Below, piece by piece: positions 1 through 41,472 of a stretch of DNA of 41,472 nt. Origin of the DNA: Allosalinactinospora lopnorensis (GTDB taxonomy: Bacteria; Actinomycetota; Actinomycetes; Streptosporangiales; Streptosporangiaceae); NCBI RefSeq assembly GCF_000981225.1, contig NZ_LAJC01000055.1:1-41472 (forward strand), given 5' to 3'. Position numbers and translations under genes: made by a program. Position 1 is the first letter of the stretch; the number at the start of each line of letters is the position of its first letter. Below the pieces are notes generated by a model. It had not been told where the DNA came from and did no database searches. It saw nothing but the letters and a program-made list of their open reading frames with translations.

Positions 1-78
1 CAGCCGGCGGTGGCGCTCCGGCCGGCCGCGGCGCTCCGGCCCCGTAGGCCCGTGGCGCGCGCTGTCGGTGTCGCGCGC

Positions 79-1081
79 TCAGTTCCCCGCCGCGTTCGGG
101 ACGATCTGGATCTTCACCCCGCTCCGCCCCGCATGAGGTCGAGCGCCTCGGGGTACCGGTCGAGCGGGAGAGCGTGGGTGAGCAGCGGAGCGGTTTCGAT
201 CTCCCCGGAGGCCAGCAGGTCCCGTGCGGCCCGGAAACTGTTCAGCACCGCCATCGAGCCGACGAGAGTGATCTCATCGTTGTACACGCGGAACGGCGAG
301 AGGCTGATCCGGGCGTCCTCCGGTGCCACGCCGAAGACGAGGAACCGGCCGCCCCTCCGCAGCGCGTCCAGCGCCGCCTCCATCGCCGGTGGCGCGCCGG
401 TGACGTCGACCGCGGCGTCGAAACGCGCGCCGTCGAGTTCGTCGACGCTGGTGGCGGTGGCCTGGGCGCCGAGGGTGCGGGCGATGGCGAGGCGCTCGGT
501 GTTGTGGTCGACCATGGTGACGCGCGCGCCCCCGCGCTGCAGCAGCTGCTGTAGCAGCAGCCCCATGGTTCCGGCCCCGGCCAGCAGGAACTCCTCTCCC
601 GGCTGCACGCCGACGCGGCGTAACCCGTGCACCGCGCAGGAGAGCGGCTCGATGAGGGCTCCCTCCTGGAAGGACATCGACTCCGGAATCCGGTGGCAGT
701 TGACCGCCGGGACGCTCACGTACTCGGCGAAGGCCCCGTCGACTGTGTCGCCGATGGCGCCCCAGTTGCCGCAGAGGTTGCCGCGTCCGGCGCTGCAGGC
801 ATCGCAGTAGCCGCAGAAGAGCGAGGGGTCGACCGCGACGCGGTCACCGGGCTGGAGGTCTCCCGGGGCGGCGGGTCCGAGCTCGACGACCTCACCGCTG
901 AACTCGTGTCCCGGGACGAGTGGGTACGGGCTGGGGGGAACTCCCCGTCGGCGATGTGCAGGTCGGTACCGCAGATACCGCACGCGCCGACCTTGACGAG
1001 CACATACCCGGGCCCAGGGCTCGGCACCGGCCGTGCACCGGTTCCCACTTCACCGGGTTTCTCGACTATTGCTACGCGCAC
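79..1081 (-). CDS. Zinc-dependent medium-chain dehydrogenase (sorbitol/threonine dehydrogenase-like), two apparent frameshifts
   Basis: Predicted NAD(P)-dependent oxidation of a polyol or secondary alcohol. Read through two apparent one-base losses, the product is about 334 residues, normal for the family. The N-terminus (MRVAIVEKPG, then GICGTDLH with the catalytic-zinc Cys) is in one frame. The middle is in another frame: PGHEFSGEV, the structural-zinc cluster CGYCDACSAGRGNLC and the Rossmann motif GAGTMGLL. The last residues VKIQIVPNAAGN return in a third segment. The breaks lie at the six-G run at 933-938 and at the four-base run at 117-120; restoring one base at each gives a continuous protein. 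The start is GTG with GGGGAG just upstream; the next upstream ATG would only add a poor extension. The divergent SorC-type regulator suggests control by a sugar or polyol. Downstream genes lie outside the window. It may be a real pseudogene, but sequencing error is likelier. Confidence 0.8.
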
Positions 1082-1100
1082 CGAAACTCCCCACAATATT

Positions 1101-1114
1101 CGCTCATATGAGCG
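1101..1114. promoter_or_regulatory. 14-bp perfect palindrome, candidate SorC-family operator
   Basis: CGCTCATATGAGCG is a perfect inverted repeat in the 122-bp gap between the divergent dehydrogenase and regulator genes, 20 bp from the dehydrogenase start. A second short palindrome, TTGATCAA, follows about 15 bp further on. The position fits a repressor site that blocks the dehydrogenase promoter. Binding by the adjacent regulator is inferred from position alone. Confidence 0.45.
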
Positions 1115-1203
1115 ATGACACACTCACTTGATCAATCACATTGAAGCGCCCGCGCAACGGCATGTCAACGTATGATTTGCATAATGAGCACGAGTAACCT
1201 CAG

Positions 1204-2208
1204 ATGAGCAGAGGAGATATGCGGCAGCACGACGACACCTCACCGCCCCACTCCGGCACCGAGGGTCAGCAGGTCAGAGGGCCCGCTGAGCTGCTCATGG
1301 CGGCGAATGTCGCCCGGCGCTTCTACCTCGAGGGGCGGTCCAAGGTGGAGATCGCCGAAGAGTTCGGGCTGAGCCGGTTCAAGGTCGCCCGGATCCTCGA
1401 TCTGGCCCGCGAGGCCGGTATCGTCCGGATCGACATCCGGGTTCCTGGACAGATCGACGCTGAGCTGTCCGGCGCCCTTCAGACGGCGTACGGGCTGAAG
1501 CGGGCGATCGTGGTCCGGACCGTCTCCGACAGCCCGGACAACCTGCGAAGCCAGATCGGAACGGTGGCCGCGGACCTGCTCACCGAGATCGTGGAGGACG
1601 GCGACGTGCTCGGGCTGGCGTGGGGGCGGACGCTCAACGTGGTCCTGCAGGCGCTCACCCGGCTGCCTCGCTGCACGACCGTGCAGATCAACGGTGTCTA
1701 CTCGCAGCGCGTCCCGTCGCGGGGAGCGGTCGAGACCGTGAAGCGCGCCGCGGAGCTGTCCGGCGGTACCGCGTATCCGATCTACGCGCCCCTGATCCTG
1801 CCCGATCCGGATACGGCGCAAGCGCTGCGCGCGGATCCCGGGATCGCTACCGCGTTCAGCTGGTTCAGCCGGCTCACCAAGGCCGTCGTGTCGATCGGGG
1901 CCTGGGAGGAGGACCTGTCCACGGTGTACGACGCGCTGGACCCGGTGACCCGCAAGGCCTACCGCGACCTCGGCGTCCGAGCGGAGATGTCGACGCACCT
2001 GTTCGACGCCGAGGGCCAGGAGGTGCGCACCGACCTCACCGACCGCGTGCTGACAATCAGCACCGAGGAGTTGCGCCAGGTGCCTGAGGTGATCGCGATG
2101 GCCGCGGGTGAGGAGAAGGTGGAGGCGATCGACATCGTCCTGCGCTCCGGCCTGGTCTCGACGCTGGTCACCGACGCCGCCGTGGCCAGGCGGCTGGTCG
2201 GGGGCTGA
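1204..2208 (+). CDS. SorC/DeoR-family sugar-binding transcriptional regulator
   Basis: Predicted DNA-binding regulator of carbohydrate use. An N-terminal helix-turn-helix at roughly residues 35-80 (YLEGRSKVEIAEEFGLSRFK) precedes a SorC-type effector domain (PF04198-like) filling the rest. Typical segments are DGDVLGLAWGRT (about residue 135) and a C-terminal sugar-phosphate-isomerase-like fold. The length of 334 aa is usual. It is divergent from the zinc dehydrogenase, the arrangement seen when these regulators control polyol catabolic operons. The start is uncertain: the ATG at 1204 has a weak ribosome site, while the in-frame ATG at 1219 has GAGGAG placed too close. The effector is not identifiable from sequence; sugar phosphates are the family norm. 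Confidence 0.88.
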   Translation: MSRGDMRQHDDTSPPHSGTEGQQVRGPAELLMAANVARRFYLEGRSKVEIAEEFGLSRFKVARILDLAREAGIVRIDIRVPGQIDAELSGALQTAYGLKRAIVVRTVSDSPDNLRSQIGTVAADLLTEIVEDGDVLGLAWGRTLNVVLQALTRLPRCTTVQINGVYSQRVPSRGAVETVKRAAELSGGTAYPIYAPLILPDPDTAQALRADPGIATAFSWFSRLTKAVVSIGAWEEDLSTVYDALDPVTRKAYRDLGVRAEMSTHLFDAEGQEVRTDLTDRVLTISTEELRQVPEVIAMAAGEEKVEAIDIVLRSGLVSTLVTDAAVARRLVGG

Positions 2209-2325
2209 CAGGGACCGCGGCGCCGTTCACGGAGTCCCCGATCCCGGTACCGGCGGCGCTCCCCCGCCCGCCGCTGCGGTCGGACCCGAGGACCGGCGGT
2301 AACCGGCCTGGAAGTCCACCGCTGC

Positions 2326-2349
2326 GCCGCCCGCGCGGACGCGGGCGGC
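2326..2349. terminator. Bidirectional hairpin between convergent genes
   Basis: A perfect 10-bp stem (GCCGCCCGCG / CGCGGGCGGC) with a CGGA tetraloop lies between the stops of the regulator and the redoxin gene. No T-run follows, as is common in high-GC actinobacteria. Confidence 0.55.
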
Positions 2350-2375
2350 CGCTGGTCTCTTGGAGCACCGGCGGA

Positions 2376-2942
2376 TCAGCCGGGCTCGTTTCCGGGTTTC
2401 CACTTGATTCCGCATCCCATGCTGGGGTTCTGCGGTTCCGGTGCCGCGCGCCCCGCGAGAACCGCGTCGAGCGCGGCCCGCAGGCTCGCACCATCGGCGG
2501 GCAGGTCGTTGCTCGGCCGGGCTCCGTCGAACTCGCCCCGGTAGGCCAGCCTGCGCTGCCCGTCGTAGAGGAAGAAATCCGGGGTGCAGGCGGCGCGGTA
2601 GGCCTTGGCGACCTCCTGGGTCTCGTCCACCAGGTAGGGGAACGCGAAGCCGGCGCGCTTGACCTGCTCGGCGAGGTGCTCGGCGCCGTCATCGGGATGG
2701 GTGTCGACATTGTTACTGCAGATCGCGACGGTCGCCAGCCCTCTGCCGCGGTACTCGGCCGCCACCGCGCCGATGCCGTCCTCGATCCTGCGCACATAGG
2801 GGCAGTGGTTGGACATGAAGACCACCAGTAGCGCGGGAGCGCCGGCGAAGTCTTCGAGAGACATCGTTTCGCCCTCGACGGACGGCAGGGCGAAATCAGG
2901 GGCGGGCGTGCCCAGAGCGACCATAAACGAATCAACTGCCAT
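2376..2942 (-). CDS. Thioredoxin-fold redoxin (AhpC/TSA-like, resA-type)
   Basis: About 188 residues with a peroxiredoxin/thioredoxin fold: PAPDFALPSVEG near the N-terminus, then FMSNHCPYVRRIEDG, whose single Cys sits where redoxins carry the active Cys. The CxxC pair of true thioredoxins is absent. The C-terminal SMGCGIKWKPGN is characteristic of a widespread group annotated as thioredoxin family protein. The likely role is thiol or peroxide chemistry in the cytoplasm, as no signal peptide is visible. The start at MAVDSF was chosen because upstream codons look non-coding; MVALGTPAPDF 19 bp further in is an alternative. It is convergent with the SorC regulator and separated from it by a hairpin. 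Substrate unknown. Confidence 0.85.
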   Translation of the reverse strand: MAVDSFMVALGTPAPDFALPSVEGETMSLEDFAGAPALLVVFMSNHCPYVRRIEDGIGAVAAEYRGRGLATVAICSNNVDTHPDDGAEHLAEQVKRAGFAFPYLVDETQEVAKAYRAACTPDFFLYDGQRRLAYRGEFDGARPSNDLPADGASLRAALDAVLAGRAAPEPQNPSMGCGIKWKPGNEPG

Positions 2943-3027
2943 GCCACGAGTCTTGCACATACCTCGCCCGTGGGTGCGTGCCGCTACAGAGCCGGCCCGT
3001 GCGCGCCCGGTATCGGCCGTTCCGGGC

Positions 3028-3699
3028 TCACTCGTGCGGTCTCTCCTCATCTGTGCCCTGCTTCGCCACGTAGGCCCCGACGATCCGCGCGATCACCGTG
3101 GCGAGGAACAGAGTCCCGCCCACTGCCTGGAGGGCGGCCAGGGAACGGGCCCACGGGTGGACCGGCAGTATGTCGCCGTACCCCAGCGTGGCCTGGGTGA
3201 CGTAGCTGAAGTAGGTGAGCTGCTGCCACGCGAGGTAGGTCTCCGGATGCACCGTGTCCTGGAAACTCCCCTGCCACAGGATCTCCATCGAGCTGAAGAC
3301 GGCGGCGAACACGCCGCCGATGAGCAGGTAGACGCAGACGGCCGCCTGGATCAGGTCCGCCCCAGGCGCCCCGCTCCTGCGGAAGATGAACTTCCCCAGC
3401 GAGTACGCCAGACCGACCTGGAAGAGGCCCAGCGAGACGAGCATGCCCAGGCGCGCGTCCTCGTTCTGCTGGTCGAACGCCACCCATATCCCGAACACCA
3501 GGAAGACCGGGGTGATGACGAGCAACGGCACCAGACGATCCCGCTCGTCACGCACGGTGAGGATCCCGGACACGACCATCCAGGCGTACAGCAGCATGTA
3601 GAGCCCGGTCCACCAGTCGCCGTAAAGCGTCACCGGGAAGCCGAACTGCAGCAGGATCAGGACCATCAGGAAGGCCCCGAGGTTCCAGCGGCGCTTCAT
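3028..3699 (-). CDS. Six-helix potassium channel family protein
   Basis: The 223-residue integral membrane protein has hydrophobic segments at about 8-27, 31-49, 57-76, 85-106, 115-137 and 186-210. A re-entrant pore loop at 155-176 carries the selectivity filter TLGYGD, a variant of the canonical TVGYGD. It therefore resembles a minimal 6TM voltage-type channel. S4 has few positive charges, so voltage gating is doubtful. There is no cytoplasmic RCK domain in the protein. The start ATG is preceded by AAGGGGAGG. The 46-residue lipoprotein lies 60 bp upstream on the same strand and may be co-transcribed. The window also holds two RCK (TrkA) genes 6 kb away, but nothing links them directly. Confidence 0.85.
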   Translation of the reverse strand: MKRRWNLGAFLMVLILLQFGFPVTLYGDWWTGLYMLLYAWMVVSGILTVRDERDRLVPLLVITPVFLVFGIWVAFDQQNEDARLGMLVSLGLFQVGLAYSLGKFIFRRSGAPGADLIQAAVCVYLLIGGVFAAVFSSMEILWQGSFQDTVHPETYLAWQQLTYFSYVTQATLGYGDILPVHPWARSLAALQAVGGTLFLATVIARIVGAYVAKQGTDEERPHE

Positions 3700-3758
3700 C
3701 GACGCCTCCCCTTACACGACGATTCGGGCGGCATGGGACCGACCGCCGCCGGGAGAGT

Positions 3759-3899
3759 TCAGTAACCGCCGTTGTCCCGCTCTGTGGCCGGGCTGTCGGC
3801 GCCCGTGTCCTCGCAGGCCGCCAGCCCGAACGCCGCGAGTGCGGCGATGCACGCGGCGGCTGCCGGGCGGCGCGCGGCCGCCAGCGGCGTCGAACCCAC
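3759..3899 (-). CDS. 46-residue putative lipoprotein
   Basis: A small gene with an exceptionally clear ribosome site, AAGGAGG, six bases before its GTG start. The product has a basic n-region (AARRP), an alanine-rich hydrophobic core and the lipobox FGLAAC at about residues 24-29, giving a mature peptide of only about 18 residues that is acidic (EDTGADSPATERDNGGY). It is unlike the long upstream-extended reading, which has no ribosome site. Not recognised by family. Its position 60 bp before the K+ channel start suggests co-expression. The predicted role is unknown: a tiny surface-anchored peptide or a channel accessory subunit are possibilities, not findings. Confidence 0.6.
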   Translation of the reverse strand: MGSTPLAAARRPAAAACIAALAAFGLAACEDTGADSPATERDNGGY

Positions 3900-4013
3900 G
3901 CGGACCTCCTTAGGGTTGTCGGTGTCTGCCCGCCGCGCTCGTGCGGTAACGCGGACGAGCGGGCACGCTACCCACGGACCTCTCCCGCAACCGCAGGCGC
4001 GAAACCACCGCAA

Positions 4014-4046
4014 AGCGCCGCCGCGCCTGTTGGGCGCGGCGGCGCT
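4014..4046 (-). terminator. Strong terminator hairpin downstream of acnA
   Basis: A perfect 14-bp stem (AGCGCCGCCGCGCC and its complement) with a 5-nt loop lies 62 bp past the aconitase stop, followed on the minus strand by TTTG. It separates acnA from the small lipoprotein gene downstream. Confidence 0.75.
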
Positions 4047-4108
4047 TCTAGGCCGCTCTTCAGGCTGATGGGCCCGAGCGGGGTCTGTCGTCCGGGTGAG
4101 GCGGGCGG

Positions 4109-6901
<2,793 letters not shown>

Positions 6902-7159
6902 GGTGTTTGCCTCCTGATCTCGCCACTTTCTCTCCGGCATCCTCCCGCAGTGGCGGTGCCGGGACATCACTGAGGCTGCCCTTACGAGATCGCCCCGAAA
7001 AGCGTGGCCCACCCACTCCCGACGCTACTCGGAGCGGCCTTGACCGGCCACAGCGCCCCCGGCCGCAGCTTCGGCTGGGCGCCCCTTCCGACTACATCGT
7101 GCCAGCCGGAACACCCGTTGGCGGTCAACCTCACACGCTCAGTGATTCATCTCGCCTGT

Positions 7160-7207
7160 TATCTCGATGTCAAGCTATCGAACGTGTATCTCGATATCAA
7201 GTTATCG
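7160..7207 (-). promoter_or_regulatory. Two tandem near-identical inverted repeats upstream of acnA
   Basis: Two 21-bp sites at 7160-7180 and 7187-7207 share TATCTCGAT(G/A)TCAAG(C/T)TATC and start 27 bp apart. Each is an imperfect palindrome centred on GATRTC. Read on the acnA strand, each contains a -35-like TTGACA or TTGATA. The upstream one has TAGCTT 17 bp later, inside the second repeat, a plausible -10. The rest of the 6902-7246 gap shows no gene. The factor is unknown; dimeric MarR- or TetR-type proteins bind sites of this shape. A TetR protein (AcnR) is known to control aconitase in Corynebacterium, but no match to its site is claimed. Confidence 0.55.
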
Positions 7208-7246
7208 GGGCGGCGCCGCCCCGCCGCGTTCCCCGGACGCACCCGG

Positions 7247-8179
7247 CTAGCGGACCTGCGGCGCCACTTGCGACGCCACCAGTTCCAGGTGGTCCAGGTC
7301 GGCCAGGTCGAGGACCTGAAGGTACAGCCGCTCGGCCCCGATCTCGGAGAAACGGCCGATCCTGTCGACCACCTCGGCCGGGCTGCCCGCCAAACCGTTC
7401 TCCTTCAGCTCCGCGACGTCGCGACCGATCGCCTCGGCCCTGCGGGCGACCTCGGCATCGTCGCGGCCGCAGCACAGTACCTGCGCCGCGGAGTAGCGCA
7501 TCGGCTCGGTGCGGCCGGCGCTCTTCACCGCCAGGCGAGTGCGTTCGAACGCCGCCGCTGTCTCGGTGACCGAACGGAACGGCACGTTGTACTCGTCGGC
7601 GTGCGCCGCGGCGAGCCGCGGTGTGCGTTTCGGGCCGGTGCCCCCGAGAAGGACCGGCGGGCGCGGTGACTGCTCGGGCTTCGGCAGCGCCGGTCCGTCG
7701 ACGAGGCGGTAGTGCCGCCCTTCGTAGCGGAACGTCTCCCCCCGCGGGGTGGCCCACAGTCCCGTGACGACGTCCAACTGCTCCTCGTACCGTTCGAACC
7801 GCTCGCGGGCCGAAACAGGGAAGGGGATCCCGTAGGCGGTGTGCTCCTCCTCGTACCATCCCGCGCCGAATCCGAACTCCACCCGGCCACCGCTCATCTG
7901 GTCGACCTGCGCGACGCTGATCGCCAGCGGACCGGGGTGGCGGAACGTCGCCGCGGTCATCAGCGTGCCCAGGCGGATCCGGGAGGTTTCGCGCGCGAGC
8001 CCGGCCAGGGTGATCCAGGCGTCGGTGGGCCCGGGAAGACCGTCGACGGCCCCCATCTTCAGGTAGTGGTCGGAACGGAAGAAAGCATCGTAACCGAGCT
8101 CCTCGGCGGCCCTGGCCACTGAAAGCAGGGTGCCGTAGGCGGCGCCCTGCTGCGGTTCGGTGAAAATCCTCAGACGCAT
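7247..8179 (-). CDS. LLM-class (luciferase-like) F420- or FMN-dependent oxidoreductase
   Basis: 310 residues with the bacterial-luciferase TIM-barrel pattern: MRLRIFTEPQQGA start, GYDAFFRSDHYLKMG, RIRLGTLMTAATFRHPG and GRVEFGFGAGWYEEEH, all characteristic of F420-dependent LLM proteins of actinobacteria. Nothing in the sequence fixes the substrate. The gene lies upstream of acnA on the same strand, but 345 bp and a regulatory region separate them, so they are probably separate units. The start ATG is the only sensible one. A related subclass is annotated as TIGR03560-type F420-dependent oxidoreductase; assignment to it is by resemblance of motifs. Confidence 0.9.
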   Translation of the reverse strand: MRLRIFTEPQQGAAYGTLLSVARAAEELGYDAFFRSDHYLKMGAVDGLPGPTDAWITLAGLARETSRIRLGTLMTAATFRHPGPLAISVAQVDQMSGGRVEFGFGAGWYEEEHTAYGIPFPVSARERFERYEEQLDVVTGLWATPRGETFRYEGRHYRLVDGPALPKPEQSPRPPVLLGGTGPKRTPRLAAAHADEYNVPFRSVTETAAAFERTRLAVKSAGRTEPMRYSAAQVLCCGRDDAEVARRAEAIGRDVAELKENGLAGSPAEVVDRIGRFSEIGAERLYLQVLDLADLDHLELVASQVAPQVR

Positions 8180-8335
8180 AGGACCTATTGTTCTACTGCT
8201 GAACGAAATCGCGTAACCGGAACGCGTGTGCCGTCTACCGCGGCCGGACCCTCACCCCGCGCACGGCCTTCCGGCCGCTCGGGGTCGGCGGCACCAACTT
8301 GAACGCCGACCGGTCACACGCCCCTCGGGCAGCGC

Positions 8336-9628
8336 CTACTCCCGGGCCAGGGTCGCCACGCACTCGACATGGTGCGTCATCGGGAAGGAGTCGAAGGCGC
8401 GCAGTCCCACCAACTCATAGCCCGCCTTGACGAAGGTCGCCAGGTCGCGGGCGAGCGTGGCCGGATCGCACGAGACGTAGGCGACCCGCCGGTTCCGCAG
8501 CTCAGCCAGCTGCTCGGCGACGGCCTCACCCACTCCGGCCCGCGGCGGATCGACCACGGCGATGTCCACCCGCATGTCGACCCACTCCCTGAGCTGCGCG
8601 GCGACATCGGCCCGCTCCACCCGCGCCCAGGGGGCGTCGCGCAGGTTGTGCCGGGCGTCGCGCACCGCTTCGGCATTGGCCTCCACACCCAGCACGCGGC
8701 CCTCGGGGCCCACCGCGTCGGCAAGCGCGCCGGCGAACAGTCCGGCCCCGCAGTACAGGTCGAGCGCGGTCTCGCCGGGCTCCGGCCGCAGAGCCTCCAG
8801 CACCGCGTCGCTCAGCACACCGGCCGCGGCCGGATGCACCTGCCAGAACCCTCCGGCGTCGACGCGGTACTCCCGCTCGCCAACGGTCTCGCGGACCCCG
8901 CGCCGCCCCCGAACCGGCTGGGTCCGGCCTCCCTTGAAGCGGCGCAGCACCGCCGCAGACGCCTTGGGGGTGGGCAGGAGCGGCAGCTTCGCACCGCGCG
9001 GGGTGACGACGACCGCGGTGTCGGCGCAGGAACCGGATGTGACCGCCTCGACTTCGCTGACGCCGTCCCACCGCAGCCCGGGGATCCCGATCCGGTTCAC
9101 GTCGGGGTGGGCGATGGCGCACTCGTCGACCGGTTCGATCTCGTGCGAGCGGTGCCGGCGGAAACCGGGCCGGCCGTCACCGCCGACGGCGAACCTGACC
9201 CGGGTGCGCCAACCGAGCCCGTCGGGCGTGCCCGGCAGCTCCTCGACCCGGACCTCGCGGTCGATCCCGGCGATACGCCGGAGCTGGTCGGCGAGCACGT
9301 CCCCCTTGATCCGGCGCTGCGCTTCCAGCGAGGCGTGCTGCCAGTCGCATCCGCCGCATCCGCCGGGCCCGGCGAACGGGCACGGCGGCTGCACGCGCTC
9401 CGGTGAGGCCTCCAGGATCTCCACGGCATCGGCGCGCAGGAAGCGCTTCGTCTCCTCGGTCACCAGCGCCCGCACGCGTTCACCCGGCAGCGCGTGCCGG
9501 ACGAAGACCACCTGCTCGTCGTGGCGCCCCACGCACCACCCGCCGTGGGCGACGTTCTCGACGCGCAGTTCCAGCCGGGCGCCGACCCGGCTTCCGGCTG
9601 CGGGATCCGCGGAAACACCACGGCTCAT
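8336..9628 (-). CDS. TrmA/RlmD-type SAM-dependent RNA (uracil-5) methyltransferase
   Basis: Methylates a uridine C5 in tRNA or 23S rRNA. About 430 residues: an N-terminal TRAM domain (about 14-72), then the [4Fe-4S] ligands C83, C91 and C94 with a fourth in DECAIAHP. The SAM motif LDLYCGAGLFAGAL, then VVDPPRAGV and the catalytic nucleophile YVSCDPATLARDL follow, and the base Glu is in MTHHVECVA. All catalytic elements are intact. The start ATG follows GAGGAGGT; a much longer open frame upstream is not coding. It is divergent from the trkA pair. In Streptomyces an APC-type permease commonly lies between these two units; none is present here. tRNA versus rRNA specificity cannot be read from sequence. 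Confidence 0.92.
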   Translation of the reverse strand: MSRGVSADPAAGSRVGARLELRVENVAHGGWCVGRHDEQVVFVRHALPGERVRALVTEETKRFLRADAVEILEASPERVQPPCPFAGPGGCGGCDWQHASLEAQRRIKGDVLADQLRRIAGIDREVRVEELPGTPDGLGWRTRVRFAVGGDGRPGFRRHRSHEIEPVDECAIAHPDVNRIGIPGLRWDGVSEVEAVTSGSCADTAVVVTPRGAKLPLLPTPKASAAVLRRFKGGRTQPVRGRRGVRETVGEREYRVDAGGFWQVHPAAAGVLSDAVLEALRPEPGETALDLYCGAGLFAGALADAVGPEGRVLGVEANAEAVRDARHNLRDAPWARVERADVAAQLREWVDMRVDIAVVDPPRAGVGEAVAEQLAELRNRRVAYVSCDPATLARDLATFVKAGYELVGLRAFDSFPMTHHVECVATLARE

Positions 9629-9934
9629 TGGGGACCTCCTCAGGCGGACGGGACTACTCGGGCGCCATTCGGGTGACCCGGCGCAGCCACCACCCGTCTG
9701 CGGCCACTCTAACCGAGCCGGACCCCCGCAAAGCCCCTGCGAGGGTACGGGCCCCGGACGGAACGCGCCAACGGACCCGCGTCGACCGGGGACACACGGC
9801 CGCGGCGGGCGGCGTCCACACTCTTCGGACCGATCCGGTTGGGCGCGGCCGGTTGGGTATACCTTCGCCTGGGGGCACACGTCCAAGATGCGTGGCCCGT
9901 TGGCCGAGCGTGGATTCACAGGAGCGGATGACCA
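9629..9934. promoter_or_regulatory. Divergent promoter region, no gene seen
   Basis: 306 bp between the RNA methyltransferase and the first trkA gene. No credible ORF on either strand. Near 9855-9875 the sequence GGTTGGGTATACCTTCG holds a TATACC-like -10 for the trkA direction. No repeat or hairpin of note was seen. Confidence 0.4.
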
Positions 9935-10618
9935 GTGCACGTTGTCATATTGGGCTGCGGGCGGGTGGGGTCCACGCTCGCGCACACGCTGGAGGACATG
10001 GGCCACACGGTTGCCGTGATCGATCAGGACCCCGACGCGTTCCGGCGGCTGCGTTCCAGCACCGCCAAGACCGCGGTGGCCGGGCTCGGGCACGACCGCG
10101 ACGTGCTCGTCTCGGCCGGTATCGAGGACGCTTCCGCGTTCGCCGCGGTGAGCAGCGGAGACAACTCCAACATCATCTCGGCCCGGGTGGCGCGCGAGAC
10201 GTTCGGAGTCGAACACGTCGTGGCGCGGATCTACGATCCCCGGCGCGCCGAGGTCTACCAGCGGCTCGGCATCCCCACTGTGGGAACCGTCCATTGGACC
10301 GCCGACACCATCCTGCGCTGGTTGGTCCCCGGCGGCCCCGGGTTGGACAGTGGACCGCTGTGGCGCGACCCTTCGGGGAGTCTGGTCATGACCGAGGCGC
10401 CGCTCTCCTCCGCATGGGTGGACCGGCGGATCGAGCAGCTCGAAGCCGCCCTTCCGCTGCGCGTGGCCTACCTGGCCCGGGCCGGCGAGATCCTGCTGCC
10501 GCGCAGCGACGAGACGCTTCGCGCCGGCGACGTACTGCATGTGCTCGCTCGAAGTGACGAGATCCAGGCCGTCCAGGCGCGGCTGCGCATGTACGACAGC
10601 GAGGGGAACGGGGTTTAG
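9935..10618 (+). CDS. TrkA-family (RCK) K+ uptake regulatory protein, first of pair
   Basis: 227 residues: an N-terminal RCK/Rossmann domain beginning MHVVILGCGRVGSTLA (nucleotide-binding GxGxxG at about residues 7-12), with VIDQDPDAFRRL providing the acidic residue after strand beta-2, and a C-terminal TrkA_C domain from about residue 140. These cytosolic subunits gate K+ transporters in response to NAD(H) or other nucleotides. It starts with GTG shortly after AGGAGCGG. The stop abuts the ATG of the second TrkA protein, so the two are translationally coupled and probably form a hetero-oligomer. No membrane transporter gene is adjacent. Confidence 0.92.
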   Translation: MHVVILGCGRVGSTLAHTLEDMGHTVAVIDQDPDAFRRLRSSTAKTAVAGLGHDRDVLVSAGIEDASAFAAVSSGDNSNIISARVARETFGVEHVVARIYDPRRAEVYQRLGIPTVGTVHWTADTILRWLVPGGPGLDSGPLWRDPSGSLVMTEAPLSSAWVDRRIEQLEAALPLRVAYLARAGEILLPRSDETLRAGDVLHVLARSDEIQAVQARLRMYDSEGNGV

Positions 10619-11302
10619 ATGCGGGTCGCTATCGCCGGGGCGGGCAGCGTGGGGCGTTCCATCGCGGCCGAGCTGACCGGCAGCGGACACGAGGTACTAC
10701 TGATCGACCGGGATTCCCGCGCAATCGGACTCGACGAACTGCCGAACGTGGAGTGGCTGCTCGCCGATGCCTGCGAACTGTCCTCACTGGAGGACGCCCG
10801 GCTCGGTGAGTTCGGCGCCGTCGTCGCCGCGAGCAGCGATGACAAGGCCAACCTGGTGGTCTCTCTGCTCGCCAAGACGGTGTTCGGGGTGCCGCGGGTG
10901 GTCGCGCGGATCAACGACCCGTCGAACGAGTGGCTGTTCACCGAGGCGTGGGGAGTGGACGTCGCGGTGTCGCCGCCGCGGCTGATCGCCGCCCTGGTGG
11001 AGGAGTCGACCGGCATGAACGAGGCCGGTGAGGCGATGGCGCTGATGTCGCTGCCGGACACCGACCTGTTGGAGTTCACGTTGCCCGAGGACGGCGCCCA
11101 CGTGGGCCGTCCGGTCCGGGAGCTGGTTCCCGACCTTCCGGAGGACATCGTCCTGGTGGCGGTCGTCCGCGAGGGGCGGGTCCGTCCTCCCGCGCCGGAG
11201 ACCGTCCTGGAGCCGGGCGACGAGCTGGTGTTCCTCAGCAGCGCCGAATCGGTGCAGGAACTCGGCGGGATCCTGGTGCCCGGCGCCCACCAGCCCCGCT
11301 GA
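10619..11302 (+). CDS. TrkA-family (RCK) K+ uptake regulatory protein, second of pair
   Basis: 227 residues, the same length as its neighbour: MRVAIAGAGSVGRSIA (GxGxxG), then DRDSRAIGLDELPNVEW, and a C-terminal TrkA_C domain ending in PGDELVFLSSAESVQELG. The ATG follows the previous stop with no gap. The pair resembles the CeoB/CeoC arrangement of mycobacteria, in which two different RCK subunits act together. Sequence divergence between the two copies is high apart from the motifs, arguing for an old paralogous pair rather than a recent duplication. The cognate channel or symporter must be encoded elsewhere, unless it is the 6TM channel at 3.0-3.7 kb. Confidence 0.92.
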   Translation: MRVAIAGAGSVGRSIAAELTGSGHEVLLIDRDSRAIGLDELPNVEWLLADACELSSLEDARLGEFGAVVAASSDDKANLVVSLLAKTVFGVPRVVARINDPSNEWLFTEAWGVDVAVSPPRLIAALVEESTGMNEAGEAMALMSLPDTDLLEFTLPEDGAHVGRPVRELVPDLPEDIVLVAVVREGRVRPPAPETVLEPGDELVFLSSAESVQELGGILVPGAHQPR

Positions 11303-11320
11303 GGGGCGTTCGTCCGCCGG

Positions 11321-11348
11321 GGCCGGACCTGCGCGGGGTGGTCCGGCC
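11321..11348. terminator. Hairpin between trkA pair and DUF3159 gene
   Basis: A 9-bp stem GGCCGGACC / GGTCCGGCC with a 10-nt loop lies between two convergent stops, and may act in both directions. Confidence 0.45.
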
Positions 11349-11392
11349 AGCACCGGTCCCGCGGTCCCCGCACGCGCAGGGGCGCGGGTCGT

Positions 11393-12187
11393 TCAGCTCT
11401 GCCTGCCGTCCAGGGATCCCTTGTCCGGGGACAGTGTCCCGGGTTCCACCGGCGTGCGCCCGCGCGCCAGCAGCCAGACCATCACCGCCAGCACCGCCAC
11501 CTGGAGCGGCCAGCCCATACCGATCTTGGCGATTCCGAGCAGGGCGAACGTGTCGGCGACCCCGTGCTTGGCGGCCGCCCACAACGGGTACTGCACCGCG
11601 ACCCGGATCAGGCACGGGAGCACCAGCAGCCACGTCAGCTGGGAGCTGAGTTTGACCACGGCGCGGTTCTCCCGCCAACCGGTGGGATCGCCGGTGACCG
11701 CACCGATGAGCAGCCCGACGGCGGGCCAGCGGATGAGGATGGTCAGTATGAGCACCGCGGCGTACACCGCGTTGTAGATGATGCCCGGCAGGAACGCGTC
11801 TTCGGCGTCCCCGCTGCGCAGCGCGAATACCGCGGCGATAGCGATACCGAAGAGGCTGTTCACGACGAACTGCACCGAAGAGCGCTGCGCCAGCCGGACG
11901 GCGGCCAACAGCACCGCAGCGGCGATCCCCAGTCCCAGTGCGAGCCTGAGCTCCTGGCTGATCAGATAACTGAGCGTGAAAGCCACTGTCGGGACCGCCG
12001 CCTCGACCATGCCCCGCTTGCCGCCCAGCGCCTTGGACAGCTGCGCCCGGACGACGGCTTCGACGGTGTGCTCCGACACCTCCTCTGCGGCCGGTCCGTC
12101 CTTTCCGGCATCGCCACCCGGCAGTGTGGACGATGGGGTTTCGGCGTCGCCGTCGGCCGCGCCGGCGGACCGGTGCTGGTCGGTCAT
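11393..12187 (-). CDS. DUF3159 family membrane protein
   Basis: 264 residues: an acidic, disordered first 50 residues, then about six hydrophobic segments. The family signature is GGKRGMVEAAVPTVAFTLSYL, a VNSLFGIAIAAVFALRSGDA stretch and TGDPTGWRENRAVVKLSSQL. DUF3159 proteins are actinobacterial membrane proteins that in Streptomyces sit beside the trkA pair, as here; function unknown. The start at MTDQHRSAG was chosen because GGGA precedes it by five bases; a start 45 bp upstream (MPDQRAAG) lacks one. Convergent with trkA and divergent from the serpin. Confidence 0.88.
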   Translation of the reverse strand: MTDQHRSAGAADGDAETPSSTLPGGDAGKDGPAAEEVSEHTVEAVVRAQLSKALGGKRGMVEAAVPTVAFTLSYLISQELRLALGLGIAAAVLLAAVRLAQRSSVQFVVNSLFGIAIAAVFALRSGDAEDAFLPGIIYNAVYAAVLILTILIRWPAVGLLIGAVTGDPTGWRENRAVVKLSSQLTWLLVLPCLIRVAVQYPLWAAAKHGVADTFALLGIAKIGMGWPLQVAVLAVMVWLLARGRTPVEPGTLSPDKGSLDGRQS

Positions 12188-12444
12188 GCTGCTCCCGCTG
12201 GTGTTCGAGCCCGCGGCCCGTTGATCCGGCAACCGCTGAACTGCTCGGTTGCGATGTGCGCTCTGCCGTCCAGCCTAGGGCAACGGCGCTGCCCTCCGCG
12301 TGACTTCGAGGTCGGCCGGCACGTTTCGCCGGGTGGGGCGGCCGGACCGTCCGAACCACCCCGATGACGTCGCATCCATGACATCGCGGACCCGGGTACC
12401 TAAGCTGGCGCCCAGAGCGCACGGCTCTCGGCGAGGAGAACACC

Positions 12445-13545
12445 ATGGCTGTTCCGTCTGTTTCGCTCCGGCCCGACCACCTCGGCTTCGCGCTGCGGCT
12501 GCACGCCCAGATGTCCGGCTCCGGGCGGTCCGGACTGGTGTGGTCGCCCTACTCGGTGGCGTGCGCGCTGGGGCTGGTGGCCACGGGCGCCAGAGGCGCG
12601 ACCCGCGAGGAACTCACCGGGCTGCTCGGCGGGGACCTGGAGGCGCACCTGGCCGCTCTGGACGACGCCGTGGCCTCCGGTCCGGAACTGGCCACGAGCA
12701 CCGGGCTGTGGCTCCGCGACGACCTTCCGCTCCGCCCGGAGTTCGAGGCCACCGTGCGCGCCCGTCCCGACTCCGGTGTGTACACGGCCGACTTCCCCGG
12801 CGACCCCGACGGGGTCCGGCGGACCATCAACGCCGAGGTCGCCAAAGTGACCAACGGCCTGATCAGCGATCTGCTCTCCCCGGGCACGGTGCAATCGCGC
12901 ACCCAGGCACTGCTGGTCAACGCGCTCTGGGTCCGGCTGCAGTGGCAGAAGCCGTTCGAGACCGACAAAACCGCCCGGAAAGACTTCCACGCCCCGACCG
13001 GGACCCGCCGGGTGCCGATGATGCGCCGCCGGGGGCAGATCCCGTACGCGCAGACCCGCGGATGGCGGATGGTCTCCCTCGAAGGAGACCACGACCTGGT
13101 GCTGGACGTGCTGCTGCCCGATGAGGATCATCCAGGCGCGGAGCTGGCACCGCAGACGCTCACCGAGTTGCAGCGGGCCGCCTCCCCCACCGAGGTGGAC
13201 CTCGCGCTGCCGCGGTTCGAACTCACGCACCGCGCGCAGTTGTCCGGCGCACTGACCGACGTGGGTGTACGCACCTGCTTCACCTCTCAGGCCGATTTCG
13301 GCGGCATCTCCGAACGCCCGCTCCTCATCGACGAGGTGGTCCACCAGGCGCGGCTGCGCGTCGACGAGAAAGGCGCCGAAGGTGCCGCCGCGACCGCCGT
13401 GATCATGCGGACCGCGGCGTTCACCCCGTCCAAGCCCGTGGTGTTCACCGCCGACCGCCCCTTCACCTTCGTGCTCCGCCGCCGCGAGGCCATCCTCTTC
13501 CTCGGAGTCGTGGCCGATCCGGAGGATCCGGGCCCCGCCAAGTGA
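12445..13545 (+). CDS. Serpin (serine protease inhibitor), cytosolic
   Basis: 366 residues covering the full serpin fold with no signal peptide: SPYSVACALGLVATGARGAT (helix B region), TNGLISDLL, VNALWVRLQWQKPF, then the reactive loop. The hinge EKGAEGAAATA (residues 308-318) has the small-residue pattern required for loop insertion, so an inhibitory mechanism is expected. By alignment to alpha-1-antitrypsin the P1-P1' pair falls at A324-A325, with M321-R322-T323 just before it. ADRPFTFVLRRREAILFLG closes the fold. Bacterial serpins are uncommon; thermopin of Thermobifida fusca is a known actinobacterial example. The start ATG follows GAGGAGA. It stands alone in its direction, between DUF3159 and DUF3710. 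Target protease unknown. Confidence 0.93.
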   Translation: MAVPSVSLRPDHLGFALRLHAQMSGSGRSGLVWSPYSVACALGLVATGARGATREELTGLLGGDLEAHLAALDDAVASGPELATSTGLWLRDDLPLRPEFEATVRARPDSGVYTADFPGDPDGVRRTINAEVAKVTNGLISDLLSPGTVQSRTQALLVNALWVRLQWQKPFETDKTARKDFHAPTGTRRVPMMRRRGQIPYAQTRGWRMVSLEGDHDLVLDVLLPDEDHPGAELAPQTLTELQRAASPTEVDLALPRFELTHRAQLSGALTDVGVRTCFTSQADFGGISERPLLIDEVVHQARLRVDEKGAEGAAATAVIMRTAAFTPSKPVVFTADRPFTFVLRRREAILFLGVVADPEDPGPAK

Positions 13546-13681
13546 CAACGGCACCGGTCACCGCGGGCCGACACGCACGGACCGGCGCCGTCCGATCGGG
13601 CGTTACCGGAATCGGCGGGGGCACGCTGTGCGGCGAAGGCGTACCCCCCGGTAAGGCGGAGCTCGCGCACCGCTGCCTTTA

Positions 13682-13701
13682 CAACGTAGATTTCTACGTT
13701 G
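13682..13701. promoter_or_regulatory. Perfect 9-2-9 inverted repeat, orphan operator-like site
   Basis: CAACGTAGA-TT-TCTACGTTG is a perfect palindrome embedded in A+T-rich sequence (preceded by CTTTA) in the 234-bp gap between two convergent genes. It is neither G+C-rich nor followed by T residues, so it looks like a dimeric repressor site rather than a terminator. No promoterless gene could be recognised next to it. Confidence 0.45.
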
Positions 13702-13779
13702 GCCGTGCGGGCCGTCGAGACAAGACCGGGCCCTCCCATCGCCGGGAGGACCCGATTCGCTCACGATCGGCGCAGGAGG

Positions 13780-14499
13780 TCAGTCGCTCCCCGCATCGGC
13801 CTCTTCCTGGGACTGCTGCGCCTTCTTGGCGGTCTCCATCGACTTCTGGATCTCCGGCGGAACCTTGATCTCCAGCAGATCCCGCGGCGGGACCGGCTGT
13901 TCTCCGCGCACCACCACGATCTTCTGGAAGATCTCCTCGATCTGCGCCATGACCTCGGGCTTGCTCGCGCCCTCACCGCGGACCACACCACGCAGGATCC
14001 AGCGCGGGCCGTCGACGCCGATGAACCGCACCCGCTGGCCGAGCTGCTGCCCCTGCTCGTTCTTCTTGCCCTCGACCGGGATGACCGCCCGAAGTTCCGG
14101 ACCGAACGTGCCGTCGAAGTCCTCGACCTTGCCGCCCTGCCCGGTGACCTGACCGCGCAGCTCCTCGCGCATCTCGTCCCACAGGCCGCTGGATTTCGGC
14201 GCGGCGAACGGCTGCACCTGGATGGCGCTCTTACCGCTGACGAGGGTGACACCGATGATCTTCTGCTGCTTCTGCGCAACGTTGATCTGGACCTCGATAC
14301 CCTGCTCCACCGGGACGCGGATACTGCCGAGGTCGAGCCGGGACACCTCCGGCGCGTCCTCCGCCGCATCCCACGGCCCCTGGACCCGGTATCTGTCCTC
14401 GTTCTTGTTCGGTTCCGGCGCCCCCGACGGCTGTGCGACGGCCTCAACGTCGCCGGCGGCGCCGTCCTGCTGGCTCTTCTTGTTCCGGCGTCCGAACAC
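13780..14499 (-). CDS. DUF3710 family protein
   Basis: 239 residues, cytosolic. A charged N-terminus (MFGRRNKKSQQDG), then the family core GPWDAAEDAPEVSRLDLGSIRVP, VQPFAAPKSSGLWDEMREEL and GPRWILRGVVRGEG, and a Lys/Glu-rich tail. DUF3710 is confined to actinobacteria and habitually adjacent to dut, as here. Its function is not established. The start is GTG after GGGAGAGGTGTAA. It is the last gene of the valS-dut-DUF3710 group, 56 bp after dut. Confidence 0.92.
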   Translation of the reverse strand: MFGRRNKKSQQDGAAGDVEAVAQPSGAPEPNKNEDRYRVQGPWDAAEDAPEVSRLDLGSIRVPVEQGIEVQINVAQKQQKIIGVTLVSGKSAIQVQPFAAPKSSGLWDEMREELRGQVTGQGGKVEDFDGTFGPELRAVIPVEGKKNEQGQQLGQRVRFIGVDGPRWILRGVVRGEGASKPEVMAQIEEIFQKIVVVRGEQPVPPRDLLEIKVPPEIQKSMETAKKAQQSQEEADAGSD

Positions 14500-14555
14500 G
14501 CCTTACACCTCTCCCGCTTGGTCGTCCCCAGTGTGGCCGGGGAGCATGATCGTCA

Positions 14556-15026
14556 TCACTGCGCTGCGTGGCCGCCGGTGGAGCCGAAGCCGCCCGTTCC
14601 GCGCATGGACTCCGGGAGCGCGTCCACCTCGCGGAAGACCGCCCGTTCGACCCGCTGGATGACCAGCTGGGCGATCCTGTCCCCGCGCGCCAGCTTGACC
14701 GGTGTCCGCGAGTCCGTGTTGATCAGGGTCACCCGGATCTCGCCGCGGTATCCGGCGTCGATCGTACCGGGAGCGTTGACGAGGGTAAGGCCGCACCGCG
14801 CCGCCAGGCCTGATCGGGGGTGCACGAACGCGGCGTAGCCTTCGGGCAGCGCGATCGCGACACCGGTGCCCACTGTTGCGCGCCCGCCGGGCTCGAGCAC
14901 GATGTCCTCGGCGGTGACGAGGTCGGCTCCGGCGTCGCCCGGATGCGCATACTCCGGAAGAGGCAGGCGGGGATCGATGCGGCGGACCTGGATCTCCACC
15001 GCGCCGTCAGGGGAATCGCTACTCAC
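14556..15026 (-). CDS. dut: dUTP diphosphatase
   Basis: Hydrolyses dUTP to dUMP and PPi, keeping uracil out of DNA and feeding dTMP synthesis. 156 residues with all five trimeric-dUTPase motifs: [30 protein letters not shown] and the C-terminal [10 protein letters not shown]. The start was placed at GTG (protein begins [12 protein letters not shown]), giving the standard length; the much longer open frame upstream runs through the gap and the end of valS and is not coding. The ribosome site is weak, so translation may depend on coupling within the transcript. It lies 94 bp downstream of valS and 56 bp upstream of DUF3710. Confidence 0.96.
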
Positions 15027-15120
15027 ATTTCGTGAGCTTATCGCGACCGGCTCCCCCTCCGGGACGTCGACACCACCCGACACTGCGTCCAACGGGGCGC
15101 CCCGTTGGACCGACCCCGGC

Positions 15121-17711
15121 TTATCCGGCCGCTTCCGGCAGGGTGACCTCGACCCGCAGTTCGGAGTCGCCGGTGATCTCGAAGTCCAGCGTCGAGGCGC
15201 GGCCGGCGGCCGCGATGTCACCGCGCGCGACACGCGCGCTCTCGACGTTCTTGCCGCGTGCGACGACGTGCTCGACATCGGCGCGCATCGACAGCTTCGC
15301 CTCGGACTTGGCCTTCCGGATCGCCCGCAGCACCTCGGAGGTGGCCGCGAGCACTCCGGGGTCGCCGCCCTGTGCCGCTGTGCGGAGTTCGGTGGCCTCC
15401 GGCCAGGAGGCACCGTGCACGGAGCCCTCGCGCCACCAGGACCAGACCTCGTCGGCGACGAACGGCAGGAAGGGCGCGAACAGTCGGTTCAACGTGGACA
15501 GCGCGATCAGCAGGGCCGCCCGCGCCGACGCCGAGCCCTCGGACCCCGTGTCGTATGCGCGGGCCTTGACCAGCTCCAGGTAGTCGTCGCAGAACTCCCA
15601 GAAGAACCGCTCGGCGCGCTCCAGGGCCCGCGTGTGGTCGAAGTCGTCGAACGCCGTGGTGGCCTCCTCGACGACGTCGGCGAGCGCGGCCAGCATGGCG
15701 CGGTCCAGCGGTTCGGTGACCGTGCGCGGGTCCTCCGAAGCCTCGTCGCCGGCGACCGACAGGGCGAACTTGCTGGCGTTCAGGATCTTGATGGACAGCC
15801 GGCGGCCGACCTTCATCTGCCCTTCGTCCAGCGCGGTGTCGGTGCCCAGCCGACCGCTGGCCGCCCAGTAGCGGATGGCGTCGGAGCTGTACTTCTCCAG
15901 CAGGTCGATCGGGGTGACGACGTTGCCCCGCGACTTCGACATCTTCTTGCGGTCGGGGTCGAGGATGAAACCGGAGATGGTGGCGCGGTGCCAGGGCAGC
16001 CCGCCGTGCTCGAAGTGCGAGCGGACGACCGTGGAGAACAGCCATGTCCGGATGATGTCCTGGCCCTGCGGGCGCACGTCCATCGGAAAGACCCGCTGGA
16101 ACAGGTCGTCGTCGCGCTCCCAGCCGCCGGCGATCTGCGGCGTAAGGGAGGAGGTGGCCCAGGTGTCCATGACATCGGGATCGCCGATGAAGCCGCCCGG
16201 AAGGCCGCGCCGGTCCTCGGTGTAGCCGGCCGGCGCCTCGGAACTGGGGTCGACGGGAAGCGCCGCCTCGTCGGGCACGATGGGGGTGCCGTAGCGGGGG
16301 TTGCCGTCGGCGTCCAGCGGATACCAGACGGGGAAGGGAACCCCGAAGAACCGCTGGCGGCTGATCAGCCAGTCGCCGTTGAGCCCCTCGACCCAGTTCT
16401 CGTAACGGGGCCGCATGTGCGGGGGGTACCAGGTGAGCTCCCGGCCTCGGGCCAGCAGGGCGTCGCGGACACCGGTGTCGCGGCCGCCGTTGCTGATGTA
16501 CACTGCCGGGTGGTGACGATCTCCAGGGGCTTGTCGCCCTTCTCGTAGAACTTCACCGGGTGGGTGATGGGCATGGGCTCGCCGAGGAGCTCACCGGACT
16601 CGCGCAGCATCTCGACCATGCGCTCGCGCGCGGTGTGGACCGTGGCGCCGGCGAGCCTGCCGTAGGCCGCCCGGCCCTCCTCGGAGTCGACGCCCTGCGG
16701 CGGCTCGGTGACGACCCGGCCGTCCCAGCCGACCACGGGACGGGTCTCCAACTGCAGCTCGCGCCACCAGGTGACGTCGGTGACGTCACCGAAAGTACAG
16801 ATCATCGCGATGCCGGTGCCCTTTTCGGGGTCGGCCATGTGGTGCGCCTTGACCGGGACCTCGACGCCGAAGACGGGCGTGCGGACGGTGCGGCCGAACA
16901 GGCCGGCGTAACGCTCGTCGTCGGGATGCGCGACAAGCGCGACACAGGCGGGCAGCAGCTCGGGACGGCTCGTCTCGATCTGGACGGTGCCGCCTCCCGT
17001 CCCGGAGTCGCCGTCGGTGCGGTGGAAGGCGATCCGGTGGTAGGCGCCGGGGCGCTCCCTGTCCTCCAGTTCCGCCTGGGCGACGGCGGTGCGGAAGGTG
17101 ACGTCCCACAGCGTGGGGGCCTCGGACATGTAGGCCTCACCGCGCGCCAGGTTGCGCAGGAACGCGCGCTGGGCGACCCTCCGGGAGTCGTCGTCGATCG
17201 TGGCGTAGGTGTAGCGCCAGTCGACGCTCAGACCGAGCCTGCGCCAGATGTGTTCGAAGACTTTCTCGTCCTCGACGGTGAGCCGGTCGCACAGCTCGAT
17301 GAAGTTCCCACGGGAGATCGAGAGCGGTTTCTTGGGGTCGGGTTTCGCGGGCGGGGAGAAGTCCGGGTCGTAGGCGATCGACGGGTCGCAGCGGACGCCG
17401 TAGTAGTTCTGCACTCGGCGCTCGGTGGGCAGGCCGTTATCGTCCCAGCCCATCGGGTAGAAAACCGACTTGCCGCGCATGCGCTGGAAGCGGGCGACGG
17501 TGTCGGTGTGCGTGTAGGAGAACACGTGGCCGATGTGCAGCGTCCCCGACACCGTGGGCGGCGGGGTATCGATCGAGAAGATCTCGTCGCGGCTCTTGGT
17601 GCGGTCGAAATGGTAGACGCCGGACTCGTCCCATACGTCGACCCATTTCGCCTCGATACCGTCGAGCGAGGGCTTGTCGGGCACGCGGAAGGAACGAGAG
17701 CGGTTGGTCAT
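15121..17711 (-). CDS. valS: Valine--tRNA ligase, split by an apparent frameshift
   Basis: Charges tRNA-Val. The class I signatures are intact: TLHIGH at residues 57-62, and KKMSKSRGN near residue 590; the editing (CP1) domain lies between. The frame breaks near 16500: the first part ends EIVTTRQ and the second begins [11 protein letters not shown] single extra G restores the expected [13 protein letters not shown], giving 863 residues, the usual size for the actinobacterial enzyme. ValRS is essential and no second copy is in view, so a missing base in the assembly is the best explanation. It leads a probable unit with dut and DUF3710. Confidence 0.93.
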
Positions 17712-17907
17712 GGGCTAATGGTATTGGCTCTGCGAGCGTGATCGCTCCTGGTTCTCGCCAACTTGCCAACTTGTGGATCCGCGGTCTTCGGCCGCGCGTC
17801 GGCACGACACCCGCGGGCCGCGGCGGCTGTGGCCGGTCGACAATGCATGGCAGTATTTCGGCCAGCCCCTTCCAACATCACCGACGACAAGGAAAGCGAT
17901 CGATCAC
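17712..17907. promoter_or_regulatory. Divergent promoter region valS / DUF4235 gene
   Basis: 196 bp with an 8-bp tandem duplication GCCAACTTGCCAACTT at 17757-17772 and a short inverted repeat GAGCG-TGAT-CGCTC just beside it. No specifier hairpin or T-box element was recognised upstream of valS. Confidence 0.35.
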
Positions 17908-18186
17908 ATGGCAAAAAAGGAAGGTGAGCTCGCCGCGCAGATCGTCGGCGGCGTGGCCGCCCTCGCCGCCGGGTACGCGGCACGCAAAGTCCTGACCTTC
18001 GCCTGGACGCGGGCGACCGGCAAGGAGCCGCCGACCGAACCGGAGTCTCTGGACGTCAGTCTCGGGGAGGCCCTGGGCTGGGCGGTGCTGACCGGCGTGG
18101 GCATGGAGGTCGCGCGGGTACTGGCGGTACGCGCCGCTTACAAGCGGATGCGGCCGCGGAGGCACCGCGAGATCGGTGAGGCGTAA
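17908..18186 (+). CDS. DUF4235 domain small membrane-associated protein
   Basis: 92 residues: MAKKEGELAAQIVGGVAALAAGYAARKVLTFAW forms a first hydrophobic helix, a short acidic loop (GKEPPTEPESLDVSLGE) follows, then a second helix ALGWAVLTGVGMEVARVLAVRAAY and a basic tail. This is the standard DUF4235 layout, common in actinobacteria; function unknown. The ATG follows AAGGAAAG at a rather long distance. Divergent from valS; a hairpin with a T-rich tail follows the stop. Confidence 0.85.
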   Translation: MAKKEGELAAQIVGGVAALAAGYAARKVLTFAWTRATGKEPPTEPESLDVSLGEALGWAVLTGVGMEVARVLAVRAAYKRMRPRRHREIGEA

Positions 18187-18233
18187 GCGCGAACGCGGTC
18201 GCGGTCCCTGGTCCGCGCCCGTCGAAGAGGACC

Positions 18234-18262
18234 ACGGGACGCCCCCCGGAACGGCGTCCCGT
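18234..18262 (+). terminator. Terminator after DUF4235 gene
   Basis: Stem ACGGGACGCC / GGCGTCCCGT (10 bp) with a 9-nt loop, followed by TCTCTTCG. It sits 48 bp past the stop and just before the convergent EcsC-like gene. Confidence 0.65.
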
Positions 18263-18292
18263 TCTCTTCGCGCGCTCCGACGCACGCCTCGG

Positions 18293-19108
18293 TCACCGGC
18301 CGGCGGGCAGCTCGACAGCGCGCAGGTCGGCGCGTACGGAACCGGCCAGCGCGATCGTCGCGGCGCGGTTGAGCGCTCCTCCGGCCACGGCGCCGGTCAG
18401 GTAGGGGCCGAGCGTCGAGAGGTGCCGGCCCATCACGTGCATCAGACGCCTGCGCAGCGCGGCCTTCGCCCCAGCGCCCAGCACGATGGCCAGGGAGTCG
18501 CCCACCTGCACGCGGTCGACCCCGCGTTTTCTGACCCATGCCATCAGGTAGTCGGAGCCGCGCTGCACCCCCGAACCCAGCGGCTGCGCACCGTAGGTCT
18601 CGTGCAGCTCGCCGATGAGCTTCACCTCGATGGCGGCGACCACGACGGTCTCAGCCGCGATTTTCGCGGGCGCCGTGAGCAGCAGCGGAGGCGCGGCGAG
18701 CTGCACGGCTGCCAGGGCTCCGCCGGCCGCGCCGACCACGGTGGTCGCACGGGCGGCGTTGCGCACCAGCGTGTCGGCCAACTCATCGCCGTCCAGGCCG
18801 TTGTGGTGGCGGCGCAGTGTCTCGCGATCGCGCACCGGTACGCGCGGGGCGATCTCATCGGCGAACAGGTCCGTGAGCCAGCGGCCTCCGGCCGCCCCCT
18901 TGACCCCGGCGGCGCGGGCGCTGCCGGCCAGGGCCCGGGCGAGCCGCCCGAGCAGCTGCGCGCTGCGCCGCGGATCGCCGCCGTCGTCGCTGACGATGCG
19001 GCCCACGAGCTTCCCGACGTCCGCACGCCTCTCGGCGGGCTGCTGTTCGGCGGGGGTGGCCCCTTCCTCGCCACGGGTACCGTTATCGCCGTGCCTGCTG
19101 CGGGACAT
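18293..19108 (-). CDS. EcsC-like / uncharacterised membrane-associated protein
   Basis: 271 residues. A hydrophilic N-terminus rich in Arg, Glu and Gln precedes an alpha-helical domain containing WLTDLFADEIAPRVPVRDRETLRRHH, then two Ala/Leu-rich stretches (about 135-175 and 215-255) that could be amphipathic or transmembrane. IEVKLIGELHETYG is the most conserved-looking piece. Proteins of this type lie near DUF4193 in related genomes and resemble the EcsC family, but I cannot be certain of the family. Function unknown. It is co-directional with DUF4193 183 bp upstream and convergent with DUF4235. Confidence 0.7.
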   Translation of the reverse strand: MSRSRHGDNGTRGEEGATPAEQQPAERRADVGKLVGRIVSDDGGDPRRSAQLLGRLARALAGSARAAGVKGAAGGRWLTDLFADEIAPRVPVRDRETLRRHHNGLDGDELADTLVRNAARATTVVGAAGGALAAVQLAAPPLLLTAPAKIAAETVVVAAIEVKLIGELHETYGAQPLGSGVQRGSDYLMAWVRKRGVDRVQVGDSLAIVLGAGAKAALRRRLMHVMGRHLSTLGPYLTGAVAGGALNRAATIALAGSVRADLRAVELPAGR

Positions 19109-19290
19109 GCCTCTTCCCTTCCCCTATCGCCCCTCACTCACAACCTAGACGACCCGGGCCGCGGAGGACGGGCGGCTGCCCCGGCTCCCGCTTCCCACCT
19201 CCTGCACAATGATGCGCCCCCGGCAGCGGGGACGCATCACACGCTGTGGCACGCCGACCGTCGAGGCAGCGGGAGAGGGAGACGCCGGTT

Positions 19291-19590
19291 TCAGGCAGCG
19301 CACTCCTTGCAGACGAGCTGCCCGTTCCGCTCCTCGGCGAGCTGGCTGCGGTGGTGTACCAGGAAGCAACGAGAACAGGTGAACTCGTCGGCCTGGCGCG
19401 GCAGAACCCGTACGGCGAGCTCCTCGCCGGAGAGATCGGCCCCAGGAAGCTCCATCCCCTCCGCTACTTCGTCAGGGTCGACGTCAATCGTGCTAGTGCC
19501 CTTGTCCACCCGACGTGCCTGCAGCTCTTGAAGGCTGTCCTCGTTGATATCTTCGTCGGTCTTACGCGGGCTGTCGTAGTCGGTGGCCAT
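19291..19590 (-). CDS. DUF4193 zinc-ribbon protein
   Basis: 99 residues: an acidic, probably flexible N-terminal half (MATDYDSPRKTDEDINEDSLQ) and a C-terminal zinc ribbon FTCSRCFLVHHRSQL...LVCKECAA with two CxxC pairs. This is the highly conserved actinobacterial DUF4193 (SCO5864-like), encoded beside cutRS in Streptomyces and here. Role unknown; the zinc ribbon suggests binding to nucleic acid or to RNA polymerase/ribosome. Ribosome site GGAG 11 bases before ATG. Confidence 0.93.
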   Translation of the reverse strand: MATDYDSPRKTDEDINEDSLQELQARRVDKGTSTIDVDPDEVAEGMELPGADLSGEELAVRVLPRQADEFTCSRCFLVHHRSQLAEERNGQLVCKECAA

Positions 19591-20035
19591 ACTGCTTGCT
19601 CCATCCCCCTCGTTCTATGCCTCGTTGCGCGGGTGTAACGCTTGAGCGCCGCATCTTGTGCCCGAATCGGTCGGAAAATTCCGGTGGCGTAAGTGGACTG
19701 TGACCCCTCCCCGGTGTCGTCGCACCGGATGGCAGCACAGAGTGACCGAACGCGGCCGCTGCGCCGCGCGCCGCGGATCGGCTCCTTGTCATGTGCTACC
19801 CAACGCCCGAAGGATTCCGACCTATTTCCGCAGTCTTCCCTCACACCGATCGAGCGCGGGTTCTCTACGGGCAAGGTCAGAACAGACACGTTCACGCCGG
19901 GCGAAATTCCCGCCGTGTTTACGCCCGGGAGAGCATACCCACCTTTGGCAACTGCTCGGACCTCGGGTCACCGTGTCGTCGGACACGTATAGATATCACG
20001 TATTGGGAGGTCGCGCACCTTGCCACGGGTGCGTG
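19591..20035. other. Gene-free gap between DUF4193 and cutS
   Basis: 445 bp, somewhat less G+C-rich than the coding parts, presumably holding the DUF4193 promoter. A short direct repeat CACGTAT occurs twice around 19985-20005. No convincing ORF, RNA gene or terminator was seen. Confidence 0.35.
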
Positions 20036-21319
20036 TTACCGATTACCGCCCGATGCTCCCTCGCGCGCCTGCCCCGGGAAGCACACGGTGACCACGAGGC
20101 CTCCCCCCGAGCGAGGCCAGGCGCTCACGTTTCCCCCGTGCGCGCGCACCACGGAACGCACGATGGACAGCCCCAGGCCCGCGCTCTTGCTGGAACGGAC
20201 CCGCTCCCCGGACCCGCGCCGGAACGGCTCGAACAGTCCCTCGACCTCATAGGCGGGGATGATCGCACCGGAGTTCTCCACCTGGACCGCGGGCTGCCCC
20301 TCGTAGAAGCCGGACCGCACGGTGATCTCGCCGTCGTCCACGTTGTACCGCAGTGCGTTCTCCACCAGGTTGGCCACCAGCCGTTCGAGTAGCACCGGGT
20401 CGCCGTTCACCGGCGCGCCGCGCAGGTCGGAGCGCAGCATCAGCCCGGCCTCCTCGATCTCCTGGGAGAGTTGGCTGAGCACCGTGTTGGAGACCTCGCC
20501 GATGTCGACGACGGTGCGCACGTCCAGCTCGCGCTCGCTCTTGGCGAGAAACAGCAGGCCGTCGATGAGGCGTTCGTGGCGGGAGTTGGTCTCCAGCAGG
20601 GTGCGCCCGACCGTTTTGAGGTCGGCGGAGGCATCGGGGTCGCTCAGGGCGACCTCCAGCAGCGTCCGGTTGATGGCGAGCGGGGTGCGCAGCTCGTGCG
20701 AGGCGTTGGCGACGAAGCGGCGCTGGCCGTCGAAGGCGCGGTCGAGACGCTCCAGCATGTCGTCGAAGGTGTCGGCGAGCTCCCGGATCTCGTCGTCGGG
20801 TCCGCTGAGCGCGATGCGCTCGTGCAGGGAGCGCTCCGAAAGCCGACGGGCGATCCGGGTGATCTTGTGCAGCGGCGACAACGCCCGGCCGGCCACCACG
20901 TAGCCGAGCGCCACGGCCAGCAGCCCCACGATGACCAGTGCCAGCACGGAGAAACGCGTCACCTGCGCCAGCACGTCCTCGATGAGGGAGCTCTTCACCG
21001 CCTCCACCAGATCGGGGTCGTCGGCGTAGGGAGAGCCCGGCTGCAGGGTGAAGGTCAGGTTGTCCAGGAGCGCGGCGACAATGACGTAGTTCAGCAGGAC
21101 CAGCAGCGAGCCGGCGGCGAAGAACAGCATGCCGTAGATCAGCGTCAGCCGGGCCCGCAGGCTGATGTTGTCGGTCAGCCGGTGCACACCGCGCGACACC
21201 GACCCCTCGGTGTTCCCCGGCTGGGAAGGCTGGGTGTTCAGCCGGCGCCACGTCCCCGTGTCGCCCGGCGGAGTCGCGGCGACCTCACCCGGCGGCCCGT
21301 CGTCGGCGCCGACACTCAA
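20036..21319 (-). CDS. cutS: CutS-type sensor histidine kinase
   Basis: 427 residues: a long cytosolic N-terminus, TM1 about 59-83, a short extracytoplasmic loop about 84-120, TM2 121-143, HAMP about 144-196, the phospho-acceptor box FVANASHELRTPLA (H208), N-box LVANLVENALRYN and G-box AGLGLSIV. The locus order (DUF4193, this pair, inositol phosphatase, ferrochelatase, sepH) matches Streptomyces CutRS. The start is TTG overlapping the regulator stop (TTGA); GTG four bases further in would change frame, and in-frame GTG at VSRGVHRL is possible. Odd: the extracytoplasmic loop has no Cys, whereas Streptomyces CutS is reported to sense through two conserved Cys there. Confidence 0.88.
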   Translation of the reverse strand: MSVGADDGPPGEVAATPPGDTGTWRRLNTQPSQPGNTEGSVSRGVHRLTDNISLRARLTLIYGMLFFAAGSLLVLLNYVIVAALLDNLTFTLQPGSPYADDPDLVEAVKSSLIEDVLAQVTRFSVLALVIVGLLAVALGYVVAGRALSPLHKITRIARRLSERSLHERIALSGPDDEIRELADTFDDMLERLDRAFDGQRRFVANASHELRTPLAINRTLLEVALSDPDASADLKTVGRTLLETNSRHERLIDGLLFLAKSERELDVRTVVDIGEVSNTVLSQLSQEIEEAGLMLRSDLRGAPVNGDPVLLERLVANLVENALRYNVDDGEITVRSGFYEGQPAVQVENSGAIIPAYEVEGLFEPFRRGSGERVRSSKSAGLGLSIVRSVVRAHGGNVSAWPRSGGGLVVTVCFPGQAREGASGGNR

Positions 21320-21969
21320 ATCCGGTACCCCGCGCCGGGAACGGTCTGGAGGACGGGGGGATCGCCGAGTTTCTTGCGCAGCGTCATGACGGTGACCCGC
21401 ACGACGTTGGTGAACGGGTCGGCGTTCTCGTCCCAGGCCTTCTCCAGCAGCCCTTCGGCGCTGACGACCGTTCCTTCGGCGCGCATGAGCACCTCGAGAA
21501 CGGCGAACTCCTTGGGCGTGAGCGCGAGCTCGCGGCCGTCCCGTTCCACGACGTGGTTGGCCGGATCGAGAGTGACCCCGCTGCGCCGGAGCACCGGAGG
21601 CAGCGGCGGGACCGCGCGGCGGCCCAGCGCACGCACACGCGCGATCAGCTCGGCGAAGGCGAAGGGTTTGGCCAGGTAGTCGTCGGCGCCGAGGGTGAGT
21701 CCCTCGACCCGGTCCTCAAGCTCCCCGGAGGCGGTGAGCATCAGGATCCGCCCGGTGTAGCTCCGGTCGACCAGGGACCGCGCGACGTCGTCGCCGTGGA
21801 CACCGGGAAGGTCGCGGTCGAGCACGATGACGTCGTAGTCGTTGACGTCCGTGTGTTCCATGGCGCTGTCCCCGTCGTAGACGACGTCCACCGCCATCGA
21901 TTCCCGGCGCAGTCCGACCGCCACCGCTTCGGCGAGGACCTGCTCGTCCTCCACCACAAGTACCCGCAC
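21316..21969 (-). CDS. cutR: CutR-type OmpR-family response regulator
   Basis: 217 residues: receiver domain with MRVLVVEDEQ acidic pair, phospho-acceptor D51 in VIVLDRDLPG, and LAKPFAFAEL carrying the conserved Lys; then an OmpR winged helix (LTPKEFAVLEVLMRAEG ... VVRVTVMTLRKKLGDPP). The start GTG follows GAAGGGC. It overlaps the kinase start by 3-4 bp. Upstream lie two copies of a hairpin plus 11-bp-phased direct repeats of the kind OmpR-family regulators bind, so autoregulation is likely. By synteny it corresponds to CutR, linked in Streptomyces to secretion and envelope redox stress. Confidence 0.9.
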   Translation of the reverse strand: MRVLVVEDEQVLAEAVAVGLRRESMAVDVVYDGDSAMEHTDVNDYDVIVLDRDLPGVHGDDVARSLVDRSYTGRILMLTASGELEDRVEGLTLGADDYLAKPFAFAELIARVRALGRRAVPPLPPVLRRSGVTLDPANHVVERDGRELALTPKEFAVLEVLMRAEGTVVSAEGLLEKAWDENADPFTNVVRVTVMTLRKKLGDPPVLQTVPGAGYRI

Positions 21970-21999
21970 TTTGCCCTTCGCTTCCGAGCGGCCGGGTAG

Positions 22000-22037
22000 G
22001 CCGCTGCCGGCGCATCCCCCAACACACCGGCAGCGGC
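22000..22037 (-). promoter_or_regulatory. cutR leader hairpin, copy 1
   Basis: A perfect 11-bp stem GCCGCTGCCGG / CCGGCAGCGGC enclosing a 16-nt loop that begins CGCATCCCCCAAC (plus strand) or, on the cutR transcript, contains GTTGGGGGATGCG. It ends 31 bp before the cutR start, so it would lie in the leader. The G-rich loop could mask or mimic a ribosome site. Confidence 0.55.
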
Positions 22038-22076
22038 GTCTATCCCCCGGCTATGCCGACTGTTATCGCACACCCC

Positions 22077-22093
22077 GAATAAGAACCGGGTAA
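22077..22093 (-). promoter_or_regulatory. OmpR-type direct-repeat box, copy 1
   Basis: On the cutR strand it reads TTACCCGGTTCTTATTC: half-sites TTACC and TTATT start 11 bp apart, the phasing used by OmpR/PhoB-family regulators. It lies 39 bp from hairpin copy 1. Confidence 0.45.
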
Positions 22094-22276
22094 ACCACCG
22101 CGCTCCTCCGTGGCGGCGGCCACGCGGGAGCGGCTCCGGGTTCACTCTCTCCACCGTCTCACGAGATCAACGTAGGGCGGTGGATCAGGTGCGGCAACTC
22201 CGAGTCGGTCTCCGGGAACCCTGGATCCCGGAGGTCCGGTCCTCGTAGGACCGGCCCGCCGGGCCCCTGAACGGGA

Positions 22277-22313
22277 GTCGCTGCCGGCGCATCCCCCAAC
22301 CGCCGGCAGCGAC
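22277..22313 (-). promoter_or_regulatory. cutR leader hairpin, copy 2
   Basis: An 11-bp stem GTCGCTGCCGG / CCGGCAGCGAC with a 15-nt loop starting with the same 13 bases as copy 1. Relative to copy 1, the second stem pair has changed from C-G to T-A on both arms, a compensatory change that preserves the structure. Confidence 0.55.
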
Positions 22314-22347
22314 CTTCACCCCGCACATTTCAAACGTGCCACATATG

Positions 22348-22364
22348 GGATAAGAAACAGGTAA
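22348..22364 (-). promoter_or_regulatory. OmpR-type direct-repeat box, copy 2
   Basis: On the cutR strand it reads TTACCTGTTTCTTATCC: half-sites TTACC and TTATC at 11-bp spacing, 34 bp from hairpin copy 2. It matches copy 1 at most positions. The remainder of 21970-22729 contains small GC hairpins (for example CCGGTCCT-CGT-AGGACCGG around 22235-22253) and no credible gene. Confidence 0.45.
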
Positions 22365-22729
22365 GTACTGGCATGAATCATCCGATGTGCTGTAGGCCAC
22401 CCGCGCCGGGCGCGCCATTCGCCCCCTCGCTGCGTCGCCCGCCGGACAGCTTGGCATGATGGACAACCGCGGCACATCCAGACCGGTCACAGATCGGTCA
22501 CGTTCCGCTGTCGAGGTTTCGCCGGGGGACGGTTGCGGGTAGGGCCAGCAATCGCCGGGACGGAACACGACAGGTGCGTCCATTGCGCCCCTGCCGGGCC
22601 CCCGCCCGACCGCTTCCGGCCCTCGCAAGACCCATGCCGACCGAGTGGGCGCCCGCACGCCTGGACCCACACGGCCCTGTCACAACGCTGTGACTCGATG
22701 TAGCGCAGACACGAAACAAGTGAGGTGAA

Positions 22730-22897
22730 ATGGGCGAGTTCGTCGCGGAGATCAAGGTCCGCATTTCAGAGACCTACAAGTCGCTCCAAGCAGCCCGGGC
22801 CGCCGGAGACGACTTCCTCGCCGACGCCCACGCGTCGGAACTCGAGGATTTGCACCGCATCGCCGCACGGAACGGTATCGACCCACACTGCGCGTAG
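22730..22897 (+). CDS. Small conserved-looking protein, 55 residues
   Basis: A short gene with ribosome site GTGAGGTGAA and ATG start. The product begins MGEFVAEIKVRISETYKSLQ and ends in ELEDLHRIAARNGIDPHCA. It is soluble, helical and evenly charged, with a coiled-coil-like heptad spacing in the middle. I recall similar small proteins next to the inositol-phosphatase gene in other actinobacteria, but no named function. A very strong hairpin follows immediately, so it is a monocistronic unit. Its promoter must lie in the 730-bp gap it shares with cutR. Confidence 0.75.
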   Translation: MGEFVAEIKVRISETYKSLQAARAAGDDFLADAHASELEDLHRIAARNGIDPHCA

Positions 22898-22914
22898 TTT
22901 GCGATCGTGAAGAT

Positions 22915-22956
22915 GCGACAGGGGCCGGCCGGATCACTCCGGCCGGCCCCTGTCGC
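22915..22956. terminator. 19-bp perfect-stem bidirectional terminator
   Basis: GCGACAGGGGCCGGCCGGA, loop TCAC, and the exact complement, located between the convergent stops of the 55-residue gene and the inositol-phosphatase gene. Confidence 0.85.
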
Positions 22957-22961
22957 GTCGG

Positions 22962-23783
22962 TCACGCGCCCTGGTGCGCCACCGTGCCATCGGTGTCGGC
23001 GCTCAGCGGCGCGAGCAGGGCGTGCAGCTCCTCGAAGAGACCCGGAACGGCGGCGACGAGGAGTTCGGGGTTCGGGGGAGCGCCGTGCAGGCCCTCGACC
23101 CTCACACCGGCTTCCCGCGCGATCAGCGCGGCGGCACCCCAGTCCCAAGCGTTCAGCCCGCGCTCGTAGTAGGCGTTGGCCCTCCCGCGGGCGAGTGAGC
23201 ACAGGTCCACCGCGGCCGAACCGCAGCGGCGGATATCGCGCACCCGCGGCAGCACGGTACGCAGCACCTCGGCCTGGTGTGCACGCCGTTCGGCGCTGTA
23301 CCCGAACCCCGTGCACACAAGCGCCATCTCCAACGGCACCGCGTCATCGGCCCTGAGCCGCCGGCCGTCGCAGTAGGCGCCGCCGCCGAGCGTGGCCGTG
23401 TAGACCTCCCCGCGGACCGGGACCACCACGGCCCCGGCCACGACCTCGCCCATGGACTCGGCGGCGATCGACACCGCCCATTCGTCCCGGCCGTACAGGT
23501 AGTTCACCGTGCCGTCGATCGGATCGACGATCCAGCGCACACCGGTGGAGCCGGGCTCGGAGCCGCCCTCCTCCCCCAGAACGGAATCGCCGGGTCTCGC
23601 GTTCAGCAGGCGCTTGCGGATCAGCTCCTCGACCGAGCGGTCCATCTCCGTGACAACGTCGGTCGGTGTGGACTTGGTGTCGAGCACGTCCACGCCGGCC
23701 TGCCCTTCGGCCGCCAGCCGCCCAGCCTCTCGGGCGACGTCGGTGGCGAGGTCCAGAAGCCGGGCAGGGTCGGCTGCGTGCAT
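22962..23783 (-). CDS. Inositol monophosphatase family protein
   Basis: Mg2+- and Li+-sensitive phosphatase superfamily, 273 residues. Metal-site motifs are VLGEEGG (about residue 67), WIVDPIDGTVNYLYG (about 85-99) and the late NAWDWGAAALIAREAG, all intact. Likely substrates are inositol-1-phosphate (for actinobacterial inositol lipids or mycothiol precursors), histidinol phosphate or a nucleotide 3'-phosphate; the sequence does not decide. The start ATG follows GGGGGAA. The gene sits 40 bp downstream of the S9 peptidase stop on the same strand and may be co-transcribed with it. The locus corresponds to the IMPase neighbouring cutRS in Streptomyces. Confidence 0.93.
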   Translation of the reverse strand: MHAADPARLLDLATDVAREAGRLAAEGQAGVDVLDTKSTPTDVVTEMDRSVEELIRKRLLNARPGDSVLGEEGGSEPGSTGVRWIVDPIDGTVNYLYGRDEWAVSIAAESMGEVVAGAVVVPVRGEVYTATLGGGAYCDGRRLRADDAVPLEMALVCTGFGYSAERRAHQAEVLRTVLPRVRDIRRCGSAAVDLCSLARGRANAYYERGLNAWDWGAAALIAREAGVRVEGLHGAPPNPELLVAAVPGLFEELHALLAPLSADTDGTVAHQGA

Positions 23784-23823
23784 CGTTGGTTCCCCCGTCG
23801 TGGTCGTCTCCGGCCGCCGGTGC

Positions 23824-25854
23824 TCAGAGCAGTTCCGGACGGCGCCATTCCTTGCCGTGCACGTGGTGGTCCAGGAAGGCGAAGATCGTCTCGTACCAGA
23901 TCTTGATGTTGCCCGGGGCGAGGACCCAGTGGTTCTCGTCCGGAAAGTACAGGAACTTCGCTTCGACATCGTGGCGGAGCAGATCCCACCACAGCCGGAG
24001 CCCTTCCCCGATCGGAACGCGGTAGTCCTTGTCACCGTGGATGATGAGCATGGGCGTGTTGATGTTCGTCACGCTCAGGTGAGGGGAGTTGAGCTCGTAG
24101 CGTTCGGGCTGCGTACGCGGCTCGCCGAACTCCTGAATCCAGACCGGAGGATAGTCAGTGGTGCCGCCGAAGGCGTCCAGCATCCACAGCGATGCGTGGC
24201 TGACGATGGCCCTGAACCGGTCGGTGTGTCCGGCGATCCAGTTGGCCATGTAACCGCCGAACGACCCGCCCATCATCGCGGTGCGCTCGCCGTCGATGTC
24301 GTCGCGGGCCACGGCGGCGTCAGTGATCGCCATGAGGTCGGCGCAGGTCCGCGGTCCCCAGCGGCCCCAGCCGCGGCGCAGCATGTCCTGGCCGTAGCCG
24401 GTGGACAACGCCGGGTCGGGGAGCAGTACGGCATACCCGCACGCCGCCATCAGCCACGGGTTCCATCTCCAGGACCAGCTGTTGAAACTCATGTAGGGGC
24501 CGCCGTGCACCCATAGCAGGAGCGGAGCCGGGGACTTCGCCGACGCTTCTTCCGGCAGGACCAGCCAGGACCGAACGCGGGTGCCGTCATCGGCCACCGT
24601 CTCCACCTCGGTGAGGGATCCCGGAACCTGCAGCGGTTCCTCGGGCGCCTTCAGCCGGACGGGGTCCGCGCCGGCGGCCGCGGCGTCGAGGCGGACCGGT
24701 GTGGGCGGCTCGTCCCAGGAGTCGCGCAGGGCGTAGAGGGTCGTGCCGTCGGGGGCGGGGTTCAACTCGCTGTAGGCGCCGTCGTCACCGGTCAGCCGGG
24801 TGACCTCGCCGGTAGCGAGCTCGATCCGGTAGACGGGGCGGCGGCCCTCGAAATCGGCGACGATGAACACCGCGGAGGAATCGGCGGCCCAGGCGTGGTC
24901 GCGCGGCCAGAGGTCGTGCTCGGGGAGCAGGTCACGTTGCTCGCCGGTGGCGAGCTCGACCAGCCACAGCGTCGAATCGCGGGGCTCGCCGTCGTACTCG
25001 CCCGGGAAGTACCGCCGGACCGCGACATAGCGGCCGTCCGGGGAGACCCTGGGAGCGGTGAGATCGACACGGGGATCGGCGGCGAGCACGCGGCGCTCGC
25101 CGCCGGCCGTGTCGACGGCGACCAGCACGGTATGCTCCTCCGCATTGCCCTTGGGCGTCCGCCAGTCGGTGACGACCGTGCGGCCGTCGGGGGTGATGTC
25201 GGCGCTGTGGTCCTGCAGGGCCGTTCCCGGAATGGGGGTGAGGTCGCGCGCCTCACCGAGGCCGGCGGCACCGTCTTCGGGGGGCTCGGCGGCGTAGAGC
25301 CGGGGGTGGGCGGGGCCGATGTCGCTGTCCCAGAACCGCACCGGGAAACCTTCGTGCAGGATGGCCGTCACGCCGGCCTCCTTGCGGTCCTTGCGCGCCC
25401 GCTCGTCGGCGTCGGCGTCGATGCTGCCGGGGTGCGTCTCGGCGGAGTAGACGACGCTTCCCGTCTCGCGCGCGACCGAGAAGGATCCGATCCCGCCGGG
25501 GTGCGAGGCCACCTGGCGGGCCTCTCCGCCGTCCGCGGGCAGCAGCCACAGGCCGGGCCCGGGGGCGGCGGATTCTCTGGACGGCGCTTCGGGGTCGGGG
25601 CGCGCGGAGGTGAAGAGCAGGGAACCGTCAGGGAGGAATCCGGGCGCCGCCTCCCCCGCTGTGGAGCGCGTCAGCCGGCGCGGCTCCCGCCGCCCGTCGG
25701 GATCGATCTCCCACAGTGCCGTCCCGAACGCCTTTCCGTCCGGTTCGAGTTCGCTGACTGGTGCGACGAGGCGCGTTCCGTCCGGGGAGAGCCGCAGTCC
25801 GTTGACGCGGCGGAGCCCGATGTAGTCGGACAGTTCATACCAGCAACGAACCAC
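23824..25854 (-). CDS. S9 family prolyl-oligopeptidase-like serine peptidase
   Basis: 676 residues: an N-terminal beta-propeller (repeated SPDG/TPDG turns, e.g. RLSPDGTRLV, ITPDGRTVV, VSPDGRYVAV) that gates a C-terminal alpha/beta-hydrolase. The catalytic Ser is S531 in GGSFGGYMA, Asp about D610 in HGDKDYRVP, and His H642 in DENHWVLAP. The oxyanion region LLLWVHGGPYMSF is present. No signal peptide, hence cytosolic cleavage of short peptides (acyl-aminoacyl-peptidase or dipeptidyl-peptidase type). The start is GTG with GGAGG eight bases upstream; an overlapping ATG in another frame is spurious. Downstream neighbour is the IMPase. Confidence 0.93.
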   Translation of the reverse strand: MVRCWYELSDYIGLRRVNGLRLSPDGTRLVAPVSELEPDGKAFGTALWEIDPDGRREPRRLTRSTAGEAAPGFLPDGSLLFTSARPDPEAPSRESAAPGPGLWLLPADGGEARQVASHPGGIGSFSVARETGSVVYSAETHPGSIDADADERARKDRKEAGVTAILHEGFPVRFWDSDIGPAHPRLYAAEPPEDGAAGLGEARDLTPIPGTALQDHSADITPDGRTVVTDWRTPKGNAEEHTVLVAVDTAGGERRVLAADPRVDLTAPRVSPDGRYVAVRRYFPGEYDGEPRDSTLWLVELATGEQRDLLPEHDLWPRDHAWAADSSAVFIVADFEGRRPVYRIELATGEVTRLTGDDGAYSELNPAPDGTTLYALRDSWDEPPTPVRLDAAAAGADPVRLKAPEEPLQVPGSLTEVETVADDGTRVRSWLVLPEEASAKSPAPLLLWVHGGPYMSFNSWSWRWNPWLMAACGYAVLLPDPALSTGYGQDMLRRGWGRWGPRTCADLMAITDAAVARDDIDGERTAMMGGSFGGYMANWIAGHTDRFRAIVSHASLWMLDAFGGTTDYPPVWIQEFGEPRTQPERYELNSPHLSVTNINTPMLIIHGDKDYRVPIGEGLRLWWDLLRHDVEAKFLYFPDENHWVLAPGNIKIWYETIFAFLDHHVHGKEWRRPELL

Positions 25855-25979
25855 GACATTCCCTCCGAATCCGCCAGGCCTTGGGCATCACGACTTTATC
25901 CGGCGGACGGCCGTCCGTGTCGAGAGTCGCCGGCCGTCCGAATCCCGGCGGTCGCGGCCTGCTCGCCTCCCGGCGCTCC

Positions 25980-27014
25980 TCACCGCGGCTGGCAGCAGGC
26001 GGAGGACTCCCGAGCGCACGGGGGCAGGGCGCTGAGTCCCGCGGGCTGCCCGCCGGGCTCGGCACGTTCGGCGATGAGTTCGCGCACCATCGAGACGAAC
26101 CTCGGGTGGGTACCGGGGGCGAGCGCGCGGACGAAGTCGATCCCGAGGCCTCGCGCGGTGTCCAGCGCCTCGTGGTCGAGGTCGTACTTGACCTCCATGT
26201 GGTCGGACACGAAGCCGTAGGGCACCACGACCACCGCGGAGACGCCCTCCTCCGCGAGCTCCTCGATCCGGTCGTTGATGTCGGGCTCCAGCCAGGGCTG
26301 GCTCGGCGGACCGCTGCGGCTCTGGTAGACGAGCTCGTAGTCGTTCCCGGTCCCCAGACGCTCGCTCACCAGCCGGGCGACCTGCCTAAGCTGCGCGACA
26401 TAGGCCCCTCCCGGACCGTAGCCCTGCCCCGGCCCGCCGCTGGCGTCGGCCATGGCCGTGGGAATGGAGTGCGCGGAGAACAGCAGGCGGGCGCCGGCGC
26501 GCTTGTCAGCGGGCAGCCCGGCCAGCGCTTCGCGGGTGTGCTCCACGAGCGGCTCGACGAACCCGGGATGGTCGAAGAAGGGACCGATCAGATCGATCTC
26601 GGGAGCGTCGGGACCGGCAGCCTCGCGGGCGGTCGCGATGTCGTCGAGGTAGGCGCGGCGGCTGGAATAGCAGCAGTAGGCCGAGGTCGCCAGCGCGACG
26701 ACGCGTCGCACACCGTCCTTGGCCATCTGGGCGACGGTTTCGGCGAGCAGCGGATCCCAGAACCGATTCCCCCAGTAGATGGGGAGGTCCACGCCATTGG
26801 CGGAGAAGTCGGCGCGGACCGCCTCGATCAGGTCCCGGCACTGCTGGTTGATCGGGCTGACACCGCCGAACAGGAAGTAGTGTTCACCGACCTCCGCAAG
26901 GCGCTCTCGAGGTATGCCACGGCCGCGGGTGACGTTCTCCAGGAAGGGAATGACGTCATCGTCGGTTTCAGGGCCGCCGAAGGAGAGCAGCAGGAACGCG
27001 TCGTAGGGCCTCAT
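25980..27014 (-). CDS. hemH: Coproporphyrin III ferrochelatase (HemH/CpfC)
   Basis: Inserts Fe2+ into coproporphyrin III in the coproporphyrin-dependent heme pathway of actinobacteria. 344 residues: MRPYDAFLLLSFGGPE start, catalytic His H172 in LLFSAHSIP, and the acidic site VVVPYGFVSDHMEVKYDLD. The [2Fe-2S]-cluster ligands typical of actinobacterial ferrochelatase are present: C114/C115 (SAYCCYS) and three C-terminal Cys (C333, C340, C341 in CARESSACCQPR). The start was set at the ATG giving the usual N-terminus; the open frame continues 340 codons upstream through the neighbouring oxidase gene and is not coding there. Divergent from the sugar-lactone oxidase. Confidence 0.95.
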   Translation of the reverse strand: MRPYDAFLLLSFGGPETDDDVIPFLENVTRGRGIPRERLAEVGEHYFLFGGVSPINQQCRDLIEAVRADFSANGVDLPIYWGNRFWDPLLAETVAQMAKDGVRRVVALATSAYCCYSSRRAYLDDIATAREAAGPDAPEIDLIGPFFDHPGFVEPLVEHTREALAGLPADKRAGARLLFSAHSIPTAMADASGGPGQGYGPGGAYVAQLRQVARLVSERLGTGNDYELVYQSRSGPPSQPWLEPDINDRIEELAEEGVSAVVVVPYGFVSDHMEVKYDLDHEALDTARGLGIDFVRALAPGTHPRFVSMVRELIAERAEPGGQPAGLSALPPCARESSACCQPR

Positions 27015-27216
27015 GACTACATGAAACCAGGTCGCGGGAACACGTTCGGTCACCTCAGCGGTGACGGCCTCCCCGCGCTGCACGCGGCCCACCGCATGGG
27101 TAGCCTCCCTGTTCTCGGCCCGCCCTCGTTCCCTTCCCCTTCGAAGGGCGGAGGCCGCAGCTCCCCGCTGCGGGTCCCCGCCGCACCGCTCCGCTGCCTC
27201 TCCGGGAGGACTCTCA

Positions 27217-28518
27217 ATGACGAATGTGTTATGGCACACCTGGTCCGGCACCCAGCAGGTCAGTCCGCGCCGGCTGATCGCTCCCAACAGCACCGCGGAC
27301 GTCGTCGCGGCCGTGCACTCCGCCGCCGGGGAGGGGCTGCCGGTGCGGATGGTGGGATCCGGGCACTCGTTCACCGGCGTGGCGGTCACCGACGGCGTGA
27401 TGCTCGCCCCGACCTCGCTGACCGCGCTGCGCTCGGTGGATCCTGAGGCAGGTACCGCCACCGTGGAGTCCGGCCTTCCCCTGTGCGACTTCAACGAGGC
27501 GCTGGCCGGGCACGGCCTGGCGCTGGCCAACATGGGCGACATCGCGGTGCAGACGATGGCGGGGGCCCTCCAGACCGGGACGCACGGCACCGGACGGGAT
27601 ACCGGCGGGCTTGCCTCGCAGGTACGCGGCATGGAGCTGGTACTCGCCGACGGCAGCGTCGTGACTTGCTCGGCCGACGAGAACACCGACCTGTTCGACG
27701 CGGCCCGGGTCGGGTTTGGCGCCTTCGGCGTGGTCACCGCACTCACCATGGAGGTGCACCCTGCCTTCCTGCTGCGCGCGCGCGAGGAGCCGATGCCGCT
27801 CGACGAGGTCCTGGAGCGGCTTCCGGAACTGCGCTCAGACAACGAGCACTTCGAGTTCTTCTGGTTCCCGCACACCGGGCAGACCAACACCAAACGCAAC
27901 AACCGGGCCGACGGGCCGGCCGCTCCCCTCGCCCCGTTCAGGGCATGGCTGGACGACGAGTTCCTGTCCAACTCGCTATTCGACGCGGTCAACAGGTTCG
28001 TCCGGCAGGCGCCGGCGGCGGTTCCGGCGATCAACCAGCTCTCCTCCCGGGCGCTGTCCGCGCGTTCCTACACCGACGCCTCGCACCGCGTGTTCGCCAG
28101 CAGCCGGCGCGTGAAGTTCGTGGAGATGGAGTACGCGATCCCCGTCGGGCATCTGCCCGACGTGCTTCGCGAGATCCGCGGCATCATCGACCGGCGGGGC
28201 CACCGGATCAGCTTCCCCATCGAGGTTCGCTTCACGCCGGCTGACGAGGCGTGGCTGTCCACCGCCCACGGCCGCGACACCGCCTACATCGCGGTCCATG
28301 TCTACCGGGGCGTCCCGTACGGCGACTACTTCGCCGACCTGGAGGCCGTGTTCACCTCGGTGCACGGCCGGCCGCACTGGGGCAAACTGCACACGCGCGA
28401 CCGCGCCTACCTGGAGCGGGTCTATCCGCGGTTCGGCGCGGCGGTGGCTCTTCGCGACCGGGTGGACCCGCGGCGTCGCTTCGGCAACGCCTACCTGGAC
28501 ACCGTGCTGGGCTCCTGA
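27217..28518 (+). CDS. D-arabinono-1,4-lactone oxidase-like FAD oxidoreductase
   Basis: 433 residues of the aldonolactone oxidase family (VAO fold). The FAD-binding N-terminus has VRMVGSGHSFTGVAVTDG, whose His is the usual covalent flavin attachment site. ANMGDIAVQTMAGALQTGTHGTG is cut here in the middle by normal family variation only. The C-terminal ALO domain ends with the substrate motif RPHWGKLHTRD. It oxidises a sugar lactone or alditol, passing electrons to O2 or another acceptor. The ATG follows GGGAGGA. Divergent from hemH (202 bp between), conserved as a pair in related genomes. A 40-bp perfect palindrome follows the stop. Confidence 0.92.
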   Translation: MTNVLWHTWSGTQQVSPRRLIAPNSTADVVAAVHSAAGEGLPVRMVGSGHSFTGVAVTDGVMLAPTSLTALRSVDPEAGTATVESGLPLCDFNEALAGHGLALANMGDIAVQTMAGALQTGTHGTGRDTGGLASQVRGMELVLADGSVVTCSADENTDLFDAARVGFGAFGVVTALTMEVHPAFLLRAREEPMPLDEVLERLPELRSDNEHFEFFWFPHTGQTNTKRNNRADGPAAPLAPFRAWLDDEFLSNSLFDAVNRFVRQAPAAVPAINQLSSRALSARSYTDASHRVFASSRRVKFVEMEYAIPVGHLPDVLREIRGIIDRRGHRISFPIEVRFTPADEAWLSTAHGRDTAYIAVHVYRGVPYGDYFADLEAVFTSVHGRPHWGKLHTRDRAYLERVYPRFGAAVALRDRVDPRRRFGNAYLDTVLGS

Positions 28519-28521
28519 GCC

Positions 28522-28561
28522 CCGCGGTGGGGCGGGGAGGATCCTCCCCGCCCCACCGCGG
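28522..28561. terminator. 40-bp perfect palindrome, bidirectional terminator
   Basis: CCGCGGTGGGGCGGGGAGGA joined directly to its exact complement, between the convergent oxidase and acidic membrane protein genes. The loop would be the central AGGATCCT. A shorter CCCC-AAA-GGGG hairpin follows about 10 bp later. Confidence 0.8.
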
Positions 28562-28621
28562 TACCAGCCCCAAAGGGGTGGGATGGCGGTCGACCCCCGG
28601 AAACACCTAGCGCCGTGTCCC

Positions 28622-29749
28622 CTACAGGGGAGACCGCGGTTCGCCGTACTGGCCGCCGGGCGGCGCCGCTCCCCCGTTGTCGGGCTCTCCTTGCTCCACA
28701 CCGCCCTGGCCGCTTTCGCCGTCCTGCTCGGCGGGGTCGTCCTGCTGGCCTTCGGTCCCCGGGTCGGGTTGCTCGCCGGTCTCCCCGCTCGGTTCCTCGG
28801 GCTGGTCCCCGGTTTCCGGGGCCCGGCCCGGCTCCTCGCCGGGGTCTTCGGGGTCGGGAGGAACGTCCTGTCCGGGGGAGTCATACTCCTGGCCCTCGGG
28901 GTCGGGGCCGGGTTCGGACTCCTCCTCGGTCGGCTGCTCACCGCTCTCGGAGTAACCGCCCATGAGCGTCGGCGCCGACTCGGTGTCCCTGCCCTGCACG
29001 GTGTCGGTCAGCGAGCGCCCGGTGAACAGCTCGAACATCAGGATCGCCAGCATGACCAGGCCGAAGACGACCAGCGCGGAAACGAGCAGCGGCTTCCACC
29101 CGCGCCGCTTCCACCAGGACCGCTCCTCCTCCGGGGCATCCGGGCCTTCACCACCGCCGCCCGGGCCCGCTCCCCGGGCGGACGAGGGGCCGCCGACCGC
29201 GGGCATCGCCCGGGTGGCGCCGGACCCGCGGGTATCGGTCCGCGTCGTCTCCGCGGGGGAGTCGGGAACGCCTGCCCCGGTACGGAAGACGGCCGTCTCG
29301 TCCTCGCGGCCCGCGGCCGCCGAGAACGCCTGGGTCGCCCGGGTGTCCTCCGGATCGTGCCCCGACCGGGGCTCGCGGCCCTCGTGGGGTTCCATCGTGG
29401 CGGCGAGCGGCCTATCGGCGTCGGCCGCGCCTCCAGGGCCCCTGTGGGACGACAGATCCCGGGTCGCGCTGGACGCCCAGCTCCGTTTCTCGGCAGGGTC
29501 CCGTCTGGCACGCTCGGCAAAGCCCTTGGCCCTGTCCCCGCTCTTCTGGAAGAAGTGCTGGATGACGGCGGCCCCGGCCGTGCTCAGCACGCTCATCACC
29601 GCGGCCCCGATGATGGTGCCGTAGACCCCCAGGAACGAAGCCGCGGTTGCGGCGCTCAGCGTGGCCAGTCCCCCTCCGGCGACCTGGGCCATGCTCAGGT
29701 CGATCCCCTTCTTTTCTTCCTTCCTGTTCTTCTCCTCGTCCTCGGTCAT
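28622..29749 (-). CDS. Hypothetical membrane protein with glycine-zipper N-terminus and acidic exported tail
   Basis: 375 residues, not recognised. A charged start (MTEDEEKNRKEEKKG) leads into an Ala/Gly-rich hydrophobic stretch at 18-66 with small-xxx-small spacing, then about 145 disordered residues. A positively charged WWKRRGWK precedes a single clear transmembrane helix (220-243). The last 130 residues are an acidic Glu/Asp/Pro/Gln/Gly tract of low complexity, predicted outside the membrane by the positive-inside rule. The start ATG follows a G-rich ribosome site. It is convergent with the oxidase and divergent from sepH. Low-complexity base composition is matched to the neighbours, so there is no sign of transfer. 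Confidence 0.75.
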   Translation of the reverse strand: MTEDEEKNRKEEKKGIDLSMAQVAGGGLATLSAATAASFLGVYGTIIGAAVMSVLSTAGAAVIQHFFQKSGDRAKGFAERARRDPAEKRSWASSATRDLSSHRGPGGAADADRPLAATMEPHEGREPRSGHDPEDTRATQAFSAAAGREDETAVFRTGAGVPDSPAETTRTDTRGSGATRAMPAVGGPSSARGAGPGGGGEGPDAPEEERSWWKRRGWKPLLVSALVVFGLVMLAILMFELFTGRSLTDTVQGRDTESAPTLMGGYSESGEQPTEEESEPGPDPEGQEYDSPGQDVPPDPEDPGEEPGRAPETGDQPEEPSGETGEQPDPGTEGQQDDPAEQDGESGQGGVEQGEPDNGGAAPPGGQYGEPRSPL

Positions 29750-29809
29750 CCTCCCCCCTCATACGCCGCTCGGCGCGGTGCGGCTCTCGGATCCCCCGGG
29801 ACCGTCCGA

Positions 29810-29837
29810 GCCGGATGCGCCGCGCGGCGCATCCGGC
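29810..29837 (-). promoter_or_regulatory. 28-bp perfect palindrome upstream of acidic membrane protein gene
   Basis: GCCGGATGCGCCGC and its exact complement form a 12-bp stem with a GCGC loop, 60 bp upstream of the gene start at 29749. It could be a leader hairpin or an operator. The rest of the 531-bp gap 29750-30280 (promoters for this gene and for sepH) shows no ORF that I would call. Confidence 0.4.
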
Positions 29838-30280
29838 CACCCCCGTCGTAACCGGTCAACCATTCCAGGGGGGCTCAGTGTTCCTCCCTCGTCAGAAGCC
29901 GGACGCCGCCGCTCGCCGGAAGGGCGCCGGGGCGCTGGTCGGCCGACCGGGAACTCGATCCGGTGGCCCTTACGGGGCGCAACGCCATACGTATCCGGTC
30001 CGCGAGAGGTGTCCCCTCTCCGAGATAGCATCACCGACGGGACGTCAAGAGGAGACCAAACCGACTCTCGCCGCTCCCCTGGGAGCAGGCCCGCTCACGT
30101 GTCAGGATGGCACGATAGGAGCACCGGGACTTCTCCGGGCAGGCTGCCGCGTGCCCGGAGGGACACGTACGGTTCGGACATGCCGGGCGCGGTACTGGCC
30201 GAACGACCGGATGCCGACAAGACTGAGAACGTGGGGGATGGCCCGGGACCTACCCTCGACGGGACGCGAAAGGGAGGGCG

Positions 30281-31489
30281 ATGCAGGAGCTTCGCCTCGT
30301 CGCCGTGAGCGAGGACGGCACCTACCTGGTCTTGGCCAGCGCCGGCCGTGGTACCCGCTTCATGCTGCCCGTCGACGACCGTCTCCGCGCCGCCGTGCGC
30401 GGCCAGTTCTCCCGGCTCGGCCAGTACGAGATCGAAGTGGAGAATCCGTTGCGCCCGAAGGAAATCCAGGCCCGGATCCGCTCCGGGGAAACCGCGGAGG
30501 CCATCTCCGAGTACTCCGGGATCCCCATAGAACGCGTGCGCTGGTTCGAGAGCCCTGTGCTGCAGGAACGCGAGTACATGGCGCAGCAGGCCCAGCGCGC
30601 GTCGGTCCGCCGCCAAGGGGAGTCCTCTCCCGGTCCGACCCTCGGTGACCTCGTGAACGAGCGCATCGGTCCCCATCAGCTGGAGACCGGCGATGCCGTG
30701 TGGGATGCCTGGAAGCGGGAGGACAACACCTGGCAGCTCAGGTTGGCCTTCCAGGTGGCCGACGAGGAGCGCGTGGCGCACTGGAGGTACGAACCCCGCC
30801 GCCGCTGCGTCACCCCGGCCGACGAGGAAGCCGTCCGGCTCTGCACACCGGAGGCCGCAGAGCCGCTGGACCTCGGTCCCGGAAGCGCCAACGTGACGCC
30901 CTTCGTCCCGCGCCGCCAGGGCGGGGCAGCGGAGTCCGCGCCGCCCCGGACCGACCCCGTGGCTCCGCCGGAAAGCCCCCTGTCCTCCGCCGCGACCGAG
31001 CAGTCGCCCTCCACGACCCCGCTGAAACCCGCCGCTCCCCCCGAGAAACCCGCGGCGCCCGGGCGCGTCTCGGTCACATCGGAACGCACGGCCCCCGCCC
31101 CGGCCGGGCAGGAGAGCGCCGCCACGACCGCTCCGCAGCGCCGTCCGACCGGGAAGCCGCACGAGCCTGCACCGGCGGACGACGCGCCGGAGCCGCCGGC
31201 ACGTCCCCAGAGTCCCGCCGCCGAGGGACCCTCCGGTGAACGCCCCGAGCCGGAAGCGCCGGAGACCCCCGCCGCCCAGCACTCCGCTCCGCCCGCCGCC
31301 CCTCGCTCCAAGGAACGTTCCGAACGCCAGGGCCGGCAGGAGCGTTCGCGACAGGAGGCTCCGGTGTCGGCCGCCGCAGCGGGCGGGACCACCGGCGGCG
31401 CCCAGACGCCCAAGCGCAAGGGCCGCGGCCGCCGCGCCTCGGTCCCTTCCTGGGACGAGATCATGTTCGGCTCCAAGAAGCCCGATTGA
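30281..31489 (+). CDS. sepH: Septation protein SepH
   Basis: Actinobacterial FtsZ-associated cell division protein, known to stimulate Z-ring assembly. 402 residues: N-terminal DUF3071 domain (MQELRLVAVSEDGTYLVLAS onward) containing a helix-turn-helix at about 58-90 (RPKEIQARIRSGETAEAISE), a conserved region to about residue 190, a long Pro/Ala/Glu-rich disordered linker, and the conserved basic C-terminal motif GRGRRASVPSWDEIMFGS. All expected parts are present. ATG after GGGAGGGCG. It corresponds in position to SCO5855. Downstream are a terminator and a convergent PH-domain operon. Confidence 0.95.
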   Translation: MQELRLVAVSEDGTYLVLASAGRGTRFMLPVDDRLRAAVRGQFSRLGQYEIEVENPLRPKEIQARIRSGETAEAISEYSGIPIERVRWFESPVLQEREYMAQQAQRASVRRQGESSPGPTLGDLVNERIGPHQLETGDAVWDAWKREDNTWQLRLAFQVADEERVAHWRYEPRRRCVTPADEEAVRLCTPEAAEPLDLGPGSANVTPFVPRRQGGAAESAPPRTDPVAPPESPLSSAATEQSPSTTPLKPAAPPEKPAAPGRVSVTSERTAPAPAGQESAATTAPQRRPTGKPHEPAPADDAPEPPARPQSPAAEGPSGERPEPEAPETPAAQHSAPPAAPRSKERSERQGRQERSRQEAPVSAAAAGGTTGGAQTPKRKGRGRRASVPSWDEIMFGSKKPD

Positions 31490-31518
31490 TCCGCCGCCGC
31501 GCCTGTTACCGCAGCGGG

Positions 31519-31572
31519 CCGCCCGGTGCTCGCGTTCCCTCGTAGCGAGGGAACGCGAAATCGGCCGGGCGG
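31519..31572. terminator. Double-stem terminator after sepH
   Basis: An inner perfect 13-bp stem TCGCGTTCCCTCG / CGAGGGAACGCGA with a 3-nt loop (31530-31558), bracketed by an outer 8-bp stem CCGCCCGG / CCGGGCGG. It lies between convergent sepH and the PH-domain gene. Confidence 0.75.
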
Positions 31573-31597
31573 CGGCGTCCATGCCTCGACGGGACCG

Positions 31598-33391
31598 TCA
31601 GGAGGCGGGGCCCTCCGGTTCTTCGGCCTGCACGGCGCCTTCCGCGCCGTCACCGTCCGGTGGCTCAGGCGACCTCTCCAGGAACGGGCGGACCATTTCC
31701 GGGGTCACCGTCGCGGCGAAGGCCACCGACTCCTCGAACCCGGCGTCAATGGCGGTGTAGCCGCCGCTGCCGGCCCCCACCGCGAGCTCCAGGTGCGCCA
31801 GACCCGACCGGCGCTGGAACAGGCTCTGCGACCACGTCCATCCGATGATGGCCTCGCGCCCCACCACCGCCTGCTCCCGGCGCAGCGACCCGGAGCGCAC
31901 GCTGACCCGCCGGCCGTCGTACCCGTGCCCCAGAGAGCGGTAGCGGTCCACGCCGAGCGGGACACCCAGCAGCGCCACGAAAGCGAACGCGCCGGCCAGT
32001 ATGTACAGCCCGGCGCCCCCGGCTATGACCGCCAGCACGGCGAACGGCGCGACCGCGCGGAAGAGGCGGCGTCCCAGGGCGGGCCCGGGGTGCGGTATCA
32101 GCAGTCCCCGGAACGGCCTCAGCGCCTGCTCGATGACCTGCTCCACCCGTGCCCGGTCCCCGATGGGCAGCAGCATGGCGCGCGTGGCGGTCTCGCCCAG
32201 TCCGGTGACGACCGCGCGCAGCCGGACCGCCCGGCGCAGGCGCTCCAGCGGGCTGTCGAGCAGCTCGTACCCGCGGATCCGTCGGTACTCGAGGGTCACG
32301 CTCTGCCGGGTGAACAGCCCGCGCTCGGCGATGAGCGCGCCCCCGCGCCTGCGGAGCGTGAAACCCCAGTGGGTTATGCCGTAGGAGACGACGGCGAACA
32401 CCGGCATCAGCAGCAGCAGGACCACGATGGTCCCGACGGCGACACCGATGAGCAGCGTGACGTCCCGGAACAGCAGCCACCCGACCGCCTCCTCCGCGGC
32501 GCCGGTCTCCCCTATGACCTGGCCGATGAGCCCCAGGAGCGCGGCGAGCACCGCGAACGGGGTGACCAGGTGCGCCAGGCTCAGCAGCGCGTAGAAGTAC
32601 CAGCCCGTCGGCATTGTGAAGTAGACCGTTTCGGGTTCCGGCGAGCCGTGCGCCGCCCCCGGCTCCCCGGTCCCCTCATCCGCCGCGGGCGCGGCTCCCG
32701 GCTCCGCGGCCGTTTCTCCCGCCCCCTCCGTGTCGCCCCGCAGGACAGCGCGGCGGTGCAGCAGCACCCGGCGCAGGCGTTCGGCCTCCTCGATGGTGAC
32801 GGCGTCGAGTTTGCCCTCCTCCTCCCGGCCACCACCCGCAGCGGCCTCGACCTTGACGACCGCCAGCCCGAAAAGACGGTGCAGGAGGGTGGACGTGATG
32901 TCCACGCCGCGCACGCGCTCCAGCGGGATGGTCCTGCGGTGCCGGTTGATCAGTCCCTGGCGGATCTCCAGCCGTTCCGAGCCCACCTGGTAACTGAACG
33001 TCAGGTAGGTGAAGAGGCCGGAGAGCATCATCCCGACGATGGCGACGGCCACACTGCCCAGGACCCACGGGTTGAAGTTCCCCACCACGACCGCGACCCC
33101 GAGCGGGACGGCGAATCCCTTCAGGAGGTTGACCGGGGCGGTCATCATCGAGCGCGGGCTGAGCCGGTACACCGGCTCCGGGGGCGGGACGGGGGCCGGC
33201 GCGGGCTCGGCTGCCTCGGGGCCGCGACCGCCGCCGTAGGGCTCCTGCGCCCCTGGGCCGCGCCCGCCCTCAGGGCTGTTCCCGGTCTCGGAGCGGGCCA
33301 GCGCACCGGGCACGAACCGGTAGTCGGGTCGGACCTCCCCGCCCGAATCACCGGGGCCGGTGGGAAGGCCGGGTTCCTCGTTCTCGGTCAA
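31598..33391 (-). CDS. Bacterial PH-domain (YdbT-like) membrane protein
   Basis: 597 residues with several transmembrane pairs and three bPH_2-type domains: around residues 120-180 (LTFSYQVGSERLEIRQGLIN...IPLERVRGVDI), 330-400 (GITHWGFTLRRRGGALIAER...YRRIRGYEL) and 480-560. A Pro/Gly/Glu-rich disordered N-terminus and an acidic insert at about 210-260 are present. YdbS/YdbT pairs of Firmicutes protect against envelope-active bacteriocins; the function in actinobacteria is unknown. The start is TTG overlapping the previous stop (TTGA), so it is coupled to the 171-residue PH protein upstream. Confidence 0.9.
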   Translation of the reverse strand: MTENEEPGLPTGPGDSGGEVRPDYRFVPGALARSETGNSPEGGRGPGAQEPYGGGRGPEAAEPAPAPVPPPEPVYRLSPRSMMTAPVNLLKGFAVPLGVAVVVGNFNPWVLGSVAVAIVGMMLSGLFTYLTFSYQVGSERLEIRQGLINRHRRTIPLERVRGVDITSTLLHRLFGLAVVKVEAAAGGGREEEGKLDAVTIEEAERLRRVLLHRRAVLRGDTEGAGETAAEPGAAPAADEGTGEPGAAHGSPEPETVYFTMPTGWYFYALLSLAHLVTPFAVLAALLGLIGQVIGETGAAEEAVGWLLFRDVTLLIGVAVGTIVVLLLLMPVFAVVSYGITHWGFTLRRRGGALIAERGLFTRQSVTLEYRRIRGYELLDSPLERLRRAVRLRAVVTGLGETATRAMLLPIGDRARVEQVIEQALRPFRGLLIPHPGPALGRRLFRAVAPFAVLAVIAGGAGLYILAGAFAFVALLGVPLGVDRYRSLGHGYDGRRVSVRSGSLRREQAVVGREAIIGWTWSQSLFQRRSGLAHLELAVGAGSGGYTAIDAGFEESVAFAATVTPEMVRPFLERSPEPPDGDGAEGAVQAEEPEGPAS

Positions 33392-33903
33392 GTCGCGTCA
33401 TCCCGCACTTCGCCGATGCGTACCGCCAGCTCTTCGGAAATCCGTTGCGCCTCAGCGGCGTCCAGCCCTTCGATGGTGGACGATCCGGCGTAGGAGGCCG
33501 TCTGCACGCGCAGCGTGGCCACGTTGAACATCCGCTCCAGCCAGCTCTGGGTGTGGTCGACCGTCTGGATGCGGCTCACCGGGACGAGCTGCCAGGCCCG
33601 GCTCAGCCAGCCGGTGCGCGTGTAGACGACATCGGAGGTGACCTCCCAGCGATGCACCCGGTACCGCCAGCGCGGCGCGACGATCGTCTTGACCAGGGCG
33701 TACCCCAGGTAGACCCCCGGGATCCACCAGACGTGCTCCAGGAGCCACCCCGGAACCCAGGGCCAGGCCGCCGAGACCATACCCCAGGCGATCAGACTCA
33801 ACACGGTGGCCACCATGATCGACGAGATCGCATGGGCCAATGTCCACATCGGTACGGCACGAGGCGACACACGGTACTGCGGCGCACGCAAACGGGTGCT
33901 CAT
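33388..33903 (-). CDS. Bacterial PH-domain (YdbS-like) membrane protein
   Basis: 171 residues: two hydrophobic segments (about 22-45 and 55-72) followed by one bPH_2 domain RYRVHRWEVTSDVVYTRTGW...IQTVDHTQSWLERMFNVATL. It is the usual short partner of the long PH protein, encoded first and overlapping it by 4 bp. The start is ATG (MSTRLRAPQY), directly after an in-frame GTG; ribosome site weak. Probably forms a membrane complex with its partner. Confidence 0.9.
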   Translation of the reverse strand: MSTRLRAPQYRVSPRAVPMWTLAHAISSIMVATVLSLIAWGMVSAAWPWVPGWLLEHVWWIPGVYLGYALVKTIVAPRWRYRVHRWEVTSDVVYTRTGWLSRAWQLVPVSRIQTVDHTQSWLERMFNVATLRVQTASYAGSSTIEGLDAAEAQRISEELAVRIGEVRDDAT

Positions 33904-34088
33904 CACGCCCCGAGTCTAGGACTTTCCGGTCGCTCTTCGCGGACACGCGTCCACTCACGGCCACCTACCCGCGCTGCCCCCGGCGAACACGGCGCACCGG
34001 ACGGCGCCGGCGCGGTTCCGGCCACCAGGCCGGGCACTGTCAGCACGCCTGTCAGCGGTTTGTCAGTACCTGTCCCGAAACTGGGAGG

Positions 34089-35090
34089 GTGAACGCTTTC
34101 GAAGGAGACGAGGCAGCCGCCATCCGCGCGGACGGCCTGGTCAAGAAATTCAAGGGAAAAACGGCTCTCGCGGGGGTCGACCTCACAGCGCGTACCGGGA
34201 CCGTGCTGGGAGTGCTGGGGCCCAACGGCTCGGGCAAGACCACCACGGTGCGCATCCTCTCGACTCTGCTGCACCCGGACGAGGGGCGCGCTACTGTCGG
34301 CGGATACGACGTCGTCCGCCAGCCGCACCAGGTGCGGCGGCTGATCGGGCTCACCGGGCAATACGCCGCGGTCGACGACGAGCTCAGCGGCACCCAGAAC
34401 CTGCTGCTCATCGCGCGGCTCCTCGGTTACACCCGCCCCGGTGCGCGGAGGCGCGCGGCGGAGCTGCTGGAGCGCTTCGCGCTCAGCGACGCCGCCGACC
34501 GCCCCGTCAAGACGTACTCGGGCGGCATGCGGCGCCGGCTGGACCTGGCGGCGAGTCTCGTGGGGCGTCCCAGCCTGCTCTACCTGGACGAACCCACCAC
34601 CGGCCTCGACCCGCACAGCCGCAACGAGATGTGGGACGTGGTGCGCGGCCTGCTGGACGACGGCGTGACCGTGCTGCTGACCACGCAGTACCTCGAGGAG
34701 GCCGACCAGCTGACCGACGACATCGTCGTCCTCGACCACGGCAAGGTCATCAGCCGGGGGTCACCCGATCAGCTCAAGGCCCGCGCCGGCACGCAGGTGC
34801 TGCAGGTGCAGCCGGTCGAACCCGGCGAACTCGACCGGGTCGTCGGCATCGTGGAGCTCGTCTCCGGATCGGAGGCCCGCACGTCGAGCAGCACCGCCAG
34901 TGCCGCGGTGACGGACCCCGCCGTGCTCCCCGAGGTGGTGCGCCGCCTCGACGACCAGGGGATCTCCGTGGCCGAGCTGACCCTGCGCAAACCCAGCCTG
35001 GACGAGGTGTTCCTCGCCCTCACCGGCCACCCCGCCGACGACGTTCCCAGCGACACCACGGCCCCGGCTTTCGAAAGGACACACGGTTGA
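34089..35090 (+). CDS. DrrA-type ABC transporter ATP-binding protein
   Basis: Energises an exporter with the permease encoded next. 333 residues: Walker A LGPNGSGKTT (about 44-53), Q-loop LTGQYAAVDDELSG, signature YSGGMRRRLDLA, Walker B LLYLDEPTTGLD, H-loop TTQYLEEAD; then the C-terminal extension typical of DrrA proteins (ELTLRKPSLDEVFLALTGH). Daunorubicin-resistance-type subfamily, usually exporting hydrophobic drugs or natural products. The start GTG (VNAFEGDEAAA) is uncertain because the GGGAGG upstream is too near. The permease starts at TTG overlapping this stop. Expression may be governed by the convergent BTAD regulator. Confidence 0.92.
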   Translation: MNAFEGDEAAAIRADGLVKKFKGKTALAGVDLTARTGTVLGVLGPNGSGKTTTVRILSTLLHPDEGRATVGGYDVVRQPHQVRRLIGLTGQYAAVDDELSGTQNLLLIARLLGYTRPGARRRAAELLERFALSDAADRPVKTYSGGMRRRLDLAASLVGRPSLLYLDEPTTGLDPHSRNEMWDVVRGLLDDGVTVLLTTQYLEEADQLTDDIVVLDHGKVISRGSPDQLKARAGTQVLQVQPVEPGELDRVVGIVELVSGSEARTSSSTASAAVTDPAVLPEVVRRLDDQGISVAELTLRKPSLDEVFLALTGHPADDVPSDTTAPAFERTHG

Positions 35091-35916
35091 ACGCCGCGAC
35101 GATGACGGAGCTCCCCGCTTCGGACAACGGGCCGAACCTGGTGCCCCGGATCACCCCGGCGGCCACCGTCCAGCACGGGGCCCTGCTGGCCTGGCGCAGC
35201 TGCTGAAGATCAAGCGGAACCCCGAGGAGATCCTCGGTCTGACGTTCATGCCCGTCATGTTCGTGGGGCTGTTCGTCTTCGTGTTCGGCAACGCCATCGA
35301 GGGCGGCGGGTGGCAGGTCTACCGGGATTTCATCATCCCCGGTATCACGGCGCAATCGGTGATCTTCGCGACCATGGGCACCGGCATCACGCTCAACACC
35401 GACATCGAGAAGGGCATCTTCGACCGGTTCCGCTCCCTGCCGGTCGCGCGCTCGGCACCTCTGATCGGCGCGATCCTCGGCGACATGGTGCGCTACCTGC
35501 TGACGGTCATGATGGTGCTGATCGTCGGGTTCGCCATCGGCTTCCGCCCTGAGGGCGGCGTCACCAGCATCATCGCCGCGACGGCCGTCGTCATGCTCTT
35601 CGCGTTCGGGCTGTGCTGGCTGTCGGCGTTCGCCGGGCTGCTGCTCCGCACTCCGATGGCGGTGCAGACGTTCGGCTCGATCTGGATGTTCCCCCTGACG
35701 TTCGCCAGTTCGACCTTTGTCAACCCCGACGACATGCCGAGCTGGATGGCGGCGTTCGCCGCCGTCAACCCGGTCACGCACGTCGTCGACGCGATGCGCG
35801 GGCTGCTGATGGGCGGCCCGGTCGCCGGGCCGCTGCTGTGGACCGTCGTCTGGACGGCCGGCCTCACCGCGGTCTTCTTCCCGCTCGCCACGCGCGCCTA
35901 CAAGCGGCGCTCCTGA
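35087..35916 (+). CDS. DrrB-type ABC-2 permease, apparent frameshift
   Basis: Membrane partner of the DrrA ATPase. Two segments in different frames: the N-terminus (MTELPASDNGPNLVPRITP...LLAWR) and, after a break at about 35195-35201, KIKRNPEEILGLTFMPVMFV and five further hydrophobic segments ending TRAYKRRS. One added base gives the family-typical WRQLLKIKRNPE or WRSLLKIKRNPE and a 276-residue product, standard for DrrB. The likely start is TTG at 35087 with AAGGA eight bases upstream; ATG at 35102 is an alternative. As sequenced, the protein would be truncated after 38 residues. Confidence 0.88.
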
Positions 35917-35939
35917 ACGGCGGGGCGGGCGCCGCGCCC

Positions 35940-38900
35940 TCAGGCGCGCGCCCGCCTCTCCAGCCACGCCCCGATGTCGGAGACGATGTCCGCGCGCCCG
36001 GTGTCGGCGCCCTTCCGGTACGCCTGGGCGAAGCCCGCGTCGCCGAGGCGCGCCCGCGCCCTCGCACGCAGCCGGACGATGTTGGGCTCGGCCTCGTTGG
36101 GCAGCCCGCGCACGGCCTCGGCGTAGCCGAGCAGTGTGGCCGCGCGCTCGGGGCTCTCGCCGAGCACCTTCTCCGCGAGCACTTCGAGGACCAGGCCGGC
36201 CTGCGTGGCCTCCGTACCGGGAAGGATCCCGTTCCACGCCGTGACGGCGTACCGCCACGACTCCTCCGGCTCGCCCAGCTCCATGGCGGTGCGCGCCAGG
36301 TTGGCGTAGCACACCGGCTCCACCTGGCGGCGGACGACCCGCCCCATGTTCTCGGTCTCCTTGAGGACCCCGAGCAGGACCGAGCGGGCGCGGGCGGCGG
36401 CACCGGCCACCCGCTCGATCTCGGCCTCGGCCAGCCGCAGCATGATGACGCCCTCGCGCTCCAGCCCGACCGGGGTGATCTCCGCGACGTCGCGCCGGGC
36501 CGCCTCGGTCTCGCCCTGGTTCGCCCGTGCGAAGGCCCGCCGGCTCCGCAGTACCGCGTCCAGACCGTTGACGCCGATCTCCCCGGCCAGAGCGATCCCC
36601 TCGTCGAGCAGCGCCCGCTCGTGCTCCAGGTCGCTCAGCCGCACCAGGTCACCGAGGATGATCACGGCCTGGGCGGTGCCCCACCGGTCCCCCAGGCGGC
36701 GGAAGCCTCCAGCGCCTCCAAGAGCAGGTCCCGGGCCCGCCGGGCCGCCCCGCCCTGCATGGCGACCAGGCCTATCAGCACCCTGGCGGTGGCGCGCAGC
36801 CACGGATCCCGCTCCTCGGCGCTGCGCTCGAGGCGGCGCAGCACCTCCCCGCGGTCATGGCCGAGCATCGTCAGGTAGACGGGCAGGAAGATCAGTGTCC
36901 GGTGGTTCTCCGGTGCCTCTCCCGCCCGCCGCAGCACCTCCTCGGCCCGCAGCACCCCTTTCTCGGCGGTGATGCCGTCGTTCTCGTCGGCGGCGGCCGA
37001 CATGAACAGGCATTCGGCGTAGGCGACGGCCCGCCCTTCGGGCGGCTGCTCTCCCGTCAGCTCGATGATCTCGCCGGACCAGCGGCAGAGGTCGGCCCAG
37101 GTGTCGGTCATGTGCCAGTACCACTGCGCGGCGTGGTTCAGGTCGAGAGCGAGGACGGTGTCGCCGGTGTCGATGGCCCAGCGCAGCGCCGCCGTGAAGT
37201 TGTCGTGCTCGGCGCGCAGCCGGGACAGCCAGGTGAGCTGCTCGGAGGTGCGCAACTTCGGGTCGGCCTCGTTCCACACCCGCAGGATGTGCTCGGCGTG
37301 CGCGCGGCGCAGCACCGCCTCCTCACTGCTCTCGGTGAGCCGCTGCGCCGCGTAGGCCCGCACGGTCTCCAGCATCCGGTAGCGGGGCTCGCCCTCCTCC
37401 GCCGGAAGTGGATCGGCGATGATGAGGGACTTGTCGACGAGGGCGAACAGCACCGACCAGACGTCCCGTCCGCCGACCTCGCCCGCACCGCCGTCGCTGC
37501 AGACCTGTTCGACGGCGTCCAGGGTGGCTCCGCCGGCGAACACCGAGAACCGGCGCAGCAGCGTGCGCTCGGCCTCGTCCAGCAGCTCCCAGCTCCAGTC
37601 CACGACGGCCTGCAGTGTCTGGTGCCGCGGCAGCGCCGAGCGGCTGCCGTTCGTCAGCAGCCGGAACCGGTCGCTCAGCCGTTCGGCGAGCTTCGGGAGA
37701 GGCATGGCGCGCACCCGGGCCGCGGCGAGCTCCAGCGCCAGCGGCATGCCGTCGAGTTCTCGGCATATGCGCACGACGTGCTCGGCGTTGCGCTCGTCGA
37801 CGGTGAACCCGGGCCACGCGGCCGCGATCCGTTCGGCGAGCAGCCGCACCGACGCGTAGTCCCGGGCCTGTTCGGCCGGTGTCCCTTCGGGCGGCAGCGC
37901 CAGCGAGGGCACCGCGAGCAGCCGCTCGCCGTCCACGGCCAGCGGCTCCCGGCTGGTGGCGAGGATCCGCAGGCGAGGGCAGGCGGCGAGCAGGCGTTCG
38001 GCGAGTTCCGCGACACCGGTGACCAGGTGTTCGCAGTTGTCCAGGATCACCAGGAGAGCCTGCGGAGCGAGCGTCTCGACGATGCGGGCGACCGGATCGA
38101 CATTCGGGGCGGAGGCACCCGTCTGCATGACCATGAGGGAACGTTCGCGCAGCCCGAGCGCGGTGAGGACGGTGTACGGGATCTCCGCGTCGTCGCTGAT
38201 GGGGGCGAGGTCGACGAACCAGACGCCGTCCGCGACAAGCTTCGGCTCCCGCTCGGCGACGGTGGTGCCAGTCTCGATGGACAGCCGGGTCTTGCCGGCG
38301 CCCCCGGGCCCGATCATCGTGACCAGGCGCTGGCCACGCAGCAGGCCGACCGCGGTACCGACCTCCTCGTCGCGCGCGACGAAGCTGGTGAGAACGCGCG
38401 GCAGCCGTGTGACCGGCGGCGGGCGGGACTCCTCTTCGCCGGGCGGCACCGGCTGCAACTCGCCGCGCAGCAGCCGCACGTGCAGTTCCTGCACGTGCGC
38501 AGAGGGGTCGATGCCGAGCTCCTCCGCGAGCGCGCGGCGCAGCCGATCGTAGGCGGCCAGCGCGTCGGCTTGGCGGCCGGAGGCGTCCAGCGCGCGCATG
38601 AGAAGCTCGACCGGCTGCTCGCGGAGCGGTTCCCGCGCTACCAGCGCTTCGATGTCGGGAAGCGCGTTTCGGTGGTCGCCGTAGTCGAACCGGCAGGAAA
38701 GGCGCTCCTCGGTGACGCCGCGCCGCAGTTCGGCCAGCCGGACGGCGGTGTCCTTGGCGGCTCCGGTACCGGAGAGATCGGACAGGGCAGGGCCGCGCCA
38801 CAGGGAGAGCGACTCTTCGAAGACCCGGGCCGCACCGCGCGGATCGCCGGCCGCTCGCAACTGGCGTCCGCGGTTGACGAGGTCCTCGAACTCGCACAGG

Positions 38901-39190
38901 TCGATCTGCGAGCGATGGACATCCAGCCGGTATCCGGCGATATCGCCGTGCAGCGGCACACCGTCGCCCAAGGCGCGCCGCAGCCGCGAAACCAGGGCCT
39001 GTAGTGCGTTGCCGGCACCGGTGGGGGCGTCGTCGCCCCAGATGCCGTCGATGAGCCGGTCGGTACCGACCACGCGCCCCGGCTCCAGGAGCAGCAGCAC
39101 CAGTAGTCTGCGTAACCGCGCGCCGCCGACAGGGACCGTCCCCCCGGTCTCGTCGCGCACGGTCAAAGGCCCCAGGATGGAATACCGCAC
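35940..39190 (-). CDS. BTAD/NB-ARC/TPR transcriptional regulator (AfsR/SARP-like), apparent frameshift
   Basis: Large regulator of about 1083 residues once a one-base loss near 36701-36704 is corrected (the upstream part reads LLLEALEA, then FRRLGDRWGTAQAVI resumes in the next frame). Order: OmpR-type winged helix 1-90; BTAD 95-240 (SLWRGPALSDL, ELGIDPSAHVQELH); ATPase 265-560 with Walker A GPGGAGKTRLS and Walker B ALLVILDNCEHL; winged linker; TPR repeats to the end. Such proteins sense metabolites or ATP and activate nearby genes. The only candidate target here is the convergent drrAB; no biosynthetic cluster is in view. The start is GTG with AGGA upstream. Confidence 0.9.
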
Positions 39191-39463
39191 GGTCCTATGA
39201 TCTCCGATGGTCCGCCTCCGGTCTCAACCGGTTTTCCCTGAACGCGCCGCACCGTCCGGGGGTTCCCGGGCAGGATGGCGCGGGTGGCGAGTGCCGTGGG
39301 ACCGCGCATCGCGGATCCGGGGCCCGTCGGCATCTGGACCGGAGTAAGGTTCCAAGGGAAACTCGCCGCAGGGGCTGCCCGCGGCGCCACACCCGGAGGC
39401 GTCCGGGGATCCGGCCCGGCGACGCCCCAGGAGAGACCAATTCAGAAGTTTCGCAGGAGCCCC

Positions 39464-40069
39464 ATGTTCCCGGTCGCACCCCACTGTTCCTCCGGCTCGC
39501 GCCACGGTGCCGTCTCGGCCCTCCCGCGCGCACGGCGCCGTTTCGCCGTGACGAGCGGAGCGGTCGTGCTGCTGGCCGCAACGGCGGGCTGCGGCTCGCT
39601 CTCGCCGGCGTTCGAGAACGAGATGAGCGCCGACATCAATGTGAACAGCCCGATGATGCAGGAGGGCCGTCCGCTGCCCGACGCCTACACCTGCGCGGGC
39701 GAGGGCGTCTCTCCCCCCTTGGAGTGGTCGGGTCTGCCCGATGAGGACCGGACCTCCTCGATCGCCGTTGTCGCGGACGACCCTTCGGATGCGCATGTCT
39801 TCTGGGTGCTCTACGGCATGGACCCGCAGGTCCCCGAGATCCGGCAGAACAGCGTTCCGCAGCCGGCGCACCAGGGTCAAAACAGTGCGGGCGGGTCCGC
39901 CTACGACCCGCCGTGCCCCGAGGAGGGGCACAAGCACGAGTACCGGTTCACTGTCTACGCGCTGAGTGAGGAGGTCGACCTTCCCGAGGGCGCGCCGTTG
40001 GAGGACTCCTTGGAGGCGATCGCCTCGCGCGCCATAGCCCGGGGGTCGCTCACCACTACCAGCGGGTAG
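39464..40069 (+). CDS. YbhB/YbcL (PEBP, Raf-kinase-inhibitor-like) lipoprotein
   Basis: 201 residues. A signal peptide with a basic n-region (RARRR), a hydrophobic core and the lipobox LAATAGC ends near residue 45, so the mature protein is lipid-anchored outside the membrane. The PEBP domain follows: LPDAYTCAGEGVSPPLEW, then VVADDPSDAHVFWVLY and CPEEGHKHEYRFTVYAL. The usual DPDAP-xx-HWV ligand pocket is altered: the loop is shorter and the residue before WV is Phe rather than His. ATG after GCAGGAGC; earlier in-frame codons have no ribosome site. Binding partner unknown. Confidence 0.88.
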   Translation: MFPVAPHCSSGSRHGAVSALPRARRRFAVTSGAVVLLAATAGCGSLSPAFENEMSADINVNSPMMQEGRPLPDAYTCAGEGVSPPLEWSGLPDEDRTSSIAVVADDPSDAHVFWVLYGMDPQVPEIRQNSVPQPAHQGQNSAGGSAYDPPCPEEGHKHEYRFTVYALSEEVDLPEGAPLEDSLEAIASRAIARGSLTTTSG

Positions 40070-40536
40070 CGAAATGCGCCACAATCGACCCAGGAATGTT
40101 TTCCCGCGTTTTGGACACATAGCTCGATTGCATTCTCGCAAAGGACACCAGGAAGCTTCCGTCGCCCTCTGCACTCGTGCCGCAACTATGCATAAAGTGG
40201 ATCCGTGCCCCCCCTTGATTTTTTGATGACCACATTCACTCAGCACACAGCGAGGCGCCAGCGTCGTGCCGTCCTCCCGCGGACGAGCGCCGTGGACGCC
40301 TCTCCCATCCCCGGCGGCGGGGGGCTGCCAGCCGACCGCCCGGGGATCGGCGTGCGGAGCTCGTGCGTGTGCACCACGGTTCCGGCCGACCACCGCGTGC
40401 AAGGCGGATCGGCAACGGCGGCATCAGGCCTTGAGGGGCGGGTGCCGCCGCGTCCGGTGCCCGCTGACCACATCACCCCCGCCGGTGGCTCCTCTGTCCC
40501 TTCCCATGCCGCAGGCCCTAGGGTGGTGCGTTCACC
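40070..40536. other. 467-bp gap with a promoter-like A+T-rich part
   Basis: The first 160 bp (about 40070-40235) are less G+C-rich than anything around, with tracts such as CTTGATTTTTTGATG and GCAACTATGCATAAAGTG, and probably hold the promoter of the downstream gene. An in-frame GTG at 40205 opens 111 codons ending in an ATGA overlap with the next gene, but there is no ribosome site or family resemblance. Confidence 0.35.
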
Positions 40537-41472
40537 ATGACCATTACGCTCATCACCATCATCGCCGTCATCGTCGTCCTCGCCGTCCTCGTGCTGATCC
40601 TGCTGGGCATGCGCGCCCTCAGTATCGGTAACGCGCGCGATGAGTACGAGGACGACTACGACGACTACGGTGATGACCGATTCGAGGGCGAGGAGGACGA
40701 GGAGGAGGCCGAGCCCGCTCCCCGCCCGCGCGGGCGCCGCTCACGCGCCGACGCCGACGAACCGCGTCCCGCACGGCGCCCCCGCCTGCGGCGAAACCGC
40801 GCCGACGACGACTGGGAGGACGATTCCGGCGGGCTGTCCGACAACGACTTCTGGTCGAGTCTGTCCGGCGACGAATCGTCCTTCGGCCGCGAGGACGACG
40901 AACGGCCGCGGCGGCGGGAGGCGCGTAACGAGGCGACGCAGGCCATGTCCGCCGTCTCGGACGAGGGGGACGACTCCCCGTACGACGACGAGCCCGAGCC
41001 GGCCCCGCGCTCCCGCGGCCGCCGCGCGCGCCGCGCCGATGGCCCCGACCCCGCCGGGGAACCGGAGACCCCTCCCGCGGGAAGCACAGAGATCCCCGAC
41101 CCCGACCTCGCCAAGCTGGCGAGTCTGGGCCAGGAGAACGACTCCGCCGCCGCGGCTTCCGAGAGCACCCCGCTTCCCAAACGGCCGCCCCTCCCCGAAC
41201 GGCCGCCCCGGGACCAGGATCCCGCGCCGCCGCCCCCATCCCCTCCCCCATCGGCACCCGTTCGACCGGATCCGCTGAACGACCCGCTCGGGGTGCCTTC
41301 GGCGCGCGAAGCGGGATCCCAGAGCCCGCCGGAGACCCGGTCGTGGACGCCGCCGACACCTTCGGGCACCGGAGAGCCCTCCCGGCCCTCCTCCAGGGAC
41401 TCGGGCTCCTTCTCCCGCGATCCGCTCGGCTCACCGGCCGCCCCGTCGTCCAGCGGCTACCTCCCCGGTGCG
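40537..41472 (+). CDS. Single-helix membrane protein with long disordered acidic/Pro-rich tail, cut by window end
   Basis: 312 codons open to the last base of the window. The N-terminus MTITLITIIAVIVVLAVLVL forms one transmembrane helix without a cleavage site. It is followed by acidic tracts (EDDYDDYGDDRFEGEEDEEE), alternating Arg-rich patches (PRPRGRRSR, PRSRGRRARR) and a Ser/Pro-rich region. Not recognised. Two charge-block units, acidic tract plus PRxRGRR, recur around 40655-40745 and 40960-41030, suggesting internal repetition. In the predicted topology the tail may face the cytoplasm or the outside; residues right after the helix (RALSIGNARDEYED) do not decide. The stop and any C-terminal domain lie beyond the window. 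Confidence 0.7.
   Translation, partial: MTITLITIIAVIVVLAVLVLILLGMRALSIGNARDEYEDDYDDYGDDRFEGEEDEEEAEPAPRPRGRRSRADADEPRPARRPRLRRNRADDDWEDDSGGLSDNDFWSSLSGDESSFGREDDERPRRREARNEATQAMSAVSDEGDDSPYDDEPEPAPRSRGRRARRADGPDPAGEPETPPAGSTEIPDPDLAKLASLGQENDSAAAASESTPLPKRPPLPERPPRDQDPAPPPPSPPPSAPVRPDPLNDPLGVPSAREAGSQSPPETRSWTPPTPSGTGEPSRPSSRDSGSFSRDPLGSPAAPSSSGYLPGA

Follow-up and report, generated by a model that had tools for sequence, protein, structure and literature searches.

On the minus strand of the analysed window (the whole 41,472-nt stretch of DNA), a gene for a cutR-like OmpR-family response regulator (21316–21969; 217 aa, GTG start) has on its 3′ side a gene for a cutS-like sensor histidine kinase (20036–21319). 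The name CutR is given by similarity, and among the NCBIfam matches listed (25 of 91) none lies above its cut-off. Homologues in Streptomyces, Kitasatospora, and Actinomadura share 73–75% amino acid identity with the protein, as judged from the best 80 of 594 candidates, a set from which near relatives may be missing. The source genome is a draft of 220 contigs with an estimated completeness of 96%.

Two hairpins with the loop GUUGGGGGAU lie upstream of cutR on the same strand. The proximal leader hairpin (22000–22037) has its 3′ end 30 nt before the cutR start codon and consists of a 38-mer that is almost invariant among relatives, while the distal leader hairpin (22277–22313) has a 13-bp stem and the loop GUUGGGGGAUG, and is delineated by the repeat, by its fold, and by covariation over 51 distinct sequences. 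An exact 22-mer occurs in both, at 22002–22023 and 22279–22300, which bears out the spacing of 277 bp from start to start given in an earlier note on this DNA. The stem pair described there as C-G in one copy and T-A in the other is likewise present (GCCGCTG...CAGCGGC against GTCGCTG...CAGCGAC), and the identical 13-mer reported at the loop, GTTGGGGGATGCG, is exact, although its final CG belongs to the stem and not to the loop. Folds of the sense strand lie far below those of shuffled sequences for both hairpins (z of −4.8 and −4.4).

Each hairpin is preceded by a direct-repeat box of the form YTTAY-N6-YTTAY, a pattern with only these two matches in the window and a mean of 0.00 over 100 dinucleotide shuffles. 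The distal box, CTTAC-N6-CTTAT (CTTACCTGTTTCTTAT, 22350–22365, minus strand), has an 11-bp phase and is proposed as a response-regulator site in the −35 position; the proximal box, TTTAC-N6-CTTAT (TTTACCCGGTTCTTAT, 22079–22094, minus strand), was identified by pattern match. Boxes do stand upstream of both hairpins as previously claimed, but the gaps measure 36 and 41 nt instead of 34–39. On the same strand, 11 nt 3′ of each box, lies a −10-like hexamer with a putative promoter role, CACGTT in the distal module (22333–22338; clade consensus CAGATT, in the context TGtCAgaTT) and GATAAC in the proximal one (22062–22067). The distal consensus, CTTActtgtTtCTTAT.ct.gaTgTGtCAgaTT.GAgAtGTGCGGGG, would place such a hexamer 11 nt past the box and a transcription start at the hairpin foot. 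The segment GUGCGGGG (22319–22326, minus strand), the proposed 5′ end of the distal RNA, is found in 67 of 67 distal copies, and the proximal 5′ leader segment AGCCGGGGGAUAGAC (22038–22052, minus strand) contains a GCCGGG that pairs with CCCGGC at 21991–21996 in the source genome.

PhoB/OmpR-type class II promoters carry direct repeats in an 11-bp phase with a −10 element about 11 nt downstream. The cutR module resembles them in both respects, its hexamers being only −10-like, and the tandem promoter layout with OmpR-type boxes proposed in the earlier note is supported, as two putative regulator boxes at an 11-bp phase that are conserved at fixed spacing. Where the cutR module departs from such promoters is in occurring twice and in carrying an RNA hairpin each time. 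A promoter scan of the region found none on either strand and is uninformative with respect to strand. Between the modules, a possible housekeeping promoter that the stricter promoter scan missed was recognised by eye (TTGCCG-N17-TACGTT, 22169–22197, minus strand), and the same inspection suggests one in some relatives too. The element GTGGCCTACAGCACAT (22385–22400), 19 nt upstream of the distal box and with the clade consensus gtg.c..a...cacat, is a possible second regulator site. Farther out, a divergent short ORF (22731–22898, plus strand; MGEFVAEIKVRISETYKSLQAARAAGDD...) has no Pfam or NCBIfam match and is followed on its 3′ side by a 22-nt inverted repeat (22912–22959).

Within the draft genome, exact matches to the 17-mer hairpin core occur only at the two sites upstream of cutR, and of the 26 sites with the loop core TTGGGGGAT, only those two form a strong hairpin. 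A genome-wide repeat of the REP or MITE kind is ruled out by the two exact copies in this genome and the two covariance-model matches per genome (E ≤ 1e-5). The 26 sites compare with 7 for the reversed pattern (source genome, G000), the excess lying outside hairpins, and a similar excess occurs in several of 11 relatives, again mostly outside hairpins where it was read. Allowing one mismatch, the box pattern has three further places in the genome (L194–L196), none of them exact; one of these, L195, some 100 nt before a small ORF (MSGLGDAFNKVKRTAEKN...), is a possible further site.

The covariance model, built on the distal hairpin and searched against 297 family genomes at E ≤ 1e-5, yielded exactly two matches in each of 69 genomes, belonging to 17 of 68 genera, whereas the remaining 228 had no match; like the other large covariance searches, it ran with stricter filters and may have lost weak matches. 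A sample of 394 genomes from the class contained 23 family members with two strong matches each and three genomes from other families with one marginal match each (2.7e-5 to 8.5e-5), the remainder having no match at E ≤ 1e-4. We also read 70 cutR upstream regions, gathered from a DNA search with cutR over the 297 family genomes (L122–L151) and 40 more loci, the source genome included. Both hairpins are present in 67 of them, and the three with neither (L190–L192, genera g52 and g64) come from more distant genera, so that the lack of conservation named earlier as grounds for abandoning the motif is the opposite of what was found. Both copies were read upstream of cutR in 67 of the 69 model-positive genomes; G078 has both hairpins there too, and in G056 both precede a cutR truncated at the contig end (residues 1–170). 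The 67 genomes form a nested sample, 38 of them coming from one genus. Distal hairpins with the loops GTCGGGGG and GTGGGGGG occur in L139 and L167, respectively.

A tree was built from 71 regulators, and a single branch supported at 99/94 separates the 31 that come with the hairpin (30 loci and G078, the latter on a long branch) from the rest. The hairpin clade is thus well supported in the CutR tree, with deeper forks partly open and 74–75% identity to the Streptomyces and Actinomadura homologues. By this distribution the hairpin is apparently confined to one clade, perhaps the Nocardiopsis/Thermobifida group. Weak matches to the model (L301–L310, L229, L231, and L232) were read individually, and are mostly G+C palindromes without the cutR loop, L303 with its loop GGTGGTGGGGAC being an exception. 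Two other weak matches are strong hairpins with G-run loops, L302 (G632:C12:13536–13574, minus strand; loop GGTCGGGGGAC) and L309 (G069:C1:837676–837717, minus strand; loop ACTCGGGGGAGT).

The distal stem has drifted in sequence and kept its pairing. Over 51 distinct sequences and 13 bp, 99.1% of the cells are paired, 8 of the 13 pairs have changed on both sides, and cells with a double change number 73, against 11.5 ± 6.3 in shuffles. This covariation bears out the earlier suggestion of a structured element on the cutR transcript. Read on the cutR-sense strand, the wobbles of the distal stem comprise 40 G-U against 4 A-C, with 3 other mismatches (871 cells, 67 genomes), or 14 G-U against 2 A-C when counted by genus-position combination. 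Folding energy points the same way, being lower for the sense strand than for the complement in 66 of 67 cases, in a strand test that partly overlaps the wobble count. Because G-U outnumbers A-C, the working RNA is read as the cutR-sense strand; such a bias is expected of a sense RNA and is predicted neither by a symmetric DNA site nor by an RNA from the plus strand. The RNA with C-rich loops on the plus strand, which had been offered as one possibility, is disfavoured by the same two observations. The compensatory changes that keep the stem, as looked for in structured cis-regulatory RNAs, are thus found here together with a strand asymmetry, and an RNA element is well supported by the alignment.

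All 51 rows of the alignment share the loop core GGGGGAU, in agreement with the impression that the loop is more constant than expected. Of 67 genomes, 66 carry the same proximal 38-mer, L164 differing by a single change, and the frozen sequence of the proximal stem exceeds what structure alone explains. Both hairpins of the outgroup G078 have this same sequence, and the proximal sequence is on that account probably the older form. Below the main stem, GUGCGGGG could pair with CCCCGCGC (CCCGUUC, 22269–22275) as a lower stem; at least six pairs form in 63 of 67 genomes, and this extension is weakly supported, because shuffled flanks also form at least six pairs in 66% of cases.

No RNA family in Rfam release 15 reaches its gathering score anywhere in the window. 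For the actinobacterial 6C RNA (RF01066), there were no matches in the window at that score and one locus elsewhere in the genome. Like the cutR hairpin, 6C has a single-base run in a hairpin loop, but its loops are C-rich, stand in adjacent hairpins, and map to this separate locus. Six base pairs, worth about −12.5 kcal/mol, could form between the cutR loop and either loop of the source genome's 6C; pairing with 6C was rejected as the explanation, as it leaves the remaining conserved loop bases unaccounted for. CsrA-binding leaders present GGA in the loop of a leader hairpin, as the cutR hairpin does. A CsrA-regulated leader is not supported, CsrA being absent from all 18 genomes searched; of 14 control genomes, the same search detected it in 3. 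Among the titles and abstract openings of the literature covered, no cutR leader RNA is described.

The box has a wider distribution than the hairpin. Among the 67 hairpin-bearing genomes, 66 have a distal box that conforms strictly to the pattern, and all 67 have one once a single G is tolerated, with 67–69 nt from box start to loop GGGGGA throughout; a strict proximal box is found in 58, at 72–78 nt, and the proximal hairpin is kept in the nine genomes without a strict proximal box. Across homologues at ≥70% protein identity, among them Streptomyces, Kitasatospora, Actinomadura, Nonomuraea, and other relatives, 30 of 34 loci have a strict box in the 300 nt before cutR, the exceptions being L024, L032, L033, and L099; below 70% identity, 1 locus of 68 has it. 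These counts include related species and are not independent, but the contrast is large. When a somewhat looser pattern was run on mononucleotide shuffles, the rates were 0.10% and 0.06%. The box is also found upstream of cutR in the hairpin-free L190–L192. Since it precedes cutR in most close homologues, these hairpin-free loci included, the box is to all appearances an old cutR promoter feature held in common with Streptomyces, and the hairpin a later addition. The common box also supports, by sequence comparison, orthology with Streptomyces CutR.

Streptomyces and Kitasatospora cutR have the same YTTAY-N6-YTTAY box upstream, and the Streptomyces cutR loci scanned have no such hairpin. Streptomyces CutRS is reported to control the secretion stress response (PMC12802291, PMC10433416). 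According to the former, the S. venezuelae cutRS promoter was enriched in ChIP-seq, was not bound by purified CutR in SPR, and yielded no site (PMC12802291). The CutR motif reported there, TAWATAAA, differs from the box found here (PMC12802291). The reverse complement of TAWATAAA begins with TTTAT, which fits a YTTAY half-site and makes the box, by inference, a good candidate; we therefore refer to YTTAY-N6-YTTAY as a candidate CutR autoregulatory site at the cutRS promoter. The sensor kinases also differ between the groups. The CutS-like kinase of the window, like all 23 parsed rows of the hairpin clade, has no cysteine ahead of the HisKA motif, whereas Streptomyces CutS has two in 10 of 10 parsed rows; the counts leave out seven of the 30 rows from the clade and several from the outgroups. 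Parsed Nonomuraea rows likewise have none. Judging from these rows, the clade CutS could not sense by way of the cysteine pair that is conserved in Streptomyces.

Variants of the arrangement indicate how the leader may be organised. G078 has one box followed by two identical hairpins 104 bp apart, with no second strict box within the 1.2 kb read. Because of this single box, and because the genomes without a strict proximal box keep the proximal hairpin, one transcript with a two-hairpin leader would be a natural arrangement, and this counts against a distal RNA that is wholly separate. All six genomes read from genus g9 (L125, L127, L138, L142, L145, and L149) have a third hairpin between the two modules, with the loop UUGGGGGA (GTTGGGGGA[CT]), as would suit a loop-recognising partner that is counted or titrated. 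The loop is the shared and strictest feature of all these hairpins, and it calls for a partner in trans.

Several other readings of the locus were weighed against these observations. At least four T within 15 nt after the stem follow the proximal hairpin in 42 of 67 genomes, including all six of g9 and 30 of the 38 of g61, and the stems are very stable, as would suit a plain attenuator in which the proximal hairpin is an intrinsic terminator with partial read-through to cutR and the distal one a terminator or a 5′ cap against RNase. The T-run occurs in 7 of 16 genera and follows only 2 of 67 distal hairpins, and a constant loop is unneeded for termination. Since the run is absent after the proximal hairpin from 9 of the 16 genera, the source genome included, termination is not the common function, although attenuation is likely in some genera; as an account of the whole element, a plain attenuator is unlikely. 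A terminator scan of the region found none, and says little because it counts only loops of 3–8 nt. That the proximal 38-mer is conserved beyond the needs of an RNA stem, and that hairpin and box keep a fixed distance, could instead mean that the inverted repeats are DNA sites for a dimeric protein. The compensatory changes in the distal stem, the preponderance of G-U over A-C, and a palindrome centre more constant than the distal arms all count against such an operator, which we regard as quite improbable.

A similarly low probability attaches to the idea that the distal module produces a separate small RNA, serving as a decoy for whatever factor recognises the proximal loop. This module does have its own box, −10-like hexamer, and hairpin with the same loop, and the six g9 genomes add a third hairpin of that kind; yet in G078, and in the nine genomes where the strict proximal box is missing, transcription from the distal module would probably have to continue into cutR, and a T-run after the distal hairpin is almost absent. 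On the opposite strand, a small RNA with C-rich loops akin to 6C or F6 is brought to mind by the best sub-threshold Rfam match, that of the F6 sRNA (RF01791) over the distal hairpin on the plus strand (26.1 bits against a gathering score of 46, E 0.014). The mycobacterial F6 has a long hairpin with a CCCCC loop that resembles the reverse complement of the distal hairpin, but it differs in its sub-gathering score, in lying on the wrong strand by the wobble test, and in its gene context (PMC8557902). Among seven further cutR loci, one has an F6 match (25.5 bits, E 0.81), the larger search raising E and hiding matches of lower bit score. In addition, 6C itself is a different locus in the source genome, and wobble bias and folding energy, which are overlapping tests, favour the minus strand. 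F6 on the plus strand was rejected on its weak score and the contradicting wobble bias, and a plus-strand RNA of either kinship is highly improbable.

The reading we prefer, with a probability of roughly 55%, is that the region holds a duplicated, autoregulated promoter-plus-leader module of cutRS, whose hairpins act after initiation via a putative trans factor that reads the loop. Each module would comprise an OmpR-type box at −35, a −10-like hexamer 11 nt on, and a G+C-rich hairpin with the constant loop where the transcript begins. CutR is the probable ligand of the boxes and would regulate its own operon. After initiation, the hairpins would act in cis on the cutRS message, where the putative trans factor, an RNA-binding protein or a C-rich RNA, would read the G-rich loop and thereby set how much leader RNA elongates or survives. 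In genera with a U-run after the proximal hairpin, that hairpin could double as an attenuator. A more elaborate version, which we offer as rather unlikely speculation, is a dedicated RNA feedback arm: phospho-CutR would fire both box promoters, and a clade-specific factor would count the loops (two, or three in g9), tuning or delaying cutRS, with the frozen proximal hairpin as the regulated leader and the distal ones as decoys or an avidity arm.

One hairpin of the same type lies outside cutRS. At G069:C2:300870–300913 (plus strand; L230/L310), a long stem with the TTGGGGGAT loop core and a TTTTT soon after it lies in the leader of a short gene (MARTRNSLLGMGGQRKK...), which we take to be DUF6243-like. 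This hairpin is a possible second target of the loop factor.

The cutR element is a structured leader RNA of an unusual kind, duplicated together with its promoter and held at two copies. It represents a strongly covarying structured RNA with no match at gathering score in Rfam 15, present twice per genome in one actinobacterial clade. The box YTTAY-N6-YTTAY provides a concrete candidate CutR site at the cutRS promoter, which was left without one in the published work (PMC12802291). Box and hairpin represent two layers of control that are separable, and the retention of the hairpin pair throughout the clade points to an RNA control element of cutRS.
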